Below are positions 1 to 52,063 of a stretch of DNA of 52,063 nucleotides, piece after piece. The notes below the pieces were generated by a model that did no database searches, was not told the DNA's origin, and saw only the letters and a program-made list of their open reading frames with translations. The DNA comes from a bacterium (GTDB lineage Bacteria; Zixibacteria; MSB-5A5; WJJR01). The position numbers and the translations under genes were made by a program. Within the stretch, counting starts at the first letter, position 1. Each line of letters begins with the position of its first letter. The stretch covers positions 1-52,063 of the forward strand of contig JAKAKI010000067.1 in NCBI GenBank assembly GCA_021813505.1, in the 5' to 3' direction.

Positions 1-122
1 GGATCCAAGCCTCCAGCACGAGCCGATGATCAGAAGAAATCGAGAGGGCCGACGCCGAATTCCACATGACCCCAACATGGGGTCGCTCTCACCTATTGTC
101 AAGACATTTCTGAGACAGTACA

Positions 123-470
123 CTAGAGTGTACGGGTGCGCCCGGCGCGGCCCCAGTGATGGGTTATGGCTCCGACAATCACGCCGGAGACCAGCGCCGG
201 AAGAATGATGGGCACGAATTCCTGTGCCGGGATCGCGGTCAGCAGGCTAACCCCGACATAGACAATGGCGCCGCGCAGAATCCCGGTGCGCAGCGAGACG
301 CCCGCGCGATTGGCGAAGCCGGTCAGAAGTCCCGCCAGTGCGCCCCGAGCGATCGCGCCGAAGAGGTAGAACCACAGGTTTTCGGGCATGGAGGAGAAAA
401 GCAGTTCCAGGCCGAACTCGGGTACCGCCACCAGCGGCCCGATACAAAATCCCAACCACCACTTTCTCAC
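123..470 (-). CDS. small integral membrane protein, unknown function
   Basis: A 115-residue hydrophobic protein with about four predicted membrane spans (roughly residues 5-25, 32-53, 64-82 and 86-106) and short polar loops. It starts with GTG at 470, preceded on the minus strand by a GGAGACAGGAAC stretch that gives a good ribosome binding site. No family is recognised and no catalytic motif is visible. It stands alone, upstream of a decayed dockerin gene on the same strand. It is probably a real gene because of the binding site and the regular alternation of hydrophobic segments; function unknown. Confidence 0.6.
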   Translation of the reverse strand: MRKWWLGFCIGPLVAVPEFGLELLFSSMPENLWFYLFGAIARGALAGLLTGFANRAGVSLRTGILRGAIVYVGVSLLTAIPAQEFVPIILPALVSGVIVGAITHHWGRAGRTRTL

Positions 471-838
471 GTTCCTGTCTCCTGCCTTTCTGCCGGGATT
501 GCGCCACCTGGCCGGCCCGCCATAATCCGACGGTCGCCGGTTCCGCAGCCGGGTCGTACATTACACTTTGATGTCCCAATGGCCAAGGTTTTTTCCCGTC
601 GGGAGTGATTGCGGGGGGCATCTCAGGCTGAGAAGGCCAGATCGAGGACAGAGCCTGTCTCGTCGCCGTCAAGACCGCTGCCACTGCGCCGTGCCGGACG
701 GGAAACATAGTTCATCCTGCCATCGCGGCGAATTCCCGCGAATTTGCGCCTGGCAATCCCGGATTCGGCGTATTTCCGGCGAAGCGAAAGGGGCGCCAGA
801 AAGACGCCCCTCGTTCAGTTCGGTTCGCGGATTCCACC
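471..838. other. intergenic stretch without a recognisable gene
   Basis: Short overlapping open frames occur on both strands but none has a family-like sequence or a ribosome binding site. The only structured element is the hairpin at 789-811 that terminates the decayed dockerin gene to its right. Confidence 0.5.
789..811 (-). terminator. hairpin terminator after the dockerin stub
   Basis: AGGGGCG at 789-795 pairs perfectly with CGCCCCT at 805-811 across a 9-base loop, just downstream of the TAG stop of the minus-strand dockerin remnant. The intact paralogue near 44.8 kb has the same stem at 44806-44827, so terminator and gene end were copied together. Confidence 0.6.
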
Positions 839-1010
839 CTACGGACAATTCGTCGGGTACGGGCTGCAGGCGCAGGGATCGCAGGGTGCCGGACCGCTGT
901 TGAACAGGTAATCGTTAAGGTAGATGACATCGAAAACGTCATCGCCGCCATCGCAGTTCACGTCCCCGCGATCAACATGCGGGCAGCCTTGATCGGTGGG
1001 CGGAATCGGT
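839..1010 (-). pseudogene. C-terminal stub of a dockerin-repeat secreted protein
   Basis: On the minus strand this encodes the last ~57 residues of a dockerin-like domain (motifs RGDVNCDGGDDVFD and PCDPCACSPYPTNCP) ending at TAG 839-841. Over about 163 bp it is roughly 94% identical to the end of the intact gene at 44853-45731, with mostly transition differences, and then identity stops abruptly near 1010. Everything upstream of that point (signal peptide, beta-rich body, first calcium repeat) is absent and is replaced by the AIPR gene body in the opposite orientation. It is a truncated duplicate and probably not expressed. Confidence 0.85.
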
Positions 1011-1977
1011 ACGGACGTGAATGAGCGAATGGTGGAAACGCTACGGAACTCGCCCCATCAATTCTGGTACTATAATAATGGGATCACCGCACTGTGCTCT
1101 TCGATCCAGAAGAAGATGGTTGGGGGAAGCAGCCGCGATACGGGCATTTTCGAGTGCCGTGGGGTCACAATCGTGAATGGCGCTCAAACGGTTGGAGCGG
1201 CCGCCACAGCATTCTCTCAGGACCATCGATCAGTTGAGAACGCGCGGATCCTTCTGAGGCTGATCTCACTTGACCAGTGTCCACCTGAATTTGCAATCAG
1301 TGTTACCCGTTCGACAAATACCCAAAATCGAATCGAACTGAGGGATTTTGTGTCGCTTGACGAACAGCAGCAGCGGTTGCAGACGGAACTCCAATTGGAC
1401 GATGTCCGGTACGTTTACAAATCGGGAGACTCTATCGCGAGTACCGATAACGGCTTTGACCTGGACGAGGCAACGGTTGCCCTGGCGTGCGCTCATCAGG
1501 ACGTCGCACTTTCTGTCCAGGCGAAGCGTGAGATAGGCAAACTCTGGGAAGATACAAGTAAGCAGCCGTATCGGACGCACTTCAATCAAGCCCTGTCAGG
1601 CCGAAGACTCTGGCGACTCGTACAAATCCAACGCCGCGTCGATTCCCAGCTAAGACTTCTTGGGCCAAAAGAAATCGGGGCGAGATCGAATGATACTGGT
1701 TCATGGGAATAGGCTCATTGCACATCAGGTATTTCAGCTGTTTGATCTGCGATCATTCAATAAACCGGATGTCGACATGACGCCGCTTATCGAATCGGCA
1801 GAGGCACTTACGACAAGGGTCGCGGGTGAAGTGCCTCCCATGGTGGACAAGCTCTACCCCGAATCCTATCTGGCGAGTCTTTTCAAAAACCTTACCAAGT
1901 GCAAGGCTATTGATCAAACGCTGATTGAGTCGCGTTCGGGCGCTGAAGAAGATAGCCAACTTGAGTTCGGAGTCTGA
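1011..1977 (+). pseudogene. AIPR-family (abortive infection phage resistance) protein, 5'-truncated and frameshifted
   Basis: The translation contains the core of the AIPR domain: FWYYNNGITALC and IVNGAQTVGA near the start, and ILVHGNRLIAH later. AIPR proteins are bacterial defence or restriction-associated proteins of uncertain mechanism. The N-terminal part is missing; family-like sequence begins at DVNERM just after the break with the dockerin stub at ~1010, and the only available start (GTG 996) lies inside dockerin sequence read backwards. The first segment runs in one frame to ~1710 and the C-terminal segment (to 1977) is in another frame, so a frameshift lies around 1655-1680. It is a dead or at least double-damaged defence gene. 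Confidence 0.75.
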
Positions 1978-2196
1978 GTCCGCACAAATAGTACTGAACA
2001 GTTTTGCGGCGCCAGTTGGCGTCGCATTGGTGTCTTAGGCGGCGACTTGCGAAGTGCCTGGTGGCTGAGCCGATTGATTGTGCTGCCCGTGTTCAACGAG
2101 ATCTTTACCTTGGAGACAGCCGCTGCTTGAGTACATTGTACTGTTGTCCAGAATCGAGCACTGTGTCCAGCCGCCACGATCAGAAGGAGTAGGCGA

Positions 2197-2871
2197 ATGA
2201 GGATCTCTGAAACAGAGGGCGATGTCCTGGAAGAATGGAGGCAGCGGTGCGTGAGACATAGTCAAACTTTTGTCGAGGATGGCATCGTTCAAGAAAGCCT
2301 CTTCTTGAAGATGAATTTACCGCTCGTATTTGTTCTCAAGGAAGCCAATGATCCACCTACTTGTGACCTGAAGGAATTCCTACGGGGTGGTGCCTGTGGG
2401 AAAACATGGAACAATGTGACCCGCTGGGCAATCGGCCTGCAGCGGTTGCAAGAGGAAGTCTCGTGGTCAGATCTTCAAACGATTGACCAGGACATGCGAG
2501 CAAGGACGCTCAGTTCGATTTGTGTGATGAACCTGAAGAAGTGGCCCGGAAAAGGCTCGACTGTGATGGGGGAATTGAGATGTGCGGTGGACCGGGACAG
2601 CGACTTGCTTCGCAAGCAGTTCCGGCTCTACGGCAACCGTTATGACGTCCGAATCGCCGTCTGTTGCGGCGTAGGTGTCGCGGACGGTCTGGCCAAAGCG
2701 CTGGAGATCGGTGATCCCTCGAAATGGCGCAAGACGGCTACCGGCGTTCCATTCTCTGAACACGACGCAGGTCACTACCTCGTTGCGTTCTCACATCCCC
2801 AAGCATCGATAGACGCTCATGCACGCTACAACAACCTGGTCAACGCTTATCGAGAGATACTCAAGCGCTGA
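2197..2871 (+). CDS. hypothetical protein, possibly uracil-DNA-glycosylase-like fold
   Basis: A 224-residue soluble protein with a good ribosome binding site (AGAAGGAG) ahead of ATG 2197. No family is recognised with certainty. Three spaced segments resemble the layout of uracil-DNA glycosylase superfamily proteins: LVFVLKEAND (43-52, strand then acidic site), NLKKWPG (112-118), and FSHPQAS near the C-terminus (198-204, resembling the HPS motif). This is inference from motif order only; active-site identity is not proven. It lies beside a broken AIPR gene and a recombinase, consistent with accessory or defence cargo. Its 3' end overlaps the convergent recombinase by 11 bp. Confidence 0.55.
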   Translation: MRISETEGDVLEEWRQRCVRHSQTFVEDGIVQESLFLKMNLPLVFVLKEANDPPTCDLKEFLRGGACGKTWNNVTRWAIGLQRLQEEVSWSDLQTIDQDMRARTLSSICVMNLKKWPGKGSTVMGELRCAVDRDSDLLRKQFRLYGNRYDVRIAVCCGVGVADGLAKALEIGDPSKWRKTATGVPFSEHDAGHYLVAFSHPQASIDAHARYNNLVNAYREILKR

Positions 2872-3749
2872 CCGCCCGCCTCAGCCGGTCATCGCTTACT
2901 CTGGCGTAGATCTCTGTGGTAGTGATCTGCCTATGCCCCAGCGCCCTCTGCACCAGGTACAGGTCTCCAGTTTTCTGGTACAGCCGGGTGGCAAACGTAT
3001 GCCTCAATGAATGGACCGAGAACGGCCGCGTGATCCCGGCCTGCCTGAGCCACCGGGCGAAGTTCAGCTGAATCTGCCGTCCGCCGAGGCGAAGGCCGGA
3101 CTTCGACCGAATCAGCGGCACGTTGGCCCCACGTTTGGCTTCAGTGGCGCTTTCACGGAGGTAGTCGGCCAACATGGCGCACAGCCCAGGAATTAGGAAC
3201 ACCCGCTCCTGGGCGCCACCCTTGGCCCGGATCTGTAGGGTGCCGGTCTGGAGATCGATGTCCCCCCCCATTCAGCCCCACCAGCGACCCCAGCCGGATG
3301 CCGGTGCCGAGGAGAATCTCAAAGATCAGCCGGTCTCGGGCGGTGAATTGGCCCTTGTTCTCGGCCAGAACCGCCCGTAGCCGCCGAATCTCGTCGTCAG
3401 TCAGCGTCGACGGCTCCTTGGCCGTGGCAGGTGACGACCGGATCAGCCGGGCCGGGTTGTCCTTGATCCACCCAGATTCCACGCAGAATTGGAAGAATGA
3501 CCGCAGTGCCGACTTGGTGCGGTTTATGGTGATGGGCTTGCGGGGCTGGCCGTCAGGGGTTCGTAGCACCCGGTCGCTGATCAAAAACCTTGCCAGATCG
3601 TCTGGTTTGATCGCAGAAAGTTGAATATTCTCGCCCAACCAGCGGGCGAAAGCCGCCAGATCCCGGGCGTAGGCCTTCTGTGTGTGGACAGAACATCCGT
3701 TGGCCGCCATTTGGCGGGTGAAGTGGGTCGTCGCTATCGTCAGATTCAT
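2861..3749 (-). pseudogene. tyrosine recombinase/integrase (XerC/D-like), copy 1, frameshifted
   Basis: The two frames together encode ~297 residues of a phage-type integrase: an N-terminal SAM-like core-binding domain (AYARDLAAFARWLGE) and a catalytic domain with all active residues visible: R in LLGTGIRLGS, K in RAKGGAQER, HSLRHTFATRL, ALGHRQ, and the nucleophile in TTTEIYARVS. The reading frame breaks at eight consecutive C on the plus strand (3262-3269): AAT followed by eight G gives a +1 shift, whereas seven G would restore N-G-G-D-I-D, matching N-I-G-D-I-D in copy 2 at 27 kb. ATG 3749 follows a GAGAGG-type binding site. Either slippage inactivation, phase variation or a sequencing error. 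Confidence 0.85.
3262..3269. repeat. C8/G8 homopolymer at the recombinase frameshift
   Basis: Eight consecutive cytosines (guanines in the coding strand) at the exact point where the recombinase frame breaks. A tract of seven would keep the gene open. Such tracts are typical slippage sites and are also error-prone in sequencing. Confidence 0.7.
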
Positions 3750-4156
3750 CTCGCACCTCTCAAGTCATGCGGATTACGCGAAGTTGGGGAATGTGATGGC
3801 GGTCGCGAGAACTATGAGCAGTTTCTCATCTAACCCGTCTACCAAATCATGCGCATCCGTGGTGTGATGACTTCCTCGAAGACCGCGAACAGATAGAGGC
3901 CGCCTTGCTGTCCCTGGTGCCGGGATCGCCGCAACTGCTAACGTGTGTGGGGCTGTCTGCTTAATTGGTTGATGACCATAAGTAGAAGTCAGACGCAGCC
4001 ACTGCCGCTGGTCGCTTCGCTCGAACAATCGCTCACAAGAATCGCAGTCGGTGGGTCCTGGTGACGACAGATCGGGCCCATTTCATGCGATTTCACTTGA
4101 GATTGAACGCATCATGACTTATCTTTCAGCAAGAGAGTGATTAGGATCACCGTTCT
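3750..4156. other. intergenic region between recombinase and sigma-factor operon
   Basis: About 400 bp with no family-like open frame and no tRNA or attachment-site repeat that I can see. The left end carries the recombinase leader; the right end carries the promoter candidate at 4097-4125 for the sigma-factor operon. Confidence 0.5.
4097..4125 (+). promoter_or_regulatory. candidate sigma-70 promoter of the sigma/CHAT operon
   Basis: TTGAGA (4097-4102) and TATCTT (4120-4125) are separated by exactly 17 bases and lie ~32 bp before the sigma gene ATG at 4157. This suggests housekeeping transcription. I see no clear ECF-type GGAAC/-10 pair, so autoregulation by the encoded sigma is not evident. 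Unproven. Confidence 0.4.
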
Positions 4157-4729
4157 ATGAGTCTCAATCAAGATCAAGACCTCACCGCAATCGTGAGTCT
4201 ATGTCAGCAGGGTGATCAACAGGCTTGGGAAGAGCTTCTTGACCTGCTCACGCCCATAATTCTGGCAATCTGCAGGCACGCGGGTCTACCCGCGGATGAG
4301 AGTCTTGATGTATTTGGACAAGTGTGCCACGTGCTGCTTACAGACATCTGCCGGTTGCGGTCCAAAGAGAAAGTGCTATTTTTCGCCGCGAAGGTCACTC
4401 ATAACGAGATCTTCCATCTGCGTCGGCGAGTTCGCAGAGCGCAGGTGCTCGAACGAGAATTCGCCGTCGATCAAGCACAATTCACTGATAAAACTCCCGA
4501 GACAAGATACGTTCTTGAAAAGCGCGCAGAGGCACTGCTGGAGGCTCTCTCGAAGCTCCCCAATAGGGAGCACCACCTAATTAGAGCGCTGTTCCTCGAT
4601 CCGCTTGAGCCGAGTTACGCGGAAATCTCTGAGTCTCTGAAGATCCCGGTCTCTTCAATTGGCCCGACTCGGGCAAGGAGCCTGGCCAAGCTTCGCGATA
4701 TCTTAGCTGAGAGTGACTTTGACAGATAG
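4157..4729 (+). CDS. ECF-type RNA polymerase sigma factor
   Basis: A 190-residue sigma-70 family protein of ECF size. Region 2 spans about residues 15-95 (GDQQAWEELLDLL, then a DVFGQVCHVLLTDI helix and a basic HLRRRVRR stretch). Region 4 spans about 125-185 with the helix-turn-helix YAEISESLKIPVSSIGPTRA. It would direct RNA polymerase to a small set of promoters. It is the first gene of a four-gene operon with the 196-aa protein (37-bp gap), the TPR-CHAT protease and a subtilisin. The downstream partner is expected to control it, but no classical zinc-finger anti-sigma is present. Confidence 0.88.
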   Translation: MSLNQDQDLTAIVSLCQQGDQQAWEELLDLLTPIILAICRHAGLPADESLDVFGQVCHVLLTDICRLRSKEKVLFFAAKVTHNEIFHLRRRVRRAQVLEREFAVDQAQFTDKTPETRYVLEKRAEALLEALSKLPNREHHLIRALFLDPLEPSYAEISESLKIPVSSIGPTRARSLAKLRDILAESDFDR

Positions 4730-4766
4730 GCAAGAGATCTGGTGAGCGTAGTCGACATGGAGGGCT

Positions 4767-5357
4767 ATGAGAAGCTGGGAAAATACTGTTGAGTTGCTGT
4801 GGCGTTATTGCTGCGAGAGTGTAACCGCCGAGGAAGTTCGCGAGGTAGAGTCTCTCTTTGAATCCCATCGAGGTAGTCAGGAAATGGCGCGTTTCCTGAA
4901 GGAATTCCGCCGCGACAGTGGTCACCCGAACTCACAAAAGCTCTCGTCCGCCGCGTCCCGGCTTGCACGCGACGCCATCCGCGCATTCCTCGCAGGCGCC
5001 GGGGAAGAAGCACCCCACCGCGGTATCCCTGTGTTCGATTCCGCTCTCCTGCCGGCACCCGAAGGCGCGAGGCCGTCAGGTCTCGATTGCCGCCGTTTGA
5101 GATACAAGATGAACGAATGGGAGGTCGATCTCGCAAGTTATCCGCTGACACCAGATTCTGCAGAGTTAATGGGATTTGTCTCCGGGCCTCTCGTCGGCGG
5201 AAGGTTGAAAGTGCGTCTTCACAACGACCACAGCGATTTCTGTGTCGAAGCACTTGCTGATCGTTCCTTTCGCCTGCAGCGAGTCCCCGTGGCGAAGTAC
5301 CGCCTCCTGATCTCTGACGGCGATGATCCAATCGGTCTGATCGAAGTCGAACTATGA
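4767..5357 (+). CDS. 196-aa operon partner of the ECF sigma factor; possible anti-sigma or CHAT substrate
   Basis: No firm family. The N-terminal ~50 residues form an acidic helical segment (LLWRYCCESVTAEEVREVES) reminiscent of the helical sigma-binding region of anti-sigma factors, but without the HxxxCxxC zinc motif. A low-complexity linker follows (about 55-115). The C-terminal ~65 residues look beta-rich (GPLVGGRLKVRLHN to the end), like a small Ig or carboxypeptidase-regulatory-type module. There is no signal peptide or membrane helix, so it is probably cytoplasmic. It begins after a GGAGGG site and its TGA overlaps the next gene's ATG (ATGA at 5354), implying coupled translation with the CHAT protease. 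Anti-sigma or protease-substrate roles are inferred from position only. Confidence 0.6.
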   Translation: MRSWENTVELLWRYCCESVTAEEVREVESLFESHRGSQEMARFLKEFRRDSGHPNSQKLSSAASRLARDAIRAFLAGAGEEAPHRGIPVFDSALLPAPEGARPSGLDCRRLRYKMNEWEVDLASYPLTPDSAELMGFVSGPLVGGRLKVRLHNDHSDFCVEALADRSFRLQRVPVAKYRLLISDGDDPIGLIEVEL

Positions 5358-8116
5358 CCAACTACCAGGACGTCCTAAAGCTGAAAACGACGGCTGCTGC
5401 CCGCTCATTCATTGCGACAAGGTTTAACAGCGATCCGGCGGCGGCGGCACAATCGTTCGATGCCGAGCTTAGACAGTTGCTACAGTCTGACCTCCAGAGG
5501 GCCAGGAGATTCGTGCGGGCCGCAAAGAAGTGCTTTGGCGCATTGCCTCACGAGTACTGGGCCCGGTGGCAGGCTATGGATGCTCGCCAGTGCCAATACG
5601 CTGGACGCCATCAACTCGCACGCCAGCGATACTTGCTGGCGGCTGAGTCTTTCCGGCGCCACCGTAACGCCGAATTCGTCGCCAAAGTGGAGCGGGCATT
5701 GACAGAAGTGTGCATGTATCTGGGCCAGTATGACGAGGCCCTTATTTCTGGCCGGCGGTCGTTGCGCTATTTTGTTGCAAATGGCAAGAGCACCGAAGCT
5801 GCACAAACTTTGACCAACATCGGCAACGTCTACCACCGGATGGACAACAACCGGATGGCGCTTCGATACTACGACCACGCCCGCGATATCTTCCGGTCGG
5901 AACGAGGAATCCCGCTGGCGATTGTGGACTATAATCGTGCGAACATCATGCTGAACCTGAATCAGTTGCGGGAGGCCGAGGCGCTCTATCGCGAAGTCGC
6001 CGGCGTATACACTTCACATGGGATGACGATTGCCGCGAACCTGGCGAAGTCATCGATCGCATACCTATACCTGCTCGAAGATCGGTACCCGGAGTCCCTG
6101 AAACTGATCGAGGAGGCTGTCGATGCTCTTCGTGACTCTGATGATGTCAGATCGCGATTAATGGCTCAACTGGACCTGATGGAAATCCATCTTCGAATTA
6201 ATCAGTATATCACTACGATTACGATCGGCGAGGAGATCATACCCTCGTTCAAGTCCCGTCGTATGCGCTATGAAGAGGCAAAGGCGCGTGTTTTTCTCGC
6301 CATGGCCAAACAGGCGCTCGGCGACTACCGACAGGCGGAGCCGGAATTGAACCGCGCGGCCCGCCTATTCAAGCTTGAGTCGAACCACTTGTGGAGTGGC
6401 ATGGTCCGGCTTGCCAGGGGCAGGCTATGCTTTCTCGAAGGTGATTACTCGACGGCCGCCAGGCTTGCGGCCTCAGCGCTCAGACTCTTTTATAGCAGCA
6501 AGGATGAACGGCGGGCTCTAGACGCCAGGATCTCGTGGATCGAATCGCGTCTGAAAGTACTTCCGACGAAAGCGCTGCTTCGGGAAGCGGACATCCTATT
6601 GCACAAAGGCCTGACTCATCGCCAGCGATATGATCTAAACCGCGTGCTCGGTGAGTTTCATTCCGGCCGTAAGGATTACGCCACCGCCCTGTCATACCTC
6701 TCCAGAGCAGTGGCGTCGGTTGAGAAGATCATGTCGCGACTGTACCCGGATGAGCTCGGGGACTTCTTCTTCGCTGACAAAGCGCGGGGGTACTCACTCT
6801 TGATTGAATGCCTATTGAAACAAGGCCGCACGCGAAACGCATTGGATGCCAGCCTGACACGAGCCGCCGTGATCAACCACCGCGGGCTTGCCACACCCCG
6901 TTTACATCGCGAGGTACCGGAGAATTTGATTGCGGAGATGGAACAGTTGCGATCGTCATTGAACGCTCTTTATCAGTTCCCAAGTGTCCCGGGACGGGCT
7001 CTTCCGCAGGTCCGCAGCGCTTCTGCGGTGGAGAAAAAAGTCTGGTTGGTGGAACAAAGAATCCGGACACATTCCCCTCCAGGGTATACTGAGTGGCCCC
7101 GGCTCAGAGAGTACAAGAATCACTGGCAGAAGTATCTCCGACCGCACGAGACTCTCGTAAACTTCGTGGACACCGAGGCGTTCATTGGTGCGTTCATCGC
7201 TACTTCAGAAAGAGCAGATCTGGTACCATTAGAGATTACCCGTGCCGAATTGCGCGAGACGCTCCGCAAGCTCAGTTTCTTATTTGAGACAACCATACTC
7301 GGACCGCGCGTTCCCCCAGAAGCCGAGCAAAGTATCGACGAAAAGCTCACGCTGCTGTTTGAGAAGCTCCTGGAGCCGCTCCTAACCCGACTTGTCAATC
7401 GACGGGCAATCTTCATTCTGGATGGTATCTTTGAGCAAGTGCCGTTCGGGGCTCTCCGGGATTCTCTCGGGGGCTTCGCCAAAGACACGCTCGACTTTCA
7501 TACTGTTGTGAACCCGAGCGATATCGCCAATGATCCCATGGCGCTGGCATGTCTTCATGATCGCCGAAGTGCCGTCTTTGCCATCCCTACCTCCGAACTG
7601 CAATCCATCGAGCAGGAGGGACGGGACATCTCTGGAGGCTTTGAAAACGTCCACCTCTATCTTGGCGCCGAAGCCACCTCAGCAGCCCTGCGGGAAGAGC
7701 TAACCAAGGCCAACGGATTTGTGCATGTTGCCGCGCATGCATCACATTCCTCGGAGAATCCGCTATTCTCAAAATTGATGATTGGGGATGGTCCGTTTTA
7801 TCCATTCGACTTGTCTGGCATTGGTATTAAGGCAATGCTTGTTACTCTTTCCGGGTGCCAGACTGCACTCCCTGGGTTTTTCCATGGTACTGCACTGAGC
7901 CTCGCAAAGGCGTTCTATCGGGCGGGCAGTCGGTATGTGATTGCGTCTCTCTGGCCCGTAAAGGATCAGGTAGCCAGAGTATTCATGGTAAGCTTTTACG
8001 ATGCCTTGCGCGACTGCGGCAATGTCACATTGGCTTACAGGCGTTCCGTCGATTCCCTGCATGGATTGACCGGAGCCCCTGCATCCTGGGGATCTTTCGT
8101 TTTGCTTGGTAGATGA
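5354..8116 (+). CDS. TPR-CHAT caspase-like protease
   Basis: A 920-residue cytoplasmic-looking protein. About residues 60-460 are tandem tetratricopeptide-type helical repeats (for example AAQTLTNIGNVYHRMDNNRM and ALRYYDHARDIF). The C-terminal third is a CHAT domain, the caspase-like cysteine protease family associated with TPRs. The catalytic histidine is in FVHVAAHAS (H795) and the cysteine in TLSGCQTALP (C835), followed by the typical AKAFYRAGSRYVIASLWPV segment. Both catalytic residues are intact. TPR arms normally sense a partner and gate CHAT activity. The gene overlaps both neighbours by ATGA, so it belongs firmly to the sigma operon. The most similar known arrangement is TPR-CHAT Csx29 with Csx30 and RpoE in type III-E CRISPR loci; no CRISPR gene is present here. 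Confidence 0.9.
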   Translation: MTNYQDVLKLKTTAAARSFIATRFNSDPAAAAQSFDAELRQLLQSDLQRARRFVRAAKKCFGALPHEYWARWQAMDARQCQYAGRHQLARQRYLLAAESFRRHRNAEFVAKVERALTEVCMYLGQYDEALISGRRSLRYFVANGKSTEAAQTLTNIGNVYHRMDNNRMALRYYDHARDIFRSERGIPLAIVDYNRANIMLNLNQLREAEALYREVAGVYTSHGMTIAANLAKSSIAYLYLLEDRYPESLKLIEEAVDALRDSDDVRSRLMAQLDLMEIHLRINQYITTITIGEEIIPSFKSRRMRYEEAKARVFLAMAKQALGDYRQAEPELNRAARLFKLESNHLWSGMVRLARGRLCFLEGDYSTAARLAASALRLFYSSKDERRALDARISWIESRLKVLPTKALLREADILLHKGLTHRQRYDLNRVLGEFHSGRKDYATALSYLSRAVASVEKIMSRLYPDELGDFFFADKARGYSLLIECLLKQGRTRNALDASLTRAAVINHRGLATPRLHREVPENLIAEMEQLRSSLNALYQFPSVPGRALPQVRSASAVEKKVWLVEQRIRTHSPPGYTEWPRLREYKNHWQKYLRPHETLVNFVDTEAFIGAFIATSERADLVPLEITRAELRETLRKLSFLFETTILGPRVPPEAEQSIDEKLTLLFEKLLEPLLTRLVNRRAIFILDGIFEQVPFGALRDSLGGFAKDTLDFHTVVNPSDIANDPMALACLHDRRSAVFAIPTSELQSIEQEGRDISGGFENVHLYLGAEATSAALREELTKANGFVHVAAHASHSSENPLFSKLMIGDGPFYPFDLSGIGIKAMLVTLSGCQTALPGFFHGTALSLAKAFYRAGSRYVIASLWPVKDQVARVFMVSFYDALRDCGNVTLAYRRSVDSLHGLTGAPASWGSFVLLGR

Positions 8117-9567
8117 GGAGAAGAATGATGTTTGGCAAAAGCAGAATTGCGATGAGAACCTTGCTGGTAATCGTCTTCGTTGCCTTGTCCACTGGCAATA
8201 GTATCGCTGGCTCTGTTCCAGGCCAAGCGGTGGTTTCGGTTGCGGTGGGCACGGATGTGAGACAACTGGCAAACGATTTTTCGGTCGGCATAATCGACAG
8301 CATACCAAACCGTCAGGTATATCTACTTAGATTTTCCGACACGCTGAATGCAAACAACGTGGTTCAATCCCTCGACGCTGACAGTCGGGTCGACGGCGCG
8401 TCGCTCAATGTGCTGTACGCCTTGCCGCGGGGAGGGCAGGTGTCAATAGGATTTCCTGACAATGGGCTCTCGGTTTTTGCGGCTCAGGCGACGCCAAGCA
8501 AGTTTTATGAGCAGCAGACCACATTGCGAGTCGGGCTCGACTCGGCGCACCTGTTCTCCACTGGGGCAGGAGTAACTGTAGCGGTGATCGATAACGGACT
8601 CGACTTATCTCATCCATTGTTTGGAACGGTCACGGTCTGCCCAGCGCCAAACTTTCTTGCGTTGGCCGATGCCTCTGCATCTGACAGCGGCGCAATGTAT
8701 GGCCATGGGACCCTTCTTGGCGGTTTGATTCTGCTGGCTGCGCCGAATTGTGCGCTCATGCCGCTCACAGCATTTGACGGAAATGGGATTGGCAACGAAT
8801 TTGCTATCGCGCGCGCGATCTACTGGGCGATCGACCACAAGGCGCGGGTAGTCAACATGAGTTTTAGCGCACCTTTCGTTACCGCACTGCTCCAGCAGGC
8901 AATTAAGGACGCCGCCATTGCGGGACTTCTTCTCGTCGCCGCTGTCGGCAACGATGCAAGCCAAGCTCTTCAGTATCCGGCAGCCTACCCCGGCGTGATC
9001 GCAGTCTCAGCGATTGATAGCACCGAATCGATTGCCTCCTTCTCGAACTCCGGGCCGTTTGTCGACCTTTGTGCCCCTGGCGTGAATCTCTATTCTAGTT
9101 GGGCGGGACCCTACAGATGGGGAACTTGCACCGGCACGTCGTTTTCGACCGCGTTGGTTAGTGGGGCAGCCGCACTGGTGCTGGCCGCGCGGCCTGATCT
9201 CTCCGCGCCAGGAGCTTCCGATGACCTGCTCCGATCTGCTCGTCCAAAGCTGAAATGGGGGACAATCCGGGCGATCAGCCCGCTTTATGGCTACGGCGCC
9301 CTCGATGCATTTTGTGCAGTCCACTCAGTCCGTCGGGGCGATCTTGATAATTCCGGTCGCTTGGATGTGCTTGATTTAGTCGCCCTGCAGAATATCGTTT
9401 TCACTCAAAACGCCGAACAGAGCGCAGGGGCCGCGAATAACGAGATTTCGGCGAAAGTGCGCATTCTGGCCGATGTTAACTGCGATGGCAGGGTCGATGA
9501 AGCTGACGTTGCCATGATGACGACGATCCTCTATCAAAACGTGTTACTGAGCATACCTTGCCGCTGA
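8113..9567 (+). CDS. secreted subtilisin-family (S8) serine protease with C-terminal dockerin repeats
   Basis: A 484-residue protein with an N-terminal signal peptide (to about residue 33), a short propeptide-like region and an S8 catalytic domain. The triad is visible: D160 in VAVIDNGLDLSHP, H198 in MYGHGTLLGG, S343 in GTCTGTSFSTALVSG, with oxyanion N290 in VAAVGN. The last ~80 residues hold two dockerin-like calcium repeats (GDLDNSGRLDVLDL and ADVNCDGRVDEADV). The ATG at 8113 overlaps the CHAT stop, but AGGAG at 8116-8120 favours ATG 8128. Being exported, it acts across the membrane from the CHAT protease. It may be the secreted output of the operon or an envelope-side sensor/effector; which one cannot be read from sequence. 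Confidence 0.88.
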   Translation: MRRRMMFGKSRIAMRTLLVIVFVALSTGNSIAGSVPGQAVVSVAVGTDVRQLANDFSVGIIDSIPNRQVYLLRFSDTLNANNVVQSLDADSRVDGASLNVLYALPRGGQVSIGFPDNGLSVFAAQATPSKFYEQQTTLRVGLDSAHLFSTGAGVTVAVIDNGLDLSHPLFGTVTVCPAPNFLALADASASDSGAMYGHGTLLGGLILLAAPNCALMPLTAFDGNGIGNEFAIARAIYWAIDHKARVVNMSFSAPFVTALLQQAIKDAAIAGLLLVAAVGNDASQALQYPAAYPGVIAVSAIDSTESIASFSNSGPFVDLCAPGVNLYSSWAGPYRWGTCTGTSFSTALVSGAAALVLAARPDLSAPGASDDLLRSARPKLKWGTIRAISPLYGYGALDAFCAVHSVRRGDLDNSGRLDVLDLVALQNIVFTQNAEQSAGAANNEISAKVRILADVNCDGRVDEADVAMMTTILYQNVLLSIPCR

Positions 9568-10026
9568 TGCGCCCCGTGCGTGCCTGGTGACATTGCGCGC
9601 CTCTCTTCATTGACTTGTAATTACTCGCGCCTTTTTGGGCAAGTGAGGTATCATTTGCCCGTTCAGAATACCCTTAAGAACAGGTAGGTTGCCCGCTTGC
9701 TGTGCGGTATGGGCATCCTTCACTGTTAGCATGCTAAGAATTGCTTCTCAATCACCTTGGCAAGCCTGAGGGGGAAGCAGCATGAGCGGGTATAGGCGGT
9801 TCTGTAGGGTGCACTCATTCTCATCACCGATCAGTCAGGATCTATGACAGCGGAAGTGCTTGCCACCAACAAGCGTGGGCATCTAATGGACCTTGTAGTG
9901 CAACTGCCTTTCTTGTCAAAGGTTCACGCTTCGATCAATACACTCGATTTGTCTATTCTATGGCTATGAAAAGTGGGAGGCCACACGGGTGCCCCCGAAC
10001 TCACCCTTCACTTGCAGGAGGTATGA
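9568..10026. other. intergenic region between two subtilisin genes
   Basis: About 460 bp without a gene. It contains a perfect 12-bp palindrome TTAGCATGCTAA at 9726-9737, which could be an operator. A good Shine-Dalgarno (GGAGG) lies just before ATG 10027. No clear rho-independent terminator is seen after the first subtilisin. Confidence 0.5.
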
Positions 10027-11865
10027 ATGAAACGGTTCTTGCTCTTGTCGTTGCTGGCCGGAGTCGTCGTGGCAGGGCTGATCGCGGGTTGCAGCGACCA
10101 GTCCTCCGAGATCACCGCGCCAGTTCAGCAGCAATTCACCGGCCGAGCCCCGCTGCTCGCTAAGGTTCCGGGGGGAGAGTATGTCCCCGGGTCTTACATC
10201 GTTGTGTTCAAGGAATCGGTTGCCGATGTCGATGGCGAGGTCGATCAGGTTGGCCAGCAACTCGGCATCACCGCTGATTATCGTTACAAGTACTCGATCA
10301 AGGGATTCGCAGGCAAGCTGTCTCCGGTCGAAGTTGAGGCACTGCGGAATAACCCAAGCGTCGCCTACATCGAGCAGAATCAGATGGCGCACATGGACGC
10401 CACCCAGGCCAATCCCCCATCTTGGGGATTGGATCGAATCGACCAACGCGCTCTCCCGTTGGACGCTACTTATGTCTACAACCAAACCGGTGCTGGCGTG
10501 GATGTTTACTGCATCGATACGGGTATCCGTTTCACACACACCGATTTTAGCGGCCGGGCGGTTACTGGCTACGATGCCATTACACCGGGCGGTACGGCGG
10601 CAGATGGCAACGGGCACGGCACACACACTGCAGGCACCATCGGCGGTGCCGCCTATGGCGTTGCCAAGGGTGTGCGCTTGATTGCGGTTCGTGTGCTCGA
10701 TAACAGTGGCTCGGGGACGTATGCTCAGGTGATCGCCGGGATCGATTGGGTGACAGGCGACCACACCACGCGTCCGGCTGTTGCCAACATGTCCCTTGGC
10801 GGACCGGTCGATGCAACGCTCGATGCCGCTGTCAGGCGCTCGATTGCCGATGGGGTAACCTATTGCGTTTCGGCCGGCAATTCTGCCGTGAATGCCTCGA
10901 CTCAATCGCCGGCTGATGTCGCCGAAGCGATCACGGTAGGCGCGACCGACAACACCGACGCATTTGCCTATTTCTCGAATTTCGGGAGCGGTGTTGACAT
11001 TCAGGCTCCCGGCGTCGATATCACTTCCGACTACTTCACCTCGAACACCGCGACGGCCGTCCTCTCCGGCACTTCGATGTCTTCGCCCCACGTTGCAGGT
11101 GCGGCGGCCCTTTATCTTCAAGTAAATCCAACAGCGACACCGGCGGCTGTGCAGTCCGCGATAGTCGCCAATGCCACCGCTAATGCGCTAACGGGTGTTC
11201 CGTCAGGAACGCCAAATAGGCTCCTTTATTCGCTTTCGGGTGCTCCACCACCGCCGCCGGCAGCACCCGTGCTCAGTGCCCCGTTGAATGGTGCCACTGG
11301 CGTGGCAGTCCCTACTACGCTCTCATGGGCTGTGTCGACTGGAGCGACTTCGTATACCGCTCAAGTCTCGACCAGTTCCGCCTTCACGACGTTCGCGTAT
11401 AACGTATCCGGCATCACGACGACTTCAACAAGTGTTTCCGGGCTTGCTGCCAACACGGTCTACTACTGGCGGGTTAGCGCAACCAACGCAGGTGGCACGA
11501 GCTCTTTCTCCGCAAGTTGGAGTTTCACGACCGCTAACGTGGCACCACCGCCACCGCCGCCGGCGCCCGTACTCAGTTCTCCCGCGAACGCAGCAACGGG
11601 CGTAGCGGTGCCAACGACTCTTTCATGGGCGGCATCATCCGGCGCGACCTCGTACACCGCTCAGGTCTCGACCAGCTCCGCCTTCACAACGTTCGCGTAT
11701 AACGTGTCTGGTATCACGACCACATCAACAAGCGTCTCTGGACTTGCCGCCAGCACGGTCTACTATTGGCGGGTAAGTGCGACGAACGCTGGCGGCACGA
11801 GCGCTTTCTCTGCCAGTCGGAGTTTCACGACGGCGACATCGGGCGACGAGGAGGGTCAGCATTAA
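10027..11865 (+). CDS. subtilisin (proteinase-K-like) lipoprotein with I9 propeptide and two Fn3-like domains
   Basis: A 612-residue protein. Residues 1-22 form a lipoprotein signal with lipobox LIAGC (C22). An inhibitor-I9 propeptide follows (about 55-125, SYIVVFKESVAD to SVAYIEQNQ), then a proteinase-K-type S8 domain with D164 in CIDTG, H197 in GNGHGTHTAGT, N285 in VSAGN and S350 in LSGTSMSSPHVAG. After a proline-rich linker come two fibronectin-III-like domains of 100 residues each. The propeptide would be cleaved on maturation. It sits 460 bp after the CHAT operon on the same strand and could be co-regulated, but it has its own binding site. It is followed by a bidirectional terminator. 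Confidence 0.92.
   Translation: MKRFLLLSLLAGVVVAGLIAGCSDQSSEITAPVQQQFTGRAPLLAKVPGGEYVPGSYIVVFKESVADVDGEVDQVGQQLGITADYRYKYSIKGFAGKLSPVEVEALRNNPSVAYIEQNQMAHMDATQANPPSWGLDRIDQRALPLDATYVYNQTGAGVDVYCIDTGIRFTHTDFSGRAVTGYDAITPGGTAADGNGHGTHTAGTIGGAAYGVAKGVRLIAVRVLDNSGSGTYAQVIAGIDWVTGDHTTRPAVANMSLGGPVDATLDAAVRRSIADGVTYCVSAGNSAVNASTQSPADVAEAITVGATDNTDAFAYFSNFGSGVDIQAPGVDITSDYFTSNTATAVLSGTSMSSPHVAGAAALYLQVNPTATPAAVQSAIVANATANALTGVPSGTPNRLLYSLSGAPPPPPAAPVLSAPLNGATGVAVPTTLSWAVSTGATSYTAQVSTSSAFTTFAYNVSGITTTSTSVSGLAANTVYYWRVSATNAGGTSSFSASWSFTTANVAPPPPPPAPVLSSPANAATGVAVPTTLSWAASSGATSYTAQVSTSSAFTTFAYNVSGITTTSTSVSGLAASTVYYWRVSATNAGGTSAFSASRSFTTATSGDEEGQH
11263..11862 (+). repeat. two tandem 300-bp repeats encoding Fn3-like domains
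   Basis: Units at 11263-11562 and 11563-11862 have an exact 300-bp period (100 codons) and very high nucleotide identity, including the proline-rich linker. Most differences are synonymous. Recent in-frame duplication or gene conversion is implied. Confidence 0.85.
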
Positions 11866-11926
11866 CGTACTGAATCGTTGTGAACACGCGCTTGCGCTAA
11901 TCTAAGCAACCGTGTTCAATCATCAG

Positions 11927-11956
11927 AGAGGGCGTTTTCGCAAGAGGACGCCCTCT
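11927..11956. terminator. bidirectional hairpin terminator between convergent genes
   Basis: AGAGGGCG (11927-11934) pairs perfectly with CGCCCTCT (11949-11956). It lies between the subtilisin (plus) and the histidine kinase (minus) and can serve both. There is TTTT in the loop but no long T-tract after the stem. Confidence 0.6.
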
Positions 11957-12069
11957 GCTTGTCTCCGTCCAGCGACCATCTTACTTCCATACACCAATTC
12001 TTGTGTCATGTGTAGGGTACTGGAGCGTCCGATCTGCTTAACGACGCGCGATGGCATGTTCTCTGGAGA

Positions 12070-13482
12070 TCAGAATTGAATGGCTCTTTCAATTGGCAAC
12101 TTGACGATGATTGTGGAGCCTTCACCCAACCGGCTGCTCACAGTAATCTCCCCGTGGTGTAACGACACCAATTGGTCGGCAATTGCCAGCCCCAGCCCGC
12201 TCCCGGAGTCATCTGCCCTCGACGTCGCTGCACGGTAGAACCTCTTAAAAATATTGGGCAGGTCCGCGGCGGCAATACCGGAGCCGTGATCCTCAATTGA
12301 CACAAGAGCCAGGTTGGGCCGGGTATTGCCGACGCGCAGTGAGACAGGTATGACACTTCCTGCGGATGAATACTTGATGGCATTGTCCAGGAGATTGACA
12401 AACGTTCTCTTGAGTTTTTCATGATCGGCTTTGATTTCGACCGGCTGCTTCACCTGAAACCGTATTCGGATCTGCTTTTTGGCAGCCAGCGGAGCGACAA
12501 GCTGAATACTCTCTGCCACAAGCTCATCGAGACGAATCGTTTGAAGGTTGAGCTGCAGCGCCGAGGCGTCGAGCCTTGCTAACAGCAGAAGCCCTTCCAC
12601 GAGATTCGCAAGCCGGTCAATCTCGGAGAGCATTGTCTCCAGGCTTGTCTTGGTCAATTCGTCCTTGGTGTTCCGGACAGAATACTCGAGTTCACTGGAG
12701 ATGACCGTCAGTGGCGTTCGGATTTCGTGGGATGCATCCGCCACAAATTGCCGCTGACTCTTGAACGCATCACCGATCCGTGCAATCATAGAATTGAGTG
12801 TCTCGCCAAGTTTTCTAATCTCGTCCGCCGTCCCTGGGAGCGTCAGCCGCTGGTCGAGGTTGTTCGCAGTAATCCTTCCTGCCGTTTCAATCATGGCCGT
12901 CATGGGGCGAAACGCCATCGTCACAATCCAGTACACGGCAAGAGCCGTCAGCAGCAATACACACGGAATCGTAACCAGGAAAAGAATCCACAAATGGCGC
13001 AGACTGGCGGCGATTCCGTCCATGGGCGCGGCGATTTCCAAAGCACCTTGCGGTTTGTCATTCACTTCAACAGGTACCCAGAGACCGCGGAATCGCCTGT
13101 GACCGGCCTCGAGCTTGGTTTTAAGAGTATGGCCTGCGAGTGCTGCCGTGAGAAACTCGGCCGGCTGTCCCCCGAGCAGTGAATCGGCAATCACAACCAC
13201 CCCGAGTGAATCAAAGAGTTGCAGCCGCACCTCATCGAGACCGTCAGTATATATGGATCGCAGCTCCCCCATCTCGGGTCTCACGAGGTCGTCGGACTCA
13301 ACATCGAGTTCGGCCTGAATCTTGGTGGCATGATTCTCAAGACGCGCATCGAGCTGGGCGATTTCCCCATTGCGGGCACTCCGATAGATCAGGTGCGCAA
13401 AACCAATGAGCATCACGGCGAAGAACAGGGTCACCGCCAGGATGATTCTGGCCTTGATTGTCAACTTAACCACGACGGCCAA
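12070..13482 (-). CDS. sensor histidine kinase (OmpR-partner type, HAMP-containing)
   Basis: A 470-residue inner-membrane kinase. Transmembrane helix at about residues 10-30, periplasmic sensor to ~165, second helix at ~168-190, HAMP linker, HisKA with the phospho-acceptor in VADASHEIRTPL, and a HATPase_c domain with DNAIKYS, DHGSGI and SGLGLAIADQL. It directly follows its response regulator (regulator stop at 13483-13485), and the first in-frame start is TTG 13482, with a GTG a few codons later as an alternative. The layout resembles CusS/QseC-type metal or envelope-stress kinases. It probably senses a signal controlling the divergent RND efflux operon; the ligand is unknown. Confidence 0.9.
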   Translation of the reverse strand: MAVVVKLTIKARIILAVTLFFAVMLIGFAHLIYRSARNGEIAQLDARLENHATKIQAELDVESDDLVRPEMGELRSIYTDGLDEVRLQLFDSLGVVVIADSLLGGQPAEFLTAALAGHTLKTKLEAGHRRFRGLWVPVEVNDKPQGALEIAAPMDGIAASLRHLWILFLVTIPCVLLLTALAVYWIVTMAFRPMTAMIETAGRITANNLDQRLTLPGTADEIRKLGETLNSMIARIGDAFKSQRQFVADASHEIRTPLTVISSELEYSVRNTKDELTKTSLETMLSEIDRLANLVEGLLLLARLDASALQLNLQTIRLDELVAESIQLVAPLAAKKQIRIRFQVKQPVEIKADHEKLKRTFVNLLDNAIKYSSAGSVIPVSLRVGNTRPNLALVSIEDHGSGIAAADLPNIFKRFYRAATSRADDSGSGLGLAIADQLVSLHHGEITVSSRLGEGSTIIVKLPIERAIQF

Positions 13483-14160
13483 CTATGGTTCGTCTTCGGC
13501 AAAGATGTATCCCGCTCCTCGCACCGTGTGTATGAGAGGCGTTTCAAATCCTTTGTCGATCTTCTGCCTCAGGAACCTCACAAAGGACTCAATAACATTG
13601 CTCCGCGGTTCGAAGTTCATGTCCCAAAGGTGCTCGGAGATCATCTCGCGGGATATAATCCGTCCGGCATTCATGACAAACAACTCAAGCAGCGCAAACT
13701 CCTTGGAAGTCAATGAAATCTCGCGTCCATTTCGGGATGCCTTGTGAGTATTCAGGTCAAGCCGAAGCCCGAATTTCTCGACGACAGCTGTGCGGACAGC
13801 GGTCGACCGGCGGACCAGCGAACGAATGCGGGCGAGTAACTCACCGAAGTGAAATGGCTTGGGGAGATAATCATCGGCTCCGGCATCGAGCCCCTTGATC
13901 CGATCAGCGACATCATCGAGAGCTGTCAGCATCAGAATTGGCGTCCTAACACCTTGGTGTCTGATGTTCTGACAGGTGGTCCAACCATCCTGTTGTGGCA
14001 AAAGGACATCGAGGATGATGATGTCATTGTCATTAATCTTCGCCATCGCCTCGCCCGACATGCCATCGTAAGCCACATCGACCGCGAAGCCCTCTGCCCT
14101 GAGGCTTTTGGAGACGGTGGCGGCAGTACGCCGGTCGTCCTCAATCAGGAGTATCCTCAT
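13483..14160 (-). CDS. OmpR/PhoB-family response regulator
   Basis: A receiver domain (residues 1-115, acidic pair in LLIEDD, phospho-acceptor D51 in IIILDVLLPQ, conserved lysine in LPKPF) is followed by a winged-helix DNA-binding domain (about 130-225, LTSKEFALLELF and RGAGYIF). ATG 14160 has GGAG eight bases upstream; a GTG two codons earlier is also possible. It is cotranscribed with the kinase that follows. The gene is divergent from the PepSY/TolC/RND operon, whose upstream region carries a candidate binding site at 14285-14301. Confidence 0.92.
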   Translation of the reverse strand: MRILLIEDDRRTAATVSKSLRAEGFAVDVAYDGMSGEAMAKINDNDIIILDVLLPQQDGWTTCQNIRHQGVRTPILMLTALDDVADRIKGLDAGADDYLPKPFHFGELLARIRSLVRRSTAVRTAVVEKFGLRLDLNTHKASRNGREISLTSKEFALLELFVMNAGRIISREMISEHLWDMNFEPRSNVIESFVRFLRQKIDKGFETPLIHTVRGAGYIFAEDEP

Positions 14161-14284
14161 CTCCACGGCTCCGACTCTGACAATACCATGCCAATATGAT
14201 AATCAGATGAAGGCCCGCCGGGTTGTACAATCCTTCTCTACGGGGCAACGATTTAAATGACTGTGCGCCTCCGGCCGTGGCCAT

Positions 14285-14301
14285 TTTCATGTGGGTTTCA
14301 T
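14285..14301 (+). promoter_or_regulatory. candidate OmpR-family operator (TTTCAT direct repeat)
   Basis: TTTCAT occurs at 14285-14290 and again at 14296-14301, an 11-bp period typical of tandem half-sites bound by OmpR/PhoB regulators. It lies ~82 bp before the PepSY gene and between it and the divergent regulator gene. Suggestive only. Confidence 0.35.
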
Positions 14302-14382
14302 CTTGCTGGCGTATGAGGGGTAGGGTGGAGGCGAGTCTCCACAAGCAAAGCTGAGTTCATCCAATTTCGGAAGGAGAGCGGG

Positions 14383-14922
14383 ATGACACACTTTAATAGA
14401 CTCGTTGCCGTGACCGCAATGGTCGCGATGGCCGTCGCAGGCACAACGAATCTGAGTTTCGCGATCGAAAAGACTGTGAGGAATGAAGCGAAAAAGCCAA
14501 ATGCGGTGGATCTGCCGCCCGCCGTGCTGGCGGCATTCCATAAGACCTACCCCAAGAGCAAGGTCACCAAAGCAGACAAGGAAACGAAAGACAGTACCGT
14601 CTACTATGAGATCGAGAGTGTAGATGGCAAGATGAAACGGAACATCCTGTATTTGCCCGATGGCGCGGTCTATGAAGTCGAGGAAGCAGTCCCGGCAAGT
14701 TCGCTGCCGAGAGAAATCCTGGCTCGCCTGTCGGCAGACAATCCAAAGGCAAGGGTCGAGCGTGCAGAAAGAATCACTCGTGGGACCGTCATCGAATACG
14801 AGGTCGGACTTGAGGCGGGCGAAGACAAGAGCGAAGTCGTTCTCGATGCCACCGGCAAGATTCTCAAGAGCGAGAAGCTTTCAGGAAAAGAGGAGGATGA
14901 AAGCGGAGAGGAGAGCGATTAG
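14383..14922 (+). CDS. periplasmic PepSY-like domain protein
   Basis: A 179-residue protein with a signal peptide (about residues 1-28, ending near SFA) and two short PepSY-like alpha/beta repeats: LPPAVLAAFHKTYPKSKVTK with IESVDGKMKR, then LPREILARLSADNPKARVER with a matching strand pair. The C-terminus is acidic. Such proteins often sit next to two-component systems and efflux genes and bind or inhibit proteins in the periplasm. A GGAAGGAGAG site precedes ATG 14383. Its 3' end overlaps the start of the TolC-like gene by 26 bp, indicating an operon. Confidence 0.75.
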   Translation: MTHFNRLVAVTAMVAMAVAGTTNLSFAIEKTVRNEAKKPNAVDLPPAVLAAFHKTYPKSKVTKADKETKDSTVYYEIESVDGKMKRNILYLPDGAVYEVEEAVPASSLPREILARLSADNPKARVERAERITRGTVIEYEVGLEAGEDKSEVVLDATGKILKSEKLSGKEEDESGEESD

Positions 14923-16306
14923 CCCCGATTACCTCCGCTTTGGGTGTCTGCTGGGCAGCAAGTCACACCAGCCGCCGCCTCGGGGGCTCGCAAACCGTCG
15001 CGCGGGCCTCCGCGCCGGTGCGATCTTCCTTTGTTTGCTCATTGCCGTATCATCGGCATCGCGTGGCGAATCCCGTGATACCCTGTCGTTGAACAACTGC
15101 GTTGATCGTGCGGAGCAGTGTAGTCTGAGGCTGAAAGAAGCTGACGACGCAATGCGAAAGGCGAAGCTGGCACATGCAGAATTGACCACGTCTGGCTTAC
15201 CCTCCTTCGTGATTGGTTCCGGTGCCAGCTTTGCGCCTGCTTCGCGACATTTCGGCTACGATCCGGCCATGTCCAATGAGGGACAACTCAACGGTCAGGT
15301 GTTCGTCGCGCAATCCTTGTATGACGGCGGCTCTCGGAGGCTCCGATCAAAGCAACTTGGACTGGAGTTCGAGCGGTTGGCTGCTGCAAGGCGTGCCTTG
15401 GAACGGGACCTGCGGTACAACGTCGAGCAGGGCTTTATCGAGGGTCTGCGCGCGCAGGAAGAAATCAAAGTGCAGAGGGAAAACACGCAGAGAATGGCAG
15501 ACTACTTCGGTATTGTGTCTCGATTGGCGAGTGGCGGCGCTGCCAGTCCGACGGACGTGATGAAGACACAGATTGAACTTGTGCGCGACTCCTTATCACT
15601 TCAGAAGGCGGAAGAATCGGCCACGGTAGCGAAATACGAACTTGCCGAATTGATGGGGGCGCCCGGGGATACGAGTTTTGAGCTTCACGGTCCGCTGGCC
15701 GGTTTGATCGCGTTCCCCCCCGCCGACACGGGGGGGGATGGCGGTGCCGACACGGCCTCCAATCTTGACACCCGGATCTCAGAGATCACCAGTCGCGCCA
15801 GCCTGATCGACATTGATCTGTCGAAGCGGGAGCGTCGCCCCGTGATTGCCCTCTTCGCTGATGCCGGTCTCCTCACGTCAGTTTCAAACCTCCGGATTCC
15901 CCGCGCTGATCGCGCGAGCATGATTGGATACTCGGCAGGTGTGACACTTCAGATGCCGCTATTTGGATGGGGGGCAAACAAGATGCGCACGCAGCAGCGG
16001 CAGATAGTGAGTGACTCGCTACGACTCGAGACCCGCCTGCTCGGCAGAGCGGCGGCCCTGGAAATACGACGGACCAAGGTGCAGTTGGCTAACTTGAAGA
16101 AACGACTGGATTCGATTCGGGCCAACATTCAGGTCGCGAAAGACAACTATCTGCTCACGAAAGCCAAGTTCTCTTCCGGCACCTCGCTGTCCCTGGAGGT
16201 GGTAGATGCGCATCAGCTCCTGAGTGAGGCAAAGCTCGCGGAACTGGAGGCGCTCGCGGAGGAGGAATCGCTTGCGTCGACGCTTGAACGACTTACCAGT
16301 CGGTAG
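14897..16306 (+). CDS. TolC-family outer-membrane efflux protein
   Basis: ATG 14897 is chosen because it follows AAAAGAGGAGG at a suitable distance; the frame is open further upstream but only inside the PepSY gene. The ~469-residue product has a hydrophobic signal at about residues 35-58 (AGAIFLCLLIAVSSAS), preceded by a long basic leader. Two outer-membrane-efflux repeats follow with long coiled coils (LRSKQLGLEFERLAAARRAL and LANLKKRLDSIRANIQVAKD). TolC trimers form the outer channel of tripartite pumps. The adjacent genes encode the matching fusion protein and pump. Confidence 0.85.
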   Translation: MKAERRAISPDYLRFGCLLGSKSHQPPPRGLANRRAGLRAGAIFLCLLIAVSSASRGESRDTLSLNNCVDRAEQCSLRLKEADDAMRKAKLAHAELTTSGLPSFVIGSGASFAPASRHFGYDPAMSNEGQLNGQVFVAQSLYDGGSRRLRSKQLGLEFERLAAARRALERDLRYNVEQGFIEGLRAQEEIKVQRENTQRMADYFGIVSRLASGGAASPTDVMKTQIELVRDSLSLQKAEESATVAKYELAELMGAPGDTSFELHGPLAGLIAFPPADTGGDGGADTASNLDTRISEITSRASLIDIDLSKRERRPVIALFADAGLLTSVSNLRIPRADRASMIGYSAGVTLQMPLFGWGANKMRTQQRQIVSDSLRLETRLLGRAAALEIRRTKVQLANLKKRLDSIRANIQVAKDNYLLTKAKFSSGTSLSLEVVDAHQLLSEAKLAELEALAEEESLASTLERLTSR

Positions 16307-16324
16307 ACAGCAGCGGAGATCAAG

Positions 16325-17335
16325 ATGAAATCGGTGAAGGAATTCATTGGGTTGCTGCTCCTTGTTGCCGGCATTGCCGGATGCTCCCTTGGTCGCTCCC
16401 AGGATGAAGCGGGATCGTCGGCAGCACCGGTCGTGGCTGTCAAAATCGCTCGGGTGAGATCGGCCGATGTCACAGTCGCCGTGACTGCAACAGGGAAGAC
16501 ATATGCGCTCAGGCAAGTGCGTATCCAGCCACCCATTGCCGGCCGGATTCTTTCGATGGAGGTTACCGAAGGATCATTGGTCCAGACGAGGCAGATTATT
16601 GCCCGGGTTCGCACCAGGGAATCCGACGCCGCCATCCGTGGTGCGGCAGCAATGCTTCGGATGGCGACCACCGCAGAGCAACGTGCCGAGGCCGAATCCG
16701 CGGCGCGTTTGGCAGACTCGATTCAAACTGTGGTCCAGATTCATTCCAGTATTGATGGAGTGGTTTCTGCGCGCGGCGCCACTGAGGGCGAATTGGTCGA
16801 TGAGAACTCTCAACTGTTCTCCATCCTTGACCTCTCGTCGATCGAGTTCATTGGCGATGTCACGATCGGCGCGTTGGAGGATATTCATCCAGGTCAGCCC
16901 GCATGGATCAAGCTCACCGCATTGCCGGAGCGAGAGTTCGCGGCGACGGTGTACGCCATTGACCCCCAGTCCAACGTCCAGAGTCAGACATTTCAGATCC
17001 GTCTGCATTTCGCGCACCTTTCCGAGGAGATGAAGCGCCTGCTGAAGACCGGCCTCACCGGGACAGTTACGATTGTCACTGGTACGCATCGCAATGCGCT
17101 GCTTGTGCCCAAGGCCGCATTACTGCGAGACGATGAGACGAACACCTACTCCATCGTCGAAATGACCAGGGACTCCCTCGCGAAATCTCTGCCCGTCATG
17201 GTGGGAACCGTGAACGATTCCTTGGCAGAGGTCAGTGGTAATGGTCTGCACGAGGGTCTCGACGTCATCATCGCGGGTCACTATGCGCTCGAGGATTCCA
17301 CAAGGCTCGCCGTCCTCAACGACCGGGTGAAATGA
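16325..17335 (+). CDS. RND efflux membrane fusion (periplasmic adaptor) lipoprotein
   Basis: A 336-residue HlyD/AcrA-type adaptor. Its lipoprotein signal carries lipobox GIAGC with the acylated cysteine at about residue 20. A lipoyl half-motif (QVRIQPPIAGRILSMEV) and its partner (SSIDGVVSARGATEGELV) flank an unusually short helical hairpin (about residues 95-135), and beta-barrel and membrane-proximal domains follow. It links the RND pump to TolC. It starts 18 bp after the TolC gene and its TGA overlaps the pump's ATG. Confidence 0.9.
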   Translation: MKSVKEFIGLLLLVAGIAGCSLGRSQDEAGSSAAPVVAVKIARVRSADVTVAVTATGKTYALRQVRIQPPIAGRILSMEVTEGSLVQTRQIIARVRTRESDAAIRGAAAMLRMATTAEQRAEAESAARLADSIQTVVQIHSSIDGVVSARGATEGELVDENSQLFSILDLSSIEFIGDVTIGALEDIHPGQPAWIKLTALPEREFAATVYAIDPQSNVQSQTFQIRLHFAHLSEEMKRLLKTGLTGTVTIVTGTHRNALLVPKAALLRDDETNTYSIVEMTRDSLAKSLPVMVGTVNDSLAEVSGNGLHEGLDVIIAGHYALEDSTRLAVLNDRVK

Positions 17336-20300
17336 CAGCATTCGATCTCGTCAAGAGAAACGCCAAGGCATTCCTCTTCACCGTCGTGGTGCTGGTCATC
17401 AGTGGCATTGTTCTCTTCCTGAGGATGCCGGTATCACTGTTTCCGGATATCATCTTCCCGCGCATCGTCATCATTGCCGACAACGGTGAGCAACCGCCGG
17501 AACGGATGCTCGCGGAGGTCACGAAGCCACTGGAGGAGGTGGCAAGCGCTACTCCCGGTGTGAGATTCGTTCGATCCAAAACCGGCCGGGGAACCACGGA
17601 AATCTCAATCGGTCTCAGCTGGGGCACTGACGTGCCCAAGACTTTGCAGCTTCTCCAGAGTCGCATTGCCAGCAGCAAAGGCGCACTTCCTCCCAGTGCA
17701 ACCGTGCAGGCAGAGCAGATGAGTGTGGCCGTTTTCCCGATTGCCGGCTACAGTCTTACCTCCGACAAACTCAGCCAGGTTGAACTCCGTGATTTGGCAC
17801 TTTATCAGATCCGCCCGGCACTGTTACAGGTGGCTGATGTCGCCCGCGTTGAGATCATGGGAGGGGACACACGGGAATTCTCGGTGACGGTGGCGCCTCA
17901 GAAGCTGGCAGAATATGGAATCGACGTCCAGCAGGTCGCGGACGCAATCGAGAAGACCAACAAGATCGTTGCATCTGGTCTGGTGGACGACAATTACCGG
18001 CTGTATCTGCCGCTTGTCTCAGGATCATTGACAGCTCTCGGAGACATCGATTCGGTCGTGATCGAAGTACGCAATGGAGTGCCGGTTCGTGTGATAGACG
18101 TTGCGAATGTGCAGCCGTCAGTCGCGGATCGCCATCTCAGGACCACCGCGAATGGCCGGGAGGCCGTGCTTATCAACATCATCAAACAACCAACAGGGAG
18201 TACCGTTCAGATCGGCAAGGATGTCGATGCGGCGATTGCCCGACTTCATCTCCCGTCCAGCCTGCGGTTTGAGAACTGGTACGATCAGTCCCATTTCATC
18301 GACAGTGCCATGAGCAGTACCCGCGACAGCATCCTCATCGGGATCATTCTGTCGACGATCATCCTCGTGGTATTTCTGCGGAGCTGGCGCCTGCTGGTGG
18401 TCATGGCTCTGGTTGTGCCAGCGACTATTGCCGCCACATTCGCCTGTTTGCATCTTGCTGGCGAGACCATCAACATCATGACCCTGGGGGGAATCGCGGC
18501 AGCAGTGGGGTTAATCATCGATGATTCCATCGTGATGATTGAGAACATCTTCACCCACCTCCGGCGCAAACCGCAAGACCGACTACAGGACTCCGACGCT
18601 TATGCCCAGGCCACCGATTCCTCGCTCAAAGATCTGCTCCCGGCCATCGTGGGATCAACACTTAGTACCGTTGTCATCAATGTCCCCCTGGCATTTCTGG
18701 GCGGAGTCACGGGCGCGTTTTTCAAACCATTGTCTGTGACCATGATCTTCGCACTTCTGATTTCGGCGGTCTTCTCCATCTTTCTTGCTCCTCTGGTCGG
18801 ATCATTCGTTCTCAGAGATCGCGATGTCCGGCGTGCCGCAGCCTCCCACGATCAGACGTCCCGGCTGGGATGCTTGTTCGGGAAAGCACTGGCCAAGTGC
18901 TTGAAGTTTCGGCTCGCGGCGATTCCGATAGCGATTGCCATTATGGGTCTGACATTTGTGCTGTATCAGCACGTCGGCACGGGTTTCATGCCTGACATGG
19001 ATGAAGGAACCTTTGTGCTCGATTACACCTCCCCCCCCGGGACATCGCTCACAGAAACCAATCGAATGCTCATGGGAGTTGAGAAGACACTGATGACCAT
19101 TCCGGAAGTTGAGTCCTACTCTCGGCGAACTGGGACTCAACTGGGGTTCTTTCTTACGGAACCGAACACGGGGGATTTCCTCGTGAAACTGAAGCAGAAG
19201 CGGACCAGGGGCATCCTCGACGTGATCTCGGAGGTTCGGAGCAAGGTTGAATCCGCCCAGCCCGCGCTGAGAATCGAATTCGGCCAGCTCATGATGGACG
19301 TAATCGGAGACCTCACCAATAGTCCTCAGCCGATTGAGCTCAAACTCTTCGGTGATGATACCGAACTCCTTCATTCCAAGGCCAAGGAAGTGGCCAAACT
19401 GCTTGCTTCAGTGCCCGGCGTGGTCGACGTGTTTGACGGAATCGTAGTCTCCGGGCCATCAATGGTGTTCCACGTGGACCCGGCAAAAGCCGCTCTCGCT
19501 GGATTCAATGCCAGTATCGTCGCAGAAGAGTTAACTACCGTTATGCAGGGTCGTGCGGAGAGTGCCGTTCAGAAGGGCGACAAACTGATCGGCATTCGCA
19601 CCCGTTATCCCGAAGTCTATCGATACGATATCAATCACATCGATCAGCTCCAGCTCGTAAATGACAGCGGTACGCTCGTTCCCCTTTCCAGAATCGCGAC
19701 CGTGGAAGTGACCGCTGGTCAGTCAGAACTCGATCGCGAAGGACTGCGCCAGCTCGTCGCTGTTACAGCCAGAATTGAAGGCCGCGATCTCGGCAGCACG
19801 CTTTCCGAGGTCCGCAAGACGCTTGCCACGCAGTTGTCCCTCCCGCGCAATGTGATGTTACAGTTCGGCGGTGTATACCAGACTCAACAGGAATCATTCC
19901 GGAGTCTTATGATTGTCGCGATCCTGGCCGTCATGCTTGTGTTCACTGTCCTCCTGTTTGAATTCGGTGAGTTTTCCGTACCGCTCGCGATCTTCGCTAT
20001 CGACGTGCTGTCACTTCTTGGAGTAGCCGGAGCGCTCTGGCTGACCGGGATCACGTTTAACATTTCAAGTTTTGTGGGCGTGATCATGATCATAGGTATC
20101 GTGGCAGAAAATGCCATCTTTGTTATGCACACTGCGAAGCGGCTGCAGAAAGAAGGAGTCGACTTGGATTCGGCACTGATTCAAGCCACTCAGAAACGGG
20201 CCAGGCCGATTATTATGACCACGCTGGCAGCAGTGTTAGCTCTCCTACCACTGGCACTCGGCATCGGTGCCGGAGCACAGATGCAGCAACCTCTTGCAAT

Positions 20301-20415
20301 TGCTGTCATTGGCGGATTCTCGGTCTCGAGTATGTTGATCTTCTTCGGTTTGCCAGTCATCTACCGGTTGTTCTCTCGGCAGGCACGGAGCGGATCCGTA
20401 AAGTATCGGGAGTAA
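17332..20415 (+). CDS. RND-family efflux pump permease
   Basis: A 1027-residue AcrB/MdtB-like inner-membrane pump of typical family length. Features: N-terminal helix and SLFPDIIFPRIVI porter start; GGIAAAVGLIIDDSIVMIEN in transmembrane helix 4 with adjacent aspartates D397/D398 of the proton relay; duplicated second half with VGVIMIIGIVAENAIFVMHT; and GFMPDMDEGTF at the start of the second porter loop. The aspartate pair fits proton-driven export. The substrate cannot be assigned: drugs, metals or lipids are all possible. It is the last gene of the operon (ATGA overlap with the adaptor) and probably under the divergent two-component system. Confidence 0.92.
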   Translation: MTAFDLVKRNAKAFLFTVVVLVISGIVLFLRMPVSLFPDIIFPRIVIIADNGEQPPERMLAEVTKPLEEVASATPGVRFVRSKTGRGTTEISIGLSWGTDVPKTLQLLQSRIASSKGALPPSATVQAEQMSVAVFPIAGYSLTSDKLSQVELRDLALYQIRPALLQVADVARVEIMGGDTREFSVTVAPQKLAEYGIDVQQVADAIEKTNKIVASGLVDDNYRLYLPLVSGSLTALGDIDSVVIEVRNGVPVRVIDVANVQPSVADRHLRTTANGREAVLINIIKQPTGSTVQIGKDVDAAIARLHLPSSLRFENWYDQSHFIDSAMSSTRDSILIGIILSTIILVVFLRSWRLLVVMALVVPATIAATFACLHLAGETINIMTLGGIAAAVGLIIDDSIVMIENIFTHLRRKPQDRLQDSDAYAQATDSSLKDLLPAIVGSTLSTVVINVPLAFLGGVTGAFFKPLSVTMIFALLISAVFSIFLAPLVGSFVLRDRDVRRAAASHDQTSRLGCLFGKALAKCLKFRLAAIPIAIAIMGLTFVLYQHVGTGFMPDMDEGTFVLDYTSPPGTSLTETNRMLMGVEKTLMTIPEVESYSRRTGTQLGFFLTEPNTGDFLVKLKQKRTRGILDVISEVRSKVESAQPALRIEFGQLMMDVIGDLTNSPQPIELKLFGDDTELLHSKAKEVAKLLASVPGVVDVFDGIVVSGPSMVFHVDPAKAALAGFNASIVAEELTTVMQGRAESAVQKGDKLIGIRTRYPEVYRYDINHIDQLQLVNDSGTLVPLSRIATVEVTAGQSELDREGLRQLVAVTARIEGRDLGSTLSEVRKTLATQLSLPRNVMLQFGGVYQTQQESFRSLMIVAILAVMLVFTVLLFEFGEFSVPLAIFAIDVLSLLGVAGALWLTGITFNISSFVGVIMIIGIVAENAIFVMHTAKRLQKEGVDLDSALIQATQKRARPIIMTTLAAVLALLPLALGIGAGAQMQQPLAIAVIGGFSVSSMLIFFGLPVIYRLFSRQARSGSVKYRE

Positions 20416-21111
20416 AATGATCCACGATTTGGGATCAGATCGACCTTCGATTTTCTGATGCGTTCCAGATTTAAAAGGACTATCGGGGAATGGTCTCGTT
20501 TCGCCCGGGCATCGTCCAAGCGGTCGCGTTGTCTTGCGCGAACCGGTCTGGCCGGAGTGTTTTCAGTAACCTGTGACCCGAGCGGGCAGTAGGTATGGTA
20601 AGGGGTGCTCGAAAGCAATCGAGGGCGCCATGCCCCCAACGACTTACAAGTTCGCAGACCGTTTCACTCGGCCCGCCATTTTCATCTAAGCTATTGTTGA
20701 TCAATGTATTACGCGCAACGGCTCGTCGTGCAACCGCGGTCCGAAGCTCGTCGGCGAATCAGTAAGACATTGTAATTCAATAAGTTAATAATGTTGCTGG
20801 CCTACGAGCATTGTCTCGCAGACCGTTTGTTTCTCATCGATTCATCCGATTGACTAACAGCATGTTAGCGATCGCTGAACTTCTCCTGAGTGTGCATTTG
20901 ACGCAGATTTGACATCTCCTTGGTTCGTGGAGCGTTTCCTCTTCCCTCGCAGAAGCACATCGGCGCATGGTTCTCCGGTTGTCGTGCGTTCTTTGCATTC
21001 ATAAAGGGACGTCAATAGTCCCCATTCGAATATATCTTGCGGATTAGCACCGGCTTCGGCATCTTGGCTGTTGCCCGATTGGACTCAAAAAGGTCTAGGA
21101 ATGGTCCCGTT
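20416..21111. other. long intergenic region before the AbiE operon
   Basis: About 700 bp without a supported gene. It contains one copy of a dispersed repeat (20643-20676) shared with 44.5 kb and an imperfect inverted repeat CTAACA-GCA-TGTTAG near 20856-20870. It marks the left edge of the AbiE/TOTE accessory block. Confidence 0.5.
20643..20676. repeat. dispersed intergenic repeat, copy A
   Basis: CTTACAAGTTCGCAGACCG and the bases following it match 44530-44562 over ~30 bp with three substitutions and one extra base. The two copies are 24 kb apart in unrelated intergenic DNA. No gene is associated; the preceding AACGA is shared with a third, shorter copy at 44590. Confidence 0.55.
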
Positions 21112-21924
21112 ATGACTATGAATCAGCAGATCGGTCGCAAGACTCTCTCGGAGTTGGTTGACTCCTACCAGGCATCCGGGCGTTATGTGATGACGCGTGA
21201 GCAAGCGCTGGCGGCCATGGAAGTGTCCAACGACGCAATGAAGAAGTCCGTGCAGAGATTGGTTGCCAAGCGCCGACTTGCTGTTGTGCGACGCGGTTTC
21301 TTCGTCATCGTACCAGTGGAGTATCGCGAAGCGGGAGCACCGCCACCCACTTGGTTTATTGATGACCTGATGAGGTTCCATGGCCAGCCATACTACGTGG
21401 GGCTCCTCAGCGCCGCGGCACTTCATGGGGCGGCACACCATCAACCTCAGGAGTTCCAGGTAGTCACCAATGAGCAAGTTCGCCCTGCCATCGCTGGTCG
21501 CGCCCGCATCCGTTTCTTACGAAAGCGCAACATCAATCGCACCCCGACGGTGGAAATGAAGACGGAGACGGGTACCATTCGCGTATCCACACCGGAAGCG
21601 ACGGCTCTCGATCTCCTCAGGTACGTGGAGGCCTCTGGCCACCTCGGCAACGTAGTGACAGTACTCGCCGGGCTCGCTCAGAAGATTGATCCCAAACGAC
21701 TCGTCGAAGTCGCCAAAGCCGAAGGCGATGTCACGACGGCGCAGCGGCTAGGTTACCTCCTCGATCAGGTTGGTGATGACAAGGTCGGGATGGCGCTCGC
21801 GGCTTGGATCGGAAAGCTGCGTCCCCGGTTCGTGTCACTCCGATCAGATCACCCCGCGCGCCAAGCCGTGAGAGACGAGCGGTGGCGCGTGCTCGTGAAT
21901 GACAGGGTTGAGGCTGAAACGTGA
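21112..21924 (+). CDS. abiEi: AbiEi-type antitoxin of a type IV toxin-antitoxin system
   Basis: About 270 residues from ATG 21112; an in-frame ATG six bases later is possible and the open frame extends upstream without a better start. An N-terminal winged helix (about residues 20-75, YVMTREQALAAMEVSNDAMK, with basic LVAKRRLAVVRRGFF) precedes the AbiEi C-terminal domain (PPTWFIDDLMRFHGQPYYVG, STPEATALDLLRYVE). AbiEi represses its own promoter and counters the AbiEii nucleotidyltransferase. TGA overlaps the GTG of abiEii, the classical AbiE arrangement. Confidence 0.85.
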   Translation: MTMNQQIGRKTLSELVDSYQASGRYVMTREQALAAMEVSNDAMKKSVQRLVAKRRLAVVRRGFFVIVPVEYREAGAPPPTWFIDDLMRFHGQPYYVGLLSAAALHGAAHHQPQEFQVVTNEQVRPAIAGRARIRFLRKRNINRTPTVEMKTETGTIRVSTPEATALDLLRYVEASGHLGNVVTVLAGLAQKIDPKRLVEVAKAEGDVTTAQRLGYLLDQVGDDKVGMALAAWIGKLRPRFVSLRSDHPARQAVRDERWRVLVNDRVEAET

Positions 21925-22802
21925 TTCCGCGGGCGAACATCACGGCGTGGCGCTCGGAAGCGCCGTGGTCTTCGGACGCGCAAGTCGAGCAGGACCTCGT
22001 CATTTGTCGGGCGGTCGTGGACCTCTTTGGGGATAAGTTCCTCGCGCGCGAGGCCGCGTTCCGTGGGTGTACGGCGCTTCACAAGCTTCACTTCAGCACG
22101 CCGAGTCGCTATTCGGAAGACATTGACCTTGTCCAGGTCAACGAGGGACCAATCGGGCCGGTCATGGATGCGGTGCGTGCCCGGCTGGATCCGTGGCTTG
22201 GGGAGCCAAGGCGGAAGCGGGGCCAGGATAATGTGACGCTCAACTACCGTTTTGAATCGGAAACAAAGCCTATCACACCGCTCAGGCTCAAGGTCGAGAC
22301 CAACACGCGGGAGCACTTCTGTGTTCTTGGTCACCGTCGAGTGCGCTTTCAGATCGATAACCCCTGGTACAGCGGAGAAGCCGATGTGCTCACCTACGAG
22401 CTTGAAGAGTTGCTGGGTACGAAACTGCGAGCCCTCTACCAGCGAAAGAAGGGGCGAGATCTCTTCGATCTCGCCGATGCGCTCACCCGAAACACCGGGC
22501 TCGATGCCGAGAAAGTGGTCGCTTGCTTCCTGCGTTCTCTGGAGAGCGATGGCCTCCGAATCACGCGCGCTGAATTCGAAAACAACCTCGCCGAGAAGAT
22601 TGATGACAAGGTCTTCCTCAGCGACGTGCCTCCACTTCTTGCAACTGGTGTTTCCTTTGATCCCGTGGCGGCTCTCGGGAGGGTGACGAACGCCCTTATC
22701 TCACGTATTCCACCGGGCTCATCGAAGAGTAGAAGAACGCGCGACAGATCGTGCGATGTGGCATTCCAAATGACAGCGGAAGAGCTAATTGGACTGCGGT
22801 AA
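21921..22802 (+). CDS. abiEii: AbiEii/AbiGii-type nucleotidyltransferase toxin
   Basis: A 293-residue nucleotidyltransferase-fold toxin. The signature FRGCTALHKLHF followed by RYSEDIDLV supplies the catalytic aspartates (S-E-D-I-D). Further AbiEii-type segments are LKVETNTREHF, ELLGTKLRALYQRKKGRDLFDL (lysine/arginine-rich) and a helical C-terminus. It starts with GTG at 21921, overlapping abiEi by 4 bp. Members of this family arrest growth, probably by transferring nucleotides to RNA, during phage infection. It is immediately followed by the TOTE-type gene with no gap. Confidence 0.87.
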   Translation: MIPRANITAWRSEAPWSSDAQVEQDLVICRAVVDLFGDKFLAREAAFRGCTALHKLHFSTPSRYSEDIDLVQVNEGPIGPVMDAVRARLDPWLGEPRRKRGQDNVTLNYRFESETKPITPLRLKVETNTREHFCVLGHRRVRFQIDNPWYSGEADVLTYELEELLGTKLRALYQRKKGRDLFDLADALTRNTGLDAEKVVACFLRSLESDGLRITRAEFENNLAEKIDDKVFLSDVPPLLATGVSFDPVAALGRVTNALISRIPPGSSKSRRTRDRSCDVAFQMTAEELIGLR

Positions 22803-25451
22803 GTGTGCGCGATGGATGAGAACCGTCAATCAGGAAGCGCATCAGGTCGCGCAGACCTGCTAAAGAAGATTGCCCGCGAAGAAGCGAACCTGGGCCGACT
22901 CGAAGCTGAGCAGGCGAGTTCGCGACATCGATTAGACGCCCTTCGAGCAGAGTTTGCCTCCCTCGGTACCGAATCAGAGATCCGCGTATCCCTGTCTCGG
23001 ACTTCCGAGGCGACGATCCCAACAACTTCCGCGGAGAAGGTGAAGCTCTTTCGCTCTCTGTTCCGTGGTCGTGAGGATGTCTTCGCGACACGGTTCGTAA
23101 GCAAGAAGACTGGGAAGCCTGGCTACGCTCCTGCGTGCACGAACAAGTTCGTCAGGGGCGTCTGCGATCTGCCGAAAGTCAAGTGTGGCGAGTGTCTGAA
23201 CCAGGCCTTCATCCCGGTGGACGACGAGGCGATCATCGCCCACCTCACCGGTCGGCATGTGATGGGCGTGTACCCGCTCCTCGAGAACGAAACTTGTTGG
23301 TTTCTCGCTGCCGACTTCGACAAGAGCACTTGGACAGAAGACGTGGCTGCGTTCGTCGACACCTGCCGACGCGTCGGGCTGCCGGTCGCGGTGGAGAGAT
23401 CGCGTTCGGGCAACGGCGCCCATATCTGGTTCTTCTTTTCCTCACCAGTGCCAGCGAGCACTGCGCGCAAGATGGGTTGCTACTTGATCACCGAGACCAT
23501 GGCCCGGCGTCATCAGCTAAGCATGGAATCGTACGATCGGCTATTCCCCAACCAGGACACAATGCCGCGGGGTGGCTTTGGGAATCTGATTGCATTGCCG
23601 CTCCAGCACGAGGCAAGGAAGCAGGGCAACACGGTTTTCCTCGACGACCAGTTGAAACCTCTCCCCGATGATCAGCAGTGGGCCTATCTCGCCTCGGTAA
23701 CACGCATCGATCTCAGCACCGCGGACGCAATCGCGCGCGAGGCGACACGGCAGGGATCCGTCGGCGGCGTACGATCTGCGGAATCAGAGGATGAAGACGA
23801 CACATCGCCGTGGGCTCGATCCCCCTCGCGAACGCGCCGAAGAGCGATCATCACTGAGCCACTTCCGCCGAAAGTACACGCAGTCCTCGCTCAGAAACTC
23901 TTCGTTGAAAAGGAGGGCCTTCCGTCACCACTGCTCAATCAGATCAAGAGACTGGCGGCCTTCCAGAATCCGGAGTTCTACAAGAAACAGAGCATGCGCC
24001 TGTCGACAGCGTTGACACCGCGAGTGATCGCGTGCGCCGAGGATCTTCCTCAACATATTGGTCTGCCTCGCGGCACGCGCTCCGCACTGGAATCGCTCCT
24101 GCGCGAGTATGATATCTCCCTTGAACTCGAAGACAAGCGTAACAGTGGCGAGTCTGTGGACTTCAGATTCCGAGGCGAACTGACGCCGGCTCAGCAGAAG
24201 GCTGCGAACGCGCTGCTTGGGCACGACATCGGTGTCCTCGTCGCGCCCCCTGGCGTAGGCAAAACGGTCGTCGGCACATACCTCGTTGCTATGCGTGCCT
24301 GCAGCACACTGATCCTCCTCCACCGTCGCCCTCTTCTCGACCAGTGGGTCGCACAGCTTTCGTTATTCCTGGGGATCGAACCGAAAGAGATCGGTCAGAT
24401 CGGATCAGGCAAGAAGACTGGGAACGGTCGGCTCGACGTGGCGATGATCCAGAGCCTGGGTCGCAAGGAACTGGTCCAAGATGTCGTTACGAGTTACGGG
24501 CAGGTTATTGTCGACGAGTGTCACCATCTGCCGGCTGTTTCGTTCGAGCGCGTGCTCGCCGAGGTGAAGGCCCGGTACATTGTTGGACTGACTTCCACGC
24601 CTCAACGCCGCGATGGGCACCAGCCGATTACTGAGATGCAACTGGGCCCCGTCCGCTTCACTGTCGATCCGAGAAGCCAAGCGGCGCAACGCCCGTTCAT
24701 CCACAATCTCATTGTGCGCAACACCGATTTCAAGCTGACAAGCGAGGCCGCGCCCAGCATCCAAGCGTTGTATGCAGCGCTGGCGAACGACGAGAAGCGC
24801 AACCGGCTTATCCTTGACGATGTCATCCAAGCTCTTGAAGAGGGACGTTCGCCGATCCTCCTCACTGAGAGAAAGGACCACCTCGAGTACTTCGCTACCC
24901 ATCTCAAGAAGTTCGCCCGCAATCTCGTCGTGCTCCAGGGCCGCATGAGTGCCAAGGAGAGGCTCGAGGCAAAAGCACGGCTCGACGCGATCCCGAAAAG
25001 CGAGGAACGACTCGTCCTTGCGACCGGTCGGTACATCGGAGAGGGATTCGATGATGCCCGACTTGACACTCTTTTCTTGGCGCTGCCCATTTCATGGAAG
25101 GGAACGTTGATCCAGTACGCCGGCCGTTTGCATCGCCTTTGTCCGAGCAAGTCAGAAGTCCGTATCTTCGACTACGTCGATTGCGAAGTACCAATGCTCC
25201 TGCGGATGTTCGAGAACCGGTTGCGTGGCTACCGCGCCATCGGCTATGCAAAGGGTGAGGCGCCGCTGGGCTACGCAGCTCCGAACGAAGAAACTACCCT
25301 GAGGAGTTCCTCTGGGTCGACGCCGAGTCCAAGAGTGGTGGACCGCTGGCCGATCTCACCGGTCAGTTCATGTATAAGGATATCGAGATCAAAGTCGATC
25401 GTCAGCCTGACTGGGCGATCTCGTGTGCATTGGAGCTGTTTGGAGCCATGA
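22803..25451 (+). CDS. TOTE-type conflict-system protein: archaeo-eukaryotic primase domain plus DEAD/DEAH helicase, 3' end fused into foreign sequence
   Basis: An 882-residue ORF (GTG 22803 or ATG 22812). An N-terminal coiled coil (about 18-60) is followed by a primase-like domain (about 75-330) with a cysteine cluster (C-x7-C near CTNKFVRGVC, then KCGECLNQAF), the metal-binding AADFDKS and SGNGAHIWFFF. A superfamily-2 helicase occupies about 460-835: Walker A APPGVGKT, DECHHLP, GLTSTPQRRDG, and motif VI YAGRLHRL. This combination is characteristic of TOTE conflict systems. The last ~55 residues after RLRGYRAIGYAKGE are not helicase-like; they are an out-of-frame reading of the next gene, so the native end has been lost or replaced near 25280. 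Cotranscribed with abiE. Confidence 0.82.
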   Translation: MCAMDENRQSGSASGRADLLKKIAREEANLGRLEAEQASSRHRLDALRAEFASLGTESEIRVSLSRTSEATIPTTSAEKVKLFRSLFRGREDVFATRFVSKKTGKPGYAPACTNKFVRGVCDLPKVKCGECLNQAFIPVDDEAIIAHLTGRHVMGVYPLLENETCWFLAADFDKSTWTEDVAAFVDTCRRVGLPVAVERSRSGNGAHIWFFFSSPVPASTARKMGCYLITETMARRHQLSMESYDRLFPNQDTMPRGGFGNLIALPLQHEARKQGNTVFLDDQLKPLPDDQQWAYLASVTRIDLSTADAIAREATRQGSVGGVRSAESEDEDDTSPWARSPSRTRRRAIITEPLPPKVHAVLAQKLFVEKEGLPSPLLNQIKRLAAFQNPEFYKKQSMRLSTALTPRVIACAEDLPQHIGLPRGTRSALESLLREYDISLELEDKRNSGESVDFRFRGELTPAQQKAANALLGHDIGVLVAPPGVGKTVVGTYLVAMRACSTLILLHRRPLLDQWVAQLSLFLGIEPKEIGQIGSGKKTGNGRLDVAMIQSLGRKELVQDVVTSYGQVIVDECHHLPAVSFERVLAEVKARYIVGLTSTPQRRDGHQPITEMQLGPVRFTVDPRSQAAQRPFIHNLIVRNTDFKLTSEAAPSIQALYAALANDEKRNRLILDDVIQALEEGRSPILLTERKDHLEYFATHLKKFARNLVVLQGRMSAKERLEAKARLDAIPKSEERLVLATGRYIGEGFDDARLDTLFLALPISWKGTLIQYAGRLHRLCPSKSEVRIFDYVDCEVPMLLRMFENRLRGYRAIGYAKGEAPLGYAAPNEETTLRSSSGSTPSPRVVDRWPISPVSSCIRISRSKSIVSLTGRSRVHWSCLEP

Positions 25452-26523
25452 CGCCTCATATGAATGACCTTCCAAAGGACCTCTACTTCGAACTGCAGGT
25501 CAAGTTTGAGGCGCAGTGGTTGGCGACTCAACAGGATGAGGACGGATTTCAGGAACTCCTCAAACAGAACAGGATAGAAGAGGCACGCGGACTTGCCGCG
25601 CAGAGGATCATCAACTGGACGCAACTCTGCCTTGAGGCGGTAGAGGTACTGGGGCTGGAATATTACAAAGAACTAAACAAGGTGCTTGGTTTGTGGGGCG
25701 CCGTCATTGAGGAAGTTCAGGTACATAGCTGCGGGAATGCCATCGTCTACATGGGTGATGATTTCGCCGAGATATTATCCGAGCTTGTATCTCACACCTG
25801 GAGCAGTCTAGGGTCATTGGTTCTGGCCAGATGTCCAATCTCATTGCAGCTGACCGACCCAATCACTGGACTCCCCGTCGCAATCTCAGACTCGGCCGGT
25901 TTTCAATCTGGGATCGACTCAGTCTTTGGCATGAAGTTAGGTGACCTCAAACTGCTCTATGCGCATTCGCTTCAACAGTACGATCTCAAGATCGTTGCAC
26001 ACGATACAGGGACGGTTAGTCTCGTTCTGGGTGAGATGCTTACTGCTGACAGCCAGATAGTCGGAGATATGCTCCTTTGCGCGTCAAGGCAGGGCCCAAG
26101 CTATGGCGCATACACGCGTCTGGGGTTCCCTCTTTCGATTTGGAGTATGACTTCGAGGGGCTCGGGACCAATTACATAACGGTCAGACCGGAGTCGTTGG
26201 ACACGTGGACTTCGGTCGACACCCCTACGGGGGCACCGCTTCCAACGAGTTATCGGTTGTACCAGAATTATCCGAATCCCTTCAACTCTGAAACCACGAT
26301 TCGCTACAGCTTGGGCAAGAACGGAAATGTGAGCCTCGAGGTCTTTGATGCTATTGGGCGACACATTGGGAATCTGTCCCGTGGATGGCAAGAGGCTGGC
26401 TCGCATGTGACTACTTGGGATGGAAAAGATGAGGCCGGTCAACTCGTGGCCTCGGGGGTGTATCTTTGCCGATTGACCGCAGGTGGTTACAGTGAATCGA
26501 AGAGAATGGTCCTGCTGAAATGA
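25283..26523 (+). pseudogene. secreted protein with type IX (FlgD-like) sorting domain, 5'-truncated and frameshifted
   Basis: The coding frame starts inside the tail of the TOTE gene (residues NYPEEFLWVDAES onward) with no start codon before ATG 25370, so the signal peptide and N-terminus are missing. It encodes an extracellular-type body of unknown function, then changes frame near 26075 (DMLL in one frame, RVKAGPKLW in the next). It ends with SYRLYQNYPNPFN, AGSHVTTWDGKD and VYLCRLTAGG, the FlgD-like Ig domain used as a type IX secretion C-terminal signal. Stop at 26521-26523. It was broken by insertion of the AbiE/TOTE block or by a deletion joining the two. Confidence 0.75.
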
Positions 26524-26599
26524 TTGTTCGAGTGCAGTCAAGTTACCGAACAGCGCCTGCACAAGTTCCCGGATGCGGTCCGTGAGAGCATCGCGCCAT

Positions 26600-26683
26600 C
26601 CCCACCACCATCCTCAGCCTGTCATCGCTCACCCGCGCATGGATCTCGGTCGTAGTGGTCTGCCGATGCCTCAGCGCCCGCCC
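26600..26683 (-). pseudogene. C-terminal stub of a third tyrosine recombinase
   Basis: The minus strand reads GRALRHRQTTTTEIHARVSD, matching the last catalytic block of the two larger recombinase copies (RALGHRQITTTEIYARVSD). The G of the GH motif is replaced by R and the nucleophilic tyrosine by histidine, so it cannot be catalytic. Similarity ends abruptly near 26683, just before the DUF1232 gene. Confidence 0.75.
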
Positions 26684-26723
26684 ATTGTTCTATATTGGAC
26701 ACGTGTTTGACCGATTGAAAACC

Positions 26724-26996
26724 ATGGGCCGGGCCTTGACGCGTGAACTCAGAGTGTACCAGCTGGCCATGCGTCATCCAGGCACTCCGAGAGTGGCGAA
26801 GGTCTTGCTCTGGGTCGCAGTCGGCTACACGCTCATGCCTTTTGACTTGATTCCCGATTTCATCCCGGTGATTGGCCACCTCGATGACGCCGTGATCGTA
26901 CCACTCTTGGTGGTCACTGCACTGCGATTCATCCCTGCCGAGGTCATCGAAGACTGCCGGAGGAAATCAGACGATTCGCACGGCTCTCCGAAGTGA
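26724..26996 (+). CDS. DUF1232 / YkvA-family membrane protein
   Basis: About 90 residues from ATG 26724 (GTG 26703 is an alternative). The family hallmark YTLMPFDLIPDFIPVIGHLDD is present, flanked by two hydrophobic stretches (about residues 26-40 and 55-70). Function of the family is poorly known. The gene is bracketed by recombinase sequence: the stub at 26600-26683 on its left and copy 2 on its right, whose 3' end it overlaps by 30 bp. Confidence 0.82.
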   Translation: MGRALTRELRVYQLAMRHPGTPRVAKVLLWVAVGYTLMPFDLIPDFIPVIGHLDDAVIVPLLVVTALRFIPAEVIEDCRRKSDDSHGSPK

Positions 26997-27857
26997 TTCA
27001 TCACTCACTTGAGCGTAGATCTCCGTGGTCGTAATCTGCCGATGCCCCAAGGCCCGCTGGACGAGGTACAGGTCCCCGGTCCGCTGATAGAGCCGGGTGG
27101 TGAAGGTGTGGCGTAGCGAATGAAGCGAGAACGGCCGCGTGATTCCTGCCTGCTTGAGCCGCCGGGCGAAGTTCAGCTGAATCTGCCTGCGGCCCAGCCG
27201 TTGCCCCGACTTGGACCGAATCAGCAGCACGTTGCCGCCACGTTTGGCTTCAGGGGCGGTTTCACGGAGGTAGCCGGCCAACATGGAGGACAGCCCCGGA
27301 TTGAGGAACACCCGCTCCTGTGCGCCGCCTTTGGCTCGGATTTGCAGGGTGCCGGTCTGGAGATCGATATCCCCGATGTTCAGCCCCACGAGCGACCCCA
27401 ATCGGATGCCGGTTCCGAGCAGAATCTCGAAGATCAGCCGGTCCCGGGCGGCGAACTTGCCATTGTTCTCGGCCAGAGCCGTTCGCAGTTGCCGAATCTC
27501 GTCGTCGGTCAAGGTCGACGGCTCCTTCGCCGAGGACGGTGCCGACCGGATCAGCCGTGCCGGGTCCTGCTCAATCCACCCCGATTCCACGCAGAAAGCA
27601 AAGAACGATCGCAGAGCCGACTTGGTGCGGTTGATGGTGATAGGCTTGCGGGGGAAGCCATCCGGGGTCTCCAAGACGGCGTCGGTGATCAAATCCCGTG
27701 CCAAATTGTCCGGTTTGATCGCAGAAAGCGCGGCATCCCACCCCAATCACTGCGAAAAAGCGGGCAGATCTCGCGCGTAGGCCTTCTGGGTGTGAACAGA
27801 ACAGCCGTTGGCCGCCAGTTGGCGGGTGAAGTGGGTCATGGCTTGAGATAATCGCAT
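26967..27857 (-). pseudogene. tyrosine recombinase/integrase, copy 2, interrupted by a nonsense codon
   Basis: From ATG 27857 (after TGGAGG on the minus strand) the frame reads an N-terminal core-binding domain (MTHFTRQLAANGCSVHTQKA). It meets an in-frame TGA at 27747-27749 (between DLPAFSQ and LGWDAALSAIK), then continues open to 26967. The catalytic domain is complete: LLGTGIRLGS, RAKGGAQER, HSLRHTFTTRL, RALGHRQ and TTTEIYAQVS. Copy 1 at 2861-3749 reads AFARWLGEN at the site of the stop. A shorter product from TTG 27746 would keep the catalytic domain but lose DNA-binding helices. About 85% similar to copy 1 by eye. Confidence 0.85.
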
Positions 27858-28289
27858 AAGGCCTCCATTAGTGTGGTGAACGACGAGACTGTTGTTCCTG
27901 ATGGCAGAAATCAGCATATTAATCGGGTATGCACAAACTCCCAGACGAGAGGCTTAATGCCTTGCGTGATAGTGCTCCGAACGCGAAATGCGCAATTACC
28001 GAGCTATCCGAGCGCGCACTGCAGTTCCCGCCACTCCTGGCAATCATCCCCTCCATGGTGTACACCTCCGCGGAGGGGACATTTTCTAATTGCCGTCACC
28101 GGAGGCAAAATCTCGTTGCAAGTCAATGTTCTGGGAATTTTGTGGACCGCTACTTGGTTGTTGTGCTTAATTCGAACATTAGAAACCGTGACGGGATGGG
28201 TTGATCCACACACGAAAGGGGGAAACTCCTCCCCACGGCCAGTCCCTCGTATGTACTGACGGAGATGCTCTCGATTTCGGAGGAGGATA
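27858..28289. other. intergenic region upstream of the PAS/TonB-receptor ORF
   Basis: About 430 bp with no family-like open frame. It includes a perfect 12-bp palindrome CCTCCGCGGAGG at 28065-28076, and at its right end the very strong binding site GGAGGAGG ahead of ATG 28290. No riboswitch is recognised. Confidence 0.5.
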
Positions 28290-30725
28290 ATGGCAGTGGA
28301 GCGCCGTACACGAGAGAAGGTTTCCGCGGAGCGGAAGCACACAGGTGAGAACGAGACCCGGCTCGCGCTCTTCGCGTCCATCGTCGACTCATCCGACGAC
28401 GCGATCATGAGCAAGACCCTCGATGGAACCATCACGAGCTGGAACCGGGCCGCTGAGCACATCTACGGGTATAAGGCCGGCGAGATTGTCGGCAAACCGG
28501 TGTCGCTTCTCATTCATCCCAGCCGGCCCGACGAGATGGTGACCCTGCTCAAGGATATCCGGGACGGCAAGCGTGTTGATCACTACGAAACACTCCGGGT
28601 CAGAAAGGACGGGACTGCAATCTCGGTTTCACTTACTGTCTCGCCCATTCACGACGCCCGCGGCAACGTCATCGGCGTATCCTCTATTGCTCGCGATATA
28701 ACCGAGCGCAAGCGCGCTGAGGAACGGGTGGCGCATTACGCCCGTGGTCTGATCGAGGCCAGTCTGAATCCGCCTGCCCGGTCCGCGATCGGTGGAACTG
28801 ACGGTGCCCTGAACGGGGTAGTAATGCGCCTGTTTGCCGTAGCGATCGCCGCACTTGTCGCCCTGCCGGTCTCGGTCGGCGCCCGGGAGGGCGACGTTGT
28901 CACACCTGCGAAGGCCCTGAAGCAGCTCAGCCTGGAGCAGCTCTTTCAGCTTGAGGTAACCTCCGTATCGAAGAAGCCCGAAAGGCTCTCGCAGGCCGCT
29001 GCCGCTCTTTACGTGATCACTGCCGAGGACATCCGTCGTTCAGGCGCGACCAGTATCCCCGAGCTGTTGCGCAACGTCCCGGGTGTCGAGGTGGCCCGCG
29101 TCGACTCGAGGCAGTATGCGATCACCGCACGGGGATTCAACAGCACTACCGCGAACAAACTGCTCGTCCTGATCGACGGCCGATCGGTCTATACCCCCCT
29201 CTTCTCCGGCGTCTTCTGGGACGTCCAGGATTTGCTCATCGAGGACATCGAGCGGATCGAGGTCATCCGCGGCCCCGGCGCGACCACGTGGGGCGCCAAC
29301 GCCATGAACGGCGTCATCGACATTATTACCAAGGGCGCCGCGGCTACCCAGGGGGCAGTCATCAGCGGCGGTGGCGGGCAAGGGGAGCGCGGGTTTGCAG
29401 GGGCCCGCTTCGGAACCTCTCTGGGATCCAATCTCCACCTGCGTGCCTACGGCAAGTCCTTCGACCGTGCCGCATCACTCCACCCGACCGGCGACGATGC
29501 CAGCGACCGGTTCCGCATGAACCAAGGCGGTTTCCGGCTTGACTGGGACGACACAAGCGCCAGTCGCTTTACGGTTCAGGGAGACCTCTACCGCGGGAGA
29601 GTCGGCCAGACCAATGCAGACGACGTTACTGTTGCGGGGGGCAACCTGCTCTGGAGGTGGACTCATCGCCTCGGGGACAAGTCCGAAGTGCGGCTCCGGC
29701 TCTACTACGACCGGACCGAAAGAGTCATTCCGGCGATCTTTAGCGAGAAGCTGGATATTTGGGATATGAGCTTCCAGCATCGCCTCCCGCTGGGGCGTGG
29801 CCACGACTTCGTGTGGGCGGCGGGGTATCGTCGGATGAGGGACGATGTCGACAACAGCGATCTCCTTGCCTTCCTTCCCCCGCGCATCACGCGGGGGCTA
29901 TTCAACGCGTTCGTGCAGGACGAGGTTGAGCTGGCCGCGCTGCGAACCCGCCTGACGCTGGGGGCGAAGATCGAGCACAACGATTACACCGGCCTCGAGT
30001 ACCTGCCGAGCCTCCGGTTGGCGTGGGCACCGGACGAGCGCCAGACGGCTTGGGCGGCCGTCTCGCGGGCGGTTCGGGATCCATCCCGCATTGATCGGGA
30101 TTTCTACGTGCCGGGCAAGCCCCCCTACACCTTTCTTGCCGGTGGGCCCGATTTCGTTTCCGAGGTGCTCCTGGCTTACGAGGTGGGCTACAGGGCTGAG
30201 CCGACGCCGACCCTCAATCTATCCTGCGCCGCGTTCTACAACGACTACGATCGCCTGCGCAGCGTGGAAGCTGGTCCTCCGCCGGTTCTCGCCAACGGAC
30301 TGGAAGGGAGGAGCATAGGGGTTGAGCTCGATGCCGTGTTCCAGGTACAGGACGGCTGGAGGTGGAGCGCAGGCTACACTTACCTCCACATCGAGCTCCA
30401 TCGGAAACGCGGCAGCACCGATGCAACGAGTGTGCTCCAGGAGGGGGACTCGCCGCAGCATCAGTTCTTTGCACGATCGCTCCTCGGGCCGGTGCACGGG
30501 CTGGAGCTCGATGTCGGCGTTCGCTTCGTCGACGAACTGCCGCATCAGGAGGTGCCGTCCTACTGGGCTTGGGACGTCCGGCTCGGATGGCGCCCGGTCG
30601 CGGGCCTGGATCTGGACCTCGTTGCGAGGAATCTGTTCGATCCCCACCATGCCGAGTTCCGACCTCCAAGTACGCGTCTTGAGGTCCGACGCGCCGTTTA
30701 CGGGAGAGTCACGTGGCGGCCCTGA
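28290..30725 (+). CDS. PAS domain in frame with a TonB-dependent outer-membrane receptor
   Basis: An 811-codon ORF. Residues ~25-150 are a PAS/PAC domain (SIVDSSDDAIMSKTLDGTIT to SSIARDITERKRAEERV), followed by what looks like the beginning of a second, truncated PAS (YARGLIEASL). At residue 179 (ATG 28824) a typical signal peptide starts (MRLFAVAIAALVALPVSVGA). After it come a TonB-receptor plug (about 215-340: SIPELLRNVPGVEVARVDS, ITARGFNSTTANKLLVLIDG, IRGPGATTWGANAMNGVID) and a beta-barrel to the C-terminus. A strong Shine-Dalgarno precedes the PAS start; only a weak GGGG precedes 28824. A PAS module cannot be exported ahead of a signal peptide, so either the receptor is translated from 28824 or a sensor remnant fused upstream. 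It overlaps yfiR-like by 13 bp. Confidence 0.8.
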   Translation: MAVERRTREKVSAERKHTGENETRLALFASIVDSSDDAIMSKTLDGTITSWNRAAEHIYGYKAGEIVGKPVSLLIHPSRPDEMVTLLKDIRDGKRVDHYETLRVRKDGTAISVSLTVSPIHDARGNVIGVSSIARDITERKRAEERVAHYARGLIEASLNPPARSAIGGTDGALNGVVMRLFAVAIAALVALPVSVGAREGDVVTPAKALKQLSLEQLFQLEVTSVSKKPERLSQAAAALYVITAEDIRRSGATSIPELLRNVPGVEVARVDSRQYAITARGFNSTTANKLLVLIDGRSVYTPLFSGVFWDVQDLLIEDIERIEVIRGPGATTWGANAMNGVIDIITKGAAATQGAVISGGGGQGERGFAGARFGTSLGSNLHLRAYGKSFDRAASLHPTGDDASDRFRMNQGGFRLDWDDTSASRFTVQGDLYRGRVGQTNADDVTVAGGNLLWRWTHRLGDKSEVRLRLYYDRTERVIPAIFSEKLDIWDMSFQHRLPLGRGHDFVWAAGYRRMRDDVDNSDLLAFLPPRITRGLFNAFVQDEVELAALRTRLTLGAKIEHNDYTGLEYLPSLRLAWAPDERQTAWAAVSRAVRDPSRIDRDFYVPGKPPYTFLAGGPDFVSEVLLAYEVGYRAEPTPTLNLSCAAFYNDYDRLRSVEAGPPPVLANGLEGRSIGVELDAVFQVQDGWRWSAGYTYLHIELHRKRGSTDATSVLQEGDSPQHQFFARSLLGPVHGLELDVGVRFVDELPHQEVPSYWAWDVRLGWRPVAGLDLDLVARNLFDPHHAEFRPPSTRLEVRRAVYGRVTWRP

Positions 30726-31372
30726 ACGTTGCGTCGTTGAGCGCCCGAACGGATGGCGAGACTCGCCCTTCGGGGGCGTCGACCGCGGCACTCAATCCCC
30801 GATTGAGAGCCTGGCACGCACTCGCCTTGGGGGTCGCACTCTGCCTCGCTGCCGCTGCCGCTGCCCCTGCGTCCGCGCCGGACACGCGGCCGGTGCAGGT
30901 CGGCGAGTATGATCTCAAGGCTGTCTTCCTCTTATACTTCCCCCGGTTCATGGAGTGGCCCGAGGGGGCGTTCCCTTCAGTCGACTCTCCGATCACGATC
31001 GGGATTCTCGGCGACGACCCGTTCGGGGCCACCCTGGACGAGATCGTGGTCGACGAGATCGTCGAGGGCCGCAAGTTGGTAGTTGCACGGTACCGCCGCG
31101 TAGAGGACATCGACGCCTGCCATGTCCTGTTCGTCAGTCGATCCGAGTCGGAGCGAGTCTTCCGCATCCTCGCGGCGCTCAAAGGCCGGCATGTGCTGAC
31201 TGTCGGCGAAACGAGCGAGTTCACGGCGGCTGGCGGGATCATTCGTTTCGTTGTCGACCAGGGAAAGATCCGGCTGCAGATCAACGCCGAAGTCGCCCGC
31301 TCCGAGGGACTCACGATCAGTTCCAAGCTGCTCCGGCAGGCAGAGATCGTCGGCGGCGAGGGGGCCCCGTAG
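30713..31372 (+). CDS. YfiR-family (DUF4154) periplasmic protein
   Basis: GTG 30713 follows GGGAGAG at good spacing. The 219-residue product has a basic leader, a hydrophobic export signal at about residues 33-55 (ALALGVALCLAAAAAAPASA), then a YfiR domain: YDLKAVFLLYFPRFMEWPE, ITIGILGDDPFG, CHVLFVSRSESE, GGIIRFVVDQGKIRLQINAE. YfiR-type proteins restrain a membrane signalling partner in the periplasm. Here it lies between a TonB receptor and a CHASE8-type kinase, a recurrent trio, so the likely partner is the kinase encoded next (its ATG follows immediately after the TAG). Confidence 0.85.
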   Translation: MAALNVASLSARTDGETRPSGASTAALNPRLRAWHALALGVALCLAAAAAAPASAPDTRPVQVGEYDLKAVFLLYFPRFMEWPEGAFPSVDSPITIGILGDDPFGATLDEIVVDEIVEGRKLVVARYRRVEDIDACHVLFVSRSESERVFRILAALKGRHVLTVGETSEFTAAGGIIRFVVDQGKIRLQINAEVARSEGLTISSKLLRQAEIVGGEGAP

Positions 31373-32815
31373 ATGGTCCCCGGGCGGAGAAGCCTGCGGC
31401 GAAAGCTGATGGCCGTCCTGATGATGACGAGCCTCATGCCGGTGCTTTTGACCTGCGCGGTGTTCATCGTCTACGAGGTGACGACCTTCCGCAGGACCAT
31501 GGTGGAGTCCCTGTCGACGCGTGCGGCCATCCTTGCCGCCAACTGCACCGCCTCGCTGGCCTTCGAAAACCGGGACGACGCCGCGGAGGTGCTCGGCGCA
31601 CTTCGGAACGACACCCACATGGAGGTGGCCTGCCTCTACGACCGCGAGGGCCGACTCTTCGTCGCATACCCCGTCGACAGTCCCCCGGCCGCGTTCCCTC
31701 GCACGATCCGAGACGAGGGTGCTCGCTTCGCGGGGTCGCATGTCGAGATCTTCGCGCCTGTGGTCCAGAACGGGAGGCCGCTCGGTACCCTCTACCTCGA
31801 ATCGAACCTGCAGGAGATGGCCGAACGCTTCCGTCTGTACGGCATTATCGTGCTCGTGGTTATCACGGCCTCCACCGTTCTGGCGTACGTCTTAGCCCGC
31901 TCCTTTCAGGGCCGAATCTCGAGGCCGATCCTGGCGATTGTCGAGACCGCGAGGAGTGTCTCCGAGAAGAGAGATTACTCCGCGCGCGCGCCCCGGCTGA
32001 GCGACGACGAGATCGGCGTCCTAGTGGACGGTTTCAACCAGATGTTGGCGCAAATCCAGGAGCGGGATGAGTGGCTCAGCAAGCTCAACCTGGAGCTTGA
32101 ACAGCGAGTGCGAGAACGCACGACACGGTTGGAAACTGCCAACCGGGAGCTCGAGGCGTTCAGCTACTCGGTGGCGCATGACCTGCGGGCGCCGCTGAGG
32201 AGCATCGACGGATTCAGCCAGGCCCTGCTTGAGGACTGCGCTGACAAGCTCGATGAAGAAGGGAAGGCATACCTCGGAAATGTGCGCGAGTCCGCGCAAC
32301 AGATGGCGCAGCTTATCGATGATCTCCTGGGGCTCTCGCGCTTGAGCCGCGCCGAACTCTCCCGGTCCAGGATCGACCTCACGGACATCGCTCGGGCTGT
32401 GGTGGCGCGTTTGCAAAGGGACCATCCGGACCGGATGGTTGAATTCGTCGTCCCCGAAGGGGTGGCTGCCGTGGGCGACGAGCGGCTCCTCGGCATCGTG
32501 CTCGAGAATCTCCTGGGCAATGCATGGAAGTTCACAAGTAAACGTTCACAGGCGCGCATCGAGTTTGGCCAGCGATGCGAGGATGGTCACTCGGTCTATT
32601 TCATCCGCGACAACGGAGACGGCTTCGACATGGCTTATGTGCGGAAACTGTTCGGTGTATTTCAGCGCCTCCACTCAGCGAGCGAGTTCGAGGGTACTGG
32701 GATCGGGTTGGCCACGGTGCAGCGGATCATCCATCGGCATGGCGGCAGGGTCTGGGCGGAAGGCGAGGTCGACCGCGGAGCAACATTCTACTTCACACTT
32801 GAGGAGGGTACATGA
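31373..32815 (+). CDS. membrane histidine kinase with CHASE8-like sensor and HAMP
   Basis: A 480-residue kinase. Transmembrane helix ~15-38; periplasmic CHASE8-like domain ~40-150 (LAANCTASLAFENRDDAAEV, MEVACLYDREGRLF); second helix ~155-178; HAMP; coiled coil; HisKA with the phospho-acceptor in [17 protein letters not shown]; and HATPase_c (NLLGNAWKFTS, DNGDGFDM, GTGIGLATVQRI). It directly follows the YfiR gene and its TGA overlaps the regulator's ATG at 32812. The kinase core is closely similar to the kinase at 37943-39892, which also precedes an Rcp1-type regulator. Confidence 0.92.
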   Translation: MVPGRRSLRRKLMAVLMMTSLMPVLLTCAVFIVYEVTTFRRTMVESLSTRAAILAANCTASLAFENRDDAAEVLGALRNDTHMEVACLYDREGRLFVAYPVDSPPAAFPRTIRDEGARFAGSHVEIFAPVVQNGRPLGTLYLESNLQEMAERFRLYGIIVLVVITASTVLAYVLARSFQGRISRPILAIVETARSVSEKRDYSARAPRLSDDEIGVLVDGFNQMLAQIQERDEWLSKLNLELEQRVRERTTRLETANRELEAFSYSVAHDLRAPLRSIDGFSQALLEDCADKLDEEGKAYLGNVRESAQQMAQLIDDLLGLSRLSRAELSRSRIDLTDIARAVVARLQRDHPDRMVEFVVPEGVAAVGDERLLGIVLENLLGNAWKFTSKRSQARIEFGQRCEDGHSVYFIRDNGDGFDMAYVRKLFGVFQRLHSASEFEGTGIGLATVQRIIHRHGGRVWAEGEVDRGATFYFTLEEGT

Positions 32816-33261
32816 AAGAAAGGGTCATACTTCTCGTCGAGGACAATCCCATGGACGAGACTCTCACGCTTAGGGCGCTGAAGAAAAACAACGTCATGAA
32901 CAAGGTGGTCGTGGTCCACGACGGCGCCGAGGCGCTCGACTACCTGTTTGGCACCGGGACGCACGCCAGCCGGGCCCTTACGGACCTTCCGGCAGTGATC
33001 TTGCTGGATCTCAAGCTGCCGAAGATCGACGGTCTCGAGGTTTTGAAGCGTATACGTGCGGGCGAGAAGACGAAACTGGTGCCCGTCGTCATCCTTACCT
33101 CGTCGAAGGAGCAGAGAGATCTCGTGGAGGGGTATGGCTCCGGCGCCAACAGCTACGTGCGGAAGCCGGTCGAGTTCACGGAGTTCGCCGAGGCGATACG
33201 ACAGGTCGGTCTGTACTGGCTCATTCTGAACGAACCTCCACCGCCCGAGGGGGGAGCGTAG
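32812..33261 (+). CDS. single-domain Rcp1-type response regulator
   Basis: A 149-residue stand-alone receiver. Acidic pocket in LLVEDNPMDE, phospho-acceptor D66 in [13 protein letters not shown], threonine switch in VVILTSSKEQ, lysine in YVRKPVEF, and the Rcp1-type C-terminus (IRQVGLYWLILNEPPP). No output domain; it would act by phosphotransfer or protein contact. ATGA overlap with the kinase makes it the cognate partner. A perfect hairpin follows 15 bp after the stop. Confidence 0.93.
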   Translation: MKERVILLVEDNPMDETLTLRALKKNNVMNKVVVVHDGAEALDYLFGTGTHASRALTDLPAVILLDLKLPKIDGLEVLKRIRAGEKTKLVPVVILTSSKEQRDLVEGYGSGANSYVRKPVEFTEFAEAIRQVGLYWLILNEPPPPEGGA

Positions 33262-33579
33262 CCTTCAGGAGTTGTGGCGTGCCTCCGCACGCCCTCACCG
33301 ACTGGGGTTGCGCAGAGCAGGCCGGGTGGCAGTCGCGATGTGCACCCTCGCCAACCCAGCAACCGGAGTGACCAGTAATCGGGCAACCGCGAGTGTCTGA
33401 CATTCGTGGCCACGATGTCTGATCGCGCGTCCGCCGGAGGCGGACAATGGCACCATCCTGCTGTTCAACTGTTGCTTGTGAACCAGATCGCCTGAAGGAC
33501 GATGAACGAGCCGCGGCGCACCTTGTTCAAGACCCCGGCCGCGCACGCCGCCCACACGCCGGTCCAATCCCCGACATCG
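33262..33579. other. intergenic region between convergent signalling operons
   Basis: About 320 bp with no gene. It contains the hairpin at 33276-33293 and a second perfect stem GTCCGCC-GGA-GGCGGAC at 33429-33445, suited to stop transcription from the two sides. Confidence 0.55.
33276..33293 (+). terminator. hairpin after the TonB-receptor/kinase operon
   Basis: GGCGTGC and GCACGCC form a perfect 7-bp stem with a CTCC loop 15 bp after the regulator stop. No T-tract follows, so the strength is uncertain. Confidence 0.45.
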
Positions 33580-34227
33580 CTATCGACGACGAGACCCGGA
33601 GTGCTCCGGATAGTGCTTCGCAAGACACTCAGCACAAAGCGCATGAGTGAACGACGCTTCAGAATGATCCCGAATATACACTTCGATCTCCTGCCAAGCG
33701 TTCTGATCGTTGCGAATGCGTTTACAGTACATGCAGATTGGGAGCAGCCCCTGGAGCCGCTTGACATGATCGAGAGCCGCTCTGAGTTCCTCAACCGTCG
33801 CTTCCAGTTGCCTGCGGTGCTGCTCGGCCTGCAGACGCAGTTGGTGCTTCTCCAGCGCATTGAGAATAGCGCGCTCCAGGCTGGCCGGTGTCAATGATCC
33901 TTTGATCAGGTAATCCTCGGCCCCAAGTTTCATGCTCTGCACTGCCACTTCTTCAGCGCCTGTCCCGGTCACCACGATCACCGGGCAGCAATCCTTCCGG
34001 TCAGTCATTTCTCTGAGAACATCCAGTCCGCTCCGGGAACCAAGGCGGTAATCGAGCAAGAGAACGTCGACGCGGTTCCCGGTCAGGAATTGTGACACTT
34101 GCTCAGCGGAACCGCAAGGCAGCAACTGAATCTGCCATGTTGGAATATCACTCAAGTGCCGGCCGATCAATTCAATATCCGCCGGGTCGTCGTCCACAGC
34201 AAGAACGCGTAATGTCGGCTTTTCCAT
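33580..34227 (-). CDS. response regulator with C-terminal four-cysteine domain
   Basis: A 215-residue protein. The receiver (residues 5-125) has VDDDPADIE, phospho-acceptor D59 in VLLLDYRLG and K109 in DYLIKGS. A coiled coil (about 125-160) leads to a short C-terminal domain with LPICMYCKRIRND and ALCAECLAKHYPE. The pairs C165/C168 and C198/C201 suggest a zinc-ribbon-like or redox site. This C-terminal module recurs at the end of PAS kinases and receivers, but its function is not known to me. It is the last gene of a minus-strand operon with the receiver and kinase upstream. Confidence 0.85.
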   Translation of the reverse strand: MEKPTLRVLAVDDDPADIELIGRHLSDIPTWQIQLLPCGSAEQVSQFLTGNRVDVLLLDYRLGSRSGLDVLREMTDRKDCCPVIVVTGTGAEEVAVQSMKLGAEDYLIKGSLTPASLERAILNALEKHQLRLQAEQHRRQLEATVEELRAALDHVKRLQGLLPICMYCKRIRNDQNAWQEIEVYIRDHSEASFTHALCAECLAKHYPEHSGSRRR

Positions 34228-34230
34228 CGA

Positions 34231-34695
34231 TCACCTCGGGTTTTCCGGGAGCACCACGATTTGAAACCAGTACTCCTCCAGTGTGGAGACTACTTGCACA
34301 AAGCCGTCCATAGTGACCGGCTTCACGATATAGGAATTCGCGCCCAGGTCGTAGGCTTGAAGGATGTCGCTTTCCTGCTTGGAAGTTGTGAGGATCACCA
34401 CGGGGATCCTCCGGATCTCCGGTTCCGAACGTATTCGCTTCAGCAGGGTACGGCCATCGATCTTGGGCATGTTCAAATCCAGCAGGAGCAGATCCGGGCG
34501 GGGAGCAGTGCTACCTTCCGCGTACGTCCCCTTTTGGAGCAGATAATCGAGTGCTTCCTGCCCGTCTGAAACGATTCTCAGTTCGTTATGAAGCTTACTG
34601 TCCGTTAAGGCGCGCTTCACAAGTTCCTGGTCGCCGGGGTCATCCTCTGCAAGGAGGATCACTACCGGTCTTGGGTCATCGTGTTGCATACGCAT
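34231..34695 (-). CDS. single-domain Rcp1-type response regulator
   Basis: From ATG 34695 (or 34689) a 154-residue receiver: AEDDPGDQE pocket, D73 in LLLLDLNMPKIDG, ILTTSKQESD, YIVKPV. The start lies inside the 3' end of the kinase gene (overlap ~20 bp), so the two are coupled. The open frame extends further upstream but only within the kinase. Like the regulators at 32.8 and 39.9 kb, it lacks an output domain. Confidence 0.9.
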   Translation of the reverse strand: MRMQHDDPRPVVILLAEDDPGDQELVKRALTDSKLHNELRIVSDGQEALDYLLQKGTYAEGSTAPRPDLLLLDLNMPKIDGRTLLKRIRSEPEIRRIPVVILTTSKQESDILQAYDLGANSYIVKPVTMDGFVQVVSTLEEYWFQIVVLPENPR

Positions 34696-36523
34696 ATGCC
34701 TTTTCCGGTGCAAAGGTGACGCTACCCGCAAGTGTAAACCTGAAATGCGAACCATGCCCGGGTTCCGATTCCACCCAGATCTTTCCACCGTGTCGCTCCA
34801 CAATCTTCCGGCAGATGGACAATCCGATCCCTGTACCTGGATACTCGGACCTGCCGTGAAGCCGTTTGAATGGAGCAAATATCTGATCGGCATATTCAGC
34901 GGCAATCCCGATGCCGTTGTCCCTTACGCCGAACACGTGCTCCCCCTCCACCATCTCCGCGGTCAGCCGGATCTCGGGCCGGCGTCCTGCAATGTACTTC
35001 AGCGCATTTTCCAGAAGGTTCTGGTATAGCTGCACGAGCATAGTCTCGTCGGCCGTTACCGATGGAAGATCTTCGAATGCGACGACTGCACCCTGCTCCG
35101 CGACCCGTAAGCGCAGTGTGTCGATCGCCTTCTCGGCGCACCCGCGGAGGCTCACGTTCTGTCTCCGCAGAGCCGTTCTGCCAGCTCTGGAAAGCAGCAG
35201 CAGATGGTCGATTAACTCCTGCATTCTCCGGGCGCCGTCGATCACGTAGGCAAGATCGGATTCCGCCCTTTCGGGCAAAGCCGTGCCGATGTCTTTGCGC
35301 AGGAGACCCCCAAAGGCTGTGATCTTTCTCAGCGGTTCCTGGAGATCGTGGCTGGCCACATAGGTGAACTCGTCAAGTTCCGCGTTCTTCTGACGCAATT
35401 CCTCATTGGATGCCTCGAGCTTGGCCGTGCGTTCCCTCACCCGTTCTTCCAGTTCTGCGTTCATTGTGATGATCGCTTGTTCCGCTTCCTTGCGATCAGT
35501 GATATCAAACACGATGCCATCAACGCCCTGGAAATCACCGTCAGGAGAGAAAAGGGATGTCTTGTGATCCTCCATCCAGCGTACCGTGCCGTCTTTCGCG
35601 ACAATCCTGTAGCTTTGGACGATGCTGCAGGGTCCTCTTAGCAGGCTTTGAGAGCACAGAAGAACGTCCTCGCTGTCCGATGGGAGAATGAGTTCGAGCC
35701 ACTTCCCACCCTGTGAACCAAGGTCCGCGGCTGAGTAGCCGATGATCTCTTCACTTCCGCTCACGATCTCGGTCGTCCAGTCCGGAAGCGCCCGGTACAC
35801 CATGCCAGGGATGTTGGTAACCAAAGACCGGAACTTGGCTTCGCTCCTCCGGAGCTCGTCCTCCAAACGAAGTTGCGTCGTGACGTCTCTGGCAATCCCC
35901 TCGAGGGCAACGACCTTCCCGGCAGGGTCCATTGCCGGGATTTCTGTCACTACAAAGTTCCGGCGCTCTCCGTTTTTGTGGAAGGCCTGCACGCGGTACG
36001 GTGGCTGTTGATGACCTTGTAGTCCAAGCTCGGTGTATCGCGCAACCTCTTGATTGACGGGATGGTCTGTCAGGAGAGTCGCATAGTGTCTCTTGAGCTC
36101 GTCTGGCGAGTGACCCAAGATGTGCTCGACCGACGGACTCACATATTCGAAGACACCATTCGCATCGTGCCGGTAGAAGAAATATTCCTCACGCAGGGTC
36201 TCGATGAGCTGGGCATAGCGCTCTGTAGTGACCCGCAGTTTGTCGGCAGTGCTCTGGCGCCGAATCACTTCATTGCGAAAGTCAGCATGGCGCCGCCTAG
36301 CGTACCAAATAACTACGAGTTGGATGGTGACGATCGCTGGCAGGAGCGCATCAACCTCGTGGTGCCAGGCAGCGTGCAATCCGTGATGAATCCACTCGAA
36401 CACCCCGCTGACTTGACCGGCAGTGATGACGGCTGCGGCCGCCAGGACAGCCAGAACAAGGTCTCCTGTGGCCCGCGCTGACCGGCGCGGGTGCTGGTCT
36501 CTCGATTCCATTCCGCCGTCCAT
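34676..36523 (-). CDS. membrane-anchored PAS-PAS histidine kinase
   Basis: A 615-residue kinase. An N-terminal region with two likely membrane helices (about 20-42 and 58-75), PAS 1 (~100-225, YVSPSVEHILGHSPDELK, GIARDVTTQLR), PAS 2 (~230-350, VSGSEEIIGYSAADLG, VFDITDRKEAEQA), a coiled coil, HisKA with the acceptor in YVASHDLQEPLRKITAF, and HATPase_c (NLLENALKYI, DNGIGIAAEY, GTGIGLSICRKI). The HDLQEPLR form of HisKA is typical of bacteriophytochrome-like kinases that use Rcp1 regulators, consistent with the next gene. No GAF/PHY domain is present, so it is not a phytochrome. Confidence 0.92.
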   Translation of the reverse strand: MDGGMESRDQHPRRSARATGDLVLAVLAAAAVITAGQVSGVFEWIHHGLHAAWHHEVDALLPAIVTIQLVVIWYARRRHADFRNEVIRRQSTADKLRVTTERYAQLIETLREEYFFYRHDANGVFEYVSPSVEHILGHSPDELKRHYATLLTDHPVNQEVARYTELGLQGHQQPPYRVQAFHKNGERRNFVVTEIPAMDPAGKVVALEGIARDVTTQLRLEDELRRSEAKFRSLVTNIPGMVYRALPDWTTEIVSGSEEIIGYSAADLGSQGGKWLELILPSDSEDVLLCSQSLLRGPCSIVQSYRIVAKDGTVRWMEDHKTSLFSPDGDFQGVDGIVFDITDRKEAEQAIITMNAELEERVRERTAKLEASNEELRQKNAELDEFTYVASHDLQEPLRKITAFGGLLRKDIGTALPERAESDLAYVIDGARRMQELIDHLLLLSRAGRTALRRQNVSLRGCAEKAIDTLRLRVAEQGAVVAFEDLPSVTADETMLVQLYQNLLENALKYIAGRRPEIRLTAEMVEGEHVFGVRDNGIGIAAEYADQIFAPFKRLHGRSEYPGTGIGLSICRKIVERHGGKIWVESEPGHGSHFRFTLAGSVTFAPEKAYAYATR

Positions 36524-36744
36524 CCTGTAGTCTTCCCCGGAGAGGCGTCGTCAAGCCCAAGTCTTGCCCTATGGTTACTTGTCGGCCGAATGCCCGATAT
36601 TATGAGTGGAAGCCTGAACCAGAAATACGATCCGGCGACATCGTCGCAGACCGCAAACACTCATTGAAGGTAAGCAGCAGCCGCACTGTAGAAGGTTGTG
36701 CCTCGATGGCGGTTGCGAGAATCCCGAGACTGTCCTGAGTACTG

Positions 36745-37545
36745 TCACTCCTGGAGTATGGAACCTCTCGCTTGATGCAAAGTGATTTCTTGCCATTCTT
36801 CCTCTGAGACCCCGAGCAATTCGAGGCACTGAGATCGCGACGGGTAGCCCGGCTGGATAGAGAAATATGCGCCAAGTCGCTGTGTCGCCTCCAGGTCGTC
36901 GAGCACGGCAAGGCTGCATAGCTGGCGGAATCGGTCATCAGAGTTTCCATCGGAGAATGAATCGGGGGCATGGTGGCAGCGGACCAGCCGGCGGATCTCA
37001 TCGTCGATGTTCCAAAAGCGACACAGTGCGTCGCCAAGATCGGTGTGCGACTGCATTGCCTGAGCGGCGAGGTCCCCGGCCGACACTCCGGGGTGGGGTG
37101 AGTTATTGAGTTGTGCGGCTGCCTTCACCAGCACCAGCTCCCCGATGTTCTGGAACAGCGCCAGGATGCCCATCCGGTCCGGGGAAATAACAGACTTGAA
37201 CTTTGCCTCGGCGGCCTGTGAGGCAATCTTGGAAGTCGTCATCATGGTTTTCCAGGTCGCGGCGGATAGGGGACCCCACACCGCGTCGCCTGTGCAAAGG
37301 GCGCGCCTGAGCACGACAGTTCTCATGATCAACAGGGAATTCCTTGTTCCCAGACGTCGCACTGCCCCAGGCAGATCGACAAGCGTAGACCCGGCGCCAA
37401 CGAAGCGTGGCATTCGCGCTAACTTCAGGAGCGGCGCCGCGCTGGCAGGGTCAATTTCCAGCATTCGGACAAGGGACGACGCCTCCAAGTCAGGCTGACG
37501 AAACAGATCGGGAACGTACTCTGCACAGGGGAGTGAGGCCGTCAA
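36745..37545 (-). CDS. HDOD-domain signalling protein
   Basis: A 266-residue protein whose main part is an HDOD domain (about residues 15-205): MLEIDPASAAPLLKLARMPR, DLPGAVRRLGTRNSLLI, MGILALFQNIGELVLV, QSHTDLGDALCRFW and RRLVRCHHAPD. HDOD is an HD-like fold usually lacking hydrolase residues, used in signalling. The first in-frame start is TTG 37545, overlapping the stop of the truncated receiver at 37542. The frame is open a little further upstream, which suggests that this was once a receiver-HDOD fusion or a coupled pair. Confidence 0.8.
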   Translation of the reverse strand: MTASLPCAEYVPDLFRQPDLEASSLVRMLEIDPASAAPLLKLARMPRFVGAGSTLVDLPGAVRRLGTRNSLLIMRTVVLRRALCTGDAVWGPLSAATWKTMMTTSKIASQAAEAKFKSVISPDRMGILALFQNIGELVLVKAAAQLNNSPHPGVSAGDLAAQAMQSHTDLGDALCRFWNIDDEIRRLVRCHHAPDSFSDGNSDDRFRQLCSLAVLDDLEATQRLGAYFSIQPGYPSRSQCLELLGVSEEEWQEITLHQARGSILQE

Positions 37546-37718
37546 GGGGATTGTCCCGGACCGCAGGCCGCCTCTGTAACGACGTATCCATAGTGTTCCA
37601 GGGCCTTGCGCACAAGCAGACGCACCTGCGGATCGTCGTCTACGACGAGGACACGGGGTACGCCCGGCGCGGGCCGGTCACCGGACGCTGTCCTGGACGT
37701 GTCGGAAAGGGAAGCCAT
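37542..37718 (-). pseudogene. truncated receiver-domain gene upstream of HDOD
   Basis: ATG 37718 opens a 58-codon frame: a ~20-residue leader, then the unmistakable first strand and helix of a receiver (VPRVLVVDDDPQVRLLVRKA followed by LEHYGYVVTEAA), then a stop at 37542-37544. The phospho-acceptor aspartate strand and the rest of the receiver are absent, replaced by the HDOD frame. It is probably a deletion that fused the start of a response regulator to an HDOD gene out of frame. Confidence 0.7.
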
Positions 37719-37942
37719 GGTTCAGTTCGATTCGAGAGGCGCCCTAATGATGCCCTGCACTTCGACTTATTGGCTCTGTGGGATGGTTCCTTCACTGCAG
37801 TTCGTACGATGATCACGGCTCGCCGCAGGACCTCGTCCAGGCGCCCAGATTCGATCCTTGGCGACCTCTTTCCTGGCTTAGAAGCCTCGGCATCCGCAAC
37901 CCTGGTGTAATCAAACCTGTCGCGGTGTCGATAGGTATCACT

Positions 37943-39892
37943 ATGGGCACCACCGTCTTCAGAAGGGTGTCCGTGGCGGCCGGAATCGTTGTCGCCATGG
38001 TCGGGAGTCTCGTCTTGCTGGGCTGGCTAACTGACAGTTCTCAGCTAAAGGCTGTCCTCCCTAATTCGGTGACTATGAAGGCGAACACGGCTTTGTGTCT
38101 GCTGCTCTTGGGGCTGGCGCTGTCTCTATCTCAGGTTGGTCATGAGAACTGGTCTCGTTCATCTTTCAGCGTACGGCTGCTTTCCTCTCTGGTCGTTGCC
38201 GTCGGATTGATTACGCTGCTCGAATACCTCATCAGCGCGGACTTGGGCATTGATCAATGGCTCTTCAGTGAACCACCGGGTACGGTGCGTACGTCCCAGC
38301 CGGGCCGGATGGCGCCAACAACAGCCGTCTCATTCATTCTGCTTGGTTCCGCAATCCTCTTTTCTCGTTCACGGCGAGGCCTTATTTTCGCCCAGATCTC
38401 CAGCATGACGGCTCTAACGCTCCCGCTCTTGTCATTGGTGGGCTATGTCTTCGCGGTTGAATGGTTCAAGGGAGTTGGTGCCTACACGGCTATGGCCATC
38501 CACACAGCGGGCTCCTTTGCGATCCTCACCGTCGGGATTCTATGCGCTTATCCCGACCGCGGAATCATGGCGGCCATACGCTCTCGTTCCGCTGGGGGTG
38601 TGCTGCTGCGCCGCCTTCTTCCCGCTGCAGTTCTCGTCCCCCTGCTGATTGGCTGGTTACGTCTCGAGGGGGAAACACAAGGACTATATGGCACCCGGCT
38701 CGGCGTTGCCCTCTACGCTGTGTCGGTTATTGCGATCCTCGTGGTTCTCGTAGTTTCGAGTGCGGTCTCCCTGGACCGGCTCGATAAGAAGCGACTTGCC
38801 GCCGAGGGGGATCTTGGACGCTTCTTCACACTTTCGCTGGACCTGTTCTGCGTGGCAGGTGTGGATGGTTACTTCAAACGGCTGAATCCAGCATGGACCA
38901 AGGTGCTGGGATTCACGGCCGATGAACTCACCGCGCGGCCATATGCCGACTTCGTTCACCCTGCAGATCGCGCCGCCACAGCATCGGAGGCACGCAAACT
39001 CGCTGACGGAGTCGATGTCACATTCCGAAACAGGTATTTGCGGAAGAACGGCAGCTACGTATGGCTGGAGTGGATATGCAAGGCCCCTGACGGACAGAGT
39101 GATCTTATCTGCGGCGTGGCCCGAGACATCACCGAGCGCATGACTTTCGAGGAAAAACTGCAGAAGCTCAACGCCGAACTCGAAATGAGTGTTCGCGAGA
39201 CAGAGGCGGTCAACAAGGAACTCGAGGCATTCAGCTATTCGGTCTCGCACGATCTGCGAGCGCCATTGCGCGCGGTTGACGGATTCTCCAAGATCCTATT
39301 GGAGGATCAGATCACCCGTCTCGACGACGAGGGGCGGCGCATCCTGAATGTCATCCGCGAGAACACTGAACATATGGGACGATTGATCGATGATCTGTTG
39401 GAGTTCTCCCGTACCGGCCGGAAGCCGCTGCAATTCACGCCGATCGACATGAACGCACTCGTCAAGAGCGAGGTCGAGCAGGTCCGTGCGGCCGACGCAG
39501 ACCGGGACCTGCAGATCAAGGTCGGTGAACTCCCACCTGCGCACGGTGATCAAGTCCTGCTCCGTTCGGTCTGGAGCAACCTGTTGTCCAACGCGGTCAA
39601 ATACACACGTCCTCGCGACACGGCCCGAATTGAGGTTTCCGCGGAACTCAAGAATGGCGAGATCATCTACTCGATCCGCGACAACGGCGTGGGATTCGAC
39701 ATGAAGTACGCGCACAAATTGTACGAGGTCTTTCAACGGCTTCACGGTAACACTGAATTCGAGGGTACCGGGGTCGGGCTGGCCTTGGTGCGGCGCATTG
39801 TGCACCGTCACGGCGGCCGCACGTGGGCCGAGGGTTTGCCCGATCACGGAGCGTCATTCCACTTCTCACTTCCAAGGGATATGGACCAATGA
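37943..39892 (+). CDS. multi-pass membrane PAS histidine kinase
   Basis: About 649 residues from ATG 37943 (the frame is open upstream, but the leader there is not protein-like). The N-terminal ~285 residues hold about eight transmembrane helices in a MASE-like sensor. A PAS domain follows ([20 protein letters not shown] to [12 protein letters not shown]), then a coiled coil, HisKA with the acceptor in [17 protein letters not shown] and HATPase_c ([31 protein letters not shown]). The kinase core is close to that of 31373-32815. The TGA overlaps the next regulator's ATG. Confidence 0.9.
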
Positions 39893-40401
39893 GAGAACAA
39901 CCGCACGAGGTTGAAATCCTGCTTGTGGAGGACAACCCCAGCGACGCGGAACTGACCATTCGCGCGTTGAAAAAACACAACCTTGCCAACCGGCTGTATC
40001 ATGTTAAGGACGGCGCCGAGGCGCTCGAATACTTGGAGTGTACCGGTGGGTACAGCACCGGCCGGAATCACATCCCCAAGCTCATTCTCCTGGACCTCAA
40101 ACTGCCCAAAGTCGATGGGATTGAGGTGTTGCGCCGGATTCGCGCTGATCAAAGGCTGCGGTACATCCCCGTTGTCGTCCTCACATCGTCACGGGAAGAG
40201 CAGGACGTTGTGCGCAGCTACCAATTCGGGGCCAGTAGTTATGTCGTGAAGCCCGTGGAGTTTGACCAGTTCACGACCGCCGTCGCGGAACTGGGATTAT
40301 ACTGGCTGCTGCTCAACCAGCCGCCGACGGGCCCGATGCCCGCGCCGGATGGGGAAAAAGCCGGCGTCGAAAATGAACCGAGCCTGTCGACCCGTCCGTA
40401 A
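39889..40401 (+). CDS. single-domain Rcp1-type response regulator
   Basis: A 170-residue receiver from ATG 39889 (ATGA overlap with the kinase). [12 protein letters not shown] pocket, D69 in [32 protein letters not shown] and the Rcp1-like [13 protein letters not shown] end. A disordered ~20-residue tail follows. It is a close paralogue of the regulator at 32812-33261, so kinase and regulator appear to have duplicated together. Confidence 0.93.
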
Positions 40402-40483
40402 CGGGAACGGCCTGAACCCGGGATGGGGTCGGCCTTCGGCTCCGTCGGAAGACAACACAGCCATGGATGGCAAGTGCGTATGA

Positions 40484-42211
40484 GTGTTTGACACCATGAC
40501 TATTCCACCGAGTGACAATTCCGGTTCCACGATCGAGACTCCTGTCGGTTCAGCGGGCTGGGACACCTTTGGCTCCCTGATTGACGAGGGGATTGCCGTG
40601 TGGGATGTGCAGAGCCAGCATACGTCATCCTCCAACTTGTGGCGCAAGCTCCTCGACACACCTGAAGACGATCCCGCCGCCTTGCCGACGGACTGGTTGG
40701 CGCACTTTTGTGAAGACGACAGTTCCCGCCTGCGCGTGCATTTTGACTGTCTTTCCCGTGGAAAGACGACGTCATTCGAAGGCCAGTTTCGAGCGAAACG
40801 GCGTGACGGCACGCTACGTCATCTGCGCGTTCGCGGCGGTTCCGAGTTTGGTGCAGACAGCCGCCTCATTCGTGTGGTCGTGTCGCTGAAAGACATCACG
40901 GCCGAGTTGCATATGCACGCTCAGCTTGCCCGCGCAGTCCTTGCCGATTCCCTCACCGGCCTTCCCAACCGGCATATCTTCGTGGACCGGTTAGCGCGTG
41001 CTCTGCGGCGCCACAGCGGTCTCGCCGAGACGGGGCCGACCGTCATCTTGATCGATGTTGACCGATTCGGTCGGGTGAATCAAGCGCTGGGACATTCGGC
41101 CGGGGATGAATTGATTGTGATGCTGGCCGAGCGCCTTTCGCAACAGGCCGATCTATCTTCGGTTATCGCCCGTATCGGCCCGGATGAATTCGCCGTCCTG
41201 ATGGAGTATGACACGAGTCTCGCCCGCACCGTCCATGTCATCGAGCGTCTTCGCGGCCGGCTGGGGATGCCGCTCGAATTGAGGAATCGGCGCATAGGAC
41301 CAACCTTCAGCATGGGCGTAGTGGTTGTCGGCTCAGACCACACGCATCCCGAGGGCATCCTGCGCGACGCCGAAGTGGCATTGGCAGAAGCCAAACACAA
41401 AGGGGGGGATACCTTTGTCATTTTCGATCCCCCGCTGCATGCGGCGGCCGTGTCGGTCCTGCAAATCGAATCAGATTTGAGGTCTGCCGTGATCGACGGG
41501 GACCTCCTCTTGTATTTTCAGCCGATTGTTTCTCTCGATTCCGGCAGCCTCACCGGGTGCGAATCATTGATCCGTTGGAACCGCCGGGGTGAGAGCCTCT
41601 GTCTGCCCACCGAGTTCATCCCCATTGCGGAAGAGACGGGCGCTATTGTACCGATCGGCGCCTGGGTTATCAAAGAATCCTGTCGGCAGGTCCGGCAGTG
41701 GCTGGACGTGGGTGTTCCTGTTGACAGTGTTTCAGTCAATCTGTCGCCCAGGCAGCTGCGAGACGATGGGCTCTTGAACCTGATTGTGGGCACACTGACA
41801 GACTGCTCGCTTCCAACCGAGGCGCTTCGCCTGGAAATGACCGAAAGCACTCTGATGGGTCACGGCAGCCTCTCATTGGTCGACCGGCTGCTGCAACATG
41901 GCATCAAGCTCTCTATTGACGATTTTGGGACGGGATATTCGTCCCTGGCGCAACTGCGACGCGCCCGGTTCGATCAACTCAAGATCGACCGATCGTTCGT
42001 GAGTGATCTCCCCGCGAAGTCGGACACTGCCTCGATGGTCCGGGCAATAATCACCATGGCCCACTGCCTGAACATTAAGGTTGTCGCTGAAGGGATCGAA
42101 ACGGAGGGCCAGCGGGAAATGCTGACGGCGATGGGATGCGACGAGGGCCAGGGATGCCTATTCGGCAAACCCGTTCCGGCCGATGAATTGGAAAGAATTA
42201 TCAGGAAGTAG
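40484..42211 (+). CDS. PAS-GGDEF-EAL protein, predicted cyclic-di-GMP phosphodiesterase
   Basis: A 575-residue cytoplasmic protein (GTG 40484, or ATG 40496). A PAS-like domain (~25-140) is followed by GGDEF (~145-305; ADSLTGLPNRHIF and GHSAGDELIVML) whose signature reads ARIGPDEFAVL, that is GPDEF, so cyclase activity is doubtful. The EAL domain (~315-570) keeps its catalytic set: CESLIRW (ExLxR), SVNLSPRQL, LEMTES, SIDDFGTGYSSL, LKIDRSFV, VVAEGIET and GQGCLFGKP. It probably degrades cyclic di-GMP, with the GGDEF perhaps binding GTP as a regulator. It lies between kinase modules and may be controlled by the neighbouring receivers. Confidence 0.9.
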   Translation: MFDTMTIPPSDNSGSTIETPVGSAGWDTFGSLIDEGIAVWDVQSQHTSSSNLWRKLLDTPEDDPAALPTDWLAHFCEDDSSRLRVHFDCLSRGKTTSFEGQFRAKRRDGTLRHLRVRGGSEFGADSRLIRVVVSLKDITAELHMHAQLARAVLADSLTGLPNRHIFVDRLARALRRHSGLAETGPTVILIDVDRFGRVNQALGHSAGDELIVMLAERLSQQADLSSVIARIGPDEFAVLMEYDTSLARTVHVIERLRGRLGMPLELRNRRIGPTFSMGVVVVGSDHTHPEGILRDAEVALAEAKHKGGDTFVIFDPPLHAAAVSVLQIESDLRSAVIDGDLLLYFQPIVSLDSGSLTGCESLIRWNRRGESLCLPTEFIPIAEETGAIVPIGAWVIKESCRQVRQWLDVGVPVDSVSVNLSPRQLRDDGLLNLIVGTLTDCSLPTEALRLEMTESTLMGHGSLSLVDRLLQHGIKLSIDDFGTGYSSLAQLRRARFDQLKIDRSFVSDLPAKSDTASMVRAIITMAHCLNIKVVAEGIETEGQREMLTAMGCDEGQGCLFGKPVPADELERIIRK

Positions 42212-42223
42212 GAGGTAAGCGGC

Positions 42224-44230
42224 ATGAGCGATCCGGTGCGCATTCTCATCGTCGAAGACAGCCCGGCCGACGCGGAACTGGCCGAGCATGAACTGCGGAA
42301 GTCGGGTATGGACTTTGTTTCCCGCCGCGTCGAAACGCGGGAGCAATGCGAGCGAGCGCTATCGGAGTTTGATCCCCAAGCAGTCTTGTCTGATTTCACG
42401 TTGCCTGCGTTCGACGCCTTGGCGGCGCTGAAGATAGTCCGTGCGACCCGTCCAAGCCTCCCGTTCATTCTTTTTTCCGGCTCGATCGGCGAAGAATTCG
42501 CCATCGAGATCATGCGGGCTGGCGCGACCGACTATGTGCTCAAGCACCGCCTGTCCCGCCTCGGTCCCACCCTTGAGCGCGCTCTACAGGAGGCGAATGA
42601 GCACGCCAGACGCTGTTCTGCCGAGAAGGCCCTCCAGGAGAGCGCCAGAAAATTTGAGGCACTGTTTGAGTCTTCCCCGGACGGAATTGTGCTCGTGGAT
42701 GCTTCCGGTGAAATCAGACTATCCAACTTTCGGGTGTCTGAATTATTCGGATACGATCGCGCCGATCTGATCGGAACGCACCTCGAGGATCTGATGCCCG
42801 ACCGGCTCCGTAAGGCGCTTCTTGGTCATTGGGAACACCACGCCAGCCAGCTCACGCGCTCCTCGATGAGCGACAATCGCGACCTGATCGGCTTACGCAA
42901 TAACGGGACAGAGTTCCCGCTCGAGATAAACCTAAGCCCGTTGATTGAAGACGATACACACTTGACTATTGTGGTCATCCGCGATGTCACCGAAAAGCGG
43001 CGCGCAGAGGAGGAATTGCGAGTAAGTACAGATCAGCTGCGGCAAGCTCAGAAGATGGAGGCGATCGGCCGGCTGGCCGGCGGTGTCGCCCACGATTTCA
43101 ACAATATTCTGATGGTCATCATGGGCCACATCGACCTCATCGCTATGCAACTGGGGGCCGATAGTCCGCTTTCCGAGGATGCCGAGGGGATCAAGGATGC
43201 GGCGAAGCGGGCTGCTGCGCTCACAAGACAACTGCTGGCCTTCAGCCGCAAACAGGTGTTGCAACCAATGGTTCTCAACCTCAACGACATCGTGACAAAT
43301 CTGGAGAAGATGCTCCGCCGCCTGATCGGGGAAGACATTCACCTGGAGACACACAGGGACCCGCAATTGGATTACATCCGCGCCGATGCCGGCCAGATGG
43401 AGCAAGTCATCATGAATCTGGCGGTCAATGCCCGTGACGCAATGCCGGGCGGTGGATCGCTGACAATCAGAACTGAAAACATCGACCTCCCAGAGGGATT
43501 CACTTGCGTCTACGGTGATACCGAGCCGGGCTCCTATGTTCGCCTCGCGGTGAGCGACACCGGGTGCGGTATGGACCCAGAGATCATGGCGCACATCTTC
43601 GAGCCGTTCTTCACGACCAAAGGACTTGAGAAAGGCACCGGCCTGGGACTCTCGACCGTGTTCGGGATCGTCAACCAGAGTGGCGGCCACATTCAGGTGC
43701 GTAGTACCCCCGAGCAGGGAACAACATTCGAGATCTACCTGCCAAAGATCGGCGAGACCGCCTCAGCACCGGCGAAACTTGCCGGTTCGAAGTCCCTGTC
43801 GCCAGGCTCGGAGACGATCCTCTTGGTTGAAGACGATCCGCTTGTGCGGCGAATCGCCAAGGTGCTCCTGCAACGTGGGGGTTACGATGTGATCGAAGCG
43901 GCCGACGAGGCTGATGCCGTCAGGATCTGCCAAGAGCACACGGGATCGATCCATCTCCTCTTGACGGACATCTGCATGCCCTCCTGCAGCGGCTGGGAAC
44001 TGGCCGACCATCTCGCCGCTAACCGGCCGGGGATGAAGACGCTCTACATGTCCGGCTACACAGATGACTCGGTCGTGCGTCACCGGGTCACAGACACAGG
44101 CGCACCCTTCCTGCAGAAACCGTTCACTGCCGAGGACCTACTCGACAAAGTGAAAGAAGCTTTGGAATGTTCTCCGGGCATGAAACAGGCCGGGCGAGTC
44201 TCGGACGCACTCACGCCACACTTGCGATAG
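42224..44230 (+). CDS. hybrid histidine kinase REC-PAS-HisKA-HATPase-REC
   Basis: A 668-residue soluble protein with no membrane helix. The N-terminal receiver (IVEDSPADAEL, D57 in AVLSDFTLPAFD) is followed by PAS (~145-265, FESSPDGIVLVDASGEI, VVIRDVTEKRRAEEEL), HisKA with GGVAHDFNNILMVIMGH, HATPase_c (NLAVNARDAMPGGG, DTGCGMDPE, GTGLGLSTVFGI) and a C-terminal receiver (LVEDDPLVRRIAKVLL, LLLTDICMPSCSGWEL, LQKPFTAEDLLDKV). ATG 42224 follows TAGGAGGT. It is 12 bp behind the GGDEF-EAL gene and is the last gene of the plus-strand signalling run. Confidence 0.93.
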   Translation: MSDPVRILIVEDSPADAELAEHELRKSGMDFVSRRVETREQCERALSEFDPQAVLSDFTLPAFDALAALKIVRATRPSLPFILFSGSIGEEFAIEIMRAGATDYVLKHRLSRLGPTLERALQEANEHARRCSAEKALQESARKFEALFESSPDGIVLVDASGEIRLSNFRVSELFGYDRADLIGTHLEDLMPDRLRKALLGHWEHHASQLTRSSMSDNRDLIGLRNNGTEFPLEINLSPLIEDDTHLTIVVIRDVTEKRRAEEELRVSTDQLRQAQKMEAIGRLAGGVAHDFNNILMVIMGHIDLIAMQLGADSPLSEDAEGIKDAAKRAAALTRQLLAFSRKQVLQPMVLNLNDIVTNLEKMLRRLIGEDIHLETHRDPQLDYIRADAGQMEQVIMNLAVNARDAMPGGGSLTIRTENIDLPEGFTCVYGDTEPGSYVRLAVSDTGCGMDPEIMAHIFEPFFTTKGLEKGTGLGLSTVFGIVNQSGGHIQVRSTPEQGTTFEIYLPKIGETASAPAKLAGSKSLSPGSETILLVEDDPLVRRIAKVLLQRGGYDVIEAADEADAVRICQEHTGSIHLLLTDICMPSCSGWELADHLAANRPGMKTLYMSGYTDDSVVRHRVTDTGAPFLQKPFTAEDLLDKVKEALECSPGMKQAGRVSDALTPHLR

Positions 44231-44529
44231 GCGGATCGTACTACCACGAGGGGCCAATCCCTGACTGGTCGTGCTCGGCAGGAGATACTACGTCGAAGTT
44301 TGAGCAGCGTTGCGTATGTAGGGAGGCGATCGGGCGCCAAATATTGCCATGAACCCACCGATGGGGGAACAGAATCTGCGTAATGTCGCGGCCTAGGCAA
44401 AATTGAACACCTGATAGCTTCTTGCCAGGATGTTCTTCTGGTAGATTGTTCTTGGCGATTCACGCGACCGATGAGCGGTAACCCAAATCGGGATCCAGAG
44501 GCCACCCCACCTGGCATGTCGGCCAATCG

Positions 44530-44562
44530 CTTACAAGTTCGTACACCGTTTCATTCGCCCGC
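44530..44562. repeat. dispersed intergenic repeat, copy B
   Basis: CTTACAAGTTCGTACACCG and the following bases match copy A at 20643-20676 over ~30 bp. A third partial match (AACGACTTACAAG) starts at 44585. Confidence 0.55.
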
Positions 44563-44590
44563 AGTTTGCAAGCCCATCCACTGCAACGAC

Positions 44591-44609
44591 TTACAAGACC
44601 GCCTTGTAA
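44591..44609. repeat. perfect inverted repeat within the third repeat copy
   Basis: TTACAAG-ACCGC-CTTGTAA: a 7-bp stem with a 5-base loop, within the third CTTACAAG copy. It could be a protein-binding site or RNA hairpin; nothing further is seen. Confidence 0.45.
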
Positions 44610-44805
44610 CGGTTTCAAACTCTCAAGCAGCACCCTCTCGTAACTCCAAAGCACGTCGCGCATTAGCAAACCATCGCGATGACGATTTCGCTTTCACACG
44701 CATGGCGAGCGAGTGATACGGTTCGCGAAAAGCATCCCGACTTCGGTCGAATGACCGGCGATTTCCATCTGGAAATCTCGGACTTGGTGACCCTGGGAAA
44801 CGAGA

Positions 44806-44827
44806 AGGGGCGCCCGAAGACGCCCCT
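44806..44827 (-). terminator. hairpin terminator of the dockerin gene
   Basis: AGGGGCG (44806-44812) pairs with CGCCCCT (44821-44827). On the minus strand it follows the dockerin gene stop by ~26 bp and is followed by TTCTCGTTTCCC. Confidence 0.6.
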
Positions 44828-44852
44828 CTCTTACACTGCACTGGTTGTTCGC

Positions 44853-45731
44853 TCACGGGCAGTTCGTCGGGTACGGGCTGCAGGCGCAGGGATCGCAGGG
44901 TGCCGGGCCGCTGTTGAACAGGTGATCGTTGAGGTAGATAATGTCGAAGACGTCATCGCCGCCATCGCAGTTCACGTCCCCGCGATCAACATGCGGGCAG
45001 CCCTGGTCGGTGGGCGGAATCGGGTAACCGCCGAAGACGTAGTCGATCAGTTGAGACAGATCGAACACGTCAATCACATTGTCGCCGTTGAGATCGCCGT
45101 GATGGGCACAGTCACAGGCGGCGATGGTAATGATCCCCTTCGTGAAACTTGGAATCTCCTGAGCCGGCCAACTGCTGCCAGAAACAGGCTGCACGAACTT
45201 GAGGTGATTGGCAAGCCTCGTGCACGTTGTGTCTATCTCAAATGTACCGGGGACTCCCGTCACACTGACCTTAAGAAACATGGACGGGGACTCATCGGTA
45301 CCGGGAGCGAGCGCGGGGGAGAAGATCTTGACCCGCGCAAACATCGCGCCCTCCGGCGACTCGCCAACCGTCCGGCTGGAATCGCGGGCCAGCGTCACGA
45401 TATCGCCGAAGCCGAGTCCACCCCCCATGCATTCGTAGCTCTGGGTGGCGTATTGCGCGGTGACCACCGCATCGGTCAGGACGCTGTCCATTCGCCCGCC
45501 CCACGACATCGCCAGTTGCGTAATGAATGACCCCGGCGTAACGGCGCGTATCCTCAAGGGTATGGCCAGGGCCCCCACGGGAGACTCGTTGGTCACACTG
45601 ATCCCGATCGGGACATTCTGCGCGTATCGGGCCACCGTCTTGGATTCTACCACAACGGAACTTGCGCCCAGCGCCGGGACGGCAGCGAGGCTCACGAATG
45701 TCAATACCAGTATGAGTATTCGCGTTTTCAT
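44853..45731 (-). CDS. secreted dockerin-repeat protein, intact
   Basis: About 292 residues. ATG 45731 is preferred because GGAGAA precedes it and a signal peptide follows at once (MKTRILILVLTFVSLAAVPA); the frame is open 15 codons upstream. The body (about 25-200) is a beta-rich domain with VPIGISVTNESPVGALAIPL and AVTPGSFITQLAMS, cohesin-like in style but not assigned. The C-terminus has two calcium-binding dockerin repeats (GDLNGDNVIDVFDLSQLIDY and GDVNCDGGDDVFDIIYLNDH) and a cysteine/proline-rich tail. Probably extracellular. Its paralogue lies directly upstream (45819-46762), and its C-terminal end is duplicated at 839-1010. Confidence 0.82.
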   Translation of the reverse strand: MKTRILILVLTFVSLAAVPALGASSVVVESKTVARYAQNVPIGISVTNESPVGALAIPLRIRAVTPGSFITQLAMSWGGRMDSVLTDAVVTAQYATQSYECMGGGLGFGDIVTLARDSSRTVGESPEGAMFARVKIFSPALAPGTDESPSMFLKVSVTGVPGTFEIDTTCTRLANHLKFVQPVSGSSWPAQEIPSFTKGIITIAACDCAHHGDLNGDNVIDVFDLSQLIDYVFGGYPIPPTDQGCPHVDRGDVNCDGGDDVFDIIYLNDHLFNSGPAPCDPCACSPYPTNCP

Positions 45732-45818
45732 CGTGTTCTCCAATCTCTGCCTTAGGTTCTGCATCTCACCGACCAAAAGTTGCGATGGCGTTCAAAACCC
45801 GCTTCACCCTCTGATTCC

Positions 45819-46762
45819 CTAACGCCAATTGGCAGGGTCAACAACTGGTGAAGAGTGGCCCTTGGATGGAGTGAATTCCGGGCCACCCCAGCCTGGATTA
45901 CGCCGGTTCGCGAGTAGTGCAGTGCATGGATTACAGGGCGATGTGCCGCCGGAGAACGTAGCGGCAATCAGATAGATTACGTCAAAAACGTCGACCGCAC
46001 CGTCACAATTGACATCACCGCGTTGAGCCGTGCACGTTTCGTCCCACGGCGAGGGACCGCCACTGAAGGCCTCGTCGATCGAACCGAGGACGTCGAAGAT
46101 ATCGATATATCCATTGGCGTCGAATCCCCCTGCAGGGGGCAATTGCATGGCACAATCGTCACCGTGCCTCTCTGGAACACGGGCGTCACTGCCTGCACGT
46201 CTGGCCAATTCACCACAAACGTCAGGTGATTGTTCGGGATCATGCAGGTGGTGTCGATTTCAAAGGTGCCCAGTGTCTCGGTGACGTTGACGAAGAGCCA
46301 CATCGATGGGGTCGTATCAGTCCCGGGGGACAGGTCCCCGCCATTCGACCGCGCCCGGACAAACAAAGCGCCTTCCGGCGAGGATGACACCGTGTGGTTC
46401 CTCCCAATGCTGTCAAAGACCACATTGCCGTAACCCTCCCCCGCACTGCCCGAGTTGCAAGTTGTATCCTTGACACCGTGCTGCACGCCGACAATCGCGC
46501 CGGCCAGGACATTACTACTCAACCTCCCGCCATATGACATCGACATCGACGTGATGAAGGACCCCGGCGTTACGGCACGGATTTCCAGCGGGACGACCAG
46601 CCCGCACAAAGCGGCACTATTCGTCACGCGAATCCCGACGGCTGCGCCACTGCCTGCGGGGATGGCGCGCGATTCGACCACGACAGAATCCGTGGCCCGC
46701 GTGCTTCCAGTTGTCGCAAATGCGGTGAGCATCGCAAACGTTAATCTGAGTATAGCTTTCAC
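45819..46762 (-). pseudogene. paralogous dockerin-repeat secreted protein, frameshifted
   Basis: GTG 46762 follows GGAGAAGGGAG and opens a signal peptide (KAILRLTFAMLTAFATTGS). The body is closely related to the neighbour gene: AVGIRVTNSAALCGLVVPLE, AVTPGSFITSMSMSYGGRL, TLGTFEIDTTC. After VTIVPCNCPLQGD (near 46125) the reading frame shifts; the dockerin repeats continue in another frame (FDANGYIDIFDVLGSIDEAF and GDVNCDGAVDVFDVIYLI) to a stop at 45819. One missing base next to a G5 run would explain it. Either recent decay or a sequence error; without the shift it is a normal paralogue. Confidence 0.8.
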
Positions 46763-46844
46763 GTATTGCTCCCTTCTCCAGTGGCTGCCGGGCACAATGG
46801 CCCGCCAACCCATTCAGGCAGCTTCCGAACGTGCCTGCCGTGCG

Positions 46845-48883
46845 TCAGTAGCTGTAACAGGGCGGAATCACCCTGCCGTACGAAGCTGCCCCCAGCGTCC
46901 GGAGGTAGTCAATGATGTCGGCGTCCTTGTCGCCGTCGGTATCCGCAACGCGCCTATCCAAAACTGGTGCCGGCCCATGACGGAAGCAATATTCCTCCAT
47001 CTTGCGCACGTCCACGGTGTCAATCCGCGCATTGTTGTCAACGTCGCCGCGGATTACTGAAAGCAGGGCGCGGTAAGCGTTCGCGAGTCCGTAACCGAAA
47101 ACCGTGTCGAAACCCGGCAGGGTATCGGCCCCCCAGTCTACCGCTGAGCCTTCCACAATTCTCCGGATGACACGAGGGAGAGTGTCGTTGCCTAGCAAAT
47201 CGTGGTAAAGGGTGTCGAAGTCGGTTCGACGGGCCAAGACAAGCGCGGCGATTCCGGCGACCTGAGGAGTCGCTCCCGAGGTTCCACTCATGACATTCGT
47301 GTAATCTGAATTCCCCGGACCCCAGGCCACCTGCGGATTCCATCCGAGAATTCCAACGCGATCGGTCGTCCACTGGTCACCCTGAAGTCCCTTGTAGCCG
47401 CTGGGTGCGACAACATCTAAAGTCGGGCCTTGGTTACTGTAATCCCAATGCAGACCATATCTGTCTATCGCGCCTACGGCAATGACCTGCTGCATGATCG
47501 CAGGAAACTGCACGAGGGGCAGCTGAGTTTCACCGTCGTTACCTGCCGCGAATACCATCACACAGCCACGGCAAGCTGGCGCATCCTTCGTCGTCCCACT
47601 ATGACATGAGTCGACGACTTCTTCAATCGCATCCGCAATCGTTGCAACCCACGGAATGCCCACGACGCCCCAACTGCAGGAGATGACCCGAGCGCCGTGC
47701 GTCGCAGCCCAGCGGATCGCGTCAGAGTAGACCCACGGATGCTCTTGAACATCGGGCCAGATGTGAAGAATCGAATCATCCGATACCTTAATTGGCAGAA
47801 ACCGGCAACTTCCCATTATGCCCATAATACCCTGTAGATCGTGTCCAGCACCTATGATTCCAGCACAGGCCATACCATGACCCTGTTGTCGTCCGGCAGA
47901 AGGATCGTAGTCAGGTCGCAGCCCGTAGGGAGGGTACCAATTCTCACCGACAAAATCGTATCCCTGCATGACCCGCGCGCCAGGAAACTCAGGATGCGTC
48001 TCCATGCCCACGTCGATCACTGCCACAATGAGTGATGAGTCAAGTAAAGGAATCATCCAAGCGGAGTCCGCATCAATATCGACATCAAGTGCTCCGTAGG
48101 GGTCTCCTGTGTTCTCGAGATAGTACTGATAACCGAAGAGTGGATCGTGTCCGTCCGACTGAGGGGTGGCCACTGCAGAAAACGTAGCGCTGGCCCAGAT
48201 TGTCTCGTCGAGCGAGTGTAACCGGTTCACGTACTCAAGTGGACTCCCTCTAACAGTGTCGTCGAGAGCACAACGCCATAAGCCATGAACAATAGTATTT
48301 GAATCAACAACATGCAGCGCCACGGTCTTCAGTAACGTCATCATCGAGTCTACGGTCAAGTCTGGCTTAAACCGAACGTCGATGACATCGGTATACTTTA
48401 GCTCACCCGAATAGGGAGGTGAGAAGTACACCGGAACAACACGGTGCACTGCCGAATCGCCGAGAAGGTCGGCCGACGCGCTGGAGTAATTCCAGCTCGC
48501 CTCCAGACTGTACGCCGCGAAACCTCGATGAAGGGGCTCAATAGTAGCCCGGGCATTGAGGCACGGGTGTCTAGAGGCTATCCCAAAATTCACTTTCGGC
48601 GCTCTGGCACGCAGTTTGCTAAACCAGTCTTCATAGGTGAGGTGACCTGGCCAGCCGACTCGATCCCACCCAGAATTCGATTTTTGGGATGAGTTCTAGA
48701 AAGAAAGTCATCGCCGGCCATGGTGATCCTTGAAGAGTCGAGTTGAATTACGATCCGTTCTGAAGATATGGTGACAGGAAACGACTTGTCCTTGTAATAG
48801 AAAGAACCATCGGCTCGGGCCGGTCCTGCATTGAGACAAAACATGCAGGTGATCAACAAGGCAAGTAGCTCATACTTATTCAT
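46845..48883 (-). pseudogene. secreted subtilisin-family protease with dockerin, interrupted by a 119-bp insert
   Basis: ATG 48883 (GAGAGG nine bases upstream) opens a signal peptide (MNKYELLALLITCMFCLNAG) and a propeptide (SSERIVIQLDSSRITMAGDD). Reading frame is lost at 48576-48694 where a MITE-like insert sits between two TCTAGA copies. Removing insert plus one TCTAGA restores a continuous frame reading DDFLSR-HPCLNARAT, just as in the paralogous stub at 50453-50775. The rest is an S8 domain: LIVAVIDVGMETHP (Asp), QQGHGMACAG (His), VFAAGND, VMSGTSGATPQVAG (Ser), then dockerin repeats (GDVDNNARIDTVDV, DTDGDKDADIIDY). All catalytic residues remain, so inactivation appears recent. Confidence 0.85.
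48576..48694. mobile_element. 119-bp MITE-like insertion flanked by TCTAGA direct repeats
   Basis: The element lies between TCTAGA at 48570-48575 and TCTAGA at 48695-48700. Its ends are imperfect inverted repeats: left GGCTATCCCAAAATTC, right (reverse complement) ACTCATCCCAAAAATC, sharing the core ATCCCAAAA. It encodes no transposase. The target duplication could be the 6-bp TCTAGA or the CTAG within it; CTAG would fit an IS5-type transposase acting in trans. The ends resemble those of several DDE insertion sequences (inference). The insertion breaks the subtilisin gene; the paralogue at 50.5 kb is the empty site. Confidence 0.72.
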
Positions 48884-48942
48884 ATTGTTCATCCTCTCAA
48901 TTACTGTACTGCCCATGAAGTCCGGCCGAATCTGCCGGACTG

Positions 48943-50076
48943 TCAATCTGGTCTGGGTCCCACTCCCAGGCTTCTCTTAATAACGTAGCGGTCGGACAGT
49001 AGAGTGATGTCTGTAACTGTCAGAGACTCTAGATTAACGATGCACAACGGACCACCTGCGGCACCTGCCCGCGGAGCCACGACCAGTCTTCGGTCACCAG
49101 GTAGAAAGCGCGCCTGTCCACTTGCTGCGACTGGGAGCCCATTGCGATAATCGAGACGCTTGAGAGGTCTGCAATTCGCTAGGTCGAGGATGTCGATGCC
49201 CATAGGCGTCTCCTCGAGGAATGGCCTGCCCGGATCTGTGCACACACCGGTTTTCCCATCGGCGCTAATCTCCAGTTGGCCATTAGGACTGAACATGCGA
49301 TCCCAGAGAAGCGTTTCTCCGGTCAAGACGTTTCCTATAACGAACCAGTAGGAGAGATTTGTCGTGTCAACTGCGATTACGATAACTCGCTCTTCATCTG
49401 GGTGAAGCGTCGCCGCATAAACCGGACAATCACTGCCGGTTCCGATATTGGGTCCAAAATCGCCAGAGATTTCGCCTGTCTCCACATCCGCGATACGCAC
49501 TCTGGCTTCCGCAATGAGAGCGACCTTCGTCCCCGAGGGTGCACCTCCACCTAGGGTGTAACTATCGTTGTATCTTCTAACGGTGGTTCCGTCACTGGTC
49601 CGCAGAACTCTGCTTCCGTTTACCAGCAACTGCCCATTCTTAATTAGCCCTATCCGAAAGCTGGCGTCGGGGCTCTGCCAGACAGTCTGATGCGTTATGG
49701 CATTGATCTTTATGACGTTCCCCTGACTTTGGGGGTCTCCCACGCTGCCGAAGGAAACGTACAGCCACCTTCCGTCGGGTGAGGCCGCCATTTCCCATGA
49801 TGGGGCCGGCAGCGGAATCGAATCGAGCCGTGTGAGACTGTCGGCATCATACACGTACATCTGGCTGAACAGGGAATTGACATCTGTGGAATCTTTCCAA
49901 TAGCTCGCCCCGAGGTAGATGTTGTACTTGGCGGGCCTTGGTTTCGTCGCTTTGCTGCAACCAACCAAGAACATTCCGACGGTGGCCACGGCAAGCACTA
50001 CTGCTCCGATGACGCGAGACCTCCATCCCAAGTAGCTCACCGACTTAAGGCGCGTTATCAACTTGAGGTAAACCAT
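48943..50076 (-). CDS. beta-propeller lipoprotein, copy 1
   Basis: From ATG 50076 (GAGAGGAGT upstream; frame open to 50115) a ~377-residue protein. A long N-terminal leader ends in a hydrophobic stretch and lipobox FLVGCSK (C about residue 40). The rest is a YncE/WD40-like seven-bladed propeller: IYLGASYWKDS, MYVYDADSLTRLDSIPLPAP, MAASPDGRWLYVSFG, YAATLHPDEERVIVIAVD, FLPGDRRLVVAPRAG. Probably an outer-membrane or periplasmic binding scaffold. It precedes the subtilisin on the same strand by 60 bp and forms a duplicated propeller-protease cassette with the genes at 50453-51926. Confidence 0.82.
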   Translation of the reverse strand: MVYLKLITRLKSVSYLGWRSRVIGAVVLAVATVGMFLVGCSKATKPRPAKYNIYLGASYWKDSTDVNSLFSQMYVYDADSLTRLDSIPLPAPSWEMAASPDGRWLYVSFGSVGDPQSQGNVIKINAITHQTVWQSPDASFRIGLIKNGQLLVNGSRVLRTSDGTTVRRYNDSYTLGGGAPSGTKVALIAEARVRIADVETGEISGDFGPNIGTGSDCPVYAATLHPDEERVIVIAVDTTNLSYWFVIGNVLTGETLLWDRMFSPNGQLEISADGKTGVCTDPGRPFLEETPMGIDILDLANCRPLKRLDYRNGLPVAASGQARFLPGDRRLVVAPRAGAAGGPLCIVNLESLTVTDITLLSDRYVIKRSLGVGPRPD

Positions 50077-50452
50077 AGACTCCTCTCTCCGGCTCACACC
50101 TTTTCCACTTTTCAAGCTGGCAGTCGTCGTCTACATTATTCGTGCCTCCTTTCTACAACGAGGCCCGCCCAGGCGCTCCGGGATTGCTTGCGTGCTTTCA
50201 TTGGAGCGCCGGGCGGTTTGGGTTTGTCTCATGCCTTGCCGTGATTGAACGTGCGTGTTCTCTTGCCAGTGCCTGGCACGTGGAGGCGCACTCGTTTAGA
50301 CTGCGCCACGTCATCCATTGCTGTCATTGCCGAAGTTGCTATTGGCATCTTGACGAGGAGCCCTCGGTCGACTGCGATCAATCACAACTTGGATCCCCTC
50401 CTGGTCGGGATCTCATCTCCTCTGCACCACTCGCTGTCAGAACCAATACAAA
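50077..50452. other. intergenic stretch, probably former protease sequence
   Basis: About 375 bp between the propeptide stub and the first propeller gene. No open frame with S8 motifs can be followed, so the catalytic part of this second protease copy has been deleted, not merely frameshifted. Confidence 0.45.
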
Positions 50453-50775
50453 TCAATGCCACGGATATTCCCGATGTCTGCCATATCCATACGACGGCTG
50501 CATAGCGTAGATCCAGTAACCACGGTGCAAGTAGGATGCTTCCACCGAGGCATCCAGGCAGGGATGGGCTGTGAAGAAGTCGCTCTGTGCTTGCATTGTC
50601 CGTGTGGTATCAAACTGGACGGCGATCTTGGAGGACGATGGAATGACGGCGTATATGGAATGACGGCGTATGTTGTGTCTAGGTCACGGTAGAATTCCTG
50701 CGCCAAGGGCCGCGATCCGGAACTCACGGCCCAAATACCGACCGTGAGCAGGACAATCATTATTCTTGTGAACAT
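50453..50775 (-). pseudogene. propeptide stub of a second subtilisin, with 17-bp tandem duplication
   Basis: ATG 50775 (GAGAGG seven bases upstream) opens a signal peptide (MFTRIMIVLLTVGIWAVSSG). The frame shifts at a perfect 17-bp tandem duplication (50638-50671). Removing one unit gives FYRDLDTTYAVIPSSSKIAV, then FDTTRTMQAQSDFFTAHPCL and LHRGYWIYAMQPSY, ending at the stop 50453-50455. This matches the propeptide of the protease at 46845-48883 (IVIQLDSSRITMAGDDFLSR, HPCLNAR, LHRGFAAYSL). No catalytic domain follows. It documents the uninterrupted sequence across the MITE insertion point. Confidence 0.78.
50638..50671. repeat. perfect 17-bp tandem duplication
   Basis: ATGGAATGACGGCGTAT occurs twice head to tail (50638-50654 and 50655-50671). 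Since 17 is not a multiple of three, the duplication shifts the reading frame of the stub gene around it. Confidence 0.9.
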
Positions 50776-50828
50776 GGAAGATCCTCTCATCCTTGTAAAT
50801 GATTTGTATCACTCCTCGGACTTCCCGC

Positions 50829-51926
50829 CTATGGCCGAGGGCCGATGCCCAGGGAACCAATATCCTCTCTTCTGGGAGGGTCGGTCGGCATAGGCCAGAT
50901 CACTCTTTCCAGCGCCATCGAGGTCATGTTGGTCACCAGCAATGGCCCAGCGTCGAAAAAACTCGGATCTGCAGACGGTGCTGTTACTATCCTGCGATCG
51001 CCTGGCAGGAATTTGACCTGAGCTCCTGCTGGAAAGGGGGGAGTGGGTCCGATGAATGACAGTGTCCGAAGGTCGATGACGTGGACCGCTCCTCTTTCTC
51101 CGCGCGCTGGCGATCCCTGGCTGGTTACTGCTGCCAAGTTGCCGTCGCTGCTGATTGCGATCTCGCCCTGCGGACGATAGATGTGATACCTGAATAGAGT
51201 TTGCCCTGTTTCAATGTCACCGATCACAAACCAAGTGTTGCTATCGCTTCCATAGACGCCAACCGCCAGGATTCGCTTTCCGTCCGGATGCAGTCGCGCT
51301 GTGTAGATGTGTGACAACGCAATACCTGACGTGTCGCGAGGCACAAACTGCCCGGTGTCCACACCGTTCGCCACATCGACCACTGTTACGACGGTGTCCC
51401 CCGCCGTTGCGGCGATCTTCGTGCCGGACACCGGACCAAACAGCGGTTTGAGGGTGTCACTGAGATGCCGCAGGAGGGAAGCATCGTCCGAGCTCAGAAC
51501 ATCACGTCCCGCCAGTAAGAGCGTCCCGTTGGCGATGCAGCGCACGCCCCAGAGATCAGAGCGGGTCCATACTGTATGCTTGGTGCGGATGTCAATCTTC
51601 TGGATGACTCGACGTGCCTGGTAGGATATGAATCCGGCGACGTACAGCCACTCCCCATCAGGCGACACATCTAAACTCTCCGTGAAATGTGCCTGCCAGA
51701 TCGAATCGTGGAGCGTCAGGCTGTCGGCGTCGTAGATGTAGATCCGGTTGAACGATGAGTCACCTTGGCCCGCCGCGAGGTGAGTGGCGGGGACATAGAG
51801 GTTGTACTTGACCGGCTTTGGCTTGTCGGGCTTGCTGCAGCCGATCAGGAGTAGGCCGACCCCGATTGCTGCAATGCATCCCAGCATGGTGATACGACCA
51901 ACGATCTCGATGCAATCCCACGACAC
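50829..51926 (-). CDS. beta-propeller lipoprotein, copy 2
   Basis: A 365-residue paralogue of 48943-50076. The longest start is GTG 51926, but GGAG lies only one base before it, so ATG 13 codons later (MLGCIAAIG) may be the true start. Lipobox LLIGCSK precedes KPKPVKYNLYVPATH, IYIYDADSLTLHDSI, VSPDGEWLYVAG, TARLHPDGKRILAVGVY and FLPGDRRIVTAPSAD; both copies end in a GIGPRP/GVGPRP tail. It would be exported and anchored to the envelope. It is followed by the protease stub, mirroring the order propeller then protease in the first cassette. Confidence 0.82.
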   Translation of the reverse strand: MSWDCIEIVGRITMLGCIAAIGVGLLLIGCSKPDKPKPVKYNLYVPATHLAAGQGDSSFNRIYIYDADSLTLHDSIWQAHFTESLDVSPDGEWLYVAGFISYQARRVIQKIDIRTKHTVWTRSDLWGVRCIANGTLLLAGRDVLSSDDASLLRHLSDTLKPLFGPVSGTKIAATAGDTVVTVVDVANGVDTGQFVPRDTSGIALSHIYTARLHPDGKRILAVGVYGSDSNTWFVIGDIETGQTLFRYHIYRPQGEIAISSDGNLAAVTSQGSPARGERGAVHVIDLRTLSFIGPTPPFPAGAQVKFLPGDRRIVTAPSADPSFFDAGPLLVTNMTSMALERVIWPMPTDPPRREDIGSLGIGPRP

Positions 51927-52063
51927 ACTCCAGATATTTGTCCTGTTTCAGTCCAACCTGGACAGAATTAGCCTTTGAAAGTTGATGGTTTGCGACGGTT
52001 CTCCGGGCCTAACTTGGGAGCGGAGGATGAGTCATGGACCAGGATCATGGGGCGGCGATCAGC

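Follow-up and report, generated by a model that had tools for sequence, protein, structure and literature searches.

The closest known relatives of the element described here are MITEPsy1 and other IS5-derived MITEs. MITEPsy1 of Pseudomonas syringae comprises ~100 nt without a gene, is listed as 'IS5?' and uses a target of the CTAG/YTAA type; it was found within a gene and its mobility was shown by an entrapment assay (PMC3189936). Members of the IS427 group of the IS5 family, e.g. IS1248 and ISPpa2, mostly produce 2-bp direct repeats (PMC3281130). The window addressed here, i.e. the whole stretch of DNA that was analysed, spans 52,063 nt and represents the entire contig C83 of a 3.89-Mb assembly consisting of 95 contigs. 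It carries a MITE of 123 bp (48574–48696, plus strand), which lacks a transposase gene and is a new family of this known kind. ISs of the IS5 family are ordinary, well-known mobile DNA, and the element breaks no new conceptual ground. It resembles MITEPsy1 in its size near 100 bp, the lack of a gene, the CTAG-type target and the location within a gene, but MITEPsy1 possesses GGAAGGTCTGAAAAAGCC ends and duplicates 4 nt of its target, whereas the 123-bp MITE duplicates TA. With the IS427 group it has ends of ~15 bp and the 2-bp duplication (TA) in common, although the ISs of this group carry a DDE transposase gene and measure ~830–865 bp in all. Like MITEPye1 of Paracoccus yeei it is a MITE of low copy number that was identified from its ends and direct repeats, but MITEPye1 is related to the IS1182 family, resides mostly in intergenic positions and folds strongly (PMC11578231).

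An earlier note on this sequence had described a MITE within a subtilisin propeptide, placing an element of 119 bp between two copies of TCTAGA. The inverted ends of the window element read ATCCCAAAA and TTTTGGGAT, of which ATCCCAAAA is perfect, while 11 of 15 bp match overall. However, the window contains 69 perfect 9-bp inverted-repeat pairs spaced 60–300 bp apart, so the repeat alone is not significant and the finding stands or falls on other copies. The search for copies with the same ends, which the earlier note had proposed, indeed revealed five additional full copies elsewhere in the genome (C5:66531–66653, C91:1498–1620, C92:25210–25332, C31:77857–77979 and C2:37300–37422), and these back the proposed MITE. 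All six copies are 123 bp long, reside on six different contigs in unrelated flanks and have sharply bounded ends. The left terminal inverted repeat GAGGCTATCCCAAAA (48574–48588, plus strand) matches the other end at 11 of 15 positions, is conserved across the copies and resembles an IS end on contig C32. The right repeat (48682–48696), reading GAACTCATCCCAAAA on the minus strand, is identical in 6/6 copies.

Comparison of the copies also defined the boundaries. In the window, TCTAGA is present at 48570–48575 and 48695–48700 with 119 bp in between, as stated in the earlier note. All six copies read ...TA-GA....TC-TA..., i.e. TA adjoins both borders throughout, while the context beyond TA is CTAG in three cases and CTAC, CTAA and TTAG in the others; the target prior to insertion was YTAR in 5/6 copies. 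A duplication of CTA would likewise fit 5/6 copies, and TCTAGA fits only where the target was by chance TCTAGA. Since the bases outside TA vary, TA alone is duplicated in every copy. In the window, the two TA copies are located at 48572–48573, where TA is part of the CTAG target, and at 48697–48698 (neither assigned to a strand). The repeated TCTAGA is thus the duplicated TA extended by fortuitous matches to the GA/TC ends of the element and to the YTAR-type target, and the boundary had been drawn there because the window copy's own target was TCTAGA. Hence, the repeat stands as described, but the duplicated target is TA and the mobile unit comprises 123 rather than 119 bp; the net insertion is 125 bp whichever boundary is chosen.

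The insertion frameshifts a gene for a secreted subtilisin-like protease in its propeptide. The 5' part of the broken gene (48699–48892, minus strand) encodes the signal peptide and the start of the propeptide and is out of frame with the rest. The 3' part (46845–48571, minus strand, within an ORF at 46845–48593) encodes the remaining propeptide, the catalytic domain and a dockerin-like C-terminus. The minus-strand frame that runs into the element stops inside it, yielding an ORF of 118 aa. When the flanks were joined by script without the 125 bp, the frame was restored to a single subtilase of 640 aa, as the earlier note had stated. The junction ...DDFLSR/HPCL... aligns without gaps with no fewer than six homologues, encoded in this genome and within its family, whose frames are open across the site. 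Support for the empty site is accordingly at the protein level, and the homologues, being only 42–48% identical, belong to the same protein family without being strict orthologues. The earlier note had relied on a paralogue at 50.5 kb. This gene (50437–50790, minus strand, six-frame reading) does read SDFFTAHPCL without interruption; being a truncated and frameshifted remnant, however, it is weaker evidence than the intact homologues encoded on other contigs and in relatives. We infer that protease function was lost upon insertion.

Within 50620–50680 the remnant contains two copies of atggaatgacggcgtat in direct tandem, and this duplication of 17 bp probably caused its frameshift. Of note, the genome encodes a family of paralogous secreted subtilases with 44–48% identity (46845–48892 and contigs C2, C31 and C7). 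Both the window subtilase and the truncated paralogue adjoin a gene for a lipoprotein-like beta-propeller protein (48943–50115 and 50829–51926, respectively).

Four of the further copies break ORFs as well, and in all four joining of the flanks restores the frame. The C91 copy interrupts a BNR-repeat protein and the C2 copy an AAA_15 ATPase, and the BNR_2 and AAA_15 matches, respectively, cross the junctions. The C5 copy resides in a gene for a protein with an FTP propeptide motif and the C31 copy in a gene for a protein with a weak SLT transglycosylase match, while the C92 copy is probably intergenic. The copies fall into two subfamilies: A (C83, C5 and C91) without any difference, and B (C92, C31 and C2) with 0–1 base differences. 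A and B are separated by 38 substitutions, mostly located in the middle of the element, and by no indels, corresponding to 31% divergence. Both ends are nevertheless common to A and B: the two subfamilies agree throughout the 23 bp on the right and at 18 of the initial 20 bases. Despite this divergence both subfamilies have kept the length of 123 bp and were freshly amplified in one genome. This could reflect a single transposase that cross-mobilises two old MITE lineages under a constraint on length or end spacing, an idea that we regard as rather doubtful. The earlier note had called the transposon active. The identical copies document recent, but not current, transposition, and "recently active" is thus the appropriate term.

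The same end-pattern search also matched the ends of contigs C32, C41 and C77, in agreement with the earlier suggestion to look for an IS with matching ends. These contig ends carry GAACCTATCCCAAAA adjoining TA. The first 127 bp are common to C41 and C77, beyond which the sequences diverge; inward from TA, GAACCTATCCCAAAAATGC is followed by a start codon and MAWQRLTDRQWEAIKPH. Contig C32 begins with ERTNAWLQNFRRLVVRYERKVLVFLALVHMACALIALKRILG and a stop codon and ends in TTTTGGGATAGGTTC adjoining TA. The encoded C32 peptide matches the last 37 positions (222–258 of 258) of NF033580 (NCBIfam, IS5 family transposase) with E=1.2e-10, and it also matches IS5 transposases on plasmids. The body of the IS is absent from the assembly, which retains only ends and transposase termini at the three contig ends. 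A profile search with PF13340 for the N-terminus of the IS returned nothing significant, and PF01609 matches elsewhere in the genome belong to other elements. Judged from these termini, the natural reading is an IS5-family IS present in several copies, the interior of which dropped out of the assembly. The genome would thus provide a clean case in which an assembly retains the MITE copies yet loses the helper IS.

This IS5-family, IS427-like IS is the likely helper of the MITE. Its placement in the IS427 group, likewise probable, is based on the TA duplication, the ends and transposase fragments rather than on a complete transposase. Similarity between the MITE and the candidate IS is confined to the ends, reaching 15–16 of 19 bp at best, and no internal IS sequence is recognisable in the MITE. 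This imperfect match would suit a scenario in which the MITE was moved by another IS5-family element that is missing from the assembly and whose ends are closer to GAGGC/GAACTC, the IS at C32, C41 and C77 being no more than a cousin. We consider this possible, but unlikely, as no other IS with such ends was found in the genome at ≤3 mismatches and the other DDE_Tnp_1 transposases (C47, C51, C26, C69 and C5) are devoid of such paired ends. As far as sequence comparison can tell, the MITE almost certainly borrows an enzyme of the IS5 family.

According to our model, an IS5-family transposase would bind the ~15-bp GARNYYATCCCAAAA ends and insert the 123-bp unit at YTAR-like sites. Together with this unit, the TA duplication left behind gives the net insertion of 125 bp, which in the window frameshifts the subtilase gene in its propeptide. 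We hold this overall reading with high confidence. The sequences directly show the copies, their ends, the duplication and the broken frames as well as the matching IS ends and transposase termini, whereas we infer the identity of the mobilising transposase and the recent activity. Being short, non-coding and equipped with inverted ends, the element might be no transposon at all but a repeat of the REP/BIME or RNA-hairpin type, yet this is very improbable: it folds no better as DNA than shuffled sequences (z -0.67 to -0.99) and has no match in Rfam, all six copies are flanked by TA duplications and 5/6 reside in reading frames. Equally negligible is an in-frame protein-coding palindrome tolerated by the host protein as known for Rickettsia RPE, for although one frame (minus strand, offset 1) is open in A and B alike, the net insertion of 125 bp shifts the frame every time, the host frame runs into a stop within the element and the substitutions are distributed 11/10/17 over the codon positions with no clear concentration at one. 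A coding function of the element was rejected; its open frame gave no Pfam match.

No copy of the MITE was found in a class-wide search of 131 genomes, nor in plasmids and phages. The amplification consequently looks recent and lineage-specific. It would document that a burst of MITE transposition recently inactivated genes in a lineage that is known here from a 95-contig draft alone. Pattern searches across the class and the phylum for the ends and for the left end of the MITE gave nothing convincingly related outside this genome. A GTDB scan with the end pattern detected IS5-type elements in Nitrosocosmicus, which have similar ends and different interiors. Full-length representatives possess GAGCCTATCCCAAAATTCG ends with TA adjoining both and encode a DDE_Tnp_1 transposase, and a related IS of Deinococcus has GAGATCATCCGGAAATT ends, which likewise adjoin TA. 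The Nitrosocosmicus elements (L059, L083 and other loci) are ~1 kb in size, contain two consecutive ORFs and occur in several genomes, often at contig ends. The scan also uncovered MITE-like elements that lack a transposase and have GAGCCYATCCCAAAA ends and different interiors, in one Kerfeldbacteria and one Acidobacteria MAG (L071, 164 bp, L066 and L081; L072, 138 bp).
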